This document shows, piece after piece, positions 1-64,000 of a stretch of DNA of 64,000 nt (position 1 is the first letter of the stretch; every line of letters starts with the position of its first letter). The position numbers were made by a program, and so were the translations under genes. A model generated the notes under the pieces. That model did no database searches, was not told the DNA's origin, and worked only from the letters and a program-made list of their open reading frames with translations. The DNA comes from Emticicia aquatica (GTDB lineage: Bacteria; Bacteroidota; Bacteroidia; Cytophagales; Spirosomataceae), in assembly GCF_923079645.1 (NCBI RefSeq), contig NZ_CAKLPY010000003.1:124001-188000 (forward strand), in the 5' to 3' direction.

Positions 1-538
1 TAAGGCCTAACCAACTATATAAAAAACCCGCCGAAGCTGGTCCAAGAATCATTCCAGATTGCCAAAACTGACTACTCCACGAAGCTGAGTTTGGATAATG
101 TTCGGCTGGTACTAAAAAAGGTTTGAGTGAAGACCAAGATGGCCCGTAAAAACCTCTTGCCAAACCCAAAATAAAAACGGTTAAGTAAATAACAAACTTG
201 ATTTTTGGAATGTCAATCGCTTGGTTATCAGATGGATAAGTGACCCAAAGTAATAAAAATGAGCATAAAACAATGATTCCATAACACACTTGGATGATTC
301 TTTTTTTGTCTCGACGGTCAGCAAAATACCCACCAAAAAGAGCCAATGAAATATATGGAACTGCTTCAAAAAGCCCGATTAAACCTAATGAAAGAGGGTC
401 ATGTGTAATTTCATAAAGATAAAAACTGACAACAACTTCTTGCACTAAAATGGCAACCGTAAACAAAAATTGTGCGGTAATGAAATATCTAAATTCAGGA
501 AAACGTAGGGCTGCGTATGGGTCTTTGCTTTGTTTCAT
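1..538 (-). CDS. MFS transporter, N-terminal part (runs off window)
   Basis: Reading the minus strand from the ATG at 538 gives 179 open codons to the window edge. The translation starts MKQSKDPYAALRFPEFRYF and has hydrophobic segments separated by a short charged loop, GGYFADRRDKKR, which is the MFS loop 2-3 signature. The N-terminal pattern (D-P-x-A-A-L-R, F-R-x-F) fits the MFS_3/EntS-like exporter group. It acts in the inner membrane; the substrate is unknown. The gene is incomplete only because the window ends. It diverges from the M1 peptidase gene that starts at 680. Confidence 0.8.
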   Translation of the reverse strand, partial: MKQSKDPYAALRFPEFRYFITAQFLFTVAILVQEVVVSFYLYEITHDPLSLGLIGLFEAVPYISLALFGGYFADRRDKKRIIQVCYGIIVLCSFLLLWVTYPSDNQAIDIPKIKFVIYLTVFILGLARGFYGPSWSSLKPFLVPAEHYPNSASWSSQFWQSGMILGPASAGFLYSWLGL

Positions 539-679
539 TGGATAGTTTTGCGGGAATGACGTGAAAATACCCACTTTTTTGTTATTTCTAAAAACAACAG
601 TTTATAACTAATTTGTAGTTCCTACTTTCTACAAAATTAAGAATTTCAGTTAACTTTGGGCAACAAACAAACCAATAAT

Positions 680-2323
680 ATGAAATTGCTTAAACTCATT
701 GCGTTTTTCTTTTATACTTTACTTCTATTTAGTGCTTGTGGACAGGCTCAAAATTCTGCTTTTACCCGAGACGATTCATTGCGTGGAAGCATTACTCCCG
801 AGCGAATTTGGTGGGATTTGAAATATTATGAACTGCGAGTAAATGTCAAACCCGCTGAAAAAGCTATTTCGGGAAATACATCTGTTTTTTATGAAGTTTT
901 GAAACCTTACCAAACGATTCAAATAGACCTGCAACCACCATTAAAAATAGAAAAAGTTATGCAGGATGGACAAGAACTTTCTTTCAAACAAGATGGCAAA
1001 AACGCCTATATGATTTCGCTCAAAAAAGAACAAATCAAAGGAAATAACGAATCAATTGTGGTGTTTTATTCTGGAAAACCGATTATCGCCAAGCGTCCAC
1101 CTTGGGACGGTGGATTTCAATGGGTAAAAGATAAATCTGGAAATGATTTTGTGGCAACTTCTTGTCAAGGTTTGGGTGCAAGTGCTTGGTGGTCGTGTAA
1201 AGACCATATGTACGATGAGTGTGATAGTATGTTGGTGAGCGTTACTGTACCGAAAAATTTGACAGATATTTCAAATGGAAGATTAAGGAAAGTAACTGAA
1301 AATCAAGATGGGACAAAAACCTTCGATTGGTTTGTGAAAAACCCTATTAATAACTACGGAATCAATGTAAATGCTGGAAATTATGTGCATTTTGATGAGG
1401 TTTTTGAAGGTGAAAAAGGTAAACTAACCATGGATTATTACGTTTTGCCAGAAAATCTTGATAAAGCAAAAGAGCAGTTTAAGCAAGCAAGTATGATGAT
1501 GAAGGCTTTTGAACATTGGTTTGGCCCATATCCATTTTATGAAGACGGCTATAAGTTGGTTGAAGTACCATATTTAGGAATGGAACACCAAAGCTCAGTA
1601 ACGTATGGAAATGGCTACAAAAATGGTTATCTCGGACGAGATTTATCAGGTACGGGCTGGGGTTTAAAATGGGATTTTATCATTATTCACGAGTCAGGGC
1701 ATGAATGGTTTGCCAATAATATTACTTATAAAGACATGGCTGATATGTGGATTCATGAAAGTTTTACTAACTATTCGGAAAGCCTTTTTACAGAATATTA
1801 CTTTGGCAAAAAAGCAGCATCAGAATATGTGATTGGCACGCGTAAAGGAATTCGTAATGATATTCCGATTATTGGCACTTATGATGTAAACAAAAGTGGC
1901 TCTGGTGATATGTATCCGAAGGGTGGAAATATGCTCCATACAATTCGTCAGATTAAAAATGATGATGAAGGTTGGCGACAAATTTTACGAGGATTGAATA
2001 AAACTTTTTATCACCAAACTGTTACGACAAAACAAATTGAAGACTATTTGTCCAAAAATGTTAAACGAGATTTAAGTAAAGTTTTTGACCAATATTTGAG
2101 AAACACAAATATTCCAGTTTTGGAATATTCGGTAGAAAAAAATAAAATAAGTTATCGTTGGAGCAACTGCGTTGATGGTTTCGATATGCCAATAAAAGTT
2201 TCGGTTGATGGCGGAAAAGAGGAGTTTATTTATCCAACTACTTCGTGGAAAACTTTGAAAGGAAAGTCTGAGCTAAAAATTGATGAGAACTTTTATGTTA
2301 CTTCAAAATCTTTAACTAAATGA
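680..2323 (+). CDS. M1 family metallopeptidase, lipoprotein
   Basis: Zinc aminopeptidase-type protein of the M1 (gluzincin) family. The zinc motif HESGH is at about residues 337-341 and the third ligand Glu is 18 residues further, at about 360 (HExxH-x18-E). The family exopeptidase motif GxMEN appears as GMEH near residue 302, so Asn is replaced by His. The start was set at ATG 680 because the longer frame begins with TTG at 656, while from 680 the product opens with a lipoprotein signal peptide (hydrophobic stretch, then FSAC, Cys about 20). It is probably an outer-membrane-anchored peptidase for peptide nutrition. At about 547 aa it lacks the long C-terminal domain of aminopeptidase N. A small membrane gene follows 6 bp downstream. 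Confidence 0.88.
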   Translation: MKLLKLIAFFFYTLLLFSACGQAQNSAFTRDDSLRGSITPERIWWDLKYYELRVNVKPAEKAISGNTSVFYEVLKPYQTIQIDLQPPLKIEKVMQDGQELSFKQDGKNAYMISLKKEQIKGNNESIVVFYSGKPIIAKRPPWDGGFQWVKDKSGNDFVATSCQGLGASAWWSCKDHMYDECDSMLVSVTVPKNLTDISNGRLRKVTENQDGTKTFDWFVKNPINNYGINVNAGNYVHFDEVFEGEKGKLTMDYYVLPENLDKAKEQFKQASMMMKAFEHWFGPYPFYEDGYKLVEVPYLGMEHQSSVTYGNGYKNGYLGRDLSGTGWGLKWDFIIIHESGHEWFANNITYKDMADMWIHESFTNYSESLFTEYYFGKKAASEYVIGTRKGIRNDIPIIGTYDVNKSGSGDMYPKGGNMLHTIRQIKNDDEGWRQILRGLNKTFYHQTVTTKQIEDYLSKNVKRDLSKVFDQYLRNTNIPVLEYSVEKNKISYRWSNCVDGFDMPIKVSVDGGKEEFIYPTTSWKTLKGKSELKIDENFYVTSKSLTK

Positions 2324-2329
2324 TTTTAT

Positions 2330-2545
2330 ATGAAAAATGGTCAAATAATTGTTTTTATAAAAAAGTTTTGGGTTTCAATTTTGCTATTTTTAGCTATTAT
2401 TTCGCTCCCATATTATAATCCAGAACTATTTTCAAACAAAACTCGAACCGTAGCTTGGGTTGCAGGAATTTTATTTGCTTCTCCTTTGCTTATTTTGCCG
2501 ATTTATATACATTTTTTTAGAAAATCAGAAGAAGAAAGGCAATAA
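2330..2545 (+). CDS. small two-helix membrane protein, unknown
   Basis: A 71-residue protein with two hydrophobic segments (about residues 12-30 and 40-60) joined by a polar loop, ending in a charged tail (RKSEEERQ). The start is 6 bp after the stop of the M1 peptidase gene, so it is probably cotranscribed and perhaps translationally linked. No family was recognised. It ends directly against the convergent PorZ-like gene. Confidence 0.6.
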   Translation: MKNGQIIVFIKKFWVSILLFLAIISLPYYNPELFSNKTRTVAWVAGILFASPLLILPIYIHFFRKSEEERQ

Positions 2546-4312
2546 TTATCTAATAACCGCTGCTTTTCCAACAAAACTTTCAGAACCATCTTCGGCGATG
2601 CAAAAAACTAGATAAATTCCTGATGTGGCACGGTTTCCTTGCGAATTTTGCAAATCCCAAGAAGCTGTGCCTCCATTCGATTTTGATTCATGAATAAGCC
2701 TTCCACCAGTATCAGTAATCTTAATAGTGGTATTTTCCATCAGTCCAGAAATAGTTATAACTCCTTGAAAATCAGGTCGAACAGGATTTGGGAATATTTT
2801 TATTGAACTCAAGTTTTCACTTGCTTCGGTGGCATCATTTCGGTAAGATAGTAGCCCATTTTGTGTCAAAATAAAAACTTCTCCCGAATTTGAGTCAATG
2901 GCTAAATCAATAATATTCTTTGATGGGAGCGGACTATTTTCTTCCGTAAAGTTTAAAATTTGTTCATCAGCCGATGGCGAAAAAAGGTTCAAACTATTTT
3001 GCGTAGCAATCCATTTTCTGTTGCCACCATCAACTACTATTTTATTGACAACTTCTTGTAAAAGCAACCGACGAGATTGATAAAAAGGAGTGTAGGGCTT
3101 GATGCTAGTTGTAAAAATATCCTTTGAAGTTACAATTACAGCAACGCCATTATTTGTGCCAACCCAAAGGAGATTGTCGTGGTCTAATGCTATAGTATTG
3201 ACATAAATACTTGGCAAATCAATCCCTGATGAATAATAGCGAGTGCGATTCGTGGCATCATCAGTTACTTTTAATATTTGTCCATTAAGCTGCCAGCGAT
3301 ACCCATATTGGTCAATAATATCATTTGTACTTGTTGGCAGCGTGTTTAGATTAAGCGTATTCCATTCGTTTTTTTCAAATACATTTCCCTCAATACCTAC
3401 CGCATATAATTTTTGATTTTGATAGAAAATATCAAAAATATCACTTTTAACGCTATTTGGTTGATAACTCTTAAAACTACCCGAAAAATTGCTAACTAAA
3501 CCGTTTATGCCATCGGCAATCCAGATGTGTCCATCTGTGTCAGTTTCAATTTCATTTGGATATTTTATTAAATTATCTTTTGGAAATGTTTTGATTTTAA
3601 ATAGCTGATTATCAGTTATTTGTTTCCAATTTCCATAAAACTGCAAATTGATATTTGATGCAAACTTTGTTCCTAAAATTCCATCAGAAGTATTCACAAA
3701 AAGGCTGTCACGAGCAAAAACCATTTGTTTAATGGCTACTTTTTTACCGTCTTTGCCTATATTTTGGTAAGTTTCTTTGATTTCGTTTTTTTTAATATCC
3801 AAAACCACTAAACCAAAATCTGCCGCTAAATAGGCGAAATCGCCTTGAAATTCTATTTGATTGATAAATTTACTATCTTGAATCGCATCCGTTCGCTTGA
3901 TAAAATCAATGTTTTGTATTTTTTCAGGAATGCCATTTTGGGCAATATTTATAATATCTAAATTGCCAGTTTGATAAGCAACCAAAAGCGTTTTAAATTC
4001 AGCATTATATCTGATTTGTGCAATATTTGTTTCGCTAAGGTTATCAAGTTTTGATAATGTAATGGCTTGATTATTAGTCTTATCAAAATAATAAAAACCG
4101 TTTTTAGAAAAGCAATAGACAAGGTTTTGTACAATTTCTAGACCTTTGGCATCACTGTAATCAGCGTGTGTTCGCCAAGTATGAGTAGGGATTTGAGCCG
4201 AAGTTTCAAAAAAAATAACGAATGAAATTACAAAATAAAAAGAGCCTTGTTTAAATAAAACCAAGGCATTTTGGATAAATAACCACGAATGGTTTTTATT
4301 GGTTTTCTTCAT
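2546..4312 (-). CDS. porZ: PorZ-like propeller protein with T9SS-type C-terminal domain
   Basis: A 588-residue exported protein. A hydrophobic segment near residues 22-40 ends in FETSAQIP, a signal-peptide-like cleavage region. The mature N-terminus has the W-R-T-H-x-x-Y start and short beta-propeller blades (VYCFSKNGFYYFDK; IWIADGINGLV; LLWVGTNNGVAV) of two-component-regulator-type propellers. The last ~85 residues (IKIFPNPVRPDFQG..., ending SGIYLVFCIAEDG...VGKAAVIR) match type IX secretion C-terminal domains. PorZ belongs to the T9SS attachment complex at the cell surface. Family members I know of are longer (about 750-800 aa), so this may be a short form or another propeller/T9SS cargo. 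The first 17 bases overlap the end of the glycosyltransferase gene. Confidence 0.65.
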   Translation of the reverse strand: MKKTNKNHSWLFIQNALVLFKQGSFYFVISFVIFFETSAQIPTHTWRTHADYSDAKGLEIVQNLVYCFSKNGFYYFDKTNNQAITLSKLDNLSETNIAQIRYNAEFKTLLVAYQTGNLDIINIAQNGIPEKIQNIDFIKRTDAIQDSKFINQIEFQGDFAYLAADFGLVVLDIKKNEIKETYQNIGKDGKKVAIKQMVFARDSLFVNTSDGILGTKFASNINLQFYGNWKQITDNQLFKIKTFPKDNLIKYPNEIETDTDGHIWIADGINGLVSNFSGSFKSYQPNSVKSDIFDIFYQNQKLYAVGIEGNVFEKNEWNTLNLNTLPTSTNDIIDQYGYRWQLNGQILKVTDDATNRTRYYSSGIDLPSIYVNTIALDHDNLLWVGTNNGVAVIVTSKDIFTTSIKPYTPFYQSRRLLLQEVVNKIVVDGGNRKWIATQNSLNLFSPSADEQILNFTEENSPLPSKNIIDLAIDSNSGEVFILTQNGLLSYRNDATEASENLSSIKIFPNPVRPDFQGVITISGLMENTTIKITDTGGRLIHESKSNGGTASWDLQNSQGNRATSGIYLVFCIAEDGSESFVGKAAVIR

Positions 4313-5249
4313 TCACAACACTTTCAATGATATATCTTGGGCGAGCTTTTACTTCTTCGTATATTTTACCGACATATTCTCCAATTAAGCCAATTGCAAT
4401 CATATTTGACCCACTAAAAAACGTCATCGGTAATACAATCGATGTCCAACCTTGAACTGTAAATCCAAATAATTTACATACTAGCACCCAAACCGTAATG
4501 CCCATTGCAAAAACAAAATTGAAAATTCCAAACCAAAGTACGAGTTTCATCGGAACAGTCGAAAAAGAAGTAATGCCATTCCAAGCAAAAATTAGCATTT
4601 TTCTAAGAGGATATTTTGATTCGCCTGCTTCTCTTTCCAGTCTTTTATAATAAACTTTATCACTTTGAAAACCAATCATAGGGATAATTCCTCGAATAAA
4701 TAAATTGGTTTCACCGAAGTTTGAAAACTCATTAAGTACTTGATTATCAATTAGTCTAAAGTCAGCGTGGTTATAAACCGTTGGTACGCCCATTCGTTGC
4801 ATTAACTTATAGAATGTTTCAGCAGTAAATCGTTTAAAGAATGAGTCGCTCGTTCTATCGTTTCTTACACCGTAAACAATTTTTGAACCTTCTTGGTATT
4901 TTTCCAACATTCCATCAATGGCACGTAAGTCATCTTGAAGGTCAGCGTCAATTGAAATATAGCAATCAAAAAGATTTTTATTGTGTAATAATCCAGCCAC
5001 TAACGCCGCTTGATGCCCAAAATTTCTCGACAATTTTAAGCCAATCACATTTTTATCTTGTTCACAAATACTGTTTATTATTGACCAAGTGGCATCACGA
5101 CTTCCGTCATTTACAAAGCAGATTTTACTATCAGAAGTGATAGCTTTTCGTTCTTTTAACTCAGAAAAATACAAGGATAAAGTTGTATATGTTTTCTGAA
5201 GAATTTCTTGCTCATTGTAACACGGAACAACCAAAAGTAGTTTAAACAT
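4296..5249 (-). CDS. GT2 family glycosyltransferase (DPM1/GtrB-like)
   Basis: A 317-residue membrane-bound glycosyltransferase. The N-terminus LLVVPCYNEQ is the GT-A fold start. Metal and nucleotide-sugar binding motifs are visible as CFVNDGSRDAT and ISIDADLQDD. Two C-terminal hydrophobic segments (about 225-255 and 265-290) are those of polyprenyl-phosphate glycosyltransferases, which load a sugar on a lipid carrier at the cytoplasmic face. It is encoded just after a polytopic membrane protein (44 bp gap) and overlaps the PorZ-like gene by 17 bp, so the three may form an operon. The acceptor cannot be deduced. Confidence 0.85.
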   Translation of the reverse strand: MFKLLLVVPCYNEQEILQKTYTTLSLYFSELKERKAITSDSKICFVNDGSRDATWSIINSICEQDKNVIGLKLSRNFGHQAALVAGLLHNKNLFDCYISIDADLQDDLRAIDGMLEKYQEGSKIVYGVRNDRTSDSFFKRFTAETFYKLMQRMGVPTVYNHADFRLIDNQVLNEFSNFGETNLFIRGIIPMIGFQSDKVYYKRLEREAGESKYPLRKMLIFAWNGITSFSTVPMKLVLWFGIFNFVFAMGITVWVLVCKLFGFTVQGWTSIVLPMTFFSGSNMIAIGLIGEYVGKIYEEVKARPRYIIESVVNEENQ

Positions 5250-5293
5250 TAAATTTTTCTATTTATTTCAGCAAAGTTACTCAAACTTAGTTC

Positions 5294-6439
5294 TTACATC
5301 AAGAAAAAACCAGTTCCATTAGTACGGGTTGTCATTGGGTGTAAAAATCCGATAATGGCAATTATCAAAAGAACTATTTTGAGTTCTTTTGAGGTAAGAT
5401 ATTTTTGAGCAATAAAGAGTGAAAGGAAAATCATAATCAATCCATAAGAACCACTTCTAGTTGAATCAAAAGTAGTTAATGAACCAACGAGCATAGCCAA
5501 TAATGCTCCTAAAATTGCCAAAAGTCGTAACCAATCTTTAGCTACTGAAAGACATAAAAAAGTGAACAAAATCAATATCCACCAGCCTTCAAACACCCAT
5601 AAAAATTTTAAACCAAATACAGGCCAACTTCCGCCAAACATTTCAGCAAATTCGCCTGGTTTTGTAGTATCGTGCATACCTAATTGGTCAACTAAGTAAA
5701 ATTTACGAATGACTCCATAGGTAGTCCAAGCAGCTATTATTGCGAGCATTTGCAAATTTATTTGAATCTTAAAACGTTTATTTTCTTGCCATTGTGGTAC
5801 AAACCACCACCATAAAAACACCATTCCTGAGCCAACACCTGCTCGTTCGTCTCCCCAAAAAGCTAAAGAAAGAAAAAGGAATATTAGTATTGGGTTTCGA
5901 TAATAAATGGCTAAAAATAAGCAGAAATAGCAAAAGAAATCGCCATAACTGGCAATATCTATAAAAAAAGAAGCCCCAATATATGTCGTAACAATACCTA
6001 ATAAACCATAAAAAATACTGAGTTTATCAATAATAATTCGTTCGAGAAAATTGATAAGCATGTATAAAAACAAAATGCCCAATATTAATTGCAAACCATA
6101 AAGAACAATACTTACATGTTTAATATGAAAAACTTTAACAACAATGGGCATTGTTAATCTAAAAGTTCGGTTGTTCATACCCGTAAATTCTGGGTAAGTC
6201 CAATCATAAGTAAGGTTTGAAGCCCTGTCTTCAATGGTTTGGTAAAGGAAATATTCCCTTTTTTCTTTTACTGCATCATAATAATCTTTGAAATGTCGAA
6301 GTGGTGAAAAATTATTAAAAAAAGAGAGGAGCATAATGCCAACTGCTACAATCACCGATTTAGTTTTCCAGTTAGGACTTGATAAAAACAAGGCAATTTT
6401 TGATTCGAAGCGAGAGTAAATATTTTCTAAAAACGACAT
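5294..6439 (-). CDS. polytopic membrane protein, unknown
   Basis: A 381-residue protein with about nine hydrophobic helices and short loops rich in Trp and Tyr. The N-terminal cytoplasmic part (about 25 residues) is followed by a first helix, then a periplasmic loop of about 60 residues with charged and aromatic residues (residues 50-110). It could be a GT-C-like glycosyltransferase or a polysaccharide-related membrane protein, suggested only by its place upstream of the GT2 gene. No catalytic motif was recognised. Confidence 0.6.
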   Translation of the reverse strand: MSFLENIYSRFESKIALFLSSPNWKTKSVIVAVGIMLLSFFNNFSPLRHFKDYYDAVKEKREYFLYQTIEDRASNLTYDWTYPEFTGMNNRTFRLTMPIVVKVFHIKHVSIVLYGLQLILGILFLYMLINFLERIIIDKLSIFYGLLGIVTTYIGASFFIDIASYGDFFCYFCLFLAIYYRNPILIFLFLSLAFWGDERAGVGSGMVFLWWWFVPQWQENKRFKIQINLQMLAIIAAWTTYGVIRKFYLVDQLGMHDTTKPGEFAEMFGGSWPVFGLKFLWVFEGWWILILFTFLCLSVAKDWLRLLAILGALLAMLVGSLTTFDSTRSGSYGLIMIFLSLFIAQKYLTSKELKIVLLIIAIIGFLHPMTTRTNGTGFFLM

Positions 6440-6608
6440 CTAAGATAATTATGAATAGTATATTATAAATGACAGGCAGATAGCCTAAGGAGACTATGCC
6501 ATAGTGGATTATATAGACATTAGTTTTTAAACATCTATTCAACTACAAAGATGCCTATTTATTCGATAAAAATCAATTTTTCGATACCAATAGACCAAAT
6601 ACAAAAAA

Positions 6609-6631
6609 AGCCTAAGATTAAATCTTAGGCT
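6609..6631 (-). terminator. rho-independent terminator overlapping the 6618 stop codon
   Basis: A perfect 11-bp inverted repeat (6609-6619 / 6621-6631) contains the TAA stop of the small gene at 6618. On the minus strand it is followed by seven T residues (6603-6609). It ends the sigma-factor operon. Confidence 0.8.
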
Positions 6632-6854
6632 GGTAATTCTTTGAATAGTTGAAGATTTGCTCAATCGCCCGGTCTGACGGGGAGAGTTGAATTGTGTCTA
6701 GGCCTGACTTTAGGTCGGCACAATCAAGATAGAATTCAAGCAATTCTTTGTCATAAAGAAGAGCTTCTTCTATAAAAGAGTTTTCTTGGTTTGATGTTTC
6801 ATTATACAAATAACGAATCACATCATTCTGCGTGCTGGTAAAGGTTTGTGTCAT
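6618..6854 (-). CDS. small acidic protein overlapping the ECF sigma gene, possible sigma partner
   Basis: A protein of 78-80 residues, acidic, predicted mostly helical, with no membrane segment. Two possible starts (6860 and 6854) both lie inside the 3' end of the sigma factor gene, giving an overlap of 32-38 bases in another frame, so translation is probably coupled. Small genes in this position often encode anti-sigma or sigma-binding proteins, but no known anti-sigma motif (such as the HxxxCxxC zinc motif) is present. The role is inferred from context only. Confidence 0.6.
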   Translation of the reverse strand: MTQTFTSTQNDVIRYLYNETSNQENSFIEEALLYDKELLEFYLDCADLKSGLDTIQLSPSDRAIEQIFNYSKNYQPKI

Positions 6855-7428
6855 AAGCATACGCTGATTTTCCCATCATTTTTCTAAGATTGATGAGAGC
6901 ATAACGCATTCTCCCTAAGGCCGTGTTGATACTCACGCCAGTTGCATCGGCTATTTCTTGGAACGACATGTCATCATAATGACGCATCACCAAAACCTCA
7001 CGCTGCTGGTCAGGTAATCTTTTGATTAAATCACGCAAGTGTTCGTGAGATTCACGCTTGATTTGCATCGATTCTATTGAATCTTCGGCAAATTCGAGTG
7101 TGTTAAACACATTACTTCCGTCTTCAAACACCACGGTTGGGTAGCGTTTCTCTCTACGGAAATAGTCTATCGCAAGGTTATGAGCTATTCGCAACACCCA
7201 AGGTAAAAATTTACCCTCCTCGTTGTATTTACCATCACGCAAAACTTCTACAGCTTTGATGAAAGTATCCTGTAGCAAATCTTCTGCTACATATTGGTCT
7301 TTTACAACAAGGTAAATCGTGGTATAAACTTTTGATTTGTAACGCTGAACAAGCGTAGCAAACGCCTTTTCGTTGCCGCGGATATACAATGAAACAAGCT
7401 CACTGTCGTTAACTTGGATTTTTCCCAT
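6823..7428 (-). CDS. RNA polymerase ECF-type sigma factor
   Basis: A 201-residue sigma-70 family regulator. Region 2 is visible at about residues 15-90 (FATLVQRYKSKVYTTIYLVV, QYVAEDLLQDTFIK, then LPWVLRIAHNLAIDYFRR, the -10-recognition helix). Region 4 with its helix-turn-helix is at about 135-190 (LPDQQREVLVMRHYDDMSF, EIADATGVSINTALGRMRYA). There is no extra domain. It directs core RNA polymerase to a regulon that cannot be read from the sequence. The 3' end overlaps a small acidic gene that may encode its partner. Confidence 0.93.
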   Translation of the reverse strand: MGKIQVNDSELVSLYIRGNEKAFATLVQRYKSKVYTTIYLVVKDQYVAEDLLQDTFIKAVEVLRDGKYNEEGKFLPWVLRIAHNLAIDYFRREKRYPTVVFEDGSNVFNTLEFAEDSIESMQIKRESHEHLRDLIKRLPDQQREVLVMRHYDDMSFQEIADATGVSINTALGRMRYALINLRKMMGKSAYAYDTNLYQHAE

Positions 7429-7774
7429 TTCTGTATTTCAATTTAGTTAACGTAGAGCTTTATGCCATATTGTATATTTGGGGTTAATTTTATGAAGAAT
7501 ATTAATTTGATGCCGAAAGATATGTATAAATTATGATTCGTGTCAAGTGTTTGATTCAAAAAAAATAGTTAATGGTTTGTTAATTTTCCAAATGATATTT
7601 CGTTTTGACCATTTTATGCAAAATATAACTCAAAAATAGTACCAATCATTTTGTACAATTTTGAAATTGTAAATAACTGATATTCAGATATTTAAAGTAG
7701 TATAACAAAACATTGTTTTTTTTCGGTATCATTTTTGCACCATATATAAAGTGGAATAAAATAATTTTAAAAAA
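7429..7774. other. intergenic region between divergent genes
   Basis: A 346-bp AT-rich gap between the sigma factor gene (minus) and the barrel-protein gene (plus). Near 7730-7737 the plus strand has CATTTTTG, one mismatch from the Bacteroidota -7 consensus TAnnTTTG, but no well-spaced -33 TTG was found. If the barrel gene really starts at 7898 the gap extends to there. Nothing else was seen. Confidence 0.4.
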
Positions 7775-7897
7775 ATGCTAGACTTTATACGAAAATTTCA
7801 TTTAAAAATGAATAAACTTTCTCACTATATCCTTGAAAATACTAATCAAGTTAATCGCAATACTGATTGGCTTAATCAAACAAAATCAAGTTTGAGC

Positions 7898-9127
7898 ATG
7901 AAACTATGCAAGGTGATAATTGTATTTTTCTTAGTTTTGACGGCTTCGCAGTCTTTCGCACAAAGAGACGAAATCACGACTCAAGCAGGGGAAAAGATTC
8001 GTTGTAGAATTTTGGACGAAACGCCCAATCGCTTTATTTATGCATATCTTTCTCCAACAGGAAAAGTTTTGAGAAATGAAATTTTCAAGAATTTAGTTTC
8101 TGATTTTAAATATAATATTTATCCAAGCGATATTGTTACGAAAGGAAATAAATTGCCAGAAGGTATCGGAGAAGCAAGAGAGGAAAATTCGGCTTCTACA
8201 CAACGAGTTGATACTCGCAAAAGCGATTCATCAAAATCGAAGGAAGAAGCCAAAAAATCAAGTAAAAAGAATGAAATAAAAGCAAAGCCTGACGAAAATG
8301 TAGCGGCTAATGAATCTTCATCTAAAAAAACAGAACCAAGCAATGATGTTGATAAAAAAAACAAAAAAAGTCAAGAAAAGAAATCGACTCCACAAAAAGA
8401 GAAAGTAGCTGAACAAAAAAATGAAAAGAAAGTCAAAGAAGAGGAAGCCGAAATGCCATTATCAACCAAAAAAACAGATAATGAATTTAGTAACTATTTG
8501 AAATGGCGGATTGGTGGAAGAGGTGGTTTTGGCAATATGTTAGCAAAGATTCCTATCGAAAATGACTACTCTTTATATAAAGAAAAATTGCTAAGAGGAT
8601 TTACTTGGGGAGCTGATGCGGCATACTTCTTTACCGACCACATTGGTTTGGGAATGATGTTTAATAATTTTAAATCACAGAATAAAGCAGAAAACATTGA
8701 CTATAACAACGAAATTTTGAATGTGGTTGTCAAAGGAAATGTTACGAATAAGCGTTCAACAAAATTTGTTGGCCCAGTTTTGTATTATAGAAAAAATATT
8801 GATTTTAAAACAATGGTTGTTTTGGGGGTTTCGCCAGGTGTTTATTTTTATAATGACAAAGGTACTTATGATGATGCCAGTTATACTTTTAAAGGGATGG
8901 ATTTTGGGGCGTCAGCAACATTAGGGATTGATTTTTTACTAGGAAATGATATAACTGGTCGAGATATTATTTTGAGCTTAGAAACAGGCTATAGTTATGG
9001 TAAAATGCGAGCTTTAGATTTTGGTGCAGGTGGGGGTGCTATAAACTTGGCAACTCCGATTGATCTGAGTCGTCTTGATTTTACAATCGGTTTACGTTTT
9101 ACTCGTTATCCACGATATTTTAGGTAA
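7898..9127 (+). CDS. exported outer-membrane beta-barrel protein with charged linker
   Basis: The frame is open from ATG 7775, but the signal peptide (MKLCKVIIVFFLVLTASQSFAQ) begins at the ATG at 7898, which I take as the start (409 aa). After a short N-terminal region of about 60 residues that resembles the folded stalk of many Bacteroidota exported proteins, a Lys/Glu/Ser-rich disordered stretch of about 90 residues (roughly 95-190) leads to a C-terminal domain. That domain has alternating hydrophobic strands and Gly/aromatic residues (WRIGGRGGFG, ITGRDIILSLETGYSYG, FTIGLRFTRYPRYFR), consistent with a small outer-membrane barrel. Function unknown. Confidence 0.7.
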   Translation: MKLCKVIIVFFLVLTASQSFAQRDEITTQAGEKIRCRILDETPNRFIYAYLSPTGKVLRNEIFKNLVSDFKYNIYPSDIVTKGNKLPEGIGEAREENSASTQRVDTRKSDSSKSKEEAKKSSKKNEIKAKPDENVAANESSSKKTEPSNDVDKKNKKSQEKKSTPQKEKVAEQKNEKKVKEEEAEMPLSTKKTDNEFSNYLKWRIGGRGGFGNMLAKIPIENDYSLYKEKLLRGFTWGADAAYFFTDHIGLGMMFNNFKSQNKAENIDYNNEILNVVVKGNVTNKRSTKFVGPVLYYRKNIDFKTMVVLGVSPGVYFYNDKGTYDDASYTFKGMDFGASATLGIDFLLGNDITGRDIILSLETGYSYGKMRALDFGAGGGAINLATPIDLSRLDFTIGLRFTRYPRYFR

Positions 9128-9132
9128 TTTTA

Positions 9133-9173
9133 TTGAATAATGAGGTATGAGTTTATTATACCTCATTATTCAA
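9133..9173. terminator. hairpin between convergent genes
   Basis: A perfect 16-bp inverted repeat (9133-9148 / 9158-9173, 9-nt loop). One arm includes the last codons and stop of the isochorismate synthase gene. There is no strong T run on either side, so termination is likely but not certain. Confidence 0.6.
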
Positions 9174-10403
9174 AACCTTACCCAAAGTTTGGGTCTTCAT
9201 TTCAGTTTCTTGCCATTCTTTTTCAGCATCAGAATCAGCCGTGATGCCACAACCTGCATAAAGCGTTGCAACATTATTTTGCAATTTCATGGTTCGAAGA
9301 TTAACAAAAATATGTGATTCAGTTAATCCATCAGCAGATGGGGTATTTACAGGCCCCAGAAAACCACTATAAAATTCACGATTATAGCCTTCATTGGCCA
9401 AAATAAAATCAGTAGCAGGTATTTTTGGCATTCCACAAACTGCCGATGTTGGATGCAGCAAATCCAGCATAACAGTGGCCAATTGTGGAAAATTTATATC
9501 CATTGTATTGATGATAATATCGGTTCGTAAGTGCATCAAATTGCCTGCAATGATAGTTTTAGGCCCCTCTTCCTCAAATTCTCTGACCCTGATTTTTTTC
9601 AAGCAATTAATAATATATCTGGTTACAAACGATTGTTCTTCAATCTCTTTTTGTCGCCATAAGGCCTCCGAAGGTTTTATCAAGTTTCCTTCACAGTCAA
9701 ACGCCGATTGCGTACCTGCAAGTGCCATTGTACGGAAAATACCTTTTGAGTCTTGACTTACCAATGTTTCTGGGGAAGCACCCATCCAAACAACGCCTAA
9801 ATGTGGTAGAGAAACTACAGAAACAAAAGCAGCAGGATATGTTTTACACAATTTATCGAAAACCGAAACTACATCGAAATCTGAAGATAAAATAACGTGT
9901 TTTGTGCGAGAAAGAACAACTTTTTGAAATAATCCAGATTCAATTTGATTAATTCCATTTGAAACCAAACGTATAAAATCTTCTTTTTGGGTTTCATGCG
10001 TTGTGGTTTTGAGATTTTCTTGAGGAATCGAAATAGAATGATTACCTAAATCGTTCATTAATTCAAGAAATTGAGGATTAATTGATGTCGGCGAAATAAT
10101 CTCTTCTAAACGCTCGTCTGTTTCGGTTTCTTTGAAAAGGTAATGTAAATCAGCTTTCAAAAAAAATGTTTCAGTACCATCTGGATTAACAAAAGGAGAA
10201 AAGGCAAAACCCGACCCAATTTCTTCAAAATCTATTTTTGTTTTTTTCGGAATTTCATTGAATGAAGATAAAAAATGCTTGTCGCTTTGTCGAGGTAAAC
10301 GCCACATTACGCTTGGATAAGCCAACTTTTTGCTTGCATTCCACAGGTTTTGGCGAGAACGGAGTGTCGCCCATTTATTTTTTTCAAGAAATGATGTTGT
10401 CAT
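9156..10403 (-). CDS. menF: isochorismate synthase (chorismate-binding family)
   Basis: Converts chorismate to isochorismate, the first step of menaquinone synthesis. The C-terminal chorismate-binding domain (about residues 150-410) carries the family motifs GASPETLVS, LAGT, HPTSAVCGMPK, GFLGPV and LYAGCGI. The start is put at ATG 10403, because the longer reading begins with TTG at 10427. The N-terminal half is variable, as is usual. EntC-type enzymes for siderophores are nearly identical in sequence, but no siderophore genes are nearby, so the menaquinone role is preferred. The gene stands alone and converges on the barrel-protein gene. Confidence 0.88.
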   Translation of the reverse strand: MTTSFLEKNKWATLRSRQNLWNASKKLAYPSVMWRLPRQSDKHFLSSFNEIPKKTKIDFEEIGSGFAFSPFVNPDGTETFFLKADLHYLFKETETDERLEEIISPTSINPQFLELMNDLGNHSISIPQENLKTTTHETQKEDFIRLVSNGINQIESGLFQKVVLSRTKHVILSSDFDVVSVFDKLCKTYPAAFVSVVSLPHLGVVWMGASPETLVSQDSKGIFRTMALAGTQSAFDCEGNLIKPSEALWRQKEIEEQSFVTRYIINCLKKIRVREFEEEGPKTIIAGNLMHLRTDIIINTMDINFPQLATVMLDLLHPTSAVCGMPKIPATDFILANEGYNREFYSGFLGPVNTPSADGLTESHIFVNLRTMKLQNNVATLYAGCGITADSDAEKEWQETEMKTQTLGKVLNNEV

Positions 10404-10582
10404 TATTAAATGCGGAAATCCGCTCAATCAATTGTCAATAGACGTTGGTCAATTTGACCAATAAGTCTGTTTTAAGTAAACAAATTTTAAAAGAAAATAT
10501 TCCGAAAAATAGCAGAAGTTTTTTGGAATATTGATATTCGTATGTTTTTTGCTCTAAATAATGCAAAACTAAAATTTTATCA

Positions 10583-11920
10583 ATGAAAAAAGTACTTTAT
10601 CTATTAGTTATATTGTCATTTTCGTCGTTTGCTGCAAACATCGAAGGCATACAATTTACTGAAGGCTCATGGGCACAAATACTTGATAAAGCACAAAAAC
10701 AAGATAAACTTATTTTTATTGATATTTACACAACTTGGTGTGGCCCTTGCAAAGTGATGTCAGAAAAAGTTTTTACCGACTCAAGAGTTGGTGAAAAATT
10801 CAATGAAAAATTCATGAATTTTAAAATTGATGCCGAAAAAGGTGAAGGAATTGAGTTAGCAAAAAAATATGCAATTACGGCTTATCCAACTTATTTGTTT
10901 GTCAATGGTAGCGGAGAATTGGTTTATCGAATGATTGGTGCAATACCTATTGACAAATTTTTGAATGAAGCTGAAAAAGCTCTTACTGCTGGAAAAAGCT
11001 ATAAATCTTCCGAAAATTTAGAAAAAGATTTTAATGCAGGTAGAAGAGATGCCGATTTTTTGTATGAGTACATGAAGCGAAAAAACTTGAATGGTGGCGA
11101 AAATGCCTCTTTGTTAGATGAATATCTAAAAGTGATTCCAGCGTCTTTGTATAAAACTGAAAAAGTCCTTTTATTGATTTCGGAAAATATTGGAACGGTT
11201 GATTCTAAGGCCTTTGAGATTTTGCAAGAGGCTTTAGATAGATACCTAAATATGACTGCTCAACAACAAAAATATGTGTTGAGTGGACTTTCAAAAGCGA
11301 AAAGAAATACCTTTAAAAAAGCCATTGATAGCCGTGATAAAGCCATGTTGGAACGACTAATAGATGCTGTGAGAGCAACGTCATATAGTGCAACTGGATT
11401 TGAGGCCGAAGAAAAGCAATTTCGATTGGAATTTGCAAAAATCACAAGAGATGGCGAGAATTTTAAGAAAATTGCAACAAGAGAATGTGCTAAGTTAATG
11501 GCAAAAACTATGAATGATTTAGTTGCCGAAACCCAACAAAATATTATAAAATTTAAAGAAAGTGCAAGGCTAAAAAAACTAGATGAATCAACGCCACAGT
11601 TTCAAATGATTCTGGATAATTTGGTTGATAATGCTCAAAAAACTACATCTTTTCTCCTCAACGAATATGCTTGGGGATATGTTCAAATGATTTCAAATCA
11701 AAAAGATTTAGAACAAGCTTTAATTTGGTCTGAAAGAGCCATTTCGTTGGCAGAAACACCTGCAAATTTGGATACTTACGCCAATTTACTCATCAAGTTA
11801 GGTCGAAAAAAAGAGGCAATAAAAGCAGAGAAAAAGGCTATTAAATTAGGTAAGAAAGAAGGCGGAGATGTAAAAGACTTGCAACAAACCTTGAAAGAGA
11901 TAAGAAACAGCAATAATTAG
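10583..11920 (+). CDS. exported thioredoxin-fold protein with helical C-terminal domain
   Basis: A signal peptide (MKKVLYLLVILSFSSFAANI) is followed by a thioredoxin domain (about residues 25-135) with the redox motif WCGPC at about 51-55 and the cis-Pro region AYPTYLF. The remaining ~300 residues are helical and end in repeats resembling tetratricopeptides (ALIWSERAISLAETPANLDTYANLL, KKEAIKAEKKAIKLGKKEG). It probably acts in the periplasm as a thiol oxidoreductase whose C-terminal helices bind partners. Two related thioredoxin-fold genes follow within 2 kb. Confidence 0.85.
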   Translation: MKKVLYLLVILSFSSFAANIEGIQFTEGSWAQILDKAQKQDKLIFIDIYTTWCGPCKVMSEKVFTDSRVGEKFNEKFMNFKIDAEKGEGIELAKKYAITAYPTYLFVNGSGELVYRMIGAIPIDKFLNEAEKALTAGKSYKSSENLEKDFNAGRRDADFLYEYMKRKNLNGGENASLLDEYLKVIPASLYKTEKVLLLISENIGTVDSKAFEILQEALDRYLNMTAQQQKYVLSGLSKAKRNTFKKAIDSRDKAMLERLIDAVRATSYSATGFEAEEKQFRLEFAKITRDGENFKKIATRECAKLMAKTMNDLVAETQQNIIKFKESARLKKLDESTPQFQMILDNLVDNAQKTTSFLLNEYAWGYVQMISNQKDLEQALIWSERAISLAETPANLDTYANLLIKLGRKKEAIKAEKKAIKLGKKEGGDVKDLQQTLKEIRNSNN

Positions 11921-12024
11921 CAATTGATTTTAAGCTTTTTCAATGAAATTCTTCATAAAGGTTTAAGCCTATTGAAAAAGGGCAAGAAATTTGTAATTGA
12001 TATAGCTAAACAATAGCAGATTTA

Positions 12025-12477
12025 ATGAAGAAAATAGTTTTAACCATGAGTGTAATATCACTCATCGTATTTGTGTATGCCTGTGGTAGAGGAAATATTA
12101 GCCAATTGAGTTTTGTAAAGAATAGTGATAAAACGATGGAGCAAATGATTGCCGAAGCAAAACGGCAGCGAAAAGTATTGTTTGTGGATGTCTATACCAC
12201 GTGGTGCGGGCCTTGCAAGTGGATGGATGAACATACGTTTAAAGATAGCCGAGTGACAGAGAAATTCAATAAAACGTTTCTAAATTTTAAAGTTGATGGC
12301 GAGTCGTTTGATGGTGTAAATGTTGGCATTAATTATAGAATAGATTCATTTCCTACATATTTATTTATTAGTCCAGAAGGAAAAGTATTGCACCGAATTG
12401 AAGGTACTATGCCACCAGAAATGCTTATTCAAGAAGCGGATTTTGTGATAAAGAGAAATCAAAGCGAAAAGCATTAA
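12025..12477 (+). CDS. thioredoxin-fold lipoprotein
   Basis: A 150-residue protein with a lipoprotein signal (hydrophobic segment ending VYACG, Cys about 20) and one thioredoxin domain with WCGPC near residue 62 followed by KWMDEHTF, and the cis-Pro segment SFPTYLF. It resembles the N-terminal domain of the gene at 10583 (same spacing, same DSRVxEKFN segment), so the two are probably paralogues. It would be anchored to a membrane, facing the periplasm. The gap from the upstream gene is about 100 bp. Confidence 0.83.
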   Translation: MKKIVLTMSVISLIVFVYACGRGNISQLSFVKNSDKTMEQMIAEAKRQRKVLFVDVYTTWCGPCKWMDEHTFKDSRVTEKFNKTFLNFKVDGESFDGVNVGINYRIDSFPTYLFISPEGKVLHRIEGTMPPEMLIQEADFVIKRNQSEKH

Positions 12478-12868
12478 TTTTGATAAATGATTAAAAATAC
12501 TCACATTTATTAGCGATTTTTTTAATTTTTTCAAAAAGAATGCGTAAAAACCCCTAGTGAATAACGTATTTTCCCGCTATGCTTTAATGTTCTGCCGTCG
12601 TACATTTGTGTTCACAGCCGTGAAACATGATTTAACCTTTTGTATCCAAAATAACTTTGCTTTAATTTACTTATAAGGATTGTAGCCGTAGAAAACATAT
12701 AGAAAACTTGTCTTTTAAACTTTCTAAAATAAAAATACTTTTTGGTTAAAACCGTTACAAAATTAAAAATTTAATTACTAAATTCAGACAATTTACGCCA
12801 GTCATGAATAACTAAAAAAGCCCGATTCTCATTATGAAAATCGGGCTTAATTTTTTAGACAAAGCAAC
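12478..12868. other. 391-bp gap between convergent genes
   Basis: No convincing protein gene. On the plus strand there are two perfect matches to the Bacteroidota -7 consensus TAnnTTTG (TACATTTG at 12601-12608 and TAACTTTG at 12652-12659), though without a properly spaced -33 element. A bidirectional terminator follows at 12818-12848. A short untranslated RNA could be made here; this is only a suggestion. Confidence 0.3.
12818..12848. terminator. bidirectional rho-independent terminator
   Basis: A perfect 10-bp GC-containing stem (12818-12827 / 12839-12848) with an 11-nt loop. It is followed by T6 on the plus strand and has A6 before it, giving T6 on the minus strand. It serves the thioredoxin gene ending at 12869 on the minus strand. 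Confidence 0.8.
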
Positions 12869-13429
12869 TTATAATTTTGTTAATATAGTTTTGAATACTT
12901 CTTTGTAAGTGCCTGTTTTATATTGTTCAAAAGGTTCTTTTTTATTATAATCTCCCCCTAAATACGTCACGATTTGGTGAAAAGCTTTGGCATCCAAATA
13001 ACCTGGTAATGGTTGAATCATGTTGTATTGAGCATCTAAAAAAACGGTTGTCGGATAACTCATTTTTCCTTGAAGCAAAGCCAATGCTGCTTGATTTGCC
13101 CCACTTTTTTCATCAAAAATGTATTTTGTGTTCCCAATAACAATATCTTGTTTCGACTCGGCATCAAGTTTTACCATGTAGAAGTTTTTATTGAGATAAT
13201 CAATTACTTCGGGGTTTGTGTAGGTTTCTTTATCCATTACTTTACACCATCCGCACCATGCAGTATAAACATCAATTATTGTTTTGCGAGGTTCCTTTTG
13301 GGTACGATTGTAAGCTTCTTGAATTGTTAGCCACTCAACTTCTTTTTTTTTCGTTGATGAAGCAGTGTGTTGAGCAAAAATGAAATTACTAACACATATA
13401 AACATCAAAAAAAAGTATATTTTCTTCAT
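12869..13429 (-). CDS. exported thioredoxin-fold protein (WCGWC)
   Basis: A 186-residue protein with a signal peptide (MKKIYFFLMFICVSNFIFAQ) and one thioredoxin domain. The redox motif is WCGWC near residue 59 (TAWCGWCKVMD). The cis-Pro region is MSYPTTVFLD and the domain ends in a helix (AKAFHQIVTYLGGDY). CGWC-type exported thioredoxins in this phylum are usually DsbD-gamma or DUF255-like thiol reductases. It is the third thioredoxin-fold gene in 3 kb but on the opposite strand from the other two. Confidence 0.85.
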   Translation of the reverse strand: MKKIYFFLMFICVSNFIFAQHTASSTKKKEVEWLTIQEAYNRTQKEPRKTIIDVYTAWCGWCKVMDKETYTNPEVIDYLNKNFYMVKLDAESKQDIVIGNTKYIFDEKSGANQAALALLQGKMSYPTTVFLDAQYNMIQPLPGYLDAKAFHQIVTYLGGDYNKKEPFEQYKTGTYKEVFKTILTKL

Positions 13430-13514
13430 TATTGTAGTTTTTTTAGATAAAAACGGTCTTATTATAAGTTTTAGTATATTTTATACAAATACTATACCGA
13501 ATTGTGGTTAAACC

Positions 13515-15074
13515 TCAAAGGGGGTATTTTGCAGATATAAATAGACCAATAGTTGATAAATGTACCTGTCCAAATCCAACTTTTGAAATGGGCATTTTAA
13601 AAAACGGCTCAGCTTGTAAACTTAATTTACCGAATATCTGACGTTCGTAACCCATCGAAAAATTCATAGTTCCTAAGTAATAAGGGCCTGTTTTACCCTC
13701 CCAATTTTTCCATTTTATTTTGGGGTCTGCTGGATTTTCATAGTTATAAACATACTGTTCTTTTAGCATAAAATAACTAGTCATTCCCGAACTTACAAAC
13801 CATCGACTGTTAGGTTTTTGAGTAATATCGTATCTAATATTTAATGGCACATCCAACATTTTGCAAGTAGCGTTGATGTCAACTAATGCAGGAGGATTTG
13901 GCCAATTGTAAGGCCACTCATACGATTCTGGATAAGAATCATAGTACTTCATCGAGCGAATAACACCTGTTTGAACACTAAAATGGTTGTTAAATCGGTA
14001 TTCAATGAGAGCGGCCCAATTACTGCCAAGTTTTGTGATTTCATCGGTAGTGATTAAACTCAAATCTGGTGAAATAGCCAAACGGAAATATAAACCTTTT
14101 TTAAACGCAGTACTTTGACTTTTCGGAATAATGATTGCATCAACTTTTTCTTCAAAAGTAATCTGTGGTAAATTAAAATTTGATTGAATAAGCAAATGCT
14201 TTGGTGAAAGTAGTGAAAGGTCTTTTAATGCTAAACGAATGTCTTTTTGCTCAGTATTTGAAGTAAACAATACATCTTTCTGAGTATTTACGTTATTTAT
14301 ATTTGCAGATGTTTGTGCTATATCATTGTCTTTTTCAAAAACATGAGTCTGTTTTGAGTCAATTTTTGAATATATATCGCTTGATTTTTGTGTTTTATTT
14401 TGCTTCTCAGAGAATGAACTCAAACGCAACTCAGAAGAGTTTCGTTTTTCCAAAACCTGAATTTTTGAGGATTGTGAATTATTTTTAGACAGAACTTTTT
14501 CTGCTGATTTGTTACGCTTATTAGTAGTTATATTTTTACCAGCATTGATATTCTGATCATCAAAATCAGTTTCTTTGACGGTATTTTTGATTGAGTTTTT
14601 TTCTTCTAAAAGAATCTCTTTTGTTGTAGATACGATGGGTTTATCGGAAATATTTACTGCACTGATTTTTTGTATTTTTTCATTAGCTAATATTGTATTT
14701 CTTTCGTTGTTTTCTTTGGTTTTTAAATTATCTGTATCAACTTTATCTGTATCTACATACTTTTGTCTAGGTGATTCAATTGGCGTTTTTTTAATGTTTT
14801 GGTTCACATTGCTTTGCATCTCATTTGATTGCCTTGATGAAGGTTGATAAAAATAATATCCTCCAATCAAAAGTAATAGACCAATCAAAAGCGATAAACC
14901 TTGTCTAAGTCGAGAACTTACTGCTCGACTACTTGACTGGGGCAATGCCGCATCAAGCTTTTGGCTCATTTTTGTCCATGAATCAGCATTAAAGTCTAGT
15001 TCAAATTCTTCAGCCGAATTTCTGAAAAGATTGTCTAACTCATCATCTGATAAATCATGTTGGTTTATATTCAT
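13515..15074 (-). CDS. membrane-anchored barrel-domain protein, probable sigma factor partner
   Basis: A 519-residue protein encoded 16 bp after an ECF sigma gene. The N-terminal ~60 residues are acidic and soluble (DLSDDELDNLFRNSAEEFE, FNADSWTKMSQKLD), followed by one membrane helix (about 66-82, LSLLIGLLLLIGGYYFY). Then come about 230 residues of low-complexity polar sequence rich in Lys, Asn and Ser. The C-terminal ~190 residues have barrel-like alternation (YFRLAISPDLSLI, ALIEYRFNNHFSVQTGVI, FISAKYPL). This layout, a cytoplasmic acidic head plus one helix plus an outer-membrane-like domain, is common beside ECF sigma genes in Cytophagales and suggests an anti-sigma or signalling role. That role is inferred. 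Confidence 0.65.
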   Translation of the reverse strand: MNINQHDLSDDELDNLFRNSAEEFELDFNADSWTKMSQKLDAALPQSSSRAVSSRLRQGLSLLIGLLLLIGGYYFYQPSSRQSNEMQSNVNQNIKKTPIESPRQKYVDTDKVDTDNLKTKENNERNTILANEKIQKISAVNISDKPIVSTTKEILLEEKNSIKNTVKETDFDDQNINAGKNITTNKRNKSAEKVLSKNNSQSSKIQVLEKRNSSELRLSSFSEKQNKTQKSSDIYSKIDSKQTHVFEKDNDIAQTSANINNVNTQKDVLFTSNTEQKDIRLALKDLSLLSPKHLLIQSNFNLPQITFEEKVDAIIIPKSQSTAFKKGLYFRLAISPDLSLITTDEITKLGSNWAALIEYRFNNHFSVQTGVIRSMKYYDSYPESYEWPYNWPNPPALVDINATCKMLDVPLNIRYDITQKPNSRWFVSSGMTSYFMLKEQYVYNYENPADPKIKWKNWEGKTGPYYLGTMNFSMGYERQIFGKLSLQAEPFFKMPISKVGFGQVHLSTIGLFISAKYPL

Positions 15075-15090
15075 TAACTTAAAAAAGTGA

Positions 15091-15672
15091 TTATATTTCT
15101 TTAAAGTCTGGATTCGATATTGACCTTTCTTCTTTCAAAATCATTTTTCTTAGGGCTTCTCTTGCTCTGGAAAGATTTGATTTTGACGTTCCAACTGATA
15201 TTCCGAGTTGTACACCTATTTCCTCATGTGAAAATCCATCAATAACAAACAAATTAAAGACCATTTTATAGCCTGATGGTAATTTTTGAATTAATTCAAT
15301 AAGTTCTTCGTGATTGAGTTGGCTTAGCGGACTGCTATCAACAGAAGAAACATTATATGCTTCTTCAATGTTTTCGTGGAAATAATGTTTTTGCTGACTC
15401 CGATAAAAATCTAATGCAGTATTGACAATAATACGCCTAAACCAAGCCTTAAAGGGGTATTTAGAATCATACTGGTCGCCTTTTGTAAAAACTTTCAAAA
15501 AACCATCATTTACAACTTCCAAAGCCTCTTCTCGGTTTTGAGTGTAACGCATGCACACGCCCATAGCAAACCCATAGAACTGTCGATAGAGTTTTTCTTG
15601 ACTCTTACGGTCTCCTTTAATACTCTTATAGAGTAATTCTTCCGGACTTTCTGTTGGCTGATTGTTCGCCAT
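15091..15672 (-). CDS. RNA polymerase ECF-type sigma factor
   Basis: A 193-residue sigma factor. Region 2 is at about residues 20-95 (EKLYRQFYGFAMGVCMRYTQ, EALEVVNDGFLKVF, FKAWFRRIIVNTALDFYRSQ) and region 4 at about 125-180 (LPSGYKMVFNLFVIDGFSH, IGVQLGISVGTSKSNLSRAREAL). It belongs to the same Bacteroidota class as sigma factors paired with barrel or anti-sigma proteins, as here with the gene at 13515. Its own promoter region is shared with the divergent DUF421 gene at 15832. Confidence 0.93.
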   Translation of the reverse strand: MANNQPTESPEELLYKSIKGDRKSQEKLYRQFYGFAMGVCMRYTQNREEALEVVNDGFLKVFTKGDQYDSKYPFKAWFRRIIVNTALDFYRSQQKHYFHENIEEAYNVSSVDSSPLSQLNHEELIELIQKLPSGYKMVFNLFVIDGFSHEEIGVQLGISVGTSKSNLSRAREALRKMILKEERSISNPDFKEI

Positions 15673-15831
15673 TTAGTATTGTACGTAAATTTTTTTTAAA
15701 TGGTTGCGTTTATTGATAATTTTACTCCAAGATTAGAAAAAAAAGTGGCAAAAAGCAAGTTGTCTTTGTCAAGAATATTTTTCTCAGTCTGTGATAAGTA
15801 ATAACATTTTATCAAAACGACTTATTGTATT

Positions 15832-16338
15832 ATGACGGAATATATCGACTTAGTGCTGCGAGCTGTTGCAGTTTATGGGTTTATAATTATCGCAATTAGG
15901 CTTTTCGGAAAAAAAGAATTGTCACAATTATCAGTAGTTGATTTAGTATTTATTTTGCTAATTAGTAATTCAGTGCAGAATGCAATGGTCGGTCCAAATA
16001 CCTCACTTGTTGGTGGAATGGTTGCCGCAAGTGCCTTGTTTATTGTGAATTATATTCTTAAAAAGCTTATTTATAATTTTCAACCAATTGGTAAATGGAT
16101 ACAAGGTGAGCCAATTACACTTATTTATGACGGCGTTGCGAATAAGAGAAATTTAGAAAAAGCAGGTTTTTCGATGCAAGAATTGGCAGCCGCTATTCGA
16201 GAACACGGTGTTGATAGTATTGAAAAAGTTGATTTAGCCATGCTTGAAGTCGATGGAAATATCAGTGTATTATCTGAAAATTTTAAGACCAAAACCCGAA
16301 AAAAAAGAATTCGTAAACCGTTAGGTAATTATCAATGA
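15832..16338 (+). CDS. DUF421 (YetF-type) membrane protein
   Basis: A 168-residue protein with three N-terminal membrane helices (about residues 5-22, 35-50 and 58-75) and a cytoplasmic C-terminal domain with the DUF421 pattern G-E-P-I-T-L-I-Y-D-G, then F-S-M-Q-E-L-A-A-A-I-R-E-H-G-V and LAMLEVDGNISVL. The domain fold is known from YetF/YdfR proteins; its biochemical role is unclear. The gene stands alone. Confidence 0.83.
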   Translation: MTEYIDLVLRAVAVYGFIIIAIRLFGKKELSQLSVVDLVFILLISNSVQNAMVGPNTSLVGGMVAASALFIVNYILKKLIYNFQPIGKWIQGEPITLIYDGVANKRNLEKAGFSMQELAAAIREHGVDSIEKVDLAMLEVDGNISVLSENFKTKTRKKRIRKPLGNYQ

Positions 16339-16393
16339 TATATTTTTCAAGCTATTTTTTGGAAACTTTGTTCAGCAGAAAATAGCTAATTTG

Positions 16394-16921
16394 TTACATA
16401 AACATTGTCTGTATTTCTTCTTTCAAAAATTTTAATGCTTCCATTGTAGGTTGCTGATTTTCAGAAATTACTTTCTCAAAGATTTTTTTAGAAAGATTGA
16501 TAGATGCCGAATTTGAGTCAATTTCGGTGGCAGATGTATTAACTAATGCCACCACATCATTCATCGCTTTGCGAATTTTTTCCCATGCTTCATGCGACAT
16601 ATAGACTTGCTGTGAAAGATTATGATTGAATTCTTCTCTAATTTCTTGAAGTATAAGTCTCTGATAGTCAATTGCTTGAATATCCATATTGTTAATTCTT
16701 ATGAGCAGATTATTAGGAGTGATACGTTCTAAAAATAAGGTCATTCGTTCGTAAGCTTGTAGGCGAATTGGTGTGACAAGTTCGGTATTTTTTTGTTTTA
16801 CTTCAAGTTGTTTTTGCTCAAACTGTTTTTCTAAAAAGGTTTGTACAGTTAAGTACATTCCGTATAAAACTGCTGCTGAAGGAATAAGGATTTTCAGTAA
16901 TTCGGTTATTGATTGCATCAT
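16394..16921 (-). CDS. single-helix membrane protein, unknown
   Basis: About 175 residues from the tandem Met codons at 16921/16918; a longer start at 16978 would add a poor leader. One membrane helix near the N-terminus (ILIPSAAVLYGMYLTVQTFL) is followed by a charged coiled-coil-like segment (LEKQFEQKQLEVKQKNTELV) and a helical domain. The motif PIRLQAYERMTLFLERI is typical of a conserved Bacteroidota hypothetical family. No function is known to me. Confidence 0.65.
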   Translation of the reverse strand: MMQSITELLKILIPSAAVLYGMYLTVQTFLEKQFEQKQLEVKQKNTELVTPIRLQAYERMTLFLERITPNNLLIRINNMDIQAIDYQRLILQEIREEFNHNLSQQVYMSHEAWEKIRKAMNDVVALVNTSATEIDSNSASINLSKKIFEKVISENQQPTMEALKFLKEEIQTMFM

Positions 16922-17025
16922 TGACTTTGTTTTTGTACTATGAGTGCTACAAAAGTAAGCAAGCAACTTGTGGTTCAAAAACCTACGGAGCTTTTTTATG
17001 AGTATATTTGTAGAAAATTATAAAT

Positions 17026-17304
17026 ATGGTAAGTCTTTCGGAAGTTGCACGTAATGAAATTTTAAAATCTTTAAATTCGTCCCAAATTCCTGCGGGCTAC
17101 GCTCTTCGTGTAGGTTTGAAAGGCGGGGCTTGCTCGGCAACCTACCTTTTGGGGCTTGATAAGGCAACTGAACACGACGAACTTTATGACATCGAAGGTG
17201 TTAATGTTTTGATTGATAAGCGACATTTAATGTATTTGATTGGTGTTCGGATTGATTATGCCGAAACAGAATCAGGAATGGGATTTACGATTCAAAAACA
17301 ATAA
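17026..17304 (+). CDS. IscA/HesB-family protein lacking the C-terminal cysteines
   Basis: A 92-residue beta-rich protein of the A-type iron-sulfur carrier fold. The N-terminal family pattern (A-x-x-E-I-L-K-S-L, ALRVGLKGGACSATYLL) carries the first conserved Cys at residue 36. Normal A-type carriers end with a C-G-C motif that supplies two more cluster ligands; here the chain stops at GMGFTIQKQ without it. It therefore probably binds iron or a cluster differently, or serves another role. No other isc/suf gene is nearby. Confidence 0.82.
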   Translation: MVSLSEVARNEILKSLNSSQIPAGYALRVGLKGGACSATYLLGLDKATEHDELYDIEGVNVLIDKRHLMYLIGVRIDYAETESGMGFTIQKQ

Positions 17305-17372
17305 AGTGGATAATCTGTTTTTGGCATGGTTTTCGATTAAACAGTTGGGTATTACTTATTAAATCGAATCAT

Positions 17373-20300
17373 TTGGAGTTTCTTAAAAAACATATTTTCC
17401 TAATTCTTTCTGTAATATTGTTTGGAGGTGCGGCAATGAATTTTTTCATTTTTGAAAAAGATGCACCAGCTGCTTCCGAACAACATTATTTTTCTTCGAT
17501 TCAAAGCAGAGTCAAAGCTGAAATATTAGTGTCGAAAGGAGAGTTGGTTAATATTGCGAATCAATACCAAAAATCTTCAGGTAATGCGTTTTTGAATTTT
17601 GAAACACCAACGATTTATCCATACTATATTTTTCGAAAAGGACAGTTATTTTATTGGTCTGACCACCGTTTTGTGCCTGATTATCATCAACTTGTGAAAG
17701 GCGAAAAAGCTAGTTTATTAAGTACTGAAAACGGAAAATATATTACCAATTCGGTATCGTTGAATTATCAAGGTAATCAGGTCGAGATTTTCTCTCTTAT
17801 TAATCTTTATCGCAAGTTTCGTAATGAAAATGATTACCTCAAAAATGGGTATAATTACAAAATCTTCGCTACCGAACCCAAAGAAATTACGCATAACCTG
17901 AGTGAGAAAAAATACCAAAATATTCCTGACGAAAAAGGGGATTTTTTGTTTGCTATCATTCCGCCTCAAATCGAAAAAATCAATTCTCCCAATATTCCGA
18001 CCAATACACTTTTGCTGTTAGGCGTAAGTGTTTTTTTGTTTGGTTTATATATTGTTATTTGGGTTAATAGACTTCGTAAAAAACATCAGTTTGGACGAGC
18101 ATTTATATTACTGGTATTTTATTTGTTTTTTGTTCGTTTGGTAATGCTTGCCAATAGTATCCCTTTTATTTTTTACGAATCAAATTTATTTAATCCTAAG
18201 TTTTTTACTATCAATGAGTTAGCTCCTTCATTGGGTGATGTTTTACTGAATGCGGTTGTTGTTTTTTTCTTGGCAATATACTTGGTTCGCTTTTTCTATC
18301 GCTCAACACTGTATTACAAATTGTTTAAAGCTCCAAGGATAATTCAAGGTTTGGTTTCAATTATTTTGGTAGCTGCGGCAATCGTAACAGCGGCCATTTG
18401 CTATCGAAATTTGTGCAATATTTACGAGAAATCTCAGTTTAGTTTGGATTTAGCTCTGAGTATTTCGTTTACTTCTTTGAAAATTGCTACGCTACTATTT
18501 TATCTTTTACTTTCGGTCATCTTTTTTCTCATTATTCATCTACAAAGTAGTTTGTTTTTGAGAATCAATAAATATCAGAAAGAAGGCATTATTAATTGGT
18601 TTTTAGGATTAATCATTGGGCTAGCCATCGTAAGCTTTTTTGAGCATTTTAGATGGATTTATGTTTTGGCTGGGGCTTATTTTTTACTCATTTATCTCTA
18701 TAAATTTCCTCGATTTTTATATAGTTTTAAGTATAAAACTACAATTTATTTCTTTACGGGAGCTTTTGTGTTTGCCCTAATTGCAATGTACGTGATTCGT
18801 ACCGAAGAGCATAAAAAAGACTTTTTTGATAAACAGATTTTTGGGCAAAAATATCTCGCAGAAAATGATTTATTAGGCGAAGGGCTATTAACGAGAGTGA
18901 TTCAGACGATTGAACAAGACACCGCAATTCGACAAGCAATTACTCGTCAAACGCTCGCTCGTGAGCAAACCCAGCAGCTCGTAAAAAGCAATCATCTTGA
19001 CCTATATTTTGACCGATACGATACAGAAGTACTTGCATTTGATAAAAATGGTAACTCATTGGATATTTCGGAAGGGTCGCAAAATTTGGCTTTTTATGAA
19101 AAAAACTACAAGCAAGAGACATATAAAACCAGTAATCCTTCGGTGTTTTTTATCAACGATGTAGGCAATAACTTTATCAAACAATACCTTACTTTTATTC
19201 CAATTCAAGAAAATTCAAGTTTGATTGGTTACATAGTTTTGGATTTAAAATTGCGTGATGAGTTCGCTCAAAGTGTATATCCTGAATTATTATTAGATAA
19301 AAAATTTACACAAACACCTGATACGAAAAATTATAGTTACGCTATTTTTGACAAAAAAAATTACCTAATTTTTAGTTCAGGAAGCTACAATTACATACGA
19401 AAGCTCCCGCTAAGTATTTTGTCGGATTCAACTTTGTATCTGAGCGGAATCCAATTGAATGACTATAATCATGTTGGAAAAATTGGCCAAAATGGTCGAA
19501 AAATTGTCATTTCAGCGAAATATTTAGCTTGGAAAAACCTATTTTCCAATTTCTCATTTTTGTTTTTGTTATCAGTGCTTTTCATCATTTTTGTGATGAT
19601 TTTGTATGCAATTAGGTATGGTTTCAAGAATTTGAACGTCAATTTTGCGACTAAAATACAACTTTACCTCAATGCTGCCTTTTTGTTGCCGCTTTTATTA
19701 GTAATCATTATTACTTTGAGCGTTATTGATTCAACTTTTATTAGTAATCAAGAAAAAGGCTACCTTGATAATACCAAAAATATTACTTCTACGGTTCAAC
19801 TTCAACTCGAAGGTTTTATTGAAAAACGTATGAGTCGAGCGTTTTTGGAGCAGGAAATCAATGATTTAGCAAGAGATACGAAGTTAGATATAAATTTTTA
19901 CGGTCTCGATGGGAAATTGAATCTCACGACTCGTCCATTGGTTTACGAATATGGTTTGCTTTCTACTTTTATTAATCCTTCGGCCTATCGTCGGATTATT
20001 GAAGAAAAAGAAAACGAAGTTTTACTACCCGAATCACTCGGAAATTTGCATTACAAAACCGCTTATATGAGCATAAAAGGCCATGATAGTAAGCCTATTG
20101 GTGTAATCGGGATTCCTTTTTTTGATGCTAAACCAACACTTGACCGTCAAGTAACCGACGTTGTAGCGTCAATTTTAAGTGTTTTTGCTTGGCTTTTCTT
20201 GATTTTATTGATTCTATCATATTTCGCATCAAATATTCTGACAAACCCGTTGAGATTGGTGGCTCAGAAATTGAAAAAAACAAATCTAGATAAACTTAAT

Positions 20301-21089
20301 GACCGATTAGAATGGAATTCGGATGATGAAATTGGTATTTTGATGCGAGAATACAATAAAATGTTGAAAAAGTTGGAAGAAAGTAAAGTGGCATTGTCAA
20401 TGAGTGAAAAACAAACCGCTTGGCGAGAAATGGCAAAGCAAGTAGCTCATGAAATCAAGAATCCACTAACACCAATGAAATTATCAATTCAGCAACTTCA
20501 ACGAACCATTGTTGTTGATAATCCGAAAACAAAAGAACGTATCGGGCGAGCATTGAATTCTTTAACCGAGCAAATTGATAATATTAGTGAAATCGCCAAT
20601 TCATTCTCAGAATTTGCCAAAATGCCTGTTCCTCGAAATGAAGTTTTCGACCTTGTGCCACTGATACAAAAATCTGCTGATTTATATGCCGAAGATGAAC
20701 GAATTTCGTTGAATGCTTATATAAAAGAAAGAGAAGCGTGGGTTGTTGGCGACCGTCAGTTTATGAGTCGAGTGATTACAAATCTGATTATCAATGGAAT
20801 ACAGTCAGTTCCGAAAGAAAAACGAGCTATTATAAACCTTCGTTTGTATCGCAACGAAGACGATAATATTGCTATTATCGAGATTCAAGATAACGGTTCG
20901 GGAATTCCAGAAAACATTCGTCAACGAGTCTTTATTCCAAACTTTACTACAAAAGTAGGTGGTTCAGGACTTGGATTGGCCATGGCTCGTCGGGGTGTTG
21001 AACACGCAGGGGGAAACATTTGGTTTGAAACAGAAACCGACCGAGGAACAACTTTCTTCATCGACTTGCCTTTAGCGATTAGACAATAA
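17373..21089 (+). CDS. NtrY-like sensor histidine kinase, very large
   Basis: A 1238-residue membrane sensor kinase. A first helix (about 7-27) and an extracytoplasmic region to about 210 are followed by a cluster of about seven membrane helices (210-490), a second periplasmic domain (about 495-735), two helices (about 735-800), a third loop, a helix near 945-965, HAMP (about 965-1020), HisKA with phosphoacceptor His1026 (VAHEIKNPLTPMKLS) and HATPase (NLIINGIQS; DNGSGIP; GGSGLGLAMA) to the end. The start is TTG at 17373, because the first ATG would cut the signal/anchor helix. No response regulator is adjacent, so the partner is encoded elsewhere. The sensed signal is unknown. Confidence 0.9.
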   Translation: MEFLKKHIFLILSVILFGGAAMNFFIFEKDAPAASEQHYFSSIQSRVKAEILVSKGELVNIANQYQKSSGNAFLNFETPTIYPYYIFRKGQLFYWSDHRFVPDYHQLVKGEKASLLSTENGKYITNSVSLNYQGNQVEIFSLINLYRKFRNENDYLKNGYNYKIFATEPKEITHNLSEKKYQNIPDEKGDFLFAIIPPQIEKINSPNIPTNTLLLLGVSVFLFGLYIVIWVNRLRKKHQFGRAFILLVFYLFFVRLVMLANSIPFIFYESNLFNPKFFTINELAPSLGDVLLNAVVVFFLAIYLVRFFYRSTLYYKLFKAPRIIQGLVSIILVAAAIVTAAICYRNLCNIYEKSQFSLDLALSISFTSLKIATLLFYLLLSVIFFLIIHLQSSLFLRINKYQKEGIINWFLGLIIGLAIVSFFEHFRWIYVLAGAYFLLIYLYKFPRFLYSFKYKTTIYFFTGAFVFALIAMYVIRTEEHKKDFFDKQIFGQKYLAENDLLGEGLLTRVIQTIEQDTAIRQAITRQTLAREQTQQLVKSNHLDLYFDRYDTEVLAFDKNGNSLDISEGSQNLAFYEKNYKQETYKTSNPSVFFINDVGNNFIKQYLTFIPIQENSSLIGYIVLDLKLRDEFAQSVYPELLLDKKFTQTPDTKNYSYAIFDKKNYLIFSSGSYNYIRKLPLSILSDSTLYLSGIQLNDYNHVGKIGQNGRKIVISAKYLAWKNLFSNFSFLFLLSVLFIIFVMILYAIRYGFKNLNVNFATKIQLYLNAAFLLPLLLVIIITLSVIDSTFISNQEKGYLDNTKNITSTVQLQLEGFIEKRMSRAFLEQEINDLARDTKLDINFYGLDGKLNLTTRPLVYEYGLLSTFINPSAYRRIIEEKENEVLLPESLGNLHYKTAYMSIKGHDSKPIGVIGIPFFDAKPTLDRQVTDVVASILSVFAWLFLILLILSYFASNILTNPLRLVAQKLKKTNLDKLNDRLEWNSDDEIGILMREYNKMLKKLEESKVALSMSEKQTAWREMAKQVAHEIKNPLTPMKLSIQQLQRTIVVDNPKTKERIGRALNSLTEQIDNISEIANSFSEFAKMPVPRNEVFDLVPLIQKSADLYAEDERISLNAYIKEREAWVVGDRQFMSRVITNLIINGIQSVPKEKRAIINLRLYRNEDDNIAIIEIQDNGSGIPENIRQRVFIPNFTTKVGGSGLGLAMARRGVEHAGGNIWFETETDRGTTFFIDLPLAIRQ

Positions 21090-21110
21090 AAACCTGTTGA
21101 AAATAACAAT

Positions 21111-21161
21111 AAAAGCACGAAGTTTCACTCGATAAAATTCTGAGTGAAACTTCGTGCTTTT
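21111..21161. terminator. strong bidirectional terminator
   Basis: A perfect 20-bp inverted repeat (21111-21130 / 21142-21161) with an 11-nt loop lies between the convergent kinase gene and the DoxX-like gene. It starts with A4 and ends with T4, so it works as a hairpin terminator in either direction. Confidence 0.85.
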
Positions 21162-21181
21162 ATAATTTTAGGGCAAAGGTT

Positions 21182-21553
21182 TTACCCGACAATTTTATTA
21201 ACTTTTGAAAAATAAATATTTGAAACCACCAAAATAACTAGCATTATAAGGGGCGTTAGGGCTGCCGAAGTTGGGTCTCCACTATTATTATGAGCAATAG
21301 CCGCCGAAATAAAAACGATTCCGAAACCTGCATAAGCCCACTCTTTTATTTTTGAAGGAATTTGTGGAATAAGTAGTACAAAAGCACCTAGAAGCTTTGC
21401 ATAGCCTAACTCAATACGAAAGAAATCTGGAAAACCAACGTGTTTGAACGCATCAGCCATTTGTGGATTTGTAAAGTATGAATATCCACTAAAAATCATC
21501 ATCGCACCAATTAAGCCAGTGCTTACCCAATAAATAATCTTGTCTTTTTTCAT
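21182..21553 (-). CDS. DoxX-like family membrane protein
   Basis: About 123 residues with four membrane helices (about 5-22, 45-63, 70-90, 98-115). The pattern YFTNPQMADAFKHVGFP, then LGYAKLLGAFVLLIPQIP and WAYAGFGIVFISAAIAH fits DoxX-like (DUF6326/DoxX_2) proteins. The ATG at 21553 is preferred to a TTG at 21583. It is divergent from an HxlR regulator, with a perfect palindrome between them, so it is probably that regulator's target and may take part in a redox or electrophile response. Confidence 0.85.
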   Translation of the reverse strand: MKKDKIIYWVSTGLIGAMMIFSGYSYFTNPQMADAFKHVGFPDFFRIELGYAKLLGAFVLLIPQIPSKIKEWAYAGFGIVFISAAIAHNNSGDPTSAALTPLIMLVILVVSNIYFSKVNKIVG

Positions 21554-21611
21554 TTTACGAATTGTTTTTGTTTGATTTTGCAAACTTATATATATATGCT
21601 ATACAAATAAT

Positions 21612-21635
21612 AGTACTATACTCAAGTATAGTACT
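21612..21635. promoter_or_regulatory. perfect palindrome in the doxX/hxlR divergent promoter region
   Basis: AGTACTATAC at 21612-21621 and GTATAGTACT at 21626-21635 form a perfect 10-bp inverted repeat with a 4-bp spacer. It lies 35 bp before the HxlR-type regulator gene and 59 bp before the DoxX-like gene. HxlR proteins are dimeric winged-helix regulators that bind such sites and often control a divergent neighbour. An operator for both genes is the simplest reading. Confidence 0.75.
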
Positions 21636-21669
21636 TTCTTGGAGGATAGTAATGTAAAAATGTGCAATT

Positions 21670-22026
21670 ATGATAAAATATAATCAAGAACATAGCCCTG
21701 AAGAATGCTCGAAAATGATTGTGCCAGTAAGGGATGCTTTAGAAATATTGAATGGCAAGTGGAAATTGCCAATTATTTTGTCTGTGTCGTTTGGAACGAA
21801 GCGATTCAAACAGATTTCAAAAGAAATAAATGGCATTACAGATAAAATGCTTTCTAAGGAATTGAAAGATTTAGAATTAAATCAATTAATAAAACGTACT
21901 GTACTCGATACATTTCCGCCTACGGTCGAATATTCGATTACAGAGCATGGCAAATCACTTGAAAAACTAATTGAAGAACTTCGTAATTGGGGTACAGAAC
22001 ATAGAAGGAAAATAATAGGAAAATAA
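21670..22026 (+). CDS. HxlR-family transcriptional regulator
   Basis: A 118-residue winged-helix protein. The family core is visible: C at residue 14, ALEILNGKWKLPIILSV, RFKQISKEINGITDKMLSKELKDLE, then the wing PPTVEYSITEHG and LEELRNWG-type end. Cys14 sits where many HxlR regulators (HypR, QorR, YodB) carry a redox-sensing cysteine, so thiol sensing is possible. It probably controls itself and the divergent DoxX-like gene through the palindrome between them. Confidence 0.9.
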   Translation: MIKYNQEHSPEECSKMIVPVRDALEILNGKWKLPIILSVSFGTKRFKQISKEINGITDKMLSKELKDLELNQLIKRTVLDTFPPTVEYSITEHGKSLEKLIEELRNWGTEHRRKIIGK

Positions 22027-22149
22027 CCTGCTCAGAAGGAAAATGTGCATGGAATTTATTTGTAAAGATAATTCGATAAAACTCGAAAAATGTACCTACA
22101 TTTCGAGCAAATAACCATTTTCTTTCAAAAAAATAACCTATTATTTGCG

Positions 22150-23004
22150 ATGAACCAAAAAGAGCTTGAAAAACTATTAAAGAAAAATAAACTTGAGCAT
22201 TTACTTGAAAAATTAGGGCCTGAACTTCGCCATTCTATTAGACTCGAAACAGAGGAATATAATGAAAAAGAACTCAAATTGGGACAATCAAAAATCGGTG
22301 GAAAACCTGATTTGCCAGAGAGTATTTCTTGGCAAAAAGATTCAGATGGAAATTTACTCGCCTTTATTGCCCAAATAAATCTTGCTGAAGTTACTGATTT
22401 AGACGCAGAAAAGATTTTGCCCAAAACAGGTATTTTATATTTCTTTTATGATGCCTTGCAAGAGGCTTGTGGCTATGAAATGAGTGAAAAAGAAGCAAAT
22501 AAGTTCAGTGTTTTATATTTTGATGGTGATTTGAATACTTTGAAGCGTACAAATTATCCAAAAGATTTAGGTAAAGAGGCAAGATTTTCGGTCAATAAAA
22601 TAACTGCCAAGCAAGAAATCAATATTCCATACAGTGATTTCTTATTTGAAGTATTCGATGAAGATGAGGCAGAGAAATTGGATGAACTGATAAGCGATGT
22701 TGATGACGGAAGTATTCATAAAATGCTTGGATACTCGAATAATCTTCAAAATCCGATGGAAATTGAATGTGAACTCATCACAAATGGAGTTGATATAAAT
22801 GACCCTGAAGCTTTTGAAACGCCAAAAGCGAAAGAACTTGCAAAAAATACGGTAGATTGGAGATTATTATTGCAAGTTGATAGCACAGATGGTGAGGTTC
22901 AAATGGATTGGGCTGGAGGAGGAAGGATATATTTTTGGATTAAAAAAGAAGATTTATTGAACAAGAATTTTGATAAATTTTGGTTTAGTTTACAATGCTA
23001 TTAA
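22150..23004 (+). CDS. DUF1963 (YwqG-like) protein
   Basis: About 284 residues from ATG 22150; an upstream in-frame ATG at 22090 would add an unlikely hydrophobic leader. The pattern SKIGGKPDLPESISWQ, LLAFIAQINLAEV and GILYFFYD is the DUF1963 core, a beta-rich cytoplasmic fold of unknown biochemical role. The end (MDWAGGGRIYFWIKKEDL, FDKFWFSLQCY) is also family-typical. Not linked to any pathway here. Confidence 0.83.
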   Translation: MNQKELEKLLKKNKLEHLLEKLGPELRHSIRLETEEYNEKELKLGQSKIGGKPDLPESISWQKDSDGNLLAFIAQINLAEVTDLDAEKILPKTGILYFFYDALQEACGYEMSEKEANKFSVLYFDGDLNTLKRTNYPKDLGKEARFSVNKITAKQEINIPYSDFLFEVFDEDEAEKLDELISDVDDGSIHKMLGYSNNLQNPMEIECELITNGVDINDPEAFETPKAKELAKNTVDWRLLLQVDSTDGEVQMDWAGGGRIYFWIKKEDLLNKNFDKFWFSLQCY

Positions 23005-23027
23005 TTTTTGATACTTAAAATTTTAAA

Positions 23028-23681
23028 ATGAATTTCTTCGACATAAATAATATCTTTTTTGAGTTATTAGGGGTAAAAATGAGCTACGTCGAATTTTATG
23101 CAACATTTACAGGTTTGGTGGCTGTTATTTTGTCAGTACGTGAAAATGTATGGAGTTGGGTACTTGGCTTAGTAAATGTGGCTTTGGCATTTGTAATGTT
23201 TTATCAGATTCAGCTTTATCCTGATATGTTTTTACAAATCTTCTTTTTTATTACAAATATCATTGGTTTTTGGCAATGGAAATTTCCGAAAGAACAAGAA
23301 GCAAATATTCACAATGAATTGAAAATCAGTCAATTATCTCCAAGACAATTTGGTGTTTATTCGTTAGTCGGACTTGTATGTACGGCATTATTAGGCACTT
23401 TTGCAAAGAATTTGAGCGAGTTGATTCCCGAACTTTTCAGCAAACCAAGTGCTTTTCCATATATGGACTCATTTACAACAATAATGAGTATTTTTGCTAC
23501 ATTTTTATTGATTCGTAAGAAAGTTGAGGCTTGGTGGATGTGGTTGGCAATTGATATAATAAGTACTTATATGTATTTTGTGAAAGAAGTAAAATTATAT
23601 TCGTTGCTGTATGCCGTTTTCTGTGTAATTGCTCTGTTGGGAGCTATTAACTGGACAAAAGAATATCGAAAAACTATTTGA
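23028..23681 (+). CDS. pnuC: nicotinamide riboside transporter PnuC
   Basis: A 217-residue inner-membrane protein with about seven helices. Family motifs: LVAVILSVRENVWSWVLGLVNVALAFVMFYQIQLYPDM (split over two helices) and IIGFWQWKF, plus EAWWMWLAIDIISTYMYFVK near the C-terminus; these Trp-rich segments shape the substrate channel in PnuC. It imports nicotinamide riboside for NAD synthesis. In this phylum pnuC often sits next to a ribosylnicotinamide kinase, but none is seen here. The gene is followed by rhaI after 90 bp. Confidence 0.9.
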   Translation: MNFFDINNIFFELLGVKMSYVEFYATFTGLVAVILSVRENVWSWVLGLVNVALAFVMFYQIQLYPDMFLQIFFFITNIIGFWQWKFPKEQEANIHNELKISQLSPRQFGVYSLVGLVCTALLGTFAKNLSELIPELFSKPSAFPYMDSFTTIMSIFATFLLIRKKVEAWWMWLAIDIISTYMYFVKEVKLYSLLYAVFCVIALLGAINWTKEYRKTI

Positions 23682-23771
23682 TGAATTTCATCAGTACAGT
23701 ACAGGAATGTTACATGATTTTTTAGGTCTAAAATTGTAGATTGTTTAAGTACTACAAAACCCTTCAAACCA

Positions 23772-25049
23772 ATGCTTAGTAACGACATTATTCAACACCA
23801 TAACGAAAAATTACAGGCCGAACACCAGTTTAAATTGACATATTTGACCGAACTTCTCGACCGAAAAGGTATTGATATTCAGACAATTATTGATAAAATA
23901 AAGGCTTTTCAAGTAGCCATTCCAAGTTGGGCTTTGGGTACTGGTGGGACTCGTTTCGGACGTTTCCCTAATGGAGGAGAACCTCGAAATTTAGAAGAAA
24001 AAATCGAAGATGTTGGTTTGATTCACCAACTTAATCGTTCGTCGAATTCGATTTCTTTGCACATCCCTTGGGATATTCCATCTGATGCAAATGCCATCAA
24101 ACAATTGCTCAAAGCTAATGATTTAACCATTGATTCGGTTAATTCTAATACTTTTCAAGACCAAAAAGACCAACCTTATTCGTATAAATTTGGCTCGCTT
24201 TCACATTCCAAAAGTGAAGTAAGAGATTTGGCAATTCAGCACAATATTCAGTGTATTGAATACGGTAAAATGTTGGACTCAAAAGTGTTGACAGTCTGGT
24301 TGGCCGATGGTTCAAATTTTCCTGGACAGTCACATTTACGAGGAGCGTATCAACGTACAAATGACTCATTGTCAAGTATTTACAAATCAATGCCCGACGA
24401 TTGGACGATGTTGATAGAATATAAACCCTACGAGCCACATTTCTACTCAATGGTCATTCCTGATTGGGGAACGTCTTATTCCCTTTGTCAAAATATTGGA
24501 AAAAATGCCCAAGTTTTAGTAGATTTAGGCCATCATTTACCAAACACAAATATCGAACAAATTGTTGGACGTTTGATGCACTTCGGCCGTTTGGGTGGGT
24601 TTCATTTCAATGGTTCTATGTATGGCGATGATGATTTGACAACGGGGAGCATTAAACCATACCAATTTTTCTTGATTTTTAATGAATTAGTTGACGGAAT
24701 GCAAGACCCAAGCGTAAAAAATCCACCATTGGCTTGGATGATTGATGCAAGCCATAATACAAAAGACCCAATTGAAGATTTATTGCAGTCGGTGAATGCA
24801 ATTTTGACAACTTATGCAAAAGCACTTTTGGTCGATAGAGTTGCATTGGTTGATGCTCAAGAAAACAATGATGTGCTGCGTGCTGAAGAACTATTGAGAG
24901 ATACTTTCTTGACAGATGCCAGAGCATTAGTAGCCGAAGCAAGCCGTCAAGTAGGAGGTGCAATTGACCCAATTGCAGCTTTCCGAAGTGCAAAAATTAG
25001 AGAAAGTTTGGTTGAAAAAAGAGGATTTAGTGTAGCAACTGGCTTATAA
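23772..25049 (+). CDS. rhaI: L-rhamnose isomerase / sugar isomerase (RhaI type)
   Basis: A 425-residue TIM-barrel isomerase of the Pseudomonas-type L-rhamnose isomerase family. Family segments: WALGTGGTRFGRFPNGGEPR near residue 56, SLHIPWDIP, VLTVWLADGSNFPGQ, TMLIEYKPYEPHFY with the metal-binding Glu, LVDLGHHLPNTNIEQI with metal-binding Asp and His, and GGFHFNGSMYGDDDL. It interconverts L-rhamnose and L-rhamnulose. The lutABC genes nearby suit this: rhamnose breakdown gives lactaldehyde and then lactate. No rhamnulose kinase or aldolase is in the window. Confidence 0.88.
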   Translation: MLSNDIIQHHNEKLQAEHQFKLTYLTELLDRKGIDIQTIIDKIKAFQVAIPSWALGTGGTRFGRFPNGGEPRNLEEKIEDVGLIHQLNRSSNSISLHIPWDIPSDANAIKQLLKANDLTIDSVNSNTFQDQKDQPYSYKFGSLSHSKSEVRDLAIQHNIQCIEYGKMLDSKVLTVWLADGSNFPGQSHLRGAYQRTNDSLSSIYKSMPDDWTMLIEYKPYEPHFYSMVIPDWGTSYSLCQNIGKNAQVLVDLGHHLPNTNIEQIVGRLMHFGRLGGFHFNGSMYGDDDLTTGSIKPYQFFLIFNELVDGMQDPSVKNPPLAWMIDASHNTKDPIEDLLQSVNAILTTYAKALLVDRVALVDAQENNDVLRAEELLRDTFLTDARALVAEASRQVGGAIDPIAAFRSAKIRESLVEKRGFSVATGL

Positions 25050-25061
25050 AACAAAATTTAG

Positions 25062-25100
25062 AAGAAATTGGCTCAAACCATATTTTTGAGCCAATTTCTT
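25062..25100 (+). terminator. rho-independent terminator after rhaI
   Basis: A perfect 16-bp inverted repeat (25062-25077 / 25085-25100) with a 7-nt loop, 12 bp after the rhaI stop and followed by TAATTTT. Confidence 0.85.
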
Positions 25101-25167
25101 TAATTTTAACAGATATTGTATTAAAACAACCACTTTCAAGAATATAAATTAATTAAAACTTTAAAAT

Positions 25168-25896
25168 ATGTCATTAATAATAGCTGTCTATGTTGCAGAA
25201 GGAATTGTACTTGCGGGAGATAGCCGACTAACTTTAAACTGGACGGATAAAACACAAACAGGTGAACAGTTTAATTCGATTACAACATCTGATTCGTATT
25301 CAAAAATATTCTTAATTGCAGAGAAATTTGGATTGGGCGTTTTTGGCGAAGTATATGTCAATGAAGTGAATATTTGTGGTTTTATTAGTCAATTTGTTGA
25401 AGAAAATATTGACATTGAAACAACTATCGACGAAATACCAGCATTACTAATTGCTTTTTTTGGGGAAAAGTTTAATTATCCTGCGACCTATTTTTATTTG
25501 GTGGGCTATAATGTTGAAGAGGGTGTTTCGGTTCCACACACTTACTCAATCAATATTGCTGAAAAAGTATATCATAGGTCAAATTTTGATGGAGAGAAGA
25601 CTTTTAATGGCACAAATTGGGGGGGCGAAACAGAGGTTCTTTCTAGACTCCTTTTAACAGTAAAAATGCCAAGTGGAGATGATTGGGTAGAAGTAGCAAA
25701 TAATTCAATTCCATGGAATTTTATGACTTTGCAAGACGCACTTGATTTTGCAGTCTATGGCGTGAGAACAACCATTGATACGATGAGATTTCAGCAAAAG
25801 GAAAAAACAGTTGGTGGTCCCATTGATGTTTTGGTCGTAAAACCACATCAAGAGCCAATATGGATTAGTAAAAAAGAACTTCATGCACTCGTGTAA
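25168..25896 (+). CDS. proteasome-fold Ntn hydrolase-like protein
   Basis: A 242-residue protein. After removal of Met1 the N-terminus would be Ser2, and residues 2-20 line up without gaps with the start of proteasome beta subunits: Ser2 takes the place of catalytic Thr1, Asp18 of Asp17 and Arg20 of Arg19 (GIVLAGDSR). A Lys in SYSKIFLI (Lys46) could match Lys33 with an insertion of about 12 residues. FGLGVFGEVYVNE follows as the next strand pair. It is probably a cytoplasmic Ntn hydrolase (HslV/Anbu-like fold), perhaps self-assembling, but it is not HslV itself. The gene ends 43 bp before lutA on the same strand. Confidence 0.65.
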   Translation: MSLIIAVYVAEGIVLAGDSRLTLNWTDKTQTGEQFNSITTSDSYSKIFLIAEKFGLGVFGEVYVNEVNICGFISQFVEENIDIETTIDEIPALLIAFFGEKFNYPATYFYLVGYNVEEGVSVPHTYSINIAEKVYHRSNFDGEKTFNGTNWGGETEVLSRLLLTVKMPSGDDWVEVANNSIPWNFMTLQDALDFAVYGVRTTIDTMRFQQKEKTVGGPIDVLVVKPHQEPIWISKKELHALV

Positions 25897-25939
25897 ACTG
25901 AAGTTAGCAGTTAAGAACCAAAGGTTTATAAAACTAAAT

Positions 25940-26680
25940 ATGAAAGTAGGCTTATTTATTCCTTGTTACGTTGACCAATTTTATCCGAATGTAGGGGTTG
26001 CAACGTTACAATTATTGGAAAAATTGGGTGTGGAAGTGGTGTTTCCGATGAAACAAACTTGCTGTGGACAACCAATGGCCAATGGCGGTTGCGAGCAAGA
26101 TTCTAAAGGTGTTTATGAACATTTCGTGGATACTTTTGCTGAGTTTGATTATATTGTTACGCCATCAGGAAGCTGTACTTACCACATCAAAAAACATTAT
26201 GATATTATTGAACAAACGCCCGCTGTTCAGAAAGTTAGGAAGTCGGTTTATGAACTTGTTGATTTTATTGAAAATGTACTAAAAATTGAAGAAATTCCTG
26301 TTGATTTTCCTCATAAAGTGGGTTTGCATTTGAGTTGTCATGGGCAGCGTGGACTTAGACAAGCCAATGCTTCCGAAATAACAGGTGTGAGAGATGGACA
26401 AATTTCAAAATTACTTCGAAAATTAAAAGGTATTGAACTTACCGAATTAGACCGTAATGACGAATGTTGTGGCTTTGGAGGTATGTTTTGCGTAACCGAA
26501 GAGGCTGTTTCGGCTCGTATGGGAAATGACCGAATTGCCGACCATCTTCGCAACGGTACAAAAGTTTTAACAGGTGGAGATGTATCTTGTTTGATGCACC
26601 TCGAAGGTATTGTAAAACGCCAAAAAGCACCTATAAAAGTAATGCACATAGCCGAAATTTTGAACGGAAATCAACCATGA
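25940..26680 (+). CDS. lutA: lactate utilization protein A (Fe-S subunit)
   Basis: About 246 residues from ATG 25940; an upstream ATG at 25883 overlaps the previous gene and adds an atypical leader. Two CCG-type domains: CCGQPMANGG near residue 40 and CCGFGGMFCV near 178, with other conserved Cys (PCYVDQFYP; SGSCTYH; LSCHGQRG). LutA works with LutB and LutC to oxidise L-lactate to pyruvate in the cytoplasm. The stop overlaps the lutB start (ATGA), so translation is coupled. Confidence 0.92.
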   Translation: MKVGLFIPCYVDQFYPNVGVATLQLLEKLGVEVVFPMKQTCCGQPMANGGCEQDSKGVYEHFVDTFAEFDYIVTPSGSCTYHIKKHYDIIEQTPAVQKVRKSVYELVDFIENVLKIEEIPVDFPHKVGLHLSCHGQRGLRQANASEITGVRDGQISKLLRKLKGIELTELDRNDECCGFGGMFCVTEEAVSARMGNDRIADHLRNGTKVLTGGDVSCLMHLEGIVKRQKAPIKVMHIAEILNGNQP

Positions 26681-28071
26681 ATCACCAAAATCATCCAGAA
26701 TTAGCCGAAGCTTTTAATAAAGATTTTGAACGTACGACCTGGCACGACGAAACGCTTTGGTTTGTGCGTCAGAAACGAGATAAAGCGGTGTATCCGATTC
26801 CAGAATTTCAAGATTTACGTACACTTGCTTCTGAAATAAAAGACCATACACTCAGTAATTTAGATAATTATTTGTTGCAATTTGAGGAAAATGCACGAAA
26901 AAATGGCGTTCATGTACATTGGGCGGCAGATGCAACTGAGCATAACCAAATTGTGATGGATATTATCAAAAAATCTCGCCCAGTTGGTGCAGAGGAAAGA
27001 AATATCCGTTTGGTTAAAAGTAAATCAATGCTAACGGAAGAGTGTCATTTGAATGCTTTTTTGCAAAAAAACAATATTGATGTAGTGGATACTGATTTGG
27101 GCGAACGCATCATTCAGTTTCGTGATGAGCCTCCAAGTCATATCGTGATGCCTGCCATTCACCTCAAAAAAGAAGATGTCGGCGAAACTTTCCATGAACA
27201 TTTGGGTACAACCAAAGGCGAAAAAGACCCGCAAGTTTTGACTGAAGCTGCCCGTCAGCACCTTAGAGAAAAATTTGTAGCGGCCGATGTAGCACTCACA
27301 GGCGTGAATTTTGCCATTGCTGAAACAGGTAGTTTTGTTGTTTGTACCAACGAAGGAAATGCCGATTTAGGCGTAAATTTGGCAAAAGTACATATTGCGT
27401 GCATGGGCATTGAGAAGATTATTCCGAAGCTACATCACCTGTCAGTTTATACTCGACTACTCGCTAGAAGTGCTACTGGTCAGCCAATTACATCTTACAC
27501 TTCACATTTTACTAAGCCAGCAGAAGGCAAAGAAATGCACATCGTGATTGTTGATAACGGTCGAACACAACAATTAGGGCGTGCCGATTTTCGTAACTCT
27601 TTGAAATGTATTCGTTGCGGAGCTTGTATGAATACATGCCCAGTTTATCGTAGAAGTGGTGGACATAGCTATGACTTTACAGTACCTGGCCCAATCGGTG
27701 CAATTCTTTCGCCAAATATTGATTTGCATAAATATAGTAGTTTGCCTTTTGCGAGCACACTTTGCGGTTCGTGTACTGATGTGTGTCCTGTGAAAATTGA
27801 TATTCACGTACAGTTATACAAATGGCGACAAATAGTAGGGAATAATAATGAATTATCTACTTCAAAAAAATGGGGAATGAAAGGCTTGGCAAAAGTACTT
27901 TCAATGCCAAAAGTGTACGATTTAAGTGGAAAATTAGCTCGAGGAGCATTGCGAATTTTGCCACATGGGATGACACACAATCAAAGTATGAATCCGTGGG
28001 CGAAAGCACGAGAATTGCCTGATGCACCAAAACAGAGTTTCAAGGAATGGTACGAGGATAATAGAAAATAA
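26677..28071 (+). CDS. lutB: lactate utilization protein B (Fe-S flavin-type subunit)
   Basis: About 464 residues. The start is ATG 26677, which overlaps the lutA stop by four bases; the longer frame from 26587 lies inside lutA. The LUD domain (about residues 50-290; segments NIRLVKSKSMLTEECHLN, FAIAETGSFVVCTNEGNADL) is followed by two ferredoxin-like clusters: CxxCxxCxxxC at about 311-321 (CIRCGACMNTCPVY) and CxxCxxxC at 363-370 (CGSCTDVCPVK). It is the central subunit of the LutABC lactate oxidase complex. Confidence 0.93.
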   Translation: MNHQNHPELAEAFNKDFERTTWHDETLWFVRQKRDKAVYPIPEFQDLRTLASEIKDHTLSNLDNYLLQFEENARKNGVHVHWAADATEHNQIVMDIIKKSRPVGAEERNIRLVKSKSMLTEECHLNAFLQKNNIDVVDTDLGERIIQFRDEPPSHIVMPAIHLKKEDVGETFHEHLGTTKGEKDPQVLTEAARQHLREKFVAADVALTGVNFAIAETGSFVVCTNEGNADLGVNLAKVHIACMGIEKIIPKLHHLSVYTRLLARSATGQPITSYTSHFTKPAEGKEMHIVIVDNGRTQQLGRADFRNSLKCIRCGACMNTCPVYRRSGGHSYDFTVPGPIGAILSPNIDLHKYSSLPFASTLCGSCTDVCPVKIDIHVQLYKWRQIVGNNNELSTSKKWGMKGLAKVLSMPKVYDLSGKLARGALRILPHGMTHNQSMNPWAKARELPDAPKQSFKEWYEDNRK

Positions 28072-28072
28072 A

Positions 28073-28636
28073 ATGAGTAGCAGAGAAAAAATTTTAGCGA
28101 GAATCGCGACTAATAAACCTTCATTGACGGTATTACCAAATGTGCCAATATTTGAAGGAGATAATAGTATTGAACGCTTCAAAACTGTGTTGGAAAGTAT
28201 CGGTGGCAGAGCCATTGAAATAGCCACAAAAGCCGATTGTCAGGCAGCGATTGATACTTATTATAGTGATTTGAAAAATGTTTCTTCTAACATTGTCAAC
28301 GCAAGCATTGAGATAAACCCTGAAACACCCAAAGACATTTTAGAACAAGTTGATTTGGCTGTAATTCAAGGCGAAATTGGTGTAGCCGAAAATGGTACAA
28401 TTTGGGTTCCTGAAAGCAATATGCTCAACCGTGCCTTGCCTTTTATTACGCAACATTTAGTGTTAGTGCTTGACAAAAACAATATCGTAGCCAATATGCA
28501 CCAAGCGTATCAACGCCTCGAAGATGTAGGAAGTTATGGGGTTTTTATTGCGGGGCCATCCAAAACTGCTGATATTGAACAAGCGTTAGTTATTGGAGCT
28601 CATGGAGCAAGAAGTATGATGGTTTTGATTTATTAG
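28073..28636 (+). CDS. lutC: lactate utilization protein C (LUD domain)
   Basis: About 187 residues from ATG 28073, one base after the lutB stop. LUD domain (YkgG type): SREKILARIATNKPS at the N-terminus, then VDLAVIQGEIGVAENGTIWVPES and VLVLDKNNIVANMHQAYQRL. It completes lutABC. Together with rhaI upstream it suggests that lactate from deoxy-sugar breakdown is burned here. Confidence 0.92.
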   Translation: MSSREKILARIATNKPSLTVLPNVPIFEGDNSIERFKTVLESIGGRAIEIATKADCQAAIDTYYSDLKNVSSNIVNASIEINPETPKDILEQVDLAVIQGEIGVAENGTIWVPESNMLNRALPFITQHLVLVLDKNNIVANMHQAYQRLEDVGSYGVFIAGPSKTADIEQALVIGAHGARSMMVLIY

Positions 28637-28643
28637 TTACTGT

Positions 28644-29336
28644 TTATTTTACCATCCAAATTTTCTTTACTATTTCCATTAAATCGTCTCGATAATTGGC
28701 AGCGATTGGAACGGCTTCGTTTCCTACCCAAACTTGATGGCGTTCGATTTTTTTAACGTGATTAAGATTAATCACAAATGATTTATGAACCCTAAAAAAA
28801 TCGCTTTTTGGTAGCATTTCAATGGCATCAGTCAGTGTCATGCGGGTAAGTGTTTTTTTTTCTGATTCTTTGAAAGTTAAATAATTTCCTTCAGATTCAA
28901 TAAATAATAGCCCTTCTAAACTAATTCTTACTAAATCATAACCATCTTTGATAAATAAATAAGGAATTTTCGGTGTTTCGTGATTAATCGTTTCATAAGC
29001 TTTTTGACAAGATTTCATGAATCGACTAAAATCAATAGGTTTTAAAAGATAATCTAACGCATTGAGATTGAAAGCATCAACTGCATATTGTGAATAAGCA
29101 GTTGTAAAAATAACTGCCGTATTTTGGGGTAAAAGTTGCGAAAAATCTAGTCCTGTAACATCAGGCATATTGATGTCCAGAAAAACTAAATCAATAGGAT
29201 TCGCTTTTAAGAAATCTAAGGCTTCCAAAGCACTCACAAAAGTGCCTTGTAAATCAAGGAACGTAACTTTTTTGGCGTGGGCTTTGATTACTTCGAGAGC
29301 CATTGGCTCATCATCTATGGCAATTGCTTTTAGCAT
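28644..29336 (-). CDS. LytTR-family response regulator
   Basis: A 230-residue regulator. The receiver domain (1-115) has acidic pocket residues in AIDDEP, the phosphoacceptor Asp in LVFLDINMPD (about residue 55) and the conserved Lys in YLLKPIDF. The LytTR DNA-binding domain (about 130-228) shows LFIKDGYDLVRI, LLFIESEGNYLTF and RVHKSFVINLNHVKKIER. It is paired with the sensor kinase 27 bp upstream. It converges with lutC. Confidence 0.93.
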   Translation of the reverse strand: MLKAIAIDDEPMALEVIKAHAKKVTFLDLQGTFVSALEALDFLKANPIDLVFLDINMPDVTGLDFSQLLPQNTAVIFTTAYSQYAVDAFNLNALDYLLKPIDFSRFMKSCQKAYETINHETPKIPYLFIKDGYDLVRISLEGLLFIESEGNYLTFKESEKKTLTRMTLTDAIEMLPKSDFFRVHKSFVINLNHVKKIERHQVWVGNEAVPIAANYRDDLMEIVKKIWMVK

Positions 29337-29363
29337 TACAATGAGTACGATTTTATAGTTGAT

Positions 29364-30578
29364 TTACTTCAAATTCACTTCCAGCAAAACCTCAAATATG
29401 TTGTTTTCATTGGAAATATTTAATGTGTGTTTATTTGGGTAATTGAGTTCGAGACGGCGTTTGGTATTTTCTAAACCAGTTGATGTGCCAACTTCCAATT
29501 TGTCAAATTGTTTGATGATGCTATTTCGGCATGAAAAACTTAGTTTTTGGTCGTGTATTTGAAATTTCAAATCAATAAAACTTTCTTGCGTAATACTGAT
29601 GCCGTATTTAAAGGCATTTTCGATGTAAGGAATTACTAAAAGCGGAGCAATTTGAGTTGGTTGTTCGTCCCAATCAATGTTTATATTTATCGTGATATTA
29701 GCCCGTTTCGGGATTCTCATTTTGCTTAATTCTACAAAGTCATAAAGAAATTGCACTTCTTTTTCTGCCGAAATACGTTCGTTTTTTGAGCCTTCAACTA
29801 CATGACGCATAATGTTTGACAATTGTTGGATACCTTCGGCAGTTTTTGGACTTTCTTCTACAATGGCGGTTCCGTAGAGATTATTAAGTACATTAAACAA
29901 AAAGTGTGGATTTATTTGAGCTTTTAGAGCGGTAAGTTCAACTCTAGTTTTTTGAATTGCTAATTCTCGGAGTCGTTTGTGAGATTCCGAAACATATTGA
30001 ATGACAGAATAAAGCAACGAAAAACCAACCCAAGTGTTTGTTATAAATTTATGTAAACCAAGTGGCTCGGCTTTTTTGCCAAAAGATTCCATTAGAATGA
30101 TAATGATAAAAGAATAAAAGAAAAAAAGTACTATAAAGTAAAATAGCTTTCCCTTTCGACCTTCATCAATGAATAAATTTTTGAATAAATATTGATAATT
30201 TAGTTCTGCAATTAGTAAAGAAGTACCAATTATGCTAAAAACCAAACTTTTTGATTTTACAAATGAGCCAATTATAAATCCGAAGTTGAACCCTAAAGTG
30301 AAAAGATTACTAGAATTTCTTTTCTCTTTGAGTATTTTAAAGTATTCATCAGTAATTGTGTGTAATGGATGAGATACTGTGTAGTACCAAATTGTGTGAG
30401 TCAAGCTAAAAGCCGTAAGCACCGCAACGATTAAAATCCAGTTGTTTTTCAGGATAGGAATGATGGTTTCTCTCCAAAAAATAAGGCTAAAAATATGTTT
30501 AACCGAAAATATCATTTGCTTATTGAATGTCTTGAGAATTTTGATTGATTGTGGTGCTAAAATTAGGCTTTTTTCCAT
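29364..30578 (-). CDS. LytS-type sensor histidine kinase
   Basis: A 404-residue membrane kinase. Four to five helices in the first ~200 residues (ILIVAVLTAFSLTHTIWYY; LGFNFGFIIGSFVK; LFYFIVLFFFYSFIIIILM; FITNTWVGFSLLYSVIQYV), then the His_kinase domain with phosphoacceptor His in LKAQINPHFLFNVLNNLYG and a HATPase domain (VIPYIENAFKYGI; GTSTGLENTKRRLELNY). It passes the signal to the LytTR regulator encoded 27 bp downstream. The sensing segment is the membrane region itself; no periplasmic domain is visible. Confidence 0.92.
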   Translation of the reverse strand: MEKSLILAPQSIKILKTFNKQMIFSVKHIFSLIFWRETIIPILKNNWILIVAVLTAFSLTHTIWYYTVSHPLHTITDEYFKILKEKRNSSNLFTLGFNFGFIIGSFVKSKSLVFSIIGTSLLIAELNYQYLFKNLFIDEGRKGKLFYFIVLFFFYSFIIIILMESFGKKAEPLGLHKFITNTWVGFSLLYSVIQYVSESHKRLRELAIQKTRVELTALKAQINPHFLFNVLNNLYGTAIVEESPKTAEGIQQLSNIMRHVVEGSKNERISAEKEVQFLYDFVELSKMRIPKRANITININIDWDEQPTQIAPLLVIPYIENAFKYGISITQESFIDLKFQIHDQKLSFSCRNSIIKQFDKLEVGTSTGLENTKRRLELNYPNKHTLNISNENNIFEVLLEVNLK

Positions 30579-30680
30579 GATTTTATGTGGATTTAATTTG
30601 TTTATTTCCTGAGTTTTCTAAAAAAATGACCCAATAATTGTTTCAATCAACATAAAAAAACGGCTATCATCTAAACCCAA

Positions 30681-30947
30681 TTATTTGAATATTTTATAAA
30701 CAATAATGGCCAAAATAACTGCTACTAATGGGCGTGAATATTGGTTTTTCAGTATTTTTGATATTTTTCTCCAGTCAAATCGTATAAATGTAAAGAAAAC
30801 CGAAAGGAGCAACGGAGTTAAAATAAGTAATTCCGTATGAGCCATCAAAACAGGATTTAGGTAATAAAAAATAAATGCAAGAGCGTAAAGCCAAGCAAAT
30901 GCAATAAAAAAGAAAATCAATTTATCTTGTTTGGTAGCGGTTTCCAT
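30681..30947 (-). CDS. small membrane protein, unknown
   Basis: About 88 residues from ATG 30947; the longer frame to 31034 overlaps the gene upstream. Three hydrophobic segments (about 12-30, 38-55 and 68-85; LIFFFIAFAWLYALAFIFYY). It is third in a minus-strand row with genes at 30968 and 31477, at spacings of 20 and 8 bp, so probably an operon. No family was recognised. Confidence 0.55.
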   Translation of the reverse strand: METATKQDKLIFFFIAFAWLYALAFIFYYLNPVLMAHTELLILTPLLLSVFFTFIRFDWRKISKILKNQYSRPLVAVILAIIVYKIFK

Positions 30948-30967
30948 TGCGTAAGATTTAATGATTA

Positions 30968-31468
30968 TTAAGCAATTAATACAAGGATATCTACTGTATT
31001 TTCTTCCGCAATTGGCTTGAAAATGTACCAGCAAATAGCCAATATGTATGCTTTTAAGGGGTTGTTTATAAGAGATTCTCCTAAATCTAACTTTATCTCA
31101 GGCATACCTTTTTTATTTGATTTTAAACCACAAGTAAGTATGTAATCTTGCTCGGTTTCGATAAAAAAAACTATTTCTGCTAGTGGATTATTCCGAAATT
31201 TAAACTTTACTTTTTCCCCTTTTATTTCTAAAGTGCTAAGGCTACTATACCATTTATCAGTAGATGTTTTGGCAATTATAATTTCATTTTCTTTGATTAA
31301 GAGATTCGTTTTCCAAAAACTCTCGCTTTCAATAATAAAGTTTTCTGAATTACTTTGACAGGTGGCTTTTGCTCCTTTACTGTTGTAGGAAAAGTCCATT
31401 TTTAAAATAATCTCGTCGTTATCTTTCAGTAAATAACTTGTATCCGAACTATTTTTAAACCATTTCAT
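30968..31468 (-). CDS. hypothetical protein, beta-rich
   Basis: A 166-residue protein of mainly beta pattern (DEIILKMDFSYNSKG, NLLIKENEIIIAKT, KVKFKFRNNPLAEIVFF) with a hydrophobic C-terminal segment (KAYILAICWYIFKPI) that could be a membrane anchor or buried helix. It lies 8 bp after the gene at 31477 and is probably cotranscribed. It resembles scramblase-like/LURP-type beta barrels only loosely. Function unknown. Confidence 0.55.
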   Translation of the reverse strand: MKWFKNSSDTSYLLKDNDEIILKMDFSYNSKGAKATCQSNSENFIIESESFWKTNLLIKENEIIIAKTSTDKWYSSLSTLEIKGEKVKFKFRNNPLAEIVFFIETEQDYILTCGLKSNKKGMPEIKLDLGESLINNPLKAYILAICWYIFKPIAEENTVDILVLIA

Positions 31469-31476
31469 ATTATATT

Positions 31477-31728
31477 TTAGTTTAAAAGGATTGCTTGATT
31501 ATCTCTGAAAATATCGAATGTAACGCCTTTATACATATTTAATCCAATTCGAACTTCATATTTAGCAACTTCGCCATTTTCTGGTTTTTCGAAAGTATGA
31601 ACAGCTCCTAAAAACGATTGTTTTTCTGATACTACCTCACCATTGTATCTGATGGTTTCTTTTCCCCAAATACTATTATCAATATCGATTCTTGTATTTT
31701 TGTTGATGTTTAATGTTAAATATCTCAT
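31477..31728 (-). CDS. hypothetical protein, beta-rich
   Basis: An 83-residue soluble protein of beta pattern (YLTLNINKNTRIDIDNSIWG, ETIRYNGEVVSEK, YEVRIGLNMYKGVTFDIFRDN). It looks like a small strand-rich domain and may interact with the product of the next gene. First gene of a three-gene row. No family was recognised. Confidence 0.55.
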   Translation of the reverse strand: MRYLTLNINKNTRIDIDNSIWGKETIRYNGEVVSEKQSFLGAVHTFEKPENGEVAKYEVRIGLNMYKGVTFDIFRDNQAILLN

Positions 31729-31854
31729 TGTTGAAAGTGATTTTTGTGTTTTAAATTTTGATGATTCAAAGGTCTTGCAAAACTTCCACTTGTTAAAATG
31801 CGTGTGATGAACTGCTCAACTTTTGTGATGAAATATGGAAACATTGTGAAATAA

Positions 31855-31886
31855 AAAAACTCATAACGTCATAGTCATGAGTTTTT
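31855..31886. terminator. bidirectional AT-rich terminator
   Basis: A perfect 10-bp inverted repeat (31855-31864 / 31877-31886) with a 12-nt loop, flanked by A runs on one side and T5 on the other. It follows the minus-strand gene ending at 31917. Confidence 0.6.
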
Positions 31887-31916
31887 GAAAAGGTTTATAC
31901 AAAATCATATTAGATT

Positions 31917-32747
31917 TTACAAAAAAGCGATGTTTTCATCTTCTTGAGGTTTTTGCCATTCGATTGCTTTTGTTTGATTTTTGATATAAAATAAACCTCC
32001 GATTATTATACAAAAACAAGCGAAAATGTCTAAATAATATAATATTTCATTTGGTACAAGATAGATTCGGATATAGTTTTTGGTTTCAACGCCATTTCCA
32101 AAAATGAACTTAAAAATATCTTCAACCAAACTGAGGGTTGCGGTCATTAATAAGGGTAGTTGAAAAGATGCCGTTTTATAATAAATATAAAACATAATTA
32201 AAGTCTGGATGAATAAACCAATTACGGCCTGTGGAATAACCATCACAATACTCACAGTTGCTACGGTAAAAATAACTTGCTTGAAGAGATAATTTTTGAG
32301 TAATCCATGCCCAATAATACCAATTTGGAGCGTAGTGAATAGCAGCGAAAGTATCAGTCCGAGGAGTGTGTGAACGCCAACTCTTTGAAGATTATTACTT
32401 TCATCTTCATTAAAAGGTAGAAAATCGACTATAATCGGGCTAATAAAACTCCAAGCTAAGGCGATAATAATACAAACAAGAACACTGAATAATGACTGTT
32501 TTTGAAAGAAAGGAAGTTGTCTTTTATTGATAAAGAACCCCCATAAAGCACACAAAAAGATAATTATCGCTAAGATTCCAAAAATGGCATTTTCAATTAA
32601 ATATATTGGATTGATGTTTTTTAAGGCTGCAATTACTCCAAGAATAAACATTCCTATTAAAAATAAAATCACAGCCGAAACCATAAGTATCCAAGCTTTA
32701 GCGATGGTCATTCCCGTTTTTTTTCTTAGTAATTGTAGCTCATCCAT
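31917..32747 (-). CDS. polytopic membrane protein, unknown
   Basis: A 276-residue protein with about seven membrane helices (starting about residue 18) and a cytoplasmic N-terminus DELQLLRKKTGMTIAKAW. The hydrophobic helices are separated by short loops, and the C-terminal tail (EWQKPQEDENIAFL) is acidic. It stands alone between a terminator and a 269-bp gap. No family was recognised. Confidence 0.55.
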   Translation of the reverse strand: MDELQLLRKKTGMTIAKAWILMVSAVILFLIGMFILGVIAALKNINPIYLIENAIFGILAIIIFLCALWGFFINKRQLPFFQKQSLFSVLVCIIIALAWSFISPIIVDFLPFNEDESNNLQRVGVHTLLGLILSLLFTTLQIGIIGHGLLKNYLFKQVIFTVATVSIVMVIPQAVIGLFIQTLIMFYIYYKTASFQLPLLMTATLSLVEDIFKFIFGNGVETKNYIRIYLVPNEILYYLDIFACFCIIIGGLFYIKNQTKAIEWQKPQEDENIAFL

Positions 32748-33016
32748 AAAATAAACAGGTGTGTTTAGTTAGTTTTGATCCTAAAATAGAATATCTATTT
32801 CTAAAATAAAAAACATGCTTTTGAAAGATATTAACTAATTTCCCTACGAAAAAGTTTATTGAAAAACCTAGGCAACTAAATCACTATATTTTGGCATAAT
32901 AATTGGCATTTAAAGTGGAAAGATGATGATTTATTGAAAGGATTTTCAGACTTTTACGTTATAATTAAATACAAAAACTCATAAAAAAACATACCTCTTT
33001 TGGGGTTAGGAGTGAT

Positions 33017-35110
33017 ATGCAATTTCTTTTTCCGTCTTTTCTTTGGAGTTTATTGGCTCTTTCTGTGCCTTTGATTATCCATTTATTTAATTTTCGTCGT
33101 ACCAAACGAGTTTTTTTTACGAATGTAGCTTTCTTGAAAGCCGTCGAAACGCAAACAAGTGCTTTTCGTCGAGTGAAACAGTGGCTCATTTTGGCGGCTC
33201 GACTTTTGTTTCTTGCATTTTTAGTTTTGGCTTTTGCACAACCATTTTTGCCCGCTAAAAATGCAGCAACCAATCGAAGTTCAGGTTTGGGAGTTAATAG
33301 CCTTTATCTCGATAATTCGTTGAGTATGCAAAATACAACCGAAAACAAACGTTATTTGGATTTGGCCGTTACGAAAATTGATGAATTACTTACGCTGTTT
33401 CGCCAATCGCCTAATATTCAATTAGTTACCAACGATTTTTCGAGTGAAGACCAAGCCGTTACCAATGGTGTAAAAGTAAAAGACCGCCTTACTTCAGTCG
33501 GTTTTTCGTCGAATCCTCGCACGCTTGAAAGTGTTTACAAGCGTCAGAATAGTTTGGCTCAAAAGCATAATTCAAGTGCAAATAATCAATTGTTTTGGTT
33601 TTCAGATTTTCAGAAAAGTACAGTAGGGGATTTGAAAAAAATCAAGACCGATACGCTCAATAAGTTATTTTTAGTGCCAGTTCAAGGTAAGAAAAACCAA
33701 AATGTTTTTACTGATTCAGTTTGGTTGGCATCGCCATTCATTCGAGAAATGCAAAACAATATTTTATATGTAAAAGTATTTAATTCTGGCAGCGAAGAAG
33801 TAGAAAAATTACCTGTGAAATTGTTTATTGATAATGCCCAAGCTTCTACAGCTTCTGTTGATATTGCACCGAATGGTTCTGCAACAGCAACTTTCAACTT
33901 TACGGTAAAAGACAAGGGTTTTCATCGTGGAAAAGTTTCGTTTGATGACCAACCCATTACATTTGATAACGATTATTATTTTGTTTTAGATGCTTCGCCA
34001 ATGATACAGATTTTACATCTGTATCAAGAACGCAGTGCGGCTGATTACATAGGAAAAGTTTTTGACAATGATAGCCTTTTTAATTATCGTGCGTATAATG
34101 CTACAAATGTGGACGTTGGACAGTTTAAAAATGCCAATTTAATTGTTTTGGAAGGTGTTGAAACACTAGCAGGGACATTTCGAGCAAGCCTCGATGAATT
34201 TGTAAAACAAGGTGGTACTTTATTGATATTTCCTCCTGCAAACCCTGAAATAGATGATTATAGCCAGTTTTTGAGTAGTTTTGGTATTCAAGGAATCAAT
34301 GTGTTAAGACAACCTACATTGCCACAAAGCCAATTAGCTATTGCTGAACCGAATCGACAAAATCCGTTTTTTATTGATGTATTCGAGCGAACTACTTTGC
34401 AAGGAGTTGTCAATACGCCACTGATGCAACCCACATTAACGTGGTCGGGTGTGGGCGAAAAAATATTGACTTTCAAGAATTTACAAAACTTTATTACTTC
34501 TACTCAAGCCTCCCAAGGACGGATTTATTTATGTGCTTCGCCTTTGGATAAACCTTACGGAAATTTTGCCGAACACGCTTTTTTTGTGCCAACGATGTTT
34601 AAAATTGCATCAATGAGTACCAAACAAGAGCGTGCGGCTTATAATTTTAGCGAAGGAAGTATTACGCTCGAATTACCGAATGGCAAAAAAGATGCTACTT
34701 ATAAACTGAAGAATGTTTCAACGCCAAATAATAAAATAGAAATTATTCCAATTCAACGCATCGTAGGAAATACGCTGACTTTAGAATTGCCTAAGTCTTC
34801 ACAATTGACTGATAATCAGGTGCTTGAATCTGGTTATTATGAGCTGCAATTAGATGGAAAAACAGAAAAACTCTTGGCTTTTAACCACGATAACGAAGAA
34901 TCAAAAATGGATTTTTATTCGCCCGAAGAACTAAGAACTTTCTTTGCAGGACAAAAAAATGTTACTATTTTTGATAATTTACTCGACGGCGATTTTGTGA
35001 AAACTTTCCAAGAAAACAACGTTGGAACACCACTTTGGAAATACTGCGTAATACTCGCTTTAATATTTTTATTGATTGAAATTTTATTGATTCGATTGAT
35101 GAAGGGGTAA
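33017..35110 (+). CDS. BatA-like membrane protein (vWA-type)
   Basis: A 697-residue protein. The first ~85 residues are the two-helix N-terminal domain of the BatA/TIGR02226 family: MQFLFPSFLWSLLALSVPLIIHLFNFRR, then VKQWLILAARLLFLAFLVLAFAQPF. A von Willebrand-like domain follows (LYLDNSLSMQN, near residue 97, in place of the usual DxSxS metal site), then long beta-rich extracytoplasmic regions. The last helix is at about 672-694. Aerotolerance-operon proteins of this type are inner-membrane proteins of uncertain role. No other bat gene is adjacent; a PD40 protein follows. Confidence 0.82.
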   Translation: MQFLFPSFLWSLLALSVPLIIHLFNFRRTKRVFFTNVAFLKAVETQTSAFRRVKQWLILAARLLFLAFLVLAFAQPFLPAKNAATNRSSGLGVNSLYLDNSLSMQNTTENKRYLDLAVTKIDELLTLFRQSPNIQLVTNDFSSEDQAVTNGVKVKDRLTSVGFSSNPRTLESVYKRQNSLAQKHNSSANNQLFWFSDFQKSTVGDLKKIKTDTLNKLFLVPVQGKKNQNVFTDSVWLASPFIREMQNNILYVKVFNSGSEEVEKLPVKLFIDNAQASTASVDIAPNGSATATFNFTVKDKGFHRGKVSFDDQPITFDNDYYFVLDASPMIQILHLYQERSAADYIGKVFDNDSLFNYRAYNATNVDVGQFKNANLIVLEGVETLAGTFRASLDEFVKQGGTLLIFPPANPEIDDYSQFLSSFGIQGINVLRQPTLPQSQLAIAEPNRQNPFFIDVFERTTLQGVVNTPLMQPTLTWSGVGEKILTFKNLQNFITSTQASQGRIYLCASPLDKPYGNFAEHAFFVPTMFKIASMSTKQERAAYNFSEGSITLELPNGKKDATYKLKNVSTPNNKIEIIPIQRIVGNTLTLELPKSSQLTDNQVLESGYYELQLDGKTEKLLAFNHDNEESKMDFYSPEELRTFFAGQKNVTIFDNLLDGDFVKTFQENNVGTPLWKYCVILALIFLLIEILLIRLMKG

Positions 35111-35180
35111 TGTTATTGCTTTTTGAGAGGAAAATTGTTTGAGTAATTTTGAGTATTTTCGTAAAAAACAAGCCTAATCT

Positions 35181-36041
35181 ATGAAAAAACTACTTACTAT
35201 ATTATTATTCTCGGGCAAACTTTTGGCTCAAAATGGCACGGAAATTTATTTATTAGACTTGTCTGATTCGGGTGGAAATTTGACCTTATCAAATCCGAAA
35301 AATATTACTAATAGGTTAGGTTACGATAATCAACCGTTTTTTCACCCGACAAAACCCTTGATTTATTATGCGGCAATGCAAGACGGGCAAAGTGATATTT
35401 GGTCGTATAATTACAAAACAGGAGTCGGCGTTCGGATAACAAATACCATTGATTCAGAATATTCACCTACTGTTACGCCTGATAAAAAATATCTTTCGTG
35501 TATTGTTCAACGCAAAAGCAATGGTGACCAAGACTTGGTAAAGTACAATATTGATAACCCGATTGAAACACAAATTATTTTTGAATCACAGAAAACAGGA
35601 AAGATAGGTTATCAGGCTTGGCTCAATCCGAAGGAGTTGATTACGTTTGTGTTGGGTGAACCACAAACGCTTCATTATCAAAGCCTTAGTACAAAAAAAG
35701 ATGCCATTGTTGCTTCAAATATTGGTCGTTCACTACATCTAATTCCTAAACAAAAAGTATTTAGTTTTGTACAGAAAATTGATGAAAAATGGCTTATTAG
35801 AACTTTTAATCCATCAAAAAATACAATAATTGATATTGCTGAAAGTAATCCAGCATCGGAGCATTATAACGCTTGGACTAGCAATGGCATTATTTTAGAA
35901 AGTAAAACTACCGAAATTTTTAGTTTTGATGCTATCGCAAAACAATGGAAGCCAGTGGTTTTACCTGAAAATTTACCAAAGAAAAAAATTAGCAGAATGG
36001 CTGTTAAAGGCAGTAAAATAGCGATTGTACTTGATGAATAA
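35181..36041 (+). CDS. TolB-like PD40 beta-propeller protein, exported
   Basis: A 286-residue protein with a short signal peptide (MKKLLTILLFSGKLLAQNG) and repeated propeller blades of the WD40-like PD40 type (NQPFFHPTKPLIYYAAMQDGQSDIW, EYSPTVTPDKKYLSCIVQRKSNGDQDL). The first blades match TolB-like propellers; later blades are more divergent. It probably stays in the periplasm or at the outer membrane. Same strand as the BatA-like gene, 70 bp away. Confidence 0.75.
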   Translation: MKKLLTILLFSGKLLAQNGTEIYLLDLSDSGGNLTLSNPKNITNRLGYDNQPFFHPTKPLIYYAAMQDGQSDIWSYNYKTGVGVRITNTIDSEYSPTVTPDKKYLSCIVQRKSNGDQDLVKYNIDNPIETQIIFESQKTGKIGYQAWLNPKELITFVLGEPQTLHYQSLSTKKDAIVASNIGRSLHLIPKQKVFSFVQKIDEKWLIRTFNPSKNTIIDIAESNPASEHYNAWTSNGIILESKTTEIFSFDAIAKQWKPVVLPENLPKKKISRMAVKGSKIAIVLDE

Positions 36042-36044
36042 AAA

Positions 36045-36075
36045 CAACTACGAGCCTTAACTCGTAGCTGTTTTT
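36045..36075. terminator. bidirectional terminator
   Basis: An inverted repeat AACTACGAG...CTCGTAG-CTGTT around 36045-36075 (7 perfect central pairs, one outer mismatch, loop CCTTAA). It has A runs before it and T5 after it, and lies between convergent genes ending at 36041 and 36085. Confidence 0.75.
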
Positions 36076-36084
36076 ATTGTATTT

Positions 36085-37902
36085 TTATTTTGCAACAACT
36101 TCAAAAGGCAAATTCAATGTCAGGATTGTATGTTCCAATGCACTGAGTTCTTCTTTCATTTCTTCTATGTAGCGTTCGGTTTCGTTTTTAAACGACGAAG
36201 CCAGCGATTTGTAGTAATCAATTCCCGATAATAGGTTAGTATGAAAAGCTTTTAAGGTACGAATTTGTGCCATAGACAGATTTTCAACTTGCTTATTGAG
36301 TTGATTTTTATAATAATCTACGTACAATACTAGCTCATTTATAAACATATTTGGACGTTTGAGTGAATTGAGAATATTGGTTCGGCCATAAATATGGTCA
36401 ACCATTTGTTTCAACGAAAATATTCCCGAAAAATAGGCTAAATTAGGTCCTGGGCAAATCGTTACAGCCGTCAATTTATGGGCTGGATTTATATCGTGTT
36501 TCAGTAAAGCCGAAACACCCAAGCCTTCGCATAAACAGTCTCTTTGAATTAGGAAATTGATTTTTTCAGACTTTTGTTCAGCCGTCATATCGCTGCTTTC
36601 TATTTGTTTTATTTTGGCATTAATATATTCACGTGAAGATTCACAAATAGGTTCTTTCGTAAATTCTGTATTTGTTGAAAGAAACTTTTTATAACATGGA
36701 CTTCCTGGGCGATTTTTATCAATACGCATTAAACGTTGAGACTCACCAGTTGTTAACCTAAAGTTATTGAAAGGAACGCCCAATGGTGAAGCATTACTCA
36801 AAAAATAGTCGTCTTTTTGAGCATTTGCCATTTTTTGGAGGGTGTCGTTATCAACATTTGTAGCTTCTGGAACTAACAAAAATGGACTAGCCCAACCTGT
36901 TCCATCAACATCATAATGTTCTAGTAAAAAAGTATCTTCGTTGGCTGTTCCAATACCACCTTGTACCGTAATTTTCATTGCAGGAAGCGAAGCAAATGGA
37001 GTCATTTCTCGGCTTACCAATGCTTGATTACAGATGTCAAATACTTCATTTTGTAAAGTTGCTCGATTTTGCTTAAATTCTTCCATGATTGGCCCAAGCA
37101 AAAGTCCATCAGTAGCAAATGCGTGTCCACCGCAATTTAAGCCAGATTCAATTCTAAATTCGGAAACCCAAAGACCTTTTTTTGCTAAGATTTTACCTTG
37201 CGTGAGAGCCGAACGGTAATCGCTTACTTTCAAAATAATTTTCTTTTTGAGAAAACCTTTTTCATCGGGGAAAAAATCATTGAAAGCATCAATGTAGCCA
37301 TACAAACGAGGATTGTAACCAGCCGAAAAAACGATACTTGAAGTCAAATTACTTAGAGCATAGCCACGAAATGATGAAAGAGCATCTGAAAACTCTTTTG
37401 GTAGCATTTCACCATTTTCATCATAATGTGTTTTATCAACTTTTGCCATTACGTTTACATCAATCGAACCTGCTACAATCGACCGACGTAACTGTTCTTG
37501 AATTTGTTCTTTTACCGAACTATCTTCTAATTGAAGCATTCCGATATAAAGTTGCTTGACAGATGAAGTTTCAGGAAGTAATTCAAAATATTTTACAATT
37601 TCTGAGCCTTCTTCAAAGGGTTCTGCACGAAGTTTTTCGACCTGTTTTTTTATCAATCGGTCTAATAAATTCAAATATTCGGTAATTCGTTTAGCTCGAT
37701 AATCTTCCTCTTTTTCAGTAATCGGATGATAAGTTTCGCCATTTTCATGGCAATGAAACTTTCGCATTTTCTCAATAAGTTCGTGTTCGATAATCGAAAT
37801 TACCGACGAAATGCCAAATCGAGCTACTTTTAGTGGAGTATCAATAGTGAAACCTAAGCCCATTACGGGAATATGAAAGGTATGAGAGGTTTTTTGTATC
37901 AT
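36085..37902 (-). CDS. nitronate-monooxygenase-like TIM-barrel protein with cysteine-bearing extension
   Basis: A 605-residue cytoplasmic protein. The N-terminus (PVMGLGFTIDTP at 12-22) and the segments ESGLNCGGHAFATDG (252-266), VQGGIGT (313-319) and DGTGWASPFLLVPEA (333-347) follow the order of FMN-binding nitronate monooxygenase/PfaD barrels (the GGH and GGIxT phosphate-binding loops, then the xTRFLATPEA-like strand). Family members are usually about 320-360 aa. Here an internal region (about 40-215) and a C-terminal ~250 residues are added. The latter holds Cys403, 420, 456, 458 and 483, which might bind a cluster or metal. Substrate unknown. A 16-bp palindrome lies 49 bp upstream. Confidence 0.6.
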   Translation of the reverse strand: MIQKTSHTFHIPVMGLGFTIDTPLKVARFGISSVISIIEHELIEKMRKFHCHENGETYHPITEKEEDYRAKRITEYLNLLDRLIKKQVEKLRAEPFEEGSEIVKYFELLPETSSVKQLYIGMLQLEDSSVKEQIQEQLRRSIVAGSIDVNVMAKVDKTHYDENGEMLPKEFSDALSSFRGYALSNLTSSIVFSAGYNPRLYGYIDAFNDFFPDEKGFLKKKIILKVSDYRSALTQGKILAKKGLWVSEFRIESGLNCGGHAFATDGLLLGPIMEEFKQNRATLQNEVFDICNQALVSREMTPFASLPAMKITVQGGIGTANEDTFLLEHYDVDGTGWASPFLLVPEATNVDNDTLQKMANAQKDDYFLSNASPLGVPFNNFRLTTGESQRLMRIDKNRPGSPCYKKFLSTNTEFTKEPICESSREYINAKIKQIESSDMTAEQKSEKINFLIQRDCLCEGLGVSALLKHDINPAHKLTAVTICPGPNLAYFSGIFSLKQMVDHIYGRTNILNSLKRPNMFINELVLYVDYYKNQLNKQVENLSMAQIRTLKAFHTNLLSGIDYYKSLASSFKNETERYIEEMKEELSALEHTILTLNLPFEVVAK

Positions 37903-37950
37903 TGCTTTTCAGAAAATTTAACAAAGCAACGCAAAATCTAGTAATTGAAA

Positions 37951-37966
37951 CATGACATTTGTCATG
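37951..37966. promoter_or_regulatory. palindrome upstream of the NMO-like gene
   Basis: CATGACA at 37951-37957 and TGTCATG at 37960-37966 form a perfect inverted repeat with a 2-bp spacer. It is 49 bp before the start codon of the gene at 36085-37902 and just upstream of a TAGATTTTG segment on the minus strand that resembles the -7 element. Size and position suit a Crp/Fnr-type activator site. Confidence 0.45.
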
Positions 37967-38105
37967 GATTGGGTTTTTAGGAGATAGTTTGAAGTTGGTA
38001 GAAGTATTAAGCGAAGCATCACTTGTACCTGTATCTTTGGATGAATTGCAGTCTGAGACTGCCAGCGATGAATTCGATATAATTGCTCCAGTATAGATTT
38101 CTTGT

Positions 38106-38546
38106 TTACTCTTTAATGAGCCATCCTGTAAATGGTTTTACCGTTGCACAGTTTGGGCTACCATCTTTTCCTGTACCTGGCACATAAGTTTCTAAAACTG
38201 CATTAGGATTATTGTATAATTGCTCCACTTGCTCCCATGTAATTCCAGTCAAAGGAACTTTGAGCCTTCTTGACCAAATAGAATCGAATTGACCTGCATA
38301 AGTTCCGATACCAATGTAAACAAACTTATCACTTGAGCCTTGAACAAAATCACCCGAAAATTTCGGCAACTGCTTTTTCTCGGCATCATCTTTTACTAGA
38401 ACCGAAAATTCAAAAATCAAATCATTAGTGGTAGCATGTTGCTTTTGGATAATTGTGTAACTATTTCCAGAACCTTTTTGTAAACCAAAATCTACCCCAA
38501 TAGGTGGATTTATTAGATTAATCCGAAGATTCAAAGCTTTTTTCAT
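38106..38546 (-). CDS. DUF5990-like hypothetical protein
   Basis: A 146-residue soluble protein. The pattern LNLRINLINPPIGVDFGLQKG, FEFSVLV, FSGDFVQGSSDKFVYIGIGTYAGQ and RRLKVPLTGITWEQVE agrees with the DUF5990 family as I remember it. These are small beta-rich proteins of unknown role. The gene lies 110 bp before the korB terminator and seems to stand alone. Confidence 0.6.
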   Translation of the reverse strand: MKKALNLRINLINPPIGVDFGLQKGSGNSYTIIQKQHATTNDLIFEFSVLVKDDAEKKQLPKFSGDFVQGSSDKFVYIGIGTYAGQFDSIWSRRLKVPLTGITWEQVEQLYNNPNAVLETYVPGTGKDGSPNCATVKPFTGWLIKE

Positions 38547-38600
38547 TTGATTAATTGACTTGAAAATAATTGTTAGCCATTTCGTTAAACTATACTATAA

Positions 38601-38636
38601 AAAACGCTCAAGAAATTACAATCTCCTGAGCGTTTT
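38601..38636 (-). terminator. terminator of the korAB operon
   Basis: A perfect 10-bp stem (38601-38610 / 38627-38636) with a 16-nt loop lies 21 bp after the korB stop. On the minus strand it is followed by T6. Confidence 0.8.
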
Positions 38637-38656
38637 CAATTTATCTTTAAATATTC

Positions 38657-39703
38657 TTATCTCAAACTTTCATTCAACGCCTCCAACGCATCAATACCTG
38701 GACAAAGAAGGTCTTCTTTGAGTGTATTCAATGGAGTTTTGGTTGTTTGAAGCACGTCGTGAAGAGCATTTGTATTTGGTTCGATATAAACTAAACCTGT
38801 CAAAATTTCTCCTTTTTCTTTGGCATTTTGCAAAGCGGTCATCGCAGAAAGTCTATCTTCTGGATTCCAACCTTGATGCAATTTTTGAAGTTGCAAAGCT
38901 GAGCCGTCGTGTAAAGTTATTTCTTTTGAATCCTCATAATTTGCAGTAATTTCTTCCATTATTGGCACAAAATCTACGGTCGAAGTGGCATCAATGTGTT
39001 CACGCACGTAATCATAAGATTTGGTTGAACCTACATTATTATTGAAAGTTACGCAAGGAGAAATCACATCAATCAATGCAAAACCAGGGTGCTTGATAGC
39101 AGCTTTTATCAAAGGAATCAACTGTGCTTTATCGCCCGAAAAACTGCGAGCTACAAAAGTTGCACCCAATTCAAGGCCTAAACCTACCAAATCAATGGCA
39201 TTAAACATATTGGTTGAGCCAGCTTTGCTTTTTGAGCCATTATCAGCAGTTGCCGAATCTTGCCCTTTTGTTAAACCGTAGCAACCATTGTTCATCACTA
39301 AATAAACCATGTTGAGGTTACGACGAATAGCATGAACAAATTGCCCCATTCCGATGGAAGCAGAATCACCATCGCCTGAAACGCCGAAGTAAACTAAGTC
39401 ACGGTTGGCCAAATAAGCACCCGTAGCTACCGAAGGCATACGTCCATGAACGGAGTTAAATCCGTGCGAATTTCCTAAAAAATAAGCAGGAGTTTTTGAC
39501 GAACAGCCAATACCAGAAAGTTTGGCAATTCGATGTGGCTCAATGGCAAGCTCGAAACATGCTTGGATGATTGCTCCACTGATAGAATCGTGTCCGCAAC
39601 CCGCACAAAGCGTTGATAAAGCTCCTTCGTAGTCTTTTTTTGTAAAATCTATTTTGTTTTTTGGCAAATCAGGATGCCTAAAGGTCGGACGAACGTATGT
39701 CAT
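38657..39703 (-). CDS. korB: 2-oxoacid:ferredoxin oxidoreductase, beta subunit
   Basis: A 348-residue thiamine-diphosphate subunit. The ThDP/Mg site is visible as GDGDSASIGMGQ followed by MVYLVMNNGCYGLTKGQ (about residues 108-150), and LCAGCGHDS (about 32-40), IGCSSKTPAYF (about 65) carries cluster-binding Cys. With KorA it oxidises a 2-oxoacid such as 2-oxoglutarate to the acyl-CoA and reduces ferredoxin. The gene begins 4 bp after korA, so both are cotranscribed. Confidence 0.93.
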   Translation of the reverse strand: MTYVRPTFRHPDLPKNKIDFTKKDYEGALSTLCAGCGHDSISGAIIQACFELAIEPHRIAKLSGIGCSSKTPAYFLGNSHGFNSVHGRMPSVATGAYLANRDLVYFGVSGDGDSASIGMGQFVHAIRRNLNMVYLVMNNGCYGLTKGQDSATADNGSKSKAGSTNMFNAIDLVGLGLELGATFVARSFSGDKAQLIPLIKAAIKHPGFALIDVISPCVTFNNNVGSTKSYDYVREHIDATSTVDFVPIMEEITANYEDSKEITLHDGSALQLQKLHQGWNPEDRLSAMTALQNAKEKGEILTGLVYIEPNTNALHDVLQTTKTPLNTLKEDLLCPGIDALEALNESLR

Positions 39704-39707
39704 TTGT

Positions 39708-41507
39708 TCAGTTTGTTACAAGATTTTTACTAATTTCTTTCACAATTTTATCAGCCGTAATCGGCATTCCGTCATAATTCAAGACACGAATCAATTTTTT
39801 AGGATTAATTTCTAATTCATTGATAAGCAACGAACGCATTTGAGCATCACGGTTTTGCTCAATCACAAAAACAACTTCGTGGTCTTCGATGAATTGTTCC
39901 ACGTCTTTGTTAAACGGAAATGCTTTGAGCTGCATTGCATCAAGAACTACGTCTTGTTCTCTCAATAAATCAATGGCTTCCTCTGAAGAATAAGTGGATG
40001 TACCGAAGAAAATCACTCCCAGCGGACTCATATTTTTTTGTTGGTAGAAATGAGGTTTTGGCACGATGTCTTTCGCTGTATCCCATTTTTTCTCCAAACG
40101 CTGCATATTTCTCACATAAACGGCACTGTCTTCGGTGTAAACTGCATATTCATCACGAGAAGTACCACGAGTAAAGTATGAACCTTTGGTTGGGTGTGTA
40201 CCTGGGTAAGTTCTGTACGGAATACCGTCGCCATCAGAATCTAAGTAACGCCCAAAACGTCCCATATTTTCTAAATCTTCGGCAGTATAAACTTTACCTC
40301 GGTCGTATTTTCTGCTTTCATCCCACTCAAAAGGCTCACTCATGTGGTCGTTCATTCCTAAATCTAAATCAGTCAAAACGATAATTGGCGTTTGTAAACG
40401 TTCGGCCAAATCAAAAGCATCTGCCGTTAATTCAAAACAATCTTTTGGGTTGCTTGGAAACAACAAAACGTGTTTAGTATCACCATGGGAGGCATAAGCT
40501 GCAAGTGTAATATCCGATTGTTGTGTACGAGTTGGCATCCCTGTTGAAGGGCCAGTACGTTGCACATCAATCAAAACTGCTGGAATTTCAGCGAAATAAC
40601 CTAAACCTAAAAATTCATTCATCAACGAAACACCTGGGCCAGAAGTGGCAGTAAATGACCTTGCCCCGTTCCAGTTTGCTCCGATAACCATTCCGATAGC
40701 GGCGAGTTCGTCTTCAGCTTGGACGATGGCAAAGTTTTTTTCACCAGTTTCTTTATCTGTACGGAATTTCTTGGCGTATTTTTCAAATTTCTCAACAACC
40801 GAAGTAGAAGGCGTAATAGGATACCAAGCCGCAACTGTTGCACCTGCAAAAACAGCTCCCAAGCCACAAGCACCGTTTCCGTCGAACATGATTCTTTTGC
40901 CTACTAAATCACGTCTTTCTACACGAATTTCAAGTGGAAACGTAAAGTTTTCCTGTACATATTTTACACCTAACTGTAAAGCTTGAACGTTAGGAGCAAC
41001 TAATTTTTCTTTACCTTTGAATTGTTCGGCTAAGAGCTGTTCCAAAACAGCAAATTCGATATCCAACAAAGCCGATAAAGCTCCAACGTAAATGATGTTT
41101 TTGAATAATTGGCGTTGACGCGGGTCAGTATATTGTTCCATACAAATACCCATCAACGGAATTCCGAGATAGGTAATGTCTTCACGAATATATTCTTTGT
41201 GTAGAGGTTTGGTGTTATCATACATAAAATAGCCCCCAGAACGGACACTTTGTACATCTTTCAACATACTTTGTGGATTCACAGAAACCATTAAATCAAT
41301 GCCTTCACGACGACCCAAATACCCTTTTTCGTTTACTCGCACTTCGTACCAAGTGGGTAATCCTTGAATATTAGATGGGAAAATATTTTTTGGTGTAACA
41401 GGCACTCCCATCCTGAAAATGGCTTTGGCAAACATGCTATTGGCACTGGCCGAACCAGTTCCATTAACATTAGCAAAGCGAACTACAAAATCGTTGACTT
41501 TTGTCAT
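39708..41507 (-). CDS. korA: 2-oxoacid:ferredoxin oxidoreductase, alpha subunit (gamma-alpha fusion)
   Basis: A 599-residue fusion: gamma domain at about 1-190 (FANVNGTGSASANSMFAKAIFRMGVPV) and pyrimidine-binding alpha domain from about 205 (MFDGNGACGLGAVFAGATVAAWYPITPSTS; SFTATSGPGVSLMNEFLG; ADKIVKEIS end). The 2-oxoglutarate type is suggested by the gamma-alpha order and length. First gene of the korAB pair, 111 bp after the FAD oxidoreductase gene. It supplies reduced ferredoxin for reductive steps. Confidence 0.93.
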   Translation of the reverse strand: MTKVNDFVVRFANVNGTGSASANSMFAKAIFRMGVPVTPKNIFPSNIQGLPTWYEVRVNEKGYLGRREGIDLMVSVNPQSMLKDVQSVRSGGYFMYDNTKPLHKEYIREDITYLGIPLMGICMEQYTDPRQRQLFKNIIYVGALSALLDIEFAVLEQLLAEQFKGKEKLVAPNVQALQLGVKYVQENFTFPLEIRVERRDLVGKRIMFDGNGACGLGAVFAGATVAAWYPITPSTSVVEKFEKYAKKFRTDKETGEKNFAIVQAEDELAAIGMVIGANWNGARSFTATSGPGVSLMNEFLGLGYFAEIPAVLIDVQRTGPSTGMPTRTQQSDITLAAYASHGDTKHVLLFPSNPKDCFELTADAFDLAERLQTPIIVLTDLDLGMNDHMSEPFEWDESRKYDRGKVYTAEDLENMGRFGRYLDSDGDGIPYRTYPGTHPTKGSYFTRGTSRDEYAVYTEDSAVYVRNMQRLEKKWDTAKDIVPKPHFYQQKNMSPLGVIFFGTSTYSSEEAIDLLREQDVVLDAMQLKAFPFNKDVEQFIEDHEVVFVIEQNRDAQMRSLLINELEINPKKLIRVLNYDGMPITADKIVKEISKNLVTN

Positions 41508-41617
41508 ATCACTTACATCCCCTAAAAAGGGAAGTTTTTTTAATTGATAAATTTTATGCTTAGGTTTTGTTAAAATAGTAGGTATATAATTTTACCTAAA
41601 TTTTAAATGTCGATAAC

Positions 41618-43408
41618 CTAATGACTACACCCATGATGTGCTTTTGTGGTATTGTAGAAAAACTTCTGCATATCCCAAGCGGAAGTTGGGCAACGCTCGG
41701 CACACAAACCGCAGTGCAAACAAACATCTTCGTCTTTTACCATTACCCTACCAGTTGCAGCTAATGTATTTGACACTAAAAGGTCTTGATTTAAGTGCAA
41801 AGATGGTGCTTTGAGACGAGTACGAAGGTCTTCTTCCGTACCATTAACAGTAAATGTGATACAGTCGGTTGGACAAATATCCATACAAGCGTCACATTCG
41901 ATACAACGATTTTCTGTGAAAACCGTTTGTACATCGCAGTTGAGGCAACGTTCGGCTTCTTTGAAACCAACTAATTTATCAAAACCAAGTTCAACTTCCT
42001 TTTTACGGTCGCTTAGTGTTACTGCTTTTGCTGCTTGAGGCACTACAAAACGGTCATCGTCAGCCACGATACTATCGTAACTCCATTCGTGGATACCCAT
42101 TTTTTGTGAGACCAAATTAGTGAATGGGTCAGGACGAACATCTAGTGGTTTTCCTTGACAATATAAATCTATCGAAACTGCTGCTGAGTGACCTTGAGCA
42201 ACCGCCGTAATGACATTTTTAGGGCCAAGAGCTGCATCACCGCCAAAGAAAACTTTCTCATTTGTTGATTGGAAAGTTGTACTATTGACGTTAGGCATTT
42301 CCCATTTATCAAACTCGATTCCTAAATCACGTTCAATCCAAGGGAAATAATTTTCTTGCCCGATTGCAACTAAAACATCGTCTGCTTCAATGAAAACGTG
42401 CGGTTCGCCTGTTGGCACAAGAGAACGTTTACCTTTTTCATCATAAACAGCATGAACTTTCTCGAAAGTCATACCTTTTAATTGGCCATTTTCAGATACA
42501 AACGAAATAGGTACGTGGTTATCAAGAATCGGAATATCTTCGTGCATGGCGTCTTCTTTTTCCCACGGAGAAGCACGCATTTCAGAAAATGGACTACGAA
42601 CAACTACTTTTACTTCTTCGCCACCCAAACGACGAGAAGTACGGCAGCAGTCCATGGCAGTATTTCCACCACCTAAAACGATAACTTTCTTACCGATTTT
42701 TTTAGTATGTTCAAAAGCTACACTTGCTAGCCATTCAATGCCTATATGTATATTGGCTGCACCTTCGGCACGGCCTGGAAGATTTGATAAATCACGTCCA
42801 CGAGGAGCTCCCGTTCCGATGAAAACGGCATCATACCCATCATCTAAAACACTTTTTAAGCTCGAAACATAAGTTTTGAAATGTTGGTGAATTCCCAAGT
42901 TGAGAATGTTATTCACTTCTTCGTCTAAAACTGTTTCTGGCAAACGAAAAGATGGGATTTGGCTACGCATCATGCCACCGCCTTTGATTTGTTCATCAAA
43001 AACGTGTATTTCGTAACCTAAAGGAGCTAAATCACGAGCAACGGTAAGAGAAGCTGGGCCAGCACCAATCAAAGCAATACGTTTTCCGTTTCCTTTGGTA
43101 GGGATTTTTGGGAGCAAATGAGTAATATCACCTTTGTTATCGGCGGCTACTCGTTTCAATCGACAAATAGCAACAGGCTCTTCGTCCACACGACCACGGC
43201 GACATGCTGGTTCGCATGGTCTATCACAAGTTCGGCCTAAAACGCCTGGGAAAACATTTGATTCCCAATTGACCATATATGCCTCGGTATATTTTTCGGC
43301 GGCAATTAGCCTGATGTACTCAGGCACAGGTGTATGAGCTGGGCAAGCATACTGACAATCTACGACCTTATGATAGTATTCGGGGTCGTGTACATTCGTT
43401 GGTTCCAA
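41618..43408 (-). CDS. FAD-dependent NAD(P) oxidoreductase with four Fe-S sites (GltD-like)
   Basis: A 596-residue protein. The N-terminal Fer4_20 domain has VDCQYACPAHTPVPEY and GRTCDRPCEPACRR; the FAD/NADPH Rossmann part (about 110-430) has IALIGAGPASLTVARDL, VIVLGGGNTAMDCCRTS and a FFGGDAALGP motif. Two C-terminal [4Fe-4S] ferredoxin motifs follow: CIECDACMDICPTDC and CLHCGLCAERCP. It is placed between the transhydrogenase genes and korAB and probably passes electrons between NAD(P)H and ferredoxin/KOR. The start is a TTG at 43408; the reading frame stays open upstream for another 14 codons (KTIQPLEPTN-like), so a non-ATG start further up is possible. Confidence 0.85.
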   Translation of the reverse strand: MEPTNVHDPEYYHKVVDCQYACPAHTPVPEYIRLIAAEKYTEAYMVNWESNVFPGVLGRTCDRPCEPACRRGRVDEEPVAICRLKRVAADNKGDITHLLPKIPTKGNGKRIALIGAGPASLTVARDLAPLGYEIHVFDEQIKGGGMMRSQIPSFRLPETVLDEEVNNILNLGIHQHFKTYVSSLKSVLDDGYDAVFIGTGAPRGRDLSNLPGRAEGAANIHIGIEWLASVAFEHTKKIGKKVIVLGGGNTAMDCCRTSRRLGGEEVKVVVRSPFSEMRASPWEKEDAMHEDIPILDNHVPISFVSENGQLKGMTFEKVHAVYDEKGKRSLVPTGEPHVFIEADDVLVAIGQENYFPWIERDLGIEFDKWEMPNVNSTTFQSTNEKVFFGGDAALGPKNVITAVAQGHSAAVSIDLYCQGKPLDVRPDPFTNLVSQKMGIHEWSYDSIVADDDRFVVPQAAKAVTLSDRKKEVELGFDKLVGFKEAERCLNCDVQTVFTENRCIECDACMDICPTDCITFTVNGTEEDLRTRLKAPSLHLNQDLLVSNTLAATGRVMVKDEDVCLHCGLCAERCPTSAWDMQKFFYNTTKAHHGCSH

Positions 43409-43537
43409 TGGTTGAATAGTTTTAAATTGAAATCGTGGGTAAAACTACTTAATTTTAAAAAGCAATACCAAATAAAATTTTGTTAAATCTTAAAATTGGC
43501 AATGATTATATGATTTTTTGTCAATAGAATACAAAAA

Positions 43538-44938
43538 CTACATTTGTTTCAATTCGTTAACAAGTTTTGACAAAACGCCTTTTGCATCTCCAAAAAGCAT
43601 ACTTGTTTTGGGTTGGTAGAAAAGAAGGTTATCAATTCCTGCATAACCTGCATTCATACTTCGTTTATTAACGATGATATTTTTTGCATTTTCAACATCT
43701 AAAATAGGCATTCCGAAAATAGGTGAAGATGGGTCGGTTTTAGCCGCCGGATTTACCACATCATTTGCTCCGACAACCAAAACGACATCGGTTGTTGCAA
43801 ATTGTGGATTTATTTCTTCCATTTCAATCAATTTATCATAAGAAACATTGCTTTCTGCCAAAAGGACATTCATGTGGCCGGGCATTCGACCTGCAACTGG
43901 ATGAATGGCATAAACCACTTCAACTCCTCGTTCTTCTAATAAAAGTTCTAACTCATGAATCACGTGTTGAGCTTGTGCAACAGCTAAGCCATAACCTGGT
44001 ACAATGACTACTTTTTTGGCGTAATTCATCAAAATAGCGGTATCAGAAATAGAAATATCTTTGATACTACCATTTACTTCCGCCCCAGCACCTGCGGCAG
44101 CTCCACTTCCAAAAGCCCCAAAAATCACGTTGCTTAACGGACGATTCATGGCTTTGCACATAGCTAAAGTTAAGATTGTACCAGCTGAACCAACCAAAAT
44201 ACCGCCTGTTAGCATTACTTGGTTTTGGTACAAAAATCCACCAAATGCAGCAGCTAAACCAGTAAATGAATTGAGCAATGAAATGACTACTGGCATATCT
44301 GCTCCACCAATCGGAATTACAAATAAAACACCATAAATCAAGGCAAAAACAAATAGTAGTACGACCAATAACAGATGCTCAGGTTGTGTATAAACAATGA
44401 AAATGCCACATAAAATAAGCGTAATCATCACAACCGTATTCAGAATATTATACGATGGAATTCGGATTGGTTTTTTCATTGTTTCGTTGAGTTTCAAGAA
44501 AGCAATAATACTGCCGCTAAATGAAACTGAACCGATGATTAATCCTGCAATAATTGTAGCTAAAGCACCAGTTTTACCCAAATTATGTTCGTATTCCATC
44601 AAGCCAATGATGGCGGCACAAGCTCCACCCATTCCATTGAAAAGTGAAACTAATTCGGGCATTTTGGTCATCTGAACTCGTCGAGCGGTAAGCCAGCCAG
44701 CAATTGTTCCAATACCGATGGCTGCCAAAATTAAAATGATTTTTATTGGCTCACGAGTGGTGTAGCCGTCGGCATGATTATACAACAAAATAGTGCCAAT
44801 AATTGCCAAAGCCATACCAAAAGCTGCATAAAGATTTCCTTTACGAGCTGTATCGGGGTGGCTGAGCATTTTTAAACCAAGCACGAAAGTTACCGAAGCA
44901 ATTAAATAAATAATGTCAAGAATATATTTTACTTCCAT
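43538..44938 (-). CDS. pntB: NAD(P) transhydrogenase subunit beta
   Basis: A 466-residue membrane protein. About eight or nine helices in the first ~280 residues (KMLSHPDTARKGNLYAAFGMALAIIG; TARRVQMTKMPELVSLFNGMGGACAAIIG), then the NADP-binding domain dIII (VVIVPGYGLAVAQAQHV, IHPVAGRMPGHMNVLLAESNV, DVVLVVGANDVVNPAA). It uses the proton gradient to reduce NADP from NADH. The start is 7 bp after the small subunit gene. Last of the three-gene transhydrogenase set. Confidence 0.95.
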   Translation of the reverse strand: MEVKYILDIIYLIASVTFVLGLKMLSHPDTARKGNLYAAFGMALAIIGTILLYNHADGYTTREPIKIILILAAIGIGTIAGWLTARRVQMTKMPELVSLFNGMGGACAAIIGLMEYEHNLGKTGALATIIAGLIIGSVSFSGSIIAFLKLNETMKKPIRIPSYNILNTVVMITLILCGIFIVYTQPEHLLLVVLLFVFALIYGVLFVIPIGGADMPVVISLLNSFTGLAAAFGGFLYQNQVMLTGGILVGSAGTILTLAMCKAMNRPLSNVIFGAFGSGAAAGAGAEVNGSIKDISISDTAILMNYAKKVVIVPGYGLAVAQAQHVIHELELLLEERGVEVVYAIHPVAGRMPGHMNVLLAESNVSYDKLIEMEEINPQFATTDVVLVVGANDVVNPAAKTDPSSPIFGMPILDVENAKNIIVNKRSMNAGYAGIDNLLFYQPKTSMLFGDAKGVLSKLVNELKQM

Positions 44939-44945
44939 GAGGGGT

Positions 44946-45257
44946 CTATTTTTTCTTTTTAAACATTTCTAACATTCTATCAGTAACTGCAAAGCCACCG
45001 ACTACGTTGAGTGTACCAAACACAACTGCCACAAAACCAAGTGCTAGAGCCAATATGTTTTCGGCAGGAGTATTGAGCATGACAATTATTGCTCCGACAA
45101 TGACAACTCCATGAATGGCATTTGCTCCACTCATTAAAGGTGTATGTAGTACGGCAGGTACTTTTCCGATAACCTCAACGCCTACGAAAACAGACAATAT
45201 AATGATGTATATCATCTGAATGTTTTCGCCGAGGAAGTTTATAATTTCGTTTAACAT
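44946..45257 (-). CDS. pntAB: NAD(P) transhydrogenase subunit alpha, membrane part (PntAB)
   Basis: A 103-residue protein with three or four helices (IYIIILSVFVGVEVIGKVP, TPLMSGANAIHGVVIVGAI, LALGFVAVVFGTLNVVGGFAVTDRML). The segment HTPLMSGANAIHGVV and NVVGGFAVTDRM are the signature of the small membrane alpha subunit. It forms the membrane channel together with PntB. It is encoded separately from the NAD-binding subunit, as in many Bacteroidota. Confidence 0.94.
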   Translation of the reverse strand: MLNEIINFLGENIQMIYIIILSVFVGVEVIGKVPAVLHTPLMSGANAIHGVVIVGAIIVMLNTPAENILALALGFVAVVFGTLNVVGGFAVTDRMLEMFKKKK

Positions 45258-45325
45258 ATATAGTAATTACGAGTTTAGAGTGGTTCGCTGCTACGAATAG
45301 GCATTTTGGCCTGATCCGAAGGTAG

Positions 45326-46429
45326 CTACTTTAATACTTTTCCTTCATGAACAATCAACGAGCCTTTCGTGATTTCTTCATCCATTTCCCATTTAAAAGC
45401 ATCTTTTGTGGCCAAATGAAGCAAAAATGTTGCAATGTTTTTGGCGTAAAGTTCGCTTGCATTTAGTGGTAACATCGAAGGAATATTTGCTTCTCCAACG
45501 ATGGTTACGCCGTATTTTTCAACGGTTTTTGCAAATTCACTACAAGCACAATTTCCTCCTTGTTCAACCGCCATATCGACGATTACTGAACCAAGTTTCA
45601 TGTTTTTTACGACTTCTTCAGGAATAAGCATTGGAGCTTTTTTTCCTGGAATTAAAGCCGTTGTTATGACTAAATCTGCCTCGCAAATATGTTTTGCAAT
45701 TACTTCTTGTTGTTTTTTCAAGAAATCGTCGGAAACACCTTTAACGTAACCTCCTTCAATTTTGATAGAATCATCGCCTTTTACTTCGATAAATTTTCCA
45801 CCCAAAGATTCTACTTGTTCTTTGGTTTCTGGGCGAATATCACTTACTTCAACTACCGCACCGAGCCGTTTGGCAGTTGCAATGGCTTGTAAACCAGCCA
45901 CACCAGCACCCATAATAACTACTTTTGCGGGTTTGATTGTGCCAGCAGCAGTCATTAAAAGTGGGAAAATTTTGCCCAAATGATATGCTCCAATAATGAC
46001 CGATTTATAACCAGCCAAATTGGCCTGAGAGCTTAATGCATCCATTTTTTGGGCTCTCGAAATACGAGGAATAGCATCAACCGAAAAGGCTGAAATACCT
46101 TGTTTTGCACAAGTATCGAGCATTTCACGGTTAGTTGTAGCGTACATGAAAGAAATGGCAACTGCCCCTTTTTTCATGGAACTAATTTCGTCGTTGGTGA
46201 GTGGATTGACCTTCAAAACCACATCAGCGGAGGCGAGTAAAGCAGATTTATCATTTTGAACAATTGCTCCTATGTTTGTATAGGCAACATCTTCAAAAAA
46301 AGAGGAGATTCCAGCATCCTTTTCTATGTGACATTCAAATCCTGCGAGGATAAGTTGTTTGCAGACTTCGGGAGTGAGAGCAACTCGGCGTTCAAATGGT
46401 TTGGTTTCCTTAATTACAGCTAATTTCAC
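45326..46429 (-). CDS. pntAA: NAD(P) transhydrogenase subunit alpha, NAD-binding part (PntAA)
   Basis: A 367-residue soluble subunit with the alanine dehydrogenase/PNT fold. N-terminal IKETKPFERRVALTPEV, the NAD-binding GxGxxG loop (VVIMGAGVAGLQAIATAKRLGA, near residue 168-190) and SDIRPETKEQVESLGG. C-terminal EANIPSMLPLNASELYAKNIATF is the conserved end of the domain. First gene of the pnt set, 68 bp before pntAB. A 391-bp gap lies upstream. Confidence 0.94.
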   Translation of the reverse strand: MKLAVIKETKPFERRVALTPEVCKQLILAGFECHIEKDAGISSFFEDVAYTNIGAIVQNDKSALLASADVVLKVNPLTNDEISSMKKGAVAISFMYATTNREMLDTCAKQGISAFSVDAIPRISRAQKMDALSSQANLAGYKSVIIGAYHLGKIFPLLMTAAGTIKPAKVVIMGAGVAGLQAIATAKRLGAVVEVSDIRPETKEQVESLGGKFIEVKGDDSIKIEGGYVKGVSDDFLKKQQEVIAKHICEADLVITTALIPGKKAPMLIPEEVVKNMKLGSVIVDMAVEQGGNCACSEFAKTVEKYGVTIVGEANIPSMLPLNASELYAKNIATFLLHLATKDAFKWEMDEEITKGSLIVHEGKVLK

Positions 46430-46820
46430 AGTACAATCATTCAGATTTTGTTCGTGGGGCTAATGTAGAAATTATTCAATTATTTATCAATTTATTTATA
46501 AAATAATTTATTAAAAGGAAATTAGACGTTTAAGAATGCGTGTAAAATGACATGAAGAGGCAGAATTTAAGCTTACATTTCGACAAGAATTGCCACTTAG
46601 TAAATTTTCGTCATCAAACTTGATACTATTTTAGAGAATGATAAATGATACGCTTACATTTGAAATTAATTAATACAAAGTCAAACTGAACCAGATTTAA
46701 TAGCACTATTTTACAAACCTTTAGTTGTAAAATAGTGCTTATTTGAGTTTATTTTGACTTAGCTTTTAACACACACTTTATAGCCAATTAAAACATTCTA
46801 TTTTCTAATATAATTAAGAA
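46430..46820. other. 391-bp gap between divergent genes, with hairpin
   Basis: A gap between the pnt operon (minus) and the cytochrome-like gene (plus), probably holding both promoters. On the plus strand TACATTTG at 46655-46662 is a perfect match to the Bacteroidota -7 consensus, without a clear -33. A perfect 15-bp hairpin follows at 46702-46739. Together they could mark a short RNA of about 70 nt or an RNA leader. No protein gene was seen. Confidence 0.35.
46702..46739 (+). terminator. perfect 15-bp hairpin in a divergent intergenic region
   Basis: Inverted repeat 46702-46716 / 46725-46739 with an 8-nt loop (ACCTTTAG). It is followed on the plus strand by TATTTGAGTTT. It is shaped like a terminator, yet no gene on either strand ends here; it may end a small RNA or be left over from a lost gene. 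Confidence 0.5.
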
Positions 46821-49808
46821 ATGAAAAAGTATTTTACTTTAGTAATTGTATGGATTTACGCCATCATTACCAATGCTCAAAGCCTACCAAATCCAATAAT
46901 GTTCTGCACACAAGTACCGCAACCAGTTGGATTTGGAACGAGTTTAGAATCTTTTGGAAATCATCAAGCGAGTATATTTTCAGCACCTAGAGGCGGCGAT
47001 TTGTATATTAGATATACGGATGGTTCGTTGAAAAATTTGACTCAAACTGCTGGTTATGGTCAAACAGGTATGCAAGGAGCTACGTCTATTGCAGTCCGTG
47101 ACCCATCAGTTCATTGGAGTGGGAATAAAGCGTTGTTTAGTATGGTAGTTGGCTCTGCCACGGCACGTTATCAAATACAGAGTTATACATGGAAAATTTA
47201 TGAAATAACAGGTTTAGGTAAATTTGATACGCCTGTGATTACACTCGTGCCAAATCAACCGACTGGGTACAATAATATTCAACCAATTTATGGAACTGAC
47301 GACCGAATCATTTTTACTTCTGATATGCCACGTGGCGGTTTAGCCCATCTTTATCCACAGCACGATGAATATGAGTCTTCGCCAACCGTTTCGGGTATTT
47401 GGCGACTCGACCCCAAAGCTTGTTCGATAACAAGTGGATTAGAAATGCTTACTCATTCGCCATCAGGAGATTTTACTCCGAGTATCGATAATGCAGGCCG
47501 TCTTATTTTTACAAGATGGGACCATTTACAACGTGACCAACAAGCCGACGCTGATATTGAGAATATTTTGAATAATACAGGTAATTATCTTTATGGTACT
47601 TTTAATTATGCTGATGAAACCGTTAATGCTGCAAAATCAAGTATCTTACCAGACACAGAGATATTTCCAGAACCTCGACCTGGTCGAACAGATTTATTAT
47701 CTCTTCCTCAATGGGCAAATACAAATCCTCAAAATTTTAATATATTCAACCCGTGGATGATGAATGAAGATGGTACGGATGTAGAAATGTTGAATCATGT
47801 GGGTCGGCACGAAATGGGAAATTATTTGACACAAAACTTTACCAATGATGCCAATTTGCATGATTTTTATACGCCAATTAGTCCAACACCGATTCGAGCA
47901 ATGTTTCACATCCAAGAATCGCCCGTAACGCCTGGGCTTTATTATGGTATTGAAGCTCCCGAATTTGGAACGCATGGCTCAGGAATGGTTGTTTCAGTAA
48001 ATGCTCCTCCTGGAATGCACCCCGAACAAATTACATTTACCTATATTACGCACCCCGATACTCGGTTTCCTGATGCAACCCCAAGCGTTAATCATTCAGG
48101 ATTGTACCGTAATCCAATGCCACTTTCTGATGGACAAGTGGTTGTTTCTCATTCGCACGAAACAGATTCTGACCAAAATATTGGCACATCTACCGAACCG
48201 CTCAGTAAGTATGATTATAGAATTAGGCTTTTAGAGCCAACTGGAGGCTATTTTAAAGCCAGTGCAACAGCGATTACTGGAGCAGGAATCACTAAAACGG
48301 TTTCTTGGTGGAGTCCTGATGAACTTTATAGTTACAGTGGTGTGCTTTGGGAAACGTATCCAGTTGAGGTTCGAGCAAGGTCGTTGCCAAGTACACCAAC
48401 ACTAAACAAAGAATCAGTTGGCTCAACCGAGCAAGCTCTTTTTACTGCCGCTGGTGTGGATGTTCATGATTTCCATAAATTTTTGAGTCGTAATAATTTA
48501 TCAGTACTTGCAATTAGAGATGTGACAAGCCGTGACGATGCCGACCAGCAACAACCTTTTAACTTAAAAGTGTTTGGCAGTGTGCATCAGACGGTTAATC
48601 CAAGTACTCCTTCACCAATTTATGAAGTAAAACATTTACAATTTTTACAGAACGACTTGGTGCGAGGCATTGGCGGAATGGAAACACCAAAAGATGGTAG
48701 AAGAGGTATTGCAAGATTTCTACATGACCCAACTGCAATGACTTATAATCCTCCAACAACGGGTTCACAAGGTAGTGCAAATATTCATCCCGATGGCTCG
48801 GTAGCGATGGTTGTTCCCGCAAAAAGAGCATTGTCTTGGCAATTGACCGACGAAAATAACAAAGGAATCGTACGAGAACGCCTGTGGATAAGTACAAGAG
48901 CAGGTGAAATTAGAACTTGTACATCTTGCCACGGAGAAAGTACTTTGAATCAGGCGGGACATACTTCTCCAACCAATGCTCCGCAGGCTTTGACTACTTT
49001 ATTGAACCACGTTAAAGTAATCGATAGCGATAATGATGGAATCAAAGATATTTATGATGCATTTCCTAATGACCCTTCAAAGTATATTGCCGAACCAGTA
49101 AACGAAAAATTTGTTTCCAATTTAGTGAATTGGATAAATCAAAACCTTGATAATGATGCTGTTACGTGGACTACTCTAAGTAATACTTGTCATGCCAACT
49201 CAGCAGTTATTAATAATCGAGCTTTAGATAATACAGGTAAAATAGACCGACTAAGACGCTTTGTTGACCTGTCAAATATGGATGTTGCAAAACTTACTTT
49301 TGATGTAGCCTATGCTCGTTTTGATGCCGCAAAGTTTGACCGATTAAAAGTTTGGGCTATTTCTTGCGATGGAAACCAACAATTGGTTTATGATAAAGCG
49401 GGTAGTGCTTTGGCAACTGTACCCGACCAAACCGCTCTTTTTACGCCGTCGGATTGTAGCCAGTGGAGAACGGAAAGTATAAACTTGTCGGCCTTTGCAG
49501 GGAAAACCATTGAATTAATATTTGAGAATATTGGAGGTTGGGGCAATCGACTTTTTTTAGACAATATTTTGGTTCAAGAAGTGGGCGGTTCTCCACCTTG
49601 CCCCAATGCTCAAAATTTTTCTGGAAATATTACAGCAGGAAAATACGATGTTGCTACAACCATTACAACCCAAAATGCTGTACAAACGAAAGTTTTAACA
49701 GGAACAAATGTAATTTTGAATGGTGGAAATTCGGTTACACTTCACGCAGGTTTTGAAGCCCAAAGTGGCAGTGTTTTCAAAGCATATATTGGTGGGTGTG
49801 GCTATTGA
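46821..49808 (+). CDS. large exported mosaic protein with HzsA-like domain and one c-type heme site
   Basis: A 995-residue exported protein. After the signal peptide (MKKYFTLVIVWIYAIITNAQ), residues ~25-640 form TolB-like/HzsA-like propeller segments (IIFTSDMPRGGLAHLYPQHDEY, SGDFTPSIDNAGRLIFTRWDHLQRD), followed by IHPDGSVAMVVPAKRALSWQL and the heme c motif CTSCH at 700-704. A Ca-binding type repeat (DSDNDGIKDIYDAFPND) comes next, then a cleaved-adhesin-like beta domain (LRRFVDLSNMDVAKLTFDVAYA ...IELIFENIGGWGNRLFLDNI) and a 3-coathanger-type C-terminal stack (NVILNGGNSVTLHAGFEAQSG). The HzsA-like part resembles the hydrazine synthase middle domain by pattern only; hydrazine chemistry is not implied. 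Confidence 0.7.
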   Translation: MKKYFTLVIVWIYAIITNAQSLPNPIMFCTQVPQPVGFGTSLESFGNHQASIFSAPRGGDLYIRYTDGSLKNLTQTAGYGQTGMQGATSIAVRDPSVHWSGNKALFSMVVGSATARYQIQSYTWKIYEITGLGKFDTPVITLVPNQPTGYNNIQPIYGTDDRIIFTSDMPRGGLAHLYPQHDEYESSPTVSGIWRLDPKACSITSGLEMLTHSPSGDFTPSIDNAGRLIFTRWDHLQRDQQADADIENILNNTGNYLYGTFNYADETVNAAKSSILPDTEIFPEPRPGRTDLLSLPQWANTNPQNFNIFNPWMMNEDGTDVEMLNHVGRHEMGNYLTQNFTNDANLHDFYTPISPTPIRAMFHIQESPVTPGLYYGIEAPEFGTHGSGMVVSVNAPPGMHPEQITFTYITHPDTRFPDATPSVNHSGLYRNPMPLSDGQVVVSHSHETDSDQNIGTSTEPLSKYDYRIRLLEPTGGYFKASATAITGAGITKTVSWWSPDELYSYSGVLWETYPVEVRARSLPSTPTLNKESVGSTEQALFTAAGVDVHDFHKFLSRNNLSVLAIRDVTSRDDADQQQPFNLKVFGSVHQTVNPSTPSPIYEVKHLQFLQNDLVRGIGGMETPKDGRRGIARFLHDPTAMTYNPPTTGSQGSANIHPDGSVAMVVPAKRALSWQLTDENNKGIVRERLWISTRAGEIRTCTSCHGESTLNQAGHTSPTNAPQALTTLLNHVKVIDSDNDGIKDIYDAFPNDPSKYIAEPVNEKFVSNLVNWINQNLDNDAVTWTTLSNTCHANSAVINNRALDNTGKIDRLRRFVDLSNMDVAKLTFDVAYARFDAAKFDRLKVWAISCDGNQQLVYDKAGSALATVPDQTALFTPSDCSQWRTESINLSAFAGKTIELIFENIGGWGNRLFLDNILVQEVGGSPPCPNAQNFSGNITAGKYDVATTITTQNAVQTKVLTGTNVILNGGNSVTLHAGFEAQSGSVFKAYIGGCGY

Positions 49809-49809
49809 T

Positions 49810-51039
49810 TTAGAATGACTCTGGCTCGTAATCAATCGGTAGAAACTCGCCCATTTTTTCATTGCCCCAGCGTCCTTCAAACAAAACTCCTAGTGGATTC
49901 ACTAAATGTCCGTTAGGTTCAATTAAAGTTAGTGGTTCTAAAAGTGTCAAAATTGAAATTTGTGGAGAATCCTTTTTACCTAAATCGGCAAATTGTGGCT
50001 CTTCAAATTCTCGGTCATAAAAGACGTACAAAAGATGGTCAAAATTTAAGTAAGGAAGTTGTTCTTTTACTTCAAAAATACAATTTTCATCCAATGGCAT
50101 TTTTACCAAATATTGTACAAAAGAAGATTGTTTTGGATTTGGAACTTTGTGTAAAAAAGGATTGGCATTCAATATAATATCAGTCGAATCAATTTCTTTT
50201 TTTGCTCTAGATGCGTGTTGAATGATATTTCCTAAACTGTCTTTTAATTCGGGAATTACAGGAACGAGAAAAAACCTTTTTTCTTCACGTATCAAACTAT
50301 AAACAGTGAATCCTGCATTGGATAAATCGTAGTTGATAAGCGATTTAAAAAAATGTTGTGGCGACCCAAAGTATGCTTTTTCTCGGTTTTCATGCCATTT
50401 TTTTTGCTTTTTTTCATTATTAGTTGTCATTTCCTGAAAAAATGGATAACCGTAAAATGAAACATAATTTTGGGTAAAGTTGTACTTAAACTCTTCTAAA
50501 TTATATTTAATGATATAACCCAATGCTTTGTTTTCAATTTCTAAAGGCTCATCAGCTTTGATGGTTAATTCAGAATGGTCATCATTCATCGAAAACCAAA
50601 GAGCTTTTGGGTTTTTTAATTTACAAGAAGCCGAAAATTCAGTTTTTCCAATAAAATACTCCCTAAAAAGTGGATAATATAACTCAAAACCATTTCTCAA
50701 TCTTTTTACGGTTATGCCTTGTAAAGCAATTGCGTCAGGAGAAAGTAAAATCAACAATGGTTTTTTGAGTGTATCAGCTTTTATTTTGATGGAAAGCGTT
50801 TCGTAGCCAATGTAGCTAATCACTAAATCAAGTACACCCGAAGGAACATTTACGAGTTTAAATTTGCCTTTTTCGTCAGTTTGTTGGCCTTTCGTCGAAT
50901 TACTGATAAAAACATTGGCAAATTGTAAAGCTTTTCGGTCGTCTCCTCCAATAACTTTGCCTTCAATATTTCTTTGAGAAAAGGTAAGAATAGGAAAAAA
51001 CACAATTGTGATTAAGAATACAATTCGTTGAATATTCAT
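49810..51039 (-). CDS. CarboxypepD-regulatory-domain outer-membrane-type protein
   Basis: About 409 residues from ATG 51039; the upstream ATG at 51081 adds a non-signal leader. The signal peptide (NIQRIVFLITIVFFPILTFSQ) is followed by a CarboxypepD_reg-like beta domain (IEGKVIGGDDRKALQFANVFIS, GQQTDEKGKFKLVNVPSGVLDLVISYIGYET), as in SusC/TonB-receptor N-termini, but no TonB plug or barrel follows. The remaining ~300 residues are unrecognised and end with LFEGRWGNEKMGEFLPIDYEP, a segment seen in related exported proteins of this phylum. It converges with the cytochrome-like gene. Confidence 0.75.
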   Translation of the reverse strand: MNIQRIVFLITIVFFPILTFSQRNIEGKVIGGDDRKALQFANVFISNSTKGQQTDEKGKFKLVNVPSGVLDLVISYIGYETLSIKIKADTLKKPLLILLSPDAIALQGITVKRLRNGFELYYPLFREYFIGKTEFSASCKLKNPKALWFSMNDDHSELTIKADEPLEIENKALGYIIKYNLEEFKYNFTQNYVSFYGYPFFQEMTTNNEKKQKKWHENREKAYFGSPQHFFKSLINYDLSNAGFTVYSLIREEKRFFLVPVIPELKDSLGNIIQHASRAKKEIDSTDIILNANPFLHKVPNPKQSSFVQYLVKMPLDENCIFEVKEQLPYLNFDHLLYVFYDREFEEPQFADLGKKDSPQISILTLLEPLTLIEPNGHLVNPLGVLFEGRWGNEKMGEFLPIDYEPESF

Positions 51040-51192
51040 ATAAAATAAGTACTGTCGTCTAGTTAAGTACAAATTAATCACTATTTAATGATATATTTTA
51101 GTGAGTCGATTGAAAGTTGTAAGTAATTTTTTAATTGTTTCATTTTTGAAATTGTAAAACTTTTCTCAACTTTGGATGTAAACATTTGATAT

Positions 51193-51621
51193 ATGGAAGA
51201 GCAAAAGAAAATAACCAAGAAGTATAAAAATGACGACATAACAGTTGTTTGGCAACCACACGTTTGTATTCATTCTGCAATTTGTTTTAAAGGATTGTCA
51301 CAGGTTTTTAATCCACAAAAACGCCCATGGATTACCTTGGAAAATGCTGATAGTGAGGTTATTATGAAGCAAATTGATGCTTGTCCGTCGGGGGCATTGG
51401 CATATATTAAGCACGCCGAAGAACCACAGAATTTGGAAGTAGAAACCATCGTTGAGCCGCTCCAAAATGGCCCATTATTGGTTTATGGTAATATTACTAT
51501 CAAAGATTCTGACGGAAACCTCACAAAAAAACACAAGACTACTGCCTTGTGTCGTTGTGGTGCTTCGAGTAATAAACCTTTCTGTGATGGGTCTCATGTA
51601 AAGATTGGTTTTGAAGCATAG
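51193..51621 (+). CDS. (4Fe-4S)-binding CDGSH-domain protein
   Basis: A 142-residue protein with two parts. Residues ~12-75 form a Fer4_19 mono-cluster domain (VVWQPHVCIHSAICFKGL, ... IDACPSGALAY). Residues ~95-142 form a CDGSH [2Fe-2S] domain with the ligand pattern C-x-C...C-D-G-S-H (ALCRCGASSNKPFCDGSH). Proteins with this pairing are known as small redox or cluster-carrying proteins in the cytoplasm. It converges with tatC. Confidence 0.87.
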   Translation: MEEQKKITKKYKNDDITVVWQPHVCIHSAICFKGLSQVFNPQKRPWITLENADSEVIMKQIDACPSGALAYIKHAEEPQNLEVETIVEPLQNGPLLVYGNITIKDSDGNLTKKHKTTALCRCGASSNKPFCDGSHVKIGFEA

Positions 51622-51646
51622 AGATGATTTTCAAGAAATCATCTCT
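51620..51646. terminator. shared terminator between the CDGSH gene and tatC
   Basis: A perfect 11-bp stem (51620-51630 / 51636-51646) with loop TCAAG. It includes the last bases of the CDGSH gene stop codon and is followed by ATTTTATTAT. Confidence 0.75.
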
Positions 51647-51652
51647 ATTTTA

Positions 51653-52516
51653 TTATGCTAATTGCTCTTCTGCGAGTTTTCGTTTTTCTTCTCTTGCCGA
51701 AATAATAATACTTATTTCGTATAAAATATAGAGTGGGAATGCAACCAATAATTGACTCGTTACATCAGGTGACGGCGTAATAACGGCTGCCACAATCAAG
51801 ATAACAACAACTGCGTGTTTGCGATAAGTTCGCATGAAAGCAGGCCCAATAACACCAATTTTTGTCAAAACAAAAATGGCAACTGGCAATTGAAATGCTA
51901 CTCCACAAGCAAGCGTTAATGTCGCTAAAATTGAAATATACGAACCAATATCAAATTGATTTTTGATACTTGGGTCAATTTGGAAATTGACTAAGAAATT
52001 GATAGCTAAAGGCGAAACGATGTAATAACCAAAGAAAACACCTGAAAAGAACAAGAAAGTTACATAAAATACTGCTCCACGAGCTGATTTACTTTCAGAA
52101 GGTTTTAAACCTGGTTTTACGAATCGCCATATTTCCCAAAAAACGTATGGAAATGCAAATACTAAACCGATAATTGCAGCGGAGGTTAAGGCCATTACAA
52201 ATTGCCCTGAAACTTCCCGACTCATCAATTCAAAATTAAGTTTATCCACACAAAGTCCAGGAGCTCCTACGAGATTTCCCAACTTACACATCATACGATA
52301 AGTCCAAAAATCTGGTTTAGCGGGAGCTAAAATGACTTTATTGTAAATATCTCCGATGAAAATAAAGGCGAAAACCATGAAGAAAACTATCGAAATAGCT
52401 GCACGAATCAAGTGCCAACGAAGCTCTTCGAGGTGGTCAAGAAAACCCATTTCTTTGCCTTCCTTTTCCTGCTCGTCGTCATCGTAATCAAAATAGGGTG
52501 TTTGGTCTAAAGGCAT
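51653..52516 (-). CDS. tatC: twin-arginine translocase subunit TatC
   Basis: About 287 residues from ATG 52516. Six membrane helices; the conserved N-terminal cytoplasmic element EMGFLDHLEELRWHLIRA, VFWEIWRFVKPGLKPSE between helices 2 and 3, and AVITPSPDVTSQLLVAFPLYILYE are TatC signatures. The first periplasmic loop carries an insertion (about residues 60-105, including the Cys-containing stretch MCKLGNLVGAPGLCVDK), common in Bacteroidota TatC. It recognises twin-arginine signal peptides. No tatA is adjacent. Confidence 0.94.
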   Translation of the reverse strand: MPLDQTPYFDYDDDEQEKEGKEMGFLDHLEELRWHLIRAAISIVFFMVFAFIFIGDIYNKVILAPAKPDFWTYRMMCKLGNLVGAPGLCVDKLNFELMSREVSGQFVMALTSAAIIGLVFAFPYVFWEIWRFVKPGLKPSESKSARGAVFYVTFLFFSGVFFGYYIVSPLAINFLVNFQIDPSIKNQFDIGSYISILATLTLACGVAFQLPVAIFVLTKIGVIGPAFMRTYRKHAVVVILIVAAVITPSPDVTSQLLVAFPLYILYEISIIISAREEKRKLAEEQLA

Positions 52517-52540
52517 TTTGATAGTAATGTAGAATATAAA

Positions 52541-52578
52541 ATGGTTCAGAAGAATCAATTATGTTTCTTCTGAACCAT
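52541..52578 (-). terminator. terminator after the OmpH-like gene
   Basis: A perfect 14-bp stem (52541-52554 / 52565-52578) with a 10-nt loop, 7 bp after the OmpH-like stop on the minus strand, followed there by TTTATATT. It lies between that gene and tatC. Confidence 0.75.
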
Positions 52579-52585
52579 CAAAAGT

Positions 52586-53188
52586 TTATTTTTTTGCTGT
52601 TGTATCAGTTGCTACTTTACCTGATTTTTTGTCTTCAGCGTATTTCTTATTCAGTCCTTCAAGTACTGCATTTGTAATATCTAAATCTTCTTTGGCAAAC
52701 AACACACCGCCACCTTTTGAGTAGCCAATAACCATGTCGTATTTATCTCCAGCATTAAATTCTTTCAAAAATGCTTGAATATTATTCAAAATATCTTCAG
52801 TTTTTTTCGCATCTTCCTTTGCTAAATCTTGAGCCGATTTATCACGGAAAGCCATAATAGCTTGTTCTTCTTGCTGTAATTGAGCTTGAGCTGTTTGTCC
52901 TTGTTCTTGTGTCAACCCGCCTTGTTGAACTTTTTGTTGAAAGAAAGCAACTTTATTTTGAAAGTTTTTGGCTTTATTTGAAATGTCAGTTTCTAAACGA
53001 AAACGCTTATTTTCAGAAGATTTTATCACATCTTTATAATAATCATATTGACTTAAAAGCGTATCAGTATTTACAAAAACAATGCGACCAGCCACTTGTT
53101 TGCCACCTGATGTTGCAGTTGAAGCTGATTTGTCACAACCCCAGATGATTGTCGAAAGTAAAAGAACTACAATTGAGAAATTTTTCAT
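52586..53188 (-). CDS. OmpH/Skp-family periplasmic chaperone-like lipoprotein
   Basis: About 200 residues from ATG 53188; an upstream start at 53239 is less likely because the signal peptide begins at 53188. The signal sequence ends in TIIWGCD, a lipobox with Cys about 17. Then RIVFVNTDTLLSQYDYYKDV and a long coiled coil (SNKAKNFQNKVAFFQQKVQ, QEQGQTAQAQLQQEEQAIMAFR) and GYSKGGGVLFAKEDLDITNAVLEGLNKKYAE. Skp-like proteins hold unfolded outer-membrane proteins in the periplasm. Here it may be membrane-anchored. Confidence 0.87.
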   Translation of the reverse strand: MKNFSIVVLLLSTIIWGCDKSASTATSGGKQVAGRIVFVNTDTLLSQYDYYKDVIKSSENKRFRLETDISNKAKNFQNKVAFFQQKVQQGGLTQEQGQTAQAQLQQEEQAIMAFRDKSAQDLAKEDAKKTEDILNNIQAFLKEFNAGDKYDMVIGYSKGGGVLFAKEDLDITNAVLEGLNKKYAEDKKSGKVATDTTAKK

Positions 53189-53305
53189 GAGTAATAAATT
53201 AGAGAATGAGCTTGAGTAGGTGTTAGTTATGAATATCAACTTCTCTTCGCTATGCCGTTATTGTTTTTAAATGGTTTTGAATAAAATTAAGTTCGCAAAT
53301 ATAAA

Positions 53306-53334
53306 AAAATCCCCCCGAAAAGGAGGGGTTTTCA
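53306..53334 (-). terminator. GC-rich terminator
   Basis: A hairpin with AAAATCCCCCC (53306-53316) opposing GGAGGGGTTTT (53322-53332), one C/A mismatch and one G-T pair. On the minus strand it is followed by T7. It is 7 bp after the stop of the small membrane gene at 53341. Confidence 0.7.
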
Positions 53335-53340
53335 TTAGTT

Positions 53341-53697
53341 TTATTTGAATAAAGCCTTGAAATGATAACCAGCCGTAGCTGAAAGCCCTGCTACTTGTGA
53401 GCCAATGATGGTCATAATTGCCAAAAAAGTTGGCGTGATTGGCATATTTTTTAAAAATTTAAGATTTTCTGAAAATAAACCGCCAATTTTTTGAACCATA
53501 ATCCCGTCGTTACTCATATTTAGAAATGTAGCGTAGCCTAACCAAAGTGTCGCAATTGCTCCCGCAGCCGCAGCATAAGCTTTCAGAGCTGAAGCGGATT
53601 TCCAGGCACCTATCAGAAAAGAAATTGGAGCAATAACCCACCAAGGCAAAAAATATTGTGCAATAGCACTTATGATTAATATGATAATGTAGTTCAT
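53341..53697 (-). CDS. small membrane protein, unknown
   Basis: A 118-residue protein with three or four hydrophobic segments (IIILIISAIAQYFLPWWVIAPISFLIGAW; ALKAYAAAAGAIATLWLGYATFL; ITPTFLAIMTIIGSQVAGLSATAGYHFKALF). It lies 11 bp downstream of the penicillin acylase gene and is likely cotranscribed. The pattern occurs in conserved small Bacteroidota membrane proteins. No function assigned. Confidence 0.65.
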   Translation of the reverse strand: MNYIIILIISAIAQYFLPWWVIAPISFLIGAWKSASALKAYAAAAGAIATLWLGYATFLNMSNDGIMVQKIGGLFSENLKFLKNMPITPTFLAIMTIIGSQVAGLSATAGYHFKALFK

Positions 53698-53708
53698 TTT
53701 TTTAATTA

Positions 53709-56171
53709 TTATTTTTTAAGAATCGTCATTGTTGCAGAAATACGGCTGCTTTTTTCATCTTTTGATTTCATGAAAAGTAGTTCGTTCAATTCGCCTTTTG
53801 CCCATTTATCAATCATATTGTCATAAAAATGGCTCGCTGGGTTTCCAGATTGGCCACCTGGATAAAGCCCATAAGCTTTTGGCCAGCCTTTATCAAGTTG
53901 TACAACCATTCTCCAAGAAGGGCCGTTTAGTTCGGTAGTTGCATTCACAATGCCAGAGCCTCCTCCATTAGGAATATCTTGGCGACCAAAACCTGCAAGA
54001 CGACCTAAGTGATTGATGTCAGTACTTTTTACGTTTGTCCAAGCCCAAGTTGAAGCATTCATTGGCCCAAATTTCTTTGTTAATGAATCAATCGATGCTT
54101 GAAAACTGCTTTTTACGATGTCTTGCATCGTTTCATGTTTGTCTTTGGTTGTGGTATTATCAAACCATTGGGCAGTTGGTTGTTTGACAATCAATTCCCA
54201 AGTTCGGTCACGTGATGGATAATTCATTGGTGATTTGTCATTTTTCATTGAGAAATCATCTTCCCAAATTGCATAACGGATTTCTCTCACCCAACGCTCA
54301 AAAATTGTTGCTCCTATTTCATTGGCATCGTTTTTCATATTCCATTTTGCCAAAGTTTGGTAAGCACTGCTATTTTTGAGAGAAGCATCAGTGTTTAATA
54401 TTTTGATTAATTCGGGCAAAATACGTCTTGCTTCTACGTTGAAATTATCATTTTGGAGCATTCTCAAGCTATCAATTGTTGCTTTTTGCATTTTCTCTAA
54501 GCGTTCATTGATACGAATAGCTCGTTCACTTGGAGCAAATTTCCAACCTAAATAATAAGGATAAGTTGGGTCAGCCGAAAATTGATTAGCCGAACTGACA
54601 AAACCTCTCGAAGGGTTTTTTACAGTCGGATTTTGCTCAGTTGGAATCCAACCTTGCCAATCATGGGCAGGATTTGAGCCGTCCATAATAAACTTTCCTT
54701 GTTCTTTCCATTTCAAAGGTAACTTCCCGTTAGGAGTAATAGCAATGTCATTGGAGTTACTCGCAAAAATAAAATTTTGAGCGGGAGCTATATAATAAGT
54801 AAGTGCTTTGCGGTAATCGTCGTAATTTTTTGCACGATTCAAATAATAAAAAGCCATCAAATCGGTGCCATCTTTTTCGAGAGCCACCCAACGCATGGCG
54901 TGACTAACTGGTACGTTTTGATTAAGGTTTTTTTCTGAAGCAATGTTATACACAATCGGTCCGTGATGGGTGCTGTAAACAGTATCTTTTAGTGGCTCTT
55001 TCTTACCTTTAACCACAAATTCTTCTACTCGCATAGTGGTTGGTTTCCATGCACCATTATACCAATATTCCTTTTTGGAGTTATTTTTAAACTTAATTTG
55101 GTAAAAATCCATCACGTCAGAGCCAACGTTGGTCACTCCCCAAGCGACATCTTTATTAAATCCAATGACAACTCCAGGAGCTCCAGGTAAACATGCTCCA
55201 TAGACATTCATGGTTGGCGTAGAAAGTTGCATTTGATACCAAATTGAAGGTAAGGTAAGTTGTAAATGTGGGTCATTGGCTAAAATTGGCAGACCTGTAG
55301 CCGATTTCTCACCACCAACTGCCCAGTTATTACTGCCAATTTCGGGCGAATGAGAAGGTATATTAAATGCAACTGATTCGCTTGTTGAAAGATTGGCCGT
55401 TATTTGTGCAGGTGTTTGTGGAACTGACACAGGAGTAAAATTCCACTTAGTACCAGTCGGAATAATTGGCGACTCATTGCTTGGATAATCGGGAAATAAA
55501 TCTTTCACCACATCCATTCCATATTTTGAAAGGGCGTTAGTCATCCGAAAATCATCACTGCCGCCGTTCAAAACATTTCGCATATTCATCATCATCAATA
55601 TGGTTTTGTAAGGCGACCATTCTTCAGGCTGATAACCAATAATTTTGTATTCAACAGGCAAGTCTTTGTATTTTAATTGCTTGATATAAGCATTTACACC
55701 TGCAGAATAAGCGTTCAAAACTTCGTCAAAAATTTTGTTAGTTTTGCCATTTTCATATACTTTTTTTGCTGCATCAGCCATTCCCATACGGCGGTTGTAA
55801 CGGTCAAGTTCCAAAGCTCGTTCGCCAACAACTTCACTCAATCGGCCTGATGCTGCGAGCGTGTAAAATTCCATTTGCCACAGGCGGTCACGAGCAACCA
55901 AATATCCTTGTGCAAAATAAACATCATGGTCATTTTTGGCAAAAACATGCGGAACACGGTTGTCGTCAAAAACAATATTTACTTCGTCATTGACACCTTC
56001 CAATTGGAGATTAGCAGGAGGAAGCGTAGTTTTGTCTTCTCCATTTTGCCAGAAACCCTCGAATGGACTAAACAAACGTCCGAGTGCTGGAATTGAACCC
56101 AAAGGCCCATTAAGTAGGAGAGTCAAGCCAAGAGCAGCTATGAGACTCACAATAAATTTAACAAATTTCAT
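53709..56171 (-). CDS. penicillin acylase-family Ntn hydrolase
   Basis: An 820-residue exported protein with an N-terminal hydrophobic segment (FVKFIVSLIAALGLTLLL). The A-chain motif DNRVPHVFAKNDHDVYFAQGYLVARDRLWQME (split) is followed by the autoprocessing site with nucleophile Ser280 in GSNNWAVGG, and the downstream NDPHLQLTLPSIWYQ and GVTNVGSDVMDFYQ. The enzyme cleaves itself to alpha and beta chains and hydrolyses amides in the periplasm; quorum-quenching acyl-homoserine lactone acylases share this fold. Substrate unknown. It leads a two-gene operon with the small membrane gene at 53341. Confidence 0.92.
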   Translation of the reverse strand: MKFVKFIVSLIAALGLTLLLNGPLGSIPALGRLFSPFEGFWQNGEDKTTLPPANLQLEGVNDEVNIVFDDNRVPHVFAKNDHDVYFAQGYLVARDRLWQMEFYTLAASGRLSEVVGERALELDRYNRRMGMADAAKKVYENGKTNKIFDEVLNAYSAGVNAYIKQLKYKDLPVEYKIIGYQPEEWSPYKTILMMMNMRNVLNGGSDDFRMTNALSKYGMDVVKDLFPDYPSNESPIIPTGTKWNFTPVSVPQTPAQITANLSTSESVAFNIPSHSPEIGSNNWAVGGEKSATGLPILANDPHLQLTLPSIWYQMQLSTPTMNVYGACLPGAPGVVIGFNKDVAWGVTNVGSDVMDFYQIKFKNNSKKEYWYNGAWKPTTMRVEEFVVKGKKEPLKDTVYSTHHGPIVYNIASEKNLNQNVPVSHAMRWVALEKDGTDLMAFYYLNRAKNYDDYRKALTYYIAPAQNFIFASNSNDIAITPNGKLPLKWKEQGKFIMDGSNPAHDWQGWIPTEQNPTVKNPSRGFVSSANQFSADPTYPYYLGWKFAPSERAIRINERLEKMQKATIDSLRMLQNDNFNVEARRILPELIKILNTDASLKNSSAYQTLAKWNMKNDANEIGATIFERWVREIRYAIWEDDFSMKNDKSPMNYPSRDRTWELIVKQPTAQWFDNTTTKDKHETMQDIVKSSFQASIDSLTKKFGPMNASTWAWTNVKSTDINHLGRLAGFGRQDIPNGGGSGIVNATTELNGPSWRMVVQLDKGWPKAYGLYPGGQSGNPASHFYDNMIDKWAKGELNELLFMKSKDEKSSRISATMTILKK

Positions 56172-56300
56172 TAGTTTTGGTTAGATGTTTGAAGTTTAAG
56201 AACTACGAAAGTAGAAAAAAAGTGTGAATGTTTTATTATTTCGTGAGTTTTTAGGATTTTATTGTGAAGAGCAAGTGTTGTATTAAAAATGATTATCAAA

Positions 56301-56798
56301 ATGAATAAACTATATTTCTTGATTTTACTTATGTTTTCTTCGAAAATAACAAATGCTCAAGTGAAAAGTAAAGCTTTTGATAGCTTACTCAATGTAATGG
56401 TTACAAAAGCTGTTCCGCTGGTTGGCTGTGAAGATATTAAAAAAATGAAAAATATAGTTCTGCTCGATACCCGTGAAAAACGTGAATATGAAGTGAGCCA
56501 TTTAAAAGATGCGAAATGGATTGGTTTTGAAACTTTTAACCTAAAAAACGTTGCCTCCGTTCCGAAAGATGCAAATATTGTTGTTTATTGCTCGATTGGT
56601 GTCAGAAGTGGAAAAATAGGCGAAAAACTCATGCAAGCAGGTTTTAAAAACGTACATAATTTTTATGGAAGTATTTTTGAATGGGTCAATCAAGGAAATC
56701 CAGTATATGATATGGCAGGAAAACCAACCAACAAAATACATGGCTATAACTGGAAATGGGGCGTTTGGTGCAATAAAGGTGAGAAAGTCTATGAATAA
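56301..56798 (+). CDS. exported rhodanese-like protein
   Basis: About 165 residues. The signal peptide (NKLYFLILLMFSSKITNAQ) is followed by a rhodanese domain (about 35-140) with DTREKREYEVSHLKDAKWIGFETF and the catalytic Cys loop VVYCSIGVRSGKIGEKL. A Cys in the active loop means sulfurtransferase activity is possible. It acts in the periplasm; the tail (IHGYNWKWGVWCNKGEKVYE) is typical of this phylum. Confidence 0.85.
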   Translation: MNKLYFLILLMFSSKITNAQVKSKAFDSLLNVMVTKAVPLVGCEDIKKMKNIVLLDTREKREYEVSHLKDAKWIGFETFNLKNVASVPKDANIVVYCSIGVRSGKIGEKLMQAGFKNVHNFYGSIFEWVNQGNPVYDMAGKPTNKIHGYNWKWGVWCNKGEKVYE

Positions 56799-56893
56799 TG
56801 TTTTATTTGGAATTCCGCTTTTTACCCTAAAGTTTCATAAAAAAGTATTTTTCTGCGGAAAATTTAGTTGTTTTGCAGGAAAATCAAGAAATT

Positions 56894-57484
56894 ATGCTCA
56901 ATGACCAATATTGGAGTGAACGTTATCAAAGTAATCAAACCCGCTGGGATATTGGGCAAGTTGCTCTAGCACTGAAACAATATTTTGACCAATTAATCGA
57001 TAAAAATATTGCCATTCTGATTCCTGGCTGTGGCAATGCCCACGAAGCAGCTTATCTTCTACAACAAGGTTTTACCAATGTTACGTTGATTGATATTTCA
57101 GAAATATTAGTAAAAACACTCCAAGAAAAATTTACAAACTATATCGAAAAAGGCTTTTGTCGTGTTATTCATCAAGATTTTTTTACTCATTCAAATAGAT
57201 ACGATTTAATTATAGAACAAACTTTTTTCTGTGCCATTGACCCAACGTTGAGGACTTCTTATGCAATTAAAATGAACGAATTGCTGAAGCCGAACGGAAA
57301 ATTAGTTGGACTGCTGTTCGATTGTGATTTTGTTGGAGGGCCACCTTTTGGCGGTTCAAAAGAAGTGTATGAAGCTTTTTTTAAACCTTATTTTCGATTC
57401 AAAATTTTTGAAAAATGCACTAATTCTATTACTCCACGAGCAGGAAATGAGTTATTTATAAATTTACAAAGCCTAAAAAACTAA
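56894..57484 (+). CDS. SAM-dependent methyltransferase, TPMT family
   Basis: About 196 residues from ATG 56894; the longer frame starts with TTG at 56873. The thiopurine methyltransferase-type fold is shown by YWSERYQSNQTRWDIGQVALAL, then NIAILIPGCGNAHEAAYL and NVTLIDIS (SAM-binding strands), and DLIIEQTFFCAIDPTLR. LLFDCDFVGGPPFGGSKEVY follows. It probably methylates a thiol or similar small molecule. Same strand as the thioesterase gene 22 bp away. Confidence 0.85.
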   Translation: MLNDQYWSERYQSNQTRWDIGQVALALKQYFDQLIDKNIAILIPGCGNAHEAAYLLQQGFTNVTLIDISEILVKTLQEKFTNYIEKGFCRVIHQDFFTHSNRYDLIIEQTFFCAIDPTLRTSYAIKMNELLKPNGKLVGLLFDCDFVGGPPFGGSKEVYEAFFKPYFRFKIFEKCTNSITPRAGNELFINLQSLKN

Positions 57485-57506
57485 ATTTCATCAATAAAAT
57501 AGTTAT

Positions 57507-58022
57507 ATGCCAAAACCAAAGAAAGCCAAAGAATCACTGACAGTAATGACTGAAATGGTTTTCCCGAATGATACCAACACACTTGGAAATTTGATGGGAG
57601 GAAACCTAATGCGATTGTTGGACATAGCGGGAGCGATTGCTGCTCAAAAACATTGTAATCGAATTGTAGTAACGGCGTCGGTTGATAATGTACAATTCAA
57701 AGAAGCCATTCCGCTTGGGAGTGTGGTTACGCTACAAGCAAAAGTAACACGTGCGTTCAATTCTTCCTTGGAAGTTGTAGTTGAAGTTTGGGCCGAAAAT
57801 ATTCCCGCAGGAACAAAAATCCATACCAATAAAGCATTTTTGACTTTCGTAGCCGTTGACCAAACAGGTCGTCCAATTGAAGTGCCACCAGTTGAACCAG
57901 AAACCGACGAAGAAAAAGAGTTTTTTGATGGAGCTTTGCGTCGCCGTCAATTAAGATTAGTACTTGCGGGAAGAATGAAGCCTTCGGAAGCTGTTGAACT
58001 AAGAGAAATATTTATGGTTTGA
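57507..58022 (+). CDS. acyl-CoA thioesterase (hotdog fold, YciA/BFIT type)
   Basis: A 171-residue hotdog-fold enzyme. TEMVFPNDTNTLGNLMGGNLMRLLDIAGAIAAQKHC (split) and RIVVTASVDNVQFKEAIPLGSVVTL show the catalytic Asp and Asn/Gly turn. SLEVVVEVWAENIPAGTKIHTNKAFLTFVAVDQTGRP follows. The C-terminal tail (RRRQLRLVLAG) is family-typical. It hydrolyses acyl-CoA. Likely cotranscribed with the methyltransferase gene. Confidence 0.9.
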   Translation: MPKPKKAKESLTVMTEMVFPNDTNTLGNLMGGNLMRLLDIAGAIAAQKHCNRIVVTASVDNVQFKEAIPLGSVVTLQAKVTRAFNSSLEVVVEVWAENIPAGTKIHTNKAFLTFVAVDQTGRPIEVPPVEPETDEEKEFFDGALRRRQLRLVLAGRMKPSEAVELREIFMV

Positions 58023-58046
58023 AAAGCGATTAAAGAGATTATAAAG

Positions 58047-58075
58047 AAAAAAGACGAGTATTACTCGTCTTTTTT
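58047..58075 (+). terminator. terminator after the thioesterase gene
   Basis: Palindromic AAGACGAGTA-T-TACTCGTCTT (58051-58071), extended by flanking A and T runs, with T6 on the plus strand; A6 before it makes it usable in the other direction too. It is 28 bp after the thioesterase stop. Confidence 0.8.
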
Positions 58076-58101
58076 GCATTTTAAACCTTAAAATTGCAAT
58101 T

Positions 58102-58404
58102 TTACCAAGAGCCGTGACGTTTATCACGGCGGTCTTCTTTTCTGTCACGGATGTCTTCTGCTTTATCTTTTCGATTTTCTTTTCTATCTCTCACATCTTC
58201 CTTTGCATCTCTGACGTCTTCTTTTCTGTCACGAATATCTTCCAGATGGTCTTTACGTCCACCATCATGGCGTGCATCTCTGATGTCCTCTTTTCTGTCA
58301 CGAATATCTTCACGACGGTCACGGCGAACCTGAGCGTTAGAATCAAGTGTTGATAAGGCTGTTATTACAAGAGCAAATCCGAATAATTTGAGAGTAGTTT
58401 TCAT
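58102..58404 (-). CDS. exported highly charged repeat protein
   Basis: A 100-residue protein. The signal peptide (KTTLKLFGFALVITALSTLDSNAQ) is followed by about 75 residues made almost only of Arg, Lys, Asp and Glu in short repeats of the form E-D-I-R-D-R-K or K-E-D-V-R-D (eight or nine units). It probably forms one long charged helix or coiled coil outside the cytoplasm. The DNA repeats too (TTTTCTGTCACGAATATCTTC occurs twice). It is a minus-strand gene next to the tRNA. Function unknown. Confidence 0.7.
   Translation of the reverse strand: MKTTLKLFGFALVITALSTLDSNAQVRRDRREDIRDRKEDIRDARHDGGRKDHLEDIRDRKEDVRDAKEDVRDRKENRKDKAEDIRDRKEDRRDKRHGSW
58219..58315. repeat. short tandem-like DNA repeats inside the charged-protein gene
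   Basis: The segment TTTTCTGTCACGAATATCTTC is found near 58222 and again near 58290, and partial copies of TCTTTTCTGTCACG occur nearby. They follow from the repeated E-D-I-R-D-R-K protein units, and recombination between copies could change repeat number. Confidence 0.6.
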
Positions 58405-58516
58405 GGCTAATTTTGTTTTATATTGATTAGTTTTTCACTGCTTTATGTCGGTTTGATACAGAAGAATAGAAAAGGTTTAAAACGATGAAGATTTTTTTGT
58501 AAATTTGCAAAATAAT

Positions 58517-58591
58517 GTTCCCGTAGTTCAATGGATAGAATTTTAGATTCCGGTTCTGACGATGGGGGTTCGAATCCCTTCGGGAACACCA
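58517..58591 (+). tRNA. tRNA-Arg (anticodon CCG)
   Basis: A complete cloverleaf was read: acceptor stem GTTCCCG / CGGGAAC, D-arm GTTC-AATGGATA-GAAT, anticodon stem TTAGA / TCTGA with loop TTCCGGT (anticodon CCG), T-arm GGGGG-TTCGAAT-CCCTT, discriminator A and an encoded CCA end (58589-58591). It is a normal 72-nt tRNA plus CCA. Its 3' end is the probable integration site of the element that fills the rest of the window. Confidence 0.96.
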
Positions 58592-58614
58592 CTAAATACT
58601 TATTTTTTAGTTTA

Positions 58615-58646
58615 AATGCCTGATAGTCAATATGTTATCAGGCATT
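58615..58646 (+). terminator. terminator downstream of tRNA-Arg
   Basis: A perfect 11-bp stem (58615-58625 / 58636-58646) with a 10-nt loop, followed by TTTGTTTATT, 24 bp after the tRNA. Confidence 0.75.
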
Positions 58647-58665
58647 TTTGTTTATTGATTTAGAC

Positions 58666-58686
58666 TAGGGGTCGGATTAGGGGTCG
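58666..58686. repeat. two direct copies of TAGGGGTCG, 12-bp period
   Basis: TAGGGGTCG at 58666-58674 and 58678-58686, spaced one helical turn apart, 75 bp past the tRNA. The position and phasing suit arm-type binding sites of an integrase or excisionase. Confidence 0.55.
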
Positions 58687-58826
58687 TTATGTGTAATTTG
58701 TGAATAAAACTTTTACTTTCTGAAAAATATTTTTGTAGTTCTTTATAAATAAAAGAACACTATTATTAAAAATATAATATCTAAAACGAGTTCGATTATT
58801 TCATATTTTTTAATTTTCATTTTTTG

Positions 58827-58848
58827 GTAAAGTTTTAGTAAGATTTTA
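58827..58848. repeat. two 11-bp repeats, inverted copies of the rep-upstream repeats
   Basis: GTAAAGTTTTA at 58827-58837 and GTAAGATTTTA at 58838-58848. The second contains GTAAGATTTT, the exact reverse complement of the third 10-bp repeat upstream of rep (60670-60679); the first differs from the reverse complement of the other two by one base. Confidence 0.6.
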
Positions 58849-58854
58849 GTTATT

Positions 58855-59280
58855 TTATTCATCTAAATTCATGTTAAAGAAACCATTTTCATTTACTCCA
58901 AACTCCCAAACACTTTTGTTTTTTCCAAACTCAAAATTCTTATTAACCAAAGATTTTATTCTTTCATCGTTAGCAATACTCATTTTCAATAAAGTTTCAG
59001 TATTTACTGTTGTCAAATCTCTTTTGGCTAATTCGTCTTTAATTCGTTGGGATAACTCTAAATAACCGTTCAATCTGTTTTGTAAATCAAAACCAAAGGA
59101 TTTTACAATGCTGTTGGTTTTGAGCGTTTTACCTTCTTGCACTGCATTTCTTGTTTTTACTTCTTTATTCCATTCGAGTAATGTTTGTTTTGAAGTGTGC
59201 AGCTCTTTTGCTATGAAGTCAAAACTTTTGCCCTCTATTCTTAATTCAATGAATTTTTCAATTTGGTTTTCCTGTTTCAT
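58855..59280 (-). CDS. small HTH-like protein of the mobile element
   Basis: A 141-residue soluble protein. The N-terminal ~45 residues form a likely homeodomain-type helix-turn-helix (IELRIEGKSFDFIAKELHTSKQTLLEWNKE), as in terminase small subunits or transposase-like HTH_23 proteins. The remainder is helical (LNGYLELSQRIKDELAKRDL, LLKMSIANDERIKSLVN). It starts 13 bp after the rep stop and is probably translated from the same transcript. Role unclear. Confidence 0.6.
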   Translation of the reverse strand: MKQENQIEKFIELRIEGKSFDFIAKELHTSKQTLLEWNKEVKTRNAVQEGKTLKTNSIVKSFGFDLQNRLNGYLELSQRIKDELAKRDLTTVNTETLLKMSIANDERIKSLVNKNFEFGKNKSVWEFGVNENGFFNMNLDE

Positions 59281-59293
59281 TTTTTGTTAATTT

Positions 59294-60556
59294 TTATTGA
59301 AAAATACTAAACCCCGTTTCACTCCAAAAACTCAAAACTTTCTTTTGGTCTTCATTTAGTACTACAAAGTCAATAGTAAACAATGAAGGTTTATTTTTCA
59401 ATATTTTACGCCTTAGATTATTACGGGGGTTGCTCTCATCGTTGCGGAGGTTATGAGAAACAAAGTAAGATTCGTTTTTGGTAGTTCGTCTTTTGTTCTT
59501 TCTTCGTGTAGCCGACAACTCATTTATAAGTTCGGGGTTTTGTTCAATGGTTTTTTCTGATAGGAATTTAGACCCCCGTCTTTGTTGATTAATTAGGTGT
59601 CCGAAACTTACATTATACTTAAAATGTAAATCTCGGACATTTGCCTTTTTTACGGTCGTTATTTCCTCCTCCGAAACTTGGTAAATTTCGGACAACACAA
59701 AACACTTAAATTCTATTCTATCAGAAACAATCTTTACGAAGTTTTCGCCCGTTCGGTATTTATCTAAAACCTTCAAAAAACTTTCTTTCAATCTTTGGAG
59801 TTCTTTTTGTTGGTTTGCGGTTCGGTTGTCAGTTATCCAAGTTTTAGGGTTTTGCCCTCGGAGGTAAATATCTCGTTCGGTGGCGTTCAAATCTTTGAGG
59901 TTTATACTTTCCTCATCGAAGAGTATCTCATCAAAATACGCCTTCAATACGCCCCCAAACTTTGCATAAATACCGTCATTGAGTAGGTCAGCTAAAACAG
60001 ATACCTCTATGCCTTTGGTCTTAAAAAACTGCATTTTCAAAACCTTCAATTCAAATCTCAAAATATTGGCTACTTGGTGGTATTGTAAACCCTTATCATA
60101 AATTTTAATTATAAACTGACTCCGTTTGCATTGATAATAAATTTTACCCTCTTCAATCTCTCTCGTAAATGGCTCGCCCTTGTGTGTTATTAGGCTGTTT
60201 AATAATATCTTTGGCTCGAATGGTAAAACTACATTAACGCCAAATTCTAAGTTATTTAAACGGCTGTTTTGGAGGTCAATTTCAAACTTTTTCGATAACT
60301 CATTGATAACCTCATGCACTTGTGTTTTCGTAAAATCGTTATGATTATGCAACCCGTTGTTTTCGTATTTATGGATACTGCCAGTTAGACGAACGTTTGT
60401 GTTTTTTATTGAGAAAGTAAGACCAAAATAGTTTGTTTGCTGTGTCAGTACTTCACCGTTTTTGCTGCCAATTATCCAACCATCTTGTAAATATTTGTTA
60501 TTCTCTAAATCGGTGGAGGAAACCGCCAAATTTAGAATTTTAATATAGTCTATCAT
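59294..60556 (-). CDS. phage/plasmid-type replication initiation protein (Rep)
   Basis: A 420-residue protein. Segments in order: GSIHKYENNG (59-68), LNNLEFGVNVVLPF (about 100-113), then QFIIKIYDKGLQY (148-159) and ILRFELKVLK (165-174). This matches the pattern of rolling-circle-type Rep proteins (phage CRI/Rep_trans group), in which an initiator with K-x-Y-D-K and R-x-E motifs nicks the origin. The C-terminal ~170 residues are basic and end in ENPRNNLRRKILKN-like segments. A hairpin and three iteron-like repeats lie just upstream (60613-60679). A conjugative or filamentous-phage relative is possible. Confidence 0.6.
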   Translation of the reverse strand: MIDYIKILNLAVSSTDLENNKYLQDGWIIGSKNGEVLTQQTNYFGLTFSIKNTNVRLTGSIHKYENNGLHNHNDFTKTQVHEVINELSKKFEIDLQNSRLNNLEFGVNVVLPFEPKILLNSLITHKGEPFTREIEEGKIYYQCKRSQFIIKIYDKGLQYHQVANILRFELKVLKMQFFKTKGIEVSVLADLLNDGIYAKFGGVLKAYFDEILFDEESINLKDLNATERDIYLRGQNPKTWITDNRTANQQKELQRLKESFLKVLDKYRTGENFVKIVSDRIEFKCFVLSEIYQVSEEEITTVKKANVRDLHFKYNVSFGHLINQQRRGSKFLSEKTIEQNPELINELSATRRKNKRRTTKNESYFVSHNLRNDESNPRNNLRRKILKNKPSLFTIDFVVLNEDQKKVLSFWSETGFSIFQ

Positions 60557-60573
60557 TATTTTTGTTATTTTTG
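60557..60573 (+). promoter_or_regulatory. two TATTTTTG motifs antisense to the rep start
   Basis: TATTTTTG occurs at 60557-60564 and 60566-60573 on the plus strand; both fit TAnnTTTG exactly. No spaced -33 TTG was seen. Read on the minus strand the same bases give the A-rich leader right before the rep ATG, which is the simpler explanation; an antisense promoter is only possible. Confidence 0.3.
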
Positions 60574-60612
60574 TGTATTAATCAAATCGCCTTTGGCTGT
60601 TTGGTTTGGTCA

Positions 60613-60643
60613 GGGGTGCGGGTGGTTCTGCACCCCCTTTTTT
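60613..60643 (+). terminator. GC-rich hairpin with T6 on the plus strand, upstream of rep
   Basis: GGGGTGC (60613-60619) pairs with GCACCCC (60630-60636), extended inside by a G-T and a G-C pair to about nine pairs with loop GTGGTT. It is followed on the plus strand by CTTTTTT. All genes around are on the minus strand, so as a terminator it would end an antisense RNA. It may instead be a replication-origin hairpin. Confidence 0.6.
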
Positions 60644-60679
60644 ATGACCAAAACCTTACAAAACCTTACAAAATCTTAC
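60613..60679. other. candidate replication origin (hairpin plus three iterons)
   Basis: The GC hairpin at 60613-60636 is followed 13 bp later by AAAACCTTAC (60650-60659), AAAACCTTAC (60660-60669) and AAAATCTTAC (60670-60679), three direct repeats with a 10-bp period. They lie in the 167-bp gap directly upstream of rep. Rolling-circle origins typically have a nick-site hairpin beside a Rep-binding repeat region. The assignment is by pattern and position. Confidence 0.5.
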
Positions 60680-60723
60680 TTTTTGCTCGTTTAAAAGTTT
60701 CAAAACTTCATAAATATTAACAT

Positions 60724-61125
60724 TTACATAAATTTTTTTAGTTCTTCTACAATTTGTGAAGTTGTTAAATACGCCCGATTTGTCCATGTAAGAGTTAACT
60801 CTTGGTTATCGCTCGAAACTTCGGCAACTATCAGCATACGCCATTTTTTACCCTTAATTTGTACCTCTTTGTTTCCGTAAAATTTACGGTCGTGTAAATG
60901 CCTTAAACCTGTAAAGAAAGTATAATTGCCCCCTTTGATTCGCCCCCGTAGTACCTCTTTTGCTCCGTTTAAGATGAGGTCGGGGCGTTGCGTTGGTTCG
61001 ATTTTCAACTCTTTTGGGAGTTTATTAAACCCGATCGGACATTCAATTAATTGATAGTAGCCGTTTTCTTGGAGTTCGTACTTCAATACTTTTTGCTCGG
61101 TGCTGGTTGGTTTGGTCGCTGTCAT
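60724..61125 (-). CDS. hypothetical protein of the mobile element
   Basis: A 133-residue soluble protein with alternating beta strands (KYELQENGYYQLIECP, GGNYTFFTGLRHLHD, EVQIKGKKWRMLIVAEVSSD, LTLTWTNRAYLTTSQIVEELKKF). The start codon overlaps the stop of the HTH gene (ATGA), so translation is coupled. It sits between the excisionase-like gene and rep, where small single-stranded-DNA-binding proteins can be found in related elements, but no such family was recognised. Confidence 0.6.
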   Translation of the reverse strand: MTATKPTSTEQKVLKYELQENGYYQLIECPIGFNKLPKELKIEPTQRPDLILNGAKEVLRGRIKGGNYTFFTGLRHLHDRKFYGNKEVQIKGKKWRMLIVAEVSSDNQELTLTWTNRAYLTTSQIVEELKKFM

Positions 61126-61442
61126 TTTGATTCGCCCCTCCCTGTGCGTTTGTAGCGTAAATTGCGTACCTCTTTTAGGGCGTTCAAAACGTCTGATTTT
61201 TTGTAGCGAACACGGGTGCCAATCTTGATGGTAGGTAATACACCCGATTTACTCCACTGATTGAGCGAAACTAGCGAAATTTGTAAAATCTCGGAGGTCT
61301 GTTTGCGGGTAGGTAATTCGGGGATATTTGCCCCAAAGTCAGCGGGTGGAGGCGTCCACGCCTGAAGGACTGATTGCATTTCTGCACGTACCAATGCCGC
61401 CAATTCTGTTGGGGTCAATGGTGAAAGAATGAGTTGGTTCAT
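61122..61442 (-). CDS. excisionase-like helix-turn-helix protein
   Basis: A 106-residue protein with a MerR/Xis-type winged helix in its middle (LPTRKQTSEILQISLVSLNQW, VLPTIKIGTRVRYKKSDVLNAL), the form of the Bacteroidota HTH_17 family, which includes excisionases (Xis) of mobile elements. The N-terminal ~40 residues are extra. Its overlap with the next gene and place in the element suggest a role in excision or regulation. A neighbouring tyrosine integrase would be expected further right. Confidence 0.75.
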   Translation of the reverse strand: MNQLILSPLTPTELAALVRAEMQSVLQAWTPPPADFGANIPELPTRKQTSEILQISLVSLNQWSKSGVLPTIKIGTRVRYKKSDVLNALKEVRNLRYKRTGRGESK

Positions 61443-61565
61443 GTCGTTTTTATTTAGTTAAAAATTTGACGACACAAATGAATATAAAAAAAAATCGCTC
61501 CGAAAAGAACGATTAAGGTAATAAATTCAACTTGAATACAACTTGAATGAAATATTTGCTAAACT

Positions 61566-63071
61566 TTACTCTTTTAGATAGTCATCAAAAAAATCTGCTA
61601 ATTTTCGGGTAAATGTTTTTGAATCTTCTCTACGTTTAAAAGTCTTTTTACTATTTGATAACAAACTTTGGTCAGTAATTTTTATACCAAATTGTTCAGT
61701 AAAATACTTTAAAAGTTCTTCTTTGGATGCTGGTTTTCCTGTGGAGATTGATTTAATTCTTTCAGTTTTTGCAAGTGCATAAACAAGTTCGGCTAAATCT
61801 GTTTTAGAATCGCTCCAAGTAAATTGTTTTAATAGATTGTCATTTTTTGTAATTGATTGATTTATAGAGGTTACATATTTTTGGTAAATATTTTTAATGT
61901 TTTTGTATAAATCAACATATAGCTGCAATCGTGAAAACCAAAAATTAAAATATTTTTCAAATTTTTCTTCATTTTCACTTTTATCGTTTAAATCAAATTC
62001 GCCCGTATATCTTAAAAAACCTTCACTAATTTCATAATTGAATCCATCTTTTAAAAATTCTTTACTATCATTATAACTTTCGGAATTATATCTTAATTCG
62101 TCAAACTCTTTAAGTATTTCAGTATCTATTTTGTCAAAGTCAAATTGTAACTTGTTTTTTAAAAACAAATAGTATTGCTCAATTTTTACTTTATCTAAAT
62201 CATAAATATTTAAAAGTATTTCTTCTTCTAATTGCAAATGTAAACGCTCATTATAGGCATACTCTTTTTTCTCACCATTGACTGTAAACTTAACCTCATA
62301 GCTATTTTTTTCTACAATGTTATACAACGTTCTAAAAACTACAAAGTTTCGGGGTTCATAAAGATTTCTGAGTTCTTTAAAAAAATACTCAATGTGATAA
62401 ATACTATCCTGTTTATATGGAAATGATGTTTCTGATGTTTTTTCTTTTTTTGAAATAGGAGTTGCAGATATTACATATATTTTATAGATTTCTTCAATTC
62501 GTTTAAATAAATCAAAATGTTTTATTAACAAGGATTCCCATTCTTTAAAATAATTTTCAAATACGCCTTGAAAGAAGGCACGTTCTTCATCATTTAATTG
62601 TCTTTCATAAGAGTCTTTTTCGGCGTCAACCTTTTTCCTAAGTAAAGTCTCTTTCTTGAAAAAACGATTTTGCTCTAATAATAAAAAATCTAACCATAAT
62701 TCCCTTCTAAGTTTATCTACAAATTCAAACTTGTCGAAATCATTGATAATCAATCTTATTGGCTCAATATACTTTTTTAATTGAGTATTCAAGAATTGAT
62801 AGTAATAGGTTCTTTTATGCTCAAAAAAATCAAAAGAGGCTATATTTTCTAAAATTTCAGATTCAAATTTTATATCTAAATTAATTATGAAAGAACTTAT
62901 TAAATTTCTTTCATTCTCATCTGTACTTACATAGTGTTTAGATTTTGTTACAATCAAAAAGAGTTCTTTGAAACTTTTATTGGTATTTGGTTTAAGTAGA
63001 TTAGTAGTTTCTGTAAGAAAGTTAACTACCTGAAAAGTTTTATCAATTTTGAGTTGATTTAATAAATTCAT
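61566..63071 (-). CDS. large helical protein with RteC-like C-terminal domain
   Basis: A 501-residue soluble protein rich in Lys, Glu, Asn, Phe and Tyr. The first ~410 residues are helical (segments QLNDEERAFFQGVFENYFKEWE; YFNFWFSRLQLYVDLYKNI). The last 85 residues (417-501) have W419-S-D-S-K-T-D-L-A-E-L-V-Y-A-L, then SKEELLKYFTEQFGI and SKTFTRKLADFFDDYL, the layout of the RteC family. RteC regulates excision of the Bacteroides element CTnDOT. Known RteC proteins are about 217 aa, so this is a long variant. It precedes the excisionase-like gene, as in RteC-xis circuits. Confidence 0.65.
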   Translation of the reverse strand: MNLLNQLKIDKTFQVVNFLTETTNLLKPNTNKSFKELFLIVTKSKHYVSTDENERNLISSFIINLDIKFESEILENIASFDFFEHKRTYYYQFLNTQLKKYIEPIRLIINDFDKFEFVDKLRRELWLDFLLLEQNRFFKKETLLRKKVDAEKDSYERQLNDEERAFFQGVFENYFKEWESLLIKHFDLFKRIEEIYKIYVISATPISKKEKTSETSFPYKQDSIYHIEYFFKELRNLYEPRNFVVFRTLYNIVEKNSYEVKFTVNGEKKEYAYNERLHLQLEEEILLNIYDLDKVKIEQYYLFLKNKLQFDFDKIDTEILKEFDELRYNSESYNDSKEFLKDGFNYEISEGFLRYTGEFDLNDKSENEEKFEKYFNFWFSRLQLYVDLYKNIKNIYQKYVTSINQSITKNDNLLKQFTWSDSKTDLAELVYALAKTERIKSISTGKPASKEELLKYFTEQFGIKITDQSLLSNSKKTFKRREDSKTFTRKLADFFDDYLKE

Positions 63072-63151
63072 TTTGGTTTGGTCGATTTAGAATGAATGAA
63101 GGTGGTTTAGTTCTTCAATGTTTTTTATTGAAAATTTATCATTAATTATTC

Positions 63152-63179
63152 ATTTTGTAGTAATGATTTATTACAAAAT
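63152..63179. promoter_or_regulatory. inverted repeat upstream of the RteC-like gene
   Basis: ATTTTGTAGTAA (63152-63163) and TTATTACAAAAT (63168-63179) form an imperfect palindrome, 11 of 12 pairs with a 4-bp spacer, about 81 bp before the RteC-like start codon. It may be an operator or promoter site. Confidence 0.45.
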
Positions 63180-63270
63180 AATTTTAAAAATTTGTAACCC
63201 TCTCGGCTACTAATAAAAGGTATCTATTTATGTGTTTGGGGGTATCCGAACGGTATTGGTTGGGTTTTTA

Positions 63271-63513
63271 CTATCCTGTATTTTTCAAAGTAGATAAGTG
63301 TACTGATAAACCCATTATTTGCATCAGTTTGTTAAGTTCTACTTTATATCCTTCAAAAAGTTCTTCGTACTGTTTTATGTAAAGTAGCGAGTCGTTCCCC
63401 TCTTTGTGTATCTGAATAGTGCGGTTGGTCATGGCAATTAGTTCCATAAGTCTCGAAACGCTAATGCTCCATTGGTAGTAACTTAAAAATTCTTTTTCTT
63501 CCATCGCAGCCAA
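63271..63513 (-). CDS. small helical protein, paralogue of the next gene
   Basis: An 80-residue soluble protein, helical (SRLMELIAMTNRTIQIHKEG, YEELFEGYKVELNKLMQIMGLSVHL). It is similar along its length to the product of the gene at 63525: RLxELI, T-x-x-I-x-x-H, Q-Y, EL-x-KL and G-x-x-x-x-L are shared at the same spacing. The two are tandem copies from a duplication, 11 bp apart. No function recognised. Confidence 0.6.
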   Translation of the reverse strand: MAAMEEKEFLSYYQWSISVSRLMELIAMTNRTIQIHKEGNDSLLYIKQYEELFEGYKVELNKLMQIMGLSVHLSTLKNTG

Positions 63514-63524
63514 ATTTAATGTTA

Positions 63525-63767
63525 TTAGGCAACTTTATTCGCCTTTGTTTTTGGTAATCTTAGCGTAAAACCATAGGGTTTCAACAATTTTCCTAATTCG
63601 GCACGGTGTTCGGCTAGTAAATCGGTGTATTGGTTGACTGCCAAAAAACTTGGTTTTTCTTGGCTCTGATGTAGTTTTAGAATATTTTCGGTACTCTCAA
63701 TCAATTCAAGTAAACGGGCAATTCTTATACCCCTTTCCTCCACGTTTTTAGGTCTTTCCATTGTCAT
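63525..63767 (-). CDS. small helical protein, paralogue of the previous gene
   Basis: An 80-residue soluble protein (ERGIRIARLLELIESTENILKLHQ, QYTDLLAEHRAELGKLLKPYGFTLRL). It starts in a TAATG overlap with the gene on its right, so translation is coupled. A second ATG two codons in (63761) is equally possible. It is a tandem paralogue of the gene at 63271. Confidence 0.6.
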   Translation of the reverse strand: MTMERPKNVEERGIRIARLLELIESTENILKLHQSQEKPSFLAVNQYTDLLAEHRAELGKLLKPYGFTLRLPKTKANKVA

Positions 63768-64000
63768 TAAGAGTTTATCTGTAAAATCCCTTTGTTTTTT
63801 GTGAGTCTATCTGTACTAAACTGAAATAACCATTTTTTACATTCTATTTCGTAAATACTGCCCAAAGGATGCTCTTTTGGGTAAATAGCAACAAAATAAC
63901 CATCAACTAAACTACCACGTTTTGAGCGTTCGGCACGTAGTTTATCAATTTCAAGTTCTTTGGCATTATATTGCTCAAAATCAATAAAAGTTACCAAATC
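63767..64000 (-). CDS. hypothetical protein, 5' part outside window
   Basis: The frame is open to the window edge; the first possible start inside is TTG at 63997, but the codon before it (GAT) is in frame, so the real start is probably further right. The visible product is about 77 residues (FIDFEQYNAKELEIDKLRAER; EHPLGSIYEIECKKWLFQFS). The stop overlaps the next start (TAATG). Helical then beta; no family recognised. Confidence 0.5.
   Translation of the reverse strand, partial: DLVTFIDFEQYNAKELEIDKLRAERSKRGSLVDGYFVAIYPKEHPLGSIYEIECKKWLFQFSTDRLTKNKGILQINS

Follow-up and report, generated by a model that had tools for sequence, protein, structure and literature searches.

Introduction

Which kind of mobile element has been inserted at a tRNA-Arg(CCG) gene of Emticicia aquatica is the question raised by the right-hand end of the window (the whole 64,000-nucleotide stretch of DNA analysed). 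The initial annotation proposed an integrated element with Rep, Xis-like and RteC-like genes, which was right (the RteC-like gene being recognised indirectly), and left its kind between a plasmid, a phage-like satellite and an integrative and conjugative element (ICE). None of the nine ORFs in the 7.2-kb element matches a transfer gene, as an ICE would require, and the gene content of relatives favours a satellite-like family, short of proof. The element belongs to a widespread family whose members often carry a virus-type DNA-packaging gene; it may therefore spread by hitchhiking in virus particles.

Results

Insertion Site and Limits of the Element

The region had been read as a complete tRNA gene followed by minus-strand mobile-element genes, a reading borne out by ARAGORN and by the ORFs, which occupy 58855–64000 on the minus strand:

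58517–58591, plus strand: tRNA-Arg(CCG), integration target (ARAGORN)
58575–58589, no strand: att copy inside the tRNA-Arg 3′ end (exact 15-bp match to L003:7783–7797)
58575–64000, minus strand: integrated element, window part (15-bp repeat, integrase domains, element-free site in congeners)
58855–59280, minus strand: o141, HTH and long-helix protein in the slot of relatives' small terminases (PHROG, homologues, model)
59294–60556, minus strand: Rep, predicted rolling-circle initiator fold (AlphaFold2 and Foldseek)
60605–60679, no strand: candidate origin upstream of the Rep gene, with a two-step hairpin (60605–60652) and three 10-bp repeats (60650–60679)
60724–61125, minus strand: o133, family-wide protein (relatives in 44 of 89 loci, genome loci being the best 80 of 117)
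61122–61442, minus strand: HTH_17 protein, probable excisionase/regulator (Pfam HTH_17, E 7.9e-8, above cut-off)
61566–63071, minus strand: RteC-like protein, C-terminal domain recognised by homologue (homologue match, iterated profile)
63271–63513, minus strand: 80-aa paralogue a, cargo (ORF; shared profile; homologue in relic L174)
63525–63767, minus strand: 80-aa paralogue b, cargo (ORF; shared profile)
63767–64000, minus strand: DUF6932 gene, window part, the gene running to 64231 (Pfam DUF6932, E 8e-32)

Extension of the contig beyond the window, a check suggested by the initial annotation, located a full-length tyrosine integrase with integrase domains and motifs (window-equivalent 64243–65613) and an exact second copy of the tRNA 3′-end sequence (window-equivalent 65782–65796). 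The earlier remark that the window holds no integrase is literally true only in that this gene lies just past the edge, 243 bp beyond the end of the window. The 15-bp direct repeat is exact, and the second-longest exact match of the comparison measures 11 bp; the whole element runs from 58575 to window-equivalent 65796, with 7,207 bp between the 15-bp copies, and the window cuts it so that about three quarters lie inside the given coordinates. The other check, for an empty site in related genomes, gave four Emticicia congeners in which the tRNA-Arg is present and the element absent, and one congener holds a relic of it (L174). Absence of an integrase and repeat, with the genes fixed at this site, would have spoken against an integrated element; instead, both are present and the site is element-free in congeners. 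An integrase with defined ends and a specific att site is what is expected of a phage satellite.

Integrase, Regulators and Cargo Genes

In Bacteroides, integrative and mobilisable elements (IMEs) and conjugative transposons (CTns) such as NBU1 and CTnDOT carry a Phage_int_SAM_5-type integrase together with RteC-like and HTH_17 genes. The window element has all three, but, unlike those elements, no recognised mobilisation or transfer genes, and small terminases occur in its relatives. The resemblance of the RteC/HTH_17 genes to conjugative-transposon regulation is a point against a satellite.

The HTH_17/Xis-like protein of the initial annotation was recovered by Pfam as HTH_17, its excisionase likeness being weak; relatives occur in 82 of the 89 loci (genome loci the best 80 of 117). 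The RteC-like domain fared less well: the 501-aa protein itself has no RteC match at E ≤ 10, and the assignment stands only through its homologue L049:7553–8356 (39% identity over 85 aa), which matches Pfam RteC above cut-off (E 7.2e-7). An iterated profile recognised 17 of 60, versus 0 of 619 controls (genome loci again the best 80 of 117). The tandem small paralogues were upheld, as one profile recognises both 80-aa ORFs. The DUF6932 gene, which matches PADLOC PDC-M63A (E 2e-19), is by sequence a candidate defence cargo. Protein o133 gave no match in Pfam or PHROG.

These regulators bear on the main alternative, which we regard as rather unlikely: an integrative and mobilisable element, in which the Rep_trans-fold protein would be a MOBT-like relaxase with an oriT near its gene, a conjugative helper would supply the channel, and the RteC- and Xis-like genes would respond to that helper. 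Regulation of CTnDOT excision by RteC, as stated in the cited portion of PMC10865816, favours it, as does the relationship of MOBT relaxases to Rep_trans initiators in the excerpted account of PMC11389934. The element's proteins match no known relaxase domain, although a predicted Rep_trans fold can, according to the same excerpt (PMC11389934), belong to MOBT; against a mobilisable element, the host genome has no PF03432 relaxase, in a search that covers neither MOBT nor outside helpers. Two other comparisons were set aside: the plasmid-like form of CTn214, in the relevant part of PMC10865816, is a segment, 17 kb long, of a conjugative transposon, and Charybdis elements, as portrayed in the cited part of PMC12324425, have other genes and other hosts.

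Rep and the Candidate Origin

Both motifs reported earlier for Rep, KIYDK and LRFE, are present in the 59294–60556 ORF. Its sequence gives no meaningful match in Pfam, PHROG or NCBIfam and none in a PDB sequence-profile search; there is no Pfam Rep_trans match at E ≤ 1, so it falls outside the curated pT181-type sequence family. The AlphaFold2 model (pLDDT 88.8), which has an extra C-terminal region, matches 4cij, 4cwe and 4cwc in Foldseek (E 1.2e-5 to 9.4e-5), and all six matches at E ≤ 0.001 are pT181-type rolling-circle initiators. Rep is thus predicted to share their fold, remotely (9–13% identity; TM by query 0.33–0.37), and differs from them in sequence, in the lack of PDB and Pfam profile matches, and in the C-terminal region. 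A reading of Rep as a filamentous-phage protein was rejected, Pfam and PHROG being without match and the predicted fold matching plasmid initiators. Through Rep the element has its own replication gene, as satellites do, of neither the Pri-Rep nor the primase type.

Upstream of Rep, the DNA fold of 60557–60723 stands out (z −3.04; 0/200 shuffles), and the window copy did not pass a simple hairpin test (4/30). Across the family, 17 of 40 loci have a hairpin upstream of Rep that outscores 29 or all of 30 shuffles, versus about 2.6 expected, the loci being related to one another.

The predicted fold also suits an integrating plasmid-like element, with rolling-circle replication and an integrase alone, moved incidentally by transduction or transformation. 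Two circular relatives and core genes that account only for integration and replication agree with this explanation, which is nevertheless improbable: 72,556 plasmid records contain no Rep relative, and small-terminase-like genes of several families recur in one slot. Among 50,697 phage records, a Rep relative was found in one unannotated contig (MT835707).

Spread and Architecture of the Family

The initial annotation considered the gene mix unusual; the combination is not rare, since of 222 host-family genomes 52 contain a Rep relative. Relatives were compared in 89 loci; those from genomes number 80, the best of 117. With this sampling (best 80 of 117), all 67 of the 89 loci in which the three genes could be placed have the single order Int–HTH_17–Rep, order and compact size are kept across many genera, and tRNA-derived repeats delimit 36 loci (median 6.9 kb), counted without a shuffled control. 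Six of 42 loci (L062, L069, L086, L095, L111 and L127) do not enter the att count, since their repeats were short, fell outside the tRNA or flanked the integrase on the wrong side; in L111, whose repeat measures 45 bp, the reason was the 13.4-kb interval. Two relatives are circular by assembly.

Single phage structural genes occur in some relatives (L038 has a piece of a tape-measure gene, and in L089 a baseplate-hub protein is encoded behind Rep), as they would in decayed prophage fragments. Such an origin is very improbable given the one order and compact size kept across many genera, and given the full-length frames and exact att ends of the window copy.

The Gene Downstream of Rep

A small-terminase-like gene was found in 20 of the 89 loci (genome loci the best 80 of 117), each downstream of Rep and on the same strand, and several families share this slot. 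The GP3_package and Terminase_2 types are Pfam-supported (GP3_package matched 3 of 91 proteins, two of these identified), and the commonest type is DUF5681-like, among genome loci that are the best 80 of 117. In viral contigs, DUF5681-like genes adjoin large terminases: in 10 of 13 viral loci they lie directly upstream of a large-terminase-like gene, and seven of eight such neighbours tested exceed a Pfam cut-off. A DUF5681 protein is listed among virion proteins of a Salmonella phage in the cited part of PMC8954984, a listing compatible with a terminase role but no evidence for one. Of the 20 loci found by the small-terminase profiles, 17 had served to build them, the additions being L110, L133 and a second L083 copy; the profiles are informative because nothing else among the ORFs of the 89 loci matched. 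A weaker gene in L126 (PHROG, 6e-6), between integrase and HTH_17 rather than behind Rep, was not counted.

Both the recurrence of these genes behind Rep and their viral neighbourhoods argue against a mobilisable element, whereas the 69 of 89 loci with no recognised small terminase, the window copy included and some cut by contig ends (genome loci the best 80 of 117), agree with one and count against a satellite.

In the window copy the slot holds o141, which could not be established as a small terminase: PHROG terminase small subunit is matched only at E 0.038 (an unknown PHROG family at 6e-4), for the homologues in L040 and L140 all matches are to unrelated families, none of them a terminase family, a search for viral relatives found none, and the structure model is poor, with no fold match. 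A weak phage-record match, MT836588, was dropped because its neighbours look like flagellar genes.

Discussion

The small terminases, circular forms and compact size of the relatives favour a phage-satellite-like family, and we give somewhat better than even chances to the reading that the element is an integrative satellite, compact and without a capsid, that resembles phage-inducible chromosomal islands (PICI) or phage-inducible chromosomal minimalist islands (PICMI) and replicates by rolling circle. Its proteins have no match to capsid or large-terminase genes, as in satellites.

PICMI of Vibrionaceae, in the cited passages of PMC10803314, are likewise about 6–7 kb, with a tyrosine integrase, a small HTH excision/regulator gene, their own replication gene and no capsid genes, and PICMI115 lacks a terS homologue, like the window copy. 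They differ in having AlpA, a primase and a site beside fis, whereas here an RteC-like gene, a rolling-circle initiator fold and tRNA sites are found, with small terminases in part of the family; rolling-circle replication and concatemer packaging are reported for PICMI (PMC10803314) and proposed here from sequence alone. PICI, including those of Gram-negative bacteria, share specific att sites, an integrase, their own replicon, the lack of a capsid set and, in part of their members, a small terminase, as far as the excerpts of PMC6092414 describe them; their replicon is Pri-Rep-ori, and for the present family, with its Bacteroidota hosts, phage induction and packaging are proposals.

For the satellite we infer the following course. 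The tyrosine integrase would insert the element at the tRNA-Arg 3′ end; upon induction, integrase would release a circle with the help of an excisionase, the HTH_17 protein, RteC-like regulation governing the step. Rep would nick an origin, for which the hairpin and repeats ahead of rep are candidates, and the circle would be copied by rolling circle. In relatives, a small terminase encoded between Rep and the tRNA-side att would steer the product into helper-phage capsids, and the window copy may be packaged as well; the packaged product would probably be head-to-tail concatemers, a single copy of about 7 kb being far shorter than the usual phage genome. The cargo slot near the integrase, here with DUF6932 and two 80-aa proteins, would hold candidate anti-phage genes. 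Three large-terminase families searched in the host genome gave none, and by these searches there is no resident helper prophage. The fuller proposal, of a Bacteroidota satellite family with its own rolling-circle initiator, multimers, unrelated small terminases swapped per helper and anti-phage cargo, is possible, its chances falling a little below even.

Bacteroidota form a major phylum in soil, water and gut habitats, and the open-access literature, searched by title or abstract opening, yielded no description of phage satellites in them. If the proposal is true, such satellites would be common in Bacteroidota, as 52 of 222 genomes in one family carry Rep, and they would help to account for the movement of small defence cassettes from one of these bacteria to another. 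Replication would then rely on an encoded rolling-circle initiator, as against the Pri-Rep (PICI) or primase (PICMI) systems, and the type of terminase carried would predict the helper phage, making helper choice directly testable.

Element Boundaries and Insertion Site

The window (G000:C3:124001–188000, in a genome of 4.94 Mb and 25 contigs) holds a tRNA gene adjoining the genes of the element, and the description in the initial annotation of mobile-element genes that all turn to the minus strand beside a complete tRNA holds for all genes of 58855–64000.

58517–58591, tRNA-Arg(CCG)
58855–59280, minus strand, o141, between Rep and the tRNA-side end
59294–60556, minus strand, Rep
60724–61125, minus strand, o133, a family-wide protein
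61122–61442, minus strand, HTH_17 protein
61566–63071, minus strand, RteC-like protein

The element is cut by the window edge, and the contig was continued beyond it to read the remainder. The tyrosine integrase to be sought on the right is there, a 456-aa gene with Phage_int_SAM_5 (1.7e-10) and Phage_integrase (7e-10) matches, and beyond it lies the direct repeat to be sought, 15 bp identical to the 3′ end of the tRNA; the second-longest exact match in the same comparison (L003:480–900 vs. L003:6000–9000, on the window locus stretch) is 11 bp. Measured between the two repeats, the element is 7,207 bp long. Just inside its tRNA-side end, a terminator-like sequence (window 58613–58653) has 82–86% matches at C1:2242654 and C1:1675750.

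All 11 genomes of the genus, counting the window genome itself, contain a relative of the 171-aa gene left of the tRNA, and the stretch behind this gene was fetched from the ten others. tRNA-Arg(CCG) follows in five, and no tRNA was found in the other five stretches. Comparison of the site in related genomes, as proposed initially, yielded four congeners (L170–L173) that have the tRNA and no homologues of the element genes; in L171 and L172 the tRNA is followed by a 944-aa gene and then by the same DUF3419 gene as borders the element in the window genome.

Integrase and Cargo

The integrase carries R, HxxR, H and Y motifs, which we take to be those of an active enzyme. The cargo position, between the integrase and the RteC-like gene, is occupied by two 80-aa paralogues, matched by no PADLOC model, and a 154-aa DUF6932 gene completed beyond the window edge (Pfam 8e-32), whose product matches the PADLOC candidate defence family PDC-M63A (2e-19). 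Examples from relatives, picked by eye and giving no rate, include type III restriction-modification genes (L043), type IIG enzymes (L072 and L049, the ends of L049 not being mapped), a SIR2-type gene with a methyltransferase gene (L113) and a Fic protein (L114); in L043, L072, L113, and L114 the genes named sit inside mapped repeats. In the fifth congener with the tRNA, G101 (L174, 1286–1991), the only element genes beside tRNA-Arg are counterparts of one 80-aa protein (74%) and DUF6932 (66%), with neither integrase nor Rep; judged by its genes, this stretch seems to be the remnant of a similar element, its cargo left after element loss.

A Family with Conserved Gene Order

Of 222 genomes of the host family, 52 have a Rep relative, and congener G104 carries one. 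Scanning one genome per species yielded 117 relatives, from which the 80 best were retained, 78 of these labelled Bacteroidota and the other two (L087 and L100) Candidatus Dependentiae and Lokiarchaeota, labels that are probably binning errors. With 8 relatives from a scan of viral contigs and the window copy, the set comprises 89 loci, many truncated at contig ends or at the 10-kb flank; relatives of the integrase were found in 74, of HTH_17 in 82 and of o133 in 44. All 67 loci with both integrase and HTH_17 located upstream of Rep and on the same strand keep the order Int – HTH_17 – Rep, and in 60 of the 67 an ORF of 196–763 aa ends just before HTH_17. An RteC-like profile iterated from three members recognised 17 of these 60 ORFs vs. 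0 of 619 control ORFs; the window protein is named RteC-like because a homologue that resembles it, in L049, passes the Pfam RteC cut-off (7.2e-7).

In 42 loci a repeat that coincides with a tRNA 3′ end or adjoins one spans the gene set; six of these loci were dropped. In the 36 kept, the distance from one repeat to the other is 4.4 to 12.7 kb, with a median of 6,871 bp, and the tRNAs involved serve ten amino acids. The assemblies of two relatives close into circles: L087 has 4,601 bp with ends overlapping by 53 bp, and L138 has 4,972 bp with an overlap of 121 bp. The Rep gene of L138 spans the contig ends, and its two pieces, searched apart, match successive parts of the Rep profile. No circularity was seen in ten plus four other stretches, some of which do not reach both contig ends. 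Single phage structural genes lie near Rep in two loci: a tape-measure piece (L038:419–1864) and a baseplate-hub family protein (L089:11434–12012, PHROG 6e-16).

Rep and a Candidate Origin

Rep gave no meaningful match in Pfam, PHROG or NCBIfam and none in a PDB profile search. Its AlphaFold2 model (48-sequence alignment, pLDDT 88.8) retrieved with Foldseek six matches at E ≤ 0.001, all rolling-circle initiators from Geobacillus (4cij) or Staphylococcus (4cwe and 4cwc/RepDE) (E 1.2e-5 to 9.4e-5, probability 1.00, identity 9–13%), with TM of 0.48–0.52 by target but 0.33–0.37 by query. K, Y and K of the KIYDK motif are invariant across the 48 sequences, and by likeness to pT181-type enzymes the tyrosine may be the nicking residue. 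The interval from o133 to Rep contains a two-step hairpin and three 10-bp repeats, and its predicted fold surpasses that of all 200 shuffled versions (z −3.04). In a simpler test, a hairpin beats at least 29 of 30 shuffles in 17 of the 40 loci with such an interval (about 2.6 expected, the loci being related to each other); the window copy scores 4/30. The arrangement may be a replication origin; a terminator is also possible.

Small-Terminase-like Genes Downstream of Rep

In L034 (contig of L057) a P22-gp3-type small terminase lies between Rep and the adjacent tRNA (Pfam GP3_package 1.3e-14, PHROG terminase small subunit 5.2e-30), and the gene after Rep in L038 (contig of L055) encodes a Terminase_2 small subunit (8.7e-22). 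The largest downstream cluster is DUF5681-like (14 proteins, 13 loci); the libraries searched assign it no function, and Pfam DUF5681 itself is found in 5 of 91 downstream proteins. One member used as query retrieved 13 IMG/VR loci, in 10 of which a large-terminase-like gene comes next. Eight of these ten were tested (L149 and L153 were left out as apparent duplicates), and seven passed a Pfam large-terminase cut-off, L144 falling below it (19.9 vs. 22 bits). Because large-terminase-like genes adjoin them in viral contigs, DUF5681-like proteins are, by position, probably small terminases. The remaining three loci are L150, unclassed, and L146 and L147, which have no Rep match and carry an integrase and HTH_17 of the element's family with the DUF5681-like gene, L147 having a Terminase_2 gene in addition; the same chassis thus seems to exist with other replication modules.

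Altogether 20 of 89 loci have a small-terminase-like gene: 13 DUF5681-like, 3 Terminase_2, 2 GP3 and 2 HTH-type (L078, PHROG terminase small subunit 2.3e-11; L133, weak). All of them are found downstream of Rep, on the same strand and at most 1.5 kb away. The small-terminase profiles, which were largely built from those members, matched nothing else among the ORFs of the 89 loci. Nine DUF5681-like loci have mapped ends, and in all nine the element includes the gene.

In the window copy, itself a family member, this slot holds o141, an HTH plus long-helix protein with a weak PHROG terminase small subunit match (E 0.038); it matches a function-less family (6e-4), as does the terminase-like protein of L078. 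The o141 model is of low quality (pLDDT 55.7) and had no structural match at E ≤ 0.001. Neither the o141 homologue that follows Rep in Emticicia sp. C21 (L040/L066) nor the one in L140 matches a terminase family, which speaks against a terminase role and weakens the satellite reading. That the window copy gets packaged is a guess. In L140 (congener G105, 1366–2732) the gene next to the homologue, of 309 aa, is missed by the Rep profile, so o141 is not bound to a single Rep; L140 and L141 have the same small genes nearby.

Packaging or Conjugation

The rival reading, mobilisation by conjugation, has to be taken seriously: MOBT relaxases and Rep_trans initiators are relatives (PMC11389934), and RteC regulates CTnDOT excision (PMC10865816). 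Searches of the host genome for three large-terminase families and for PF03432 relaxases found none, so by these families neither kind of helper is resident.

Full-text searches of an open-access library, a scope outside which most subscription papers fall, listed no paper that by its title or abstract opening describes phage satellites of Bacteroidota; a 2024 review names P4-like, PICI, cfPICI, PLE, PICMI, marine and soil families (PMC11389934). PICMI115 of Vibrio is a 6.1-kb satellite reported to use rolling-circle replication, to be packaged as concatemers of eight copies and to have no terS homologue (PMC10803314); the element resembles it in size, gene set and absence of capsid genes. PICIs have a Pri-Rep-ori replicon, and part of the members carry terS (PMC6092414); their integrase – replicon – terS logic is common to the element's family, whereas the element's replicon is a predicted rolling-circle initiator. 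Such an initiator would produce multimers, and on balance we lean towards regarding the element as a compact PICI/PICMI-type phage satellite with rolling-circle replication.
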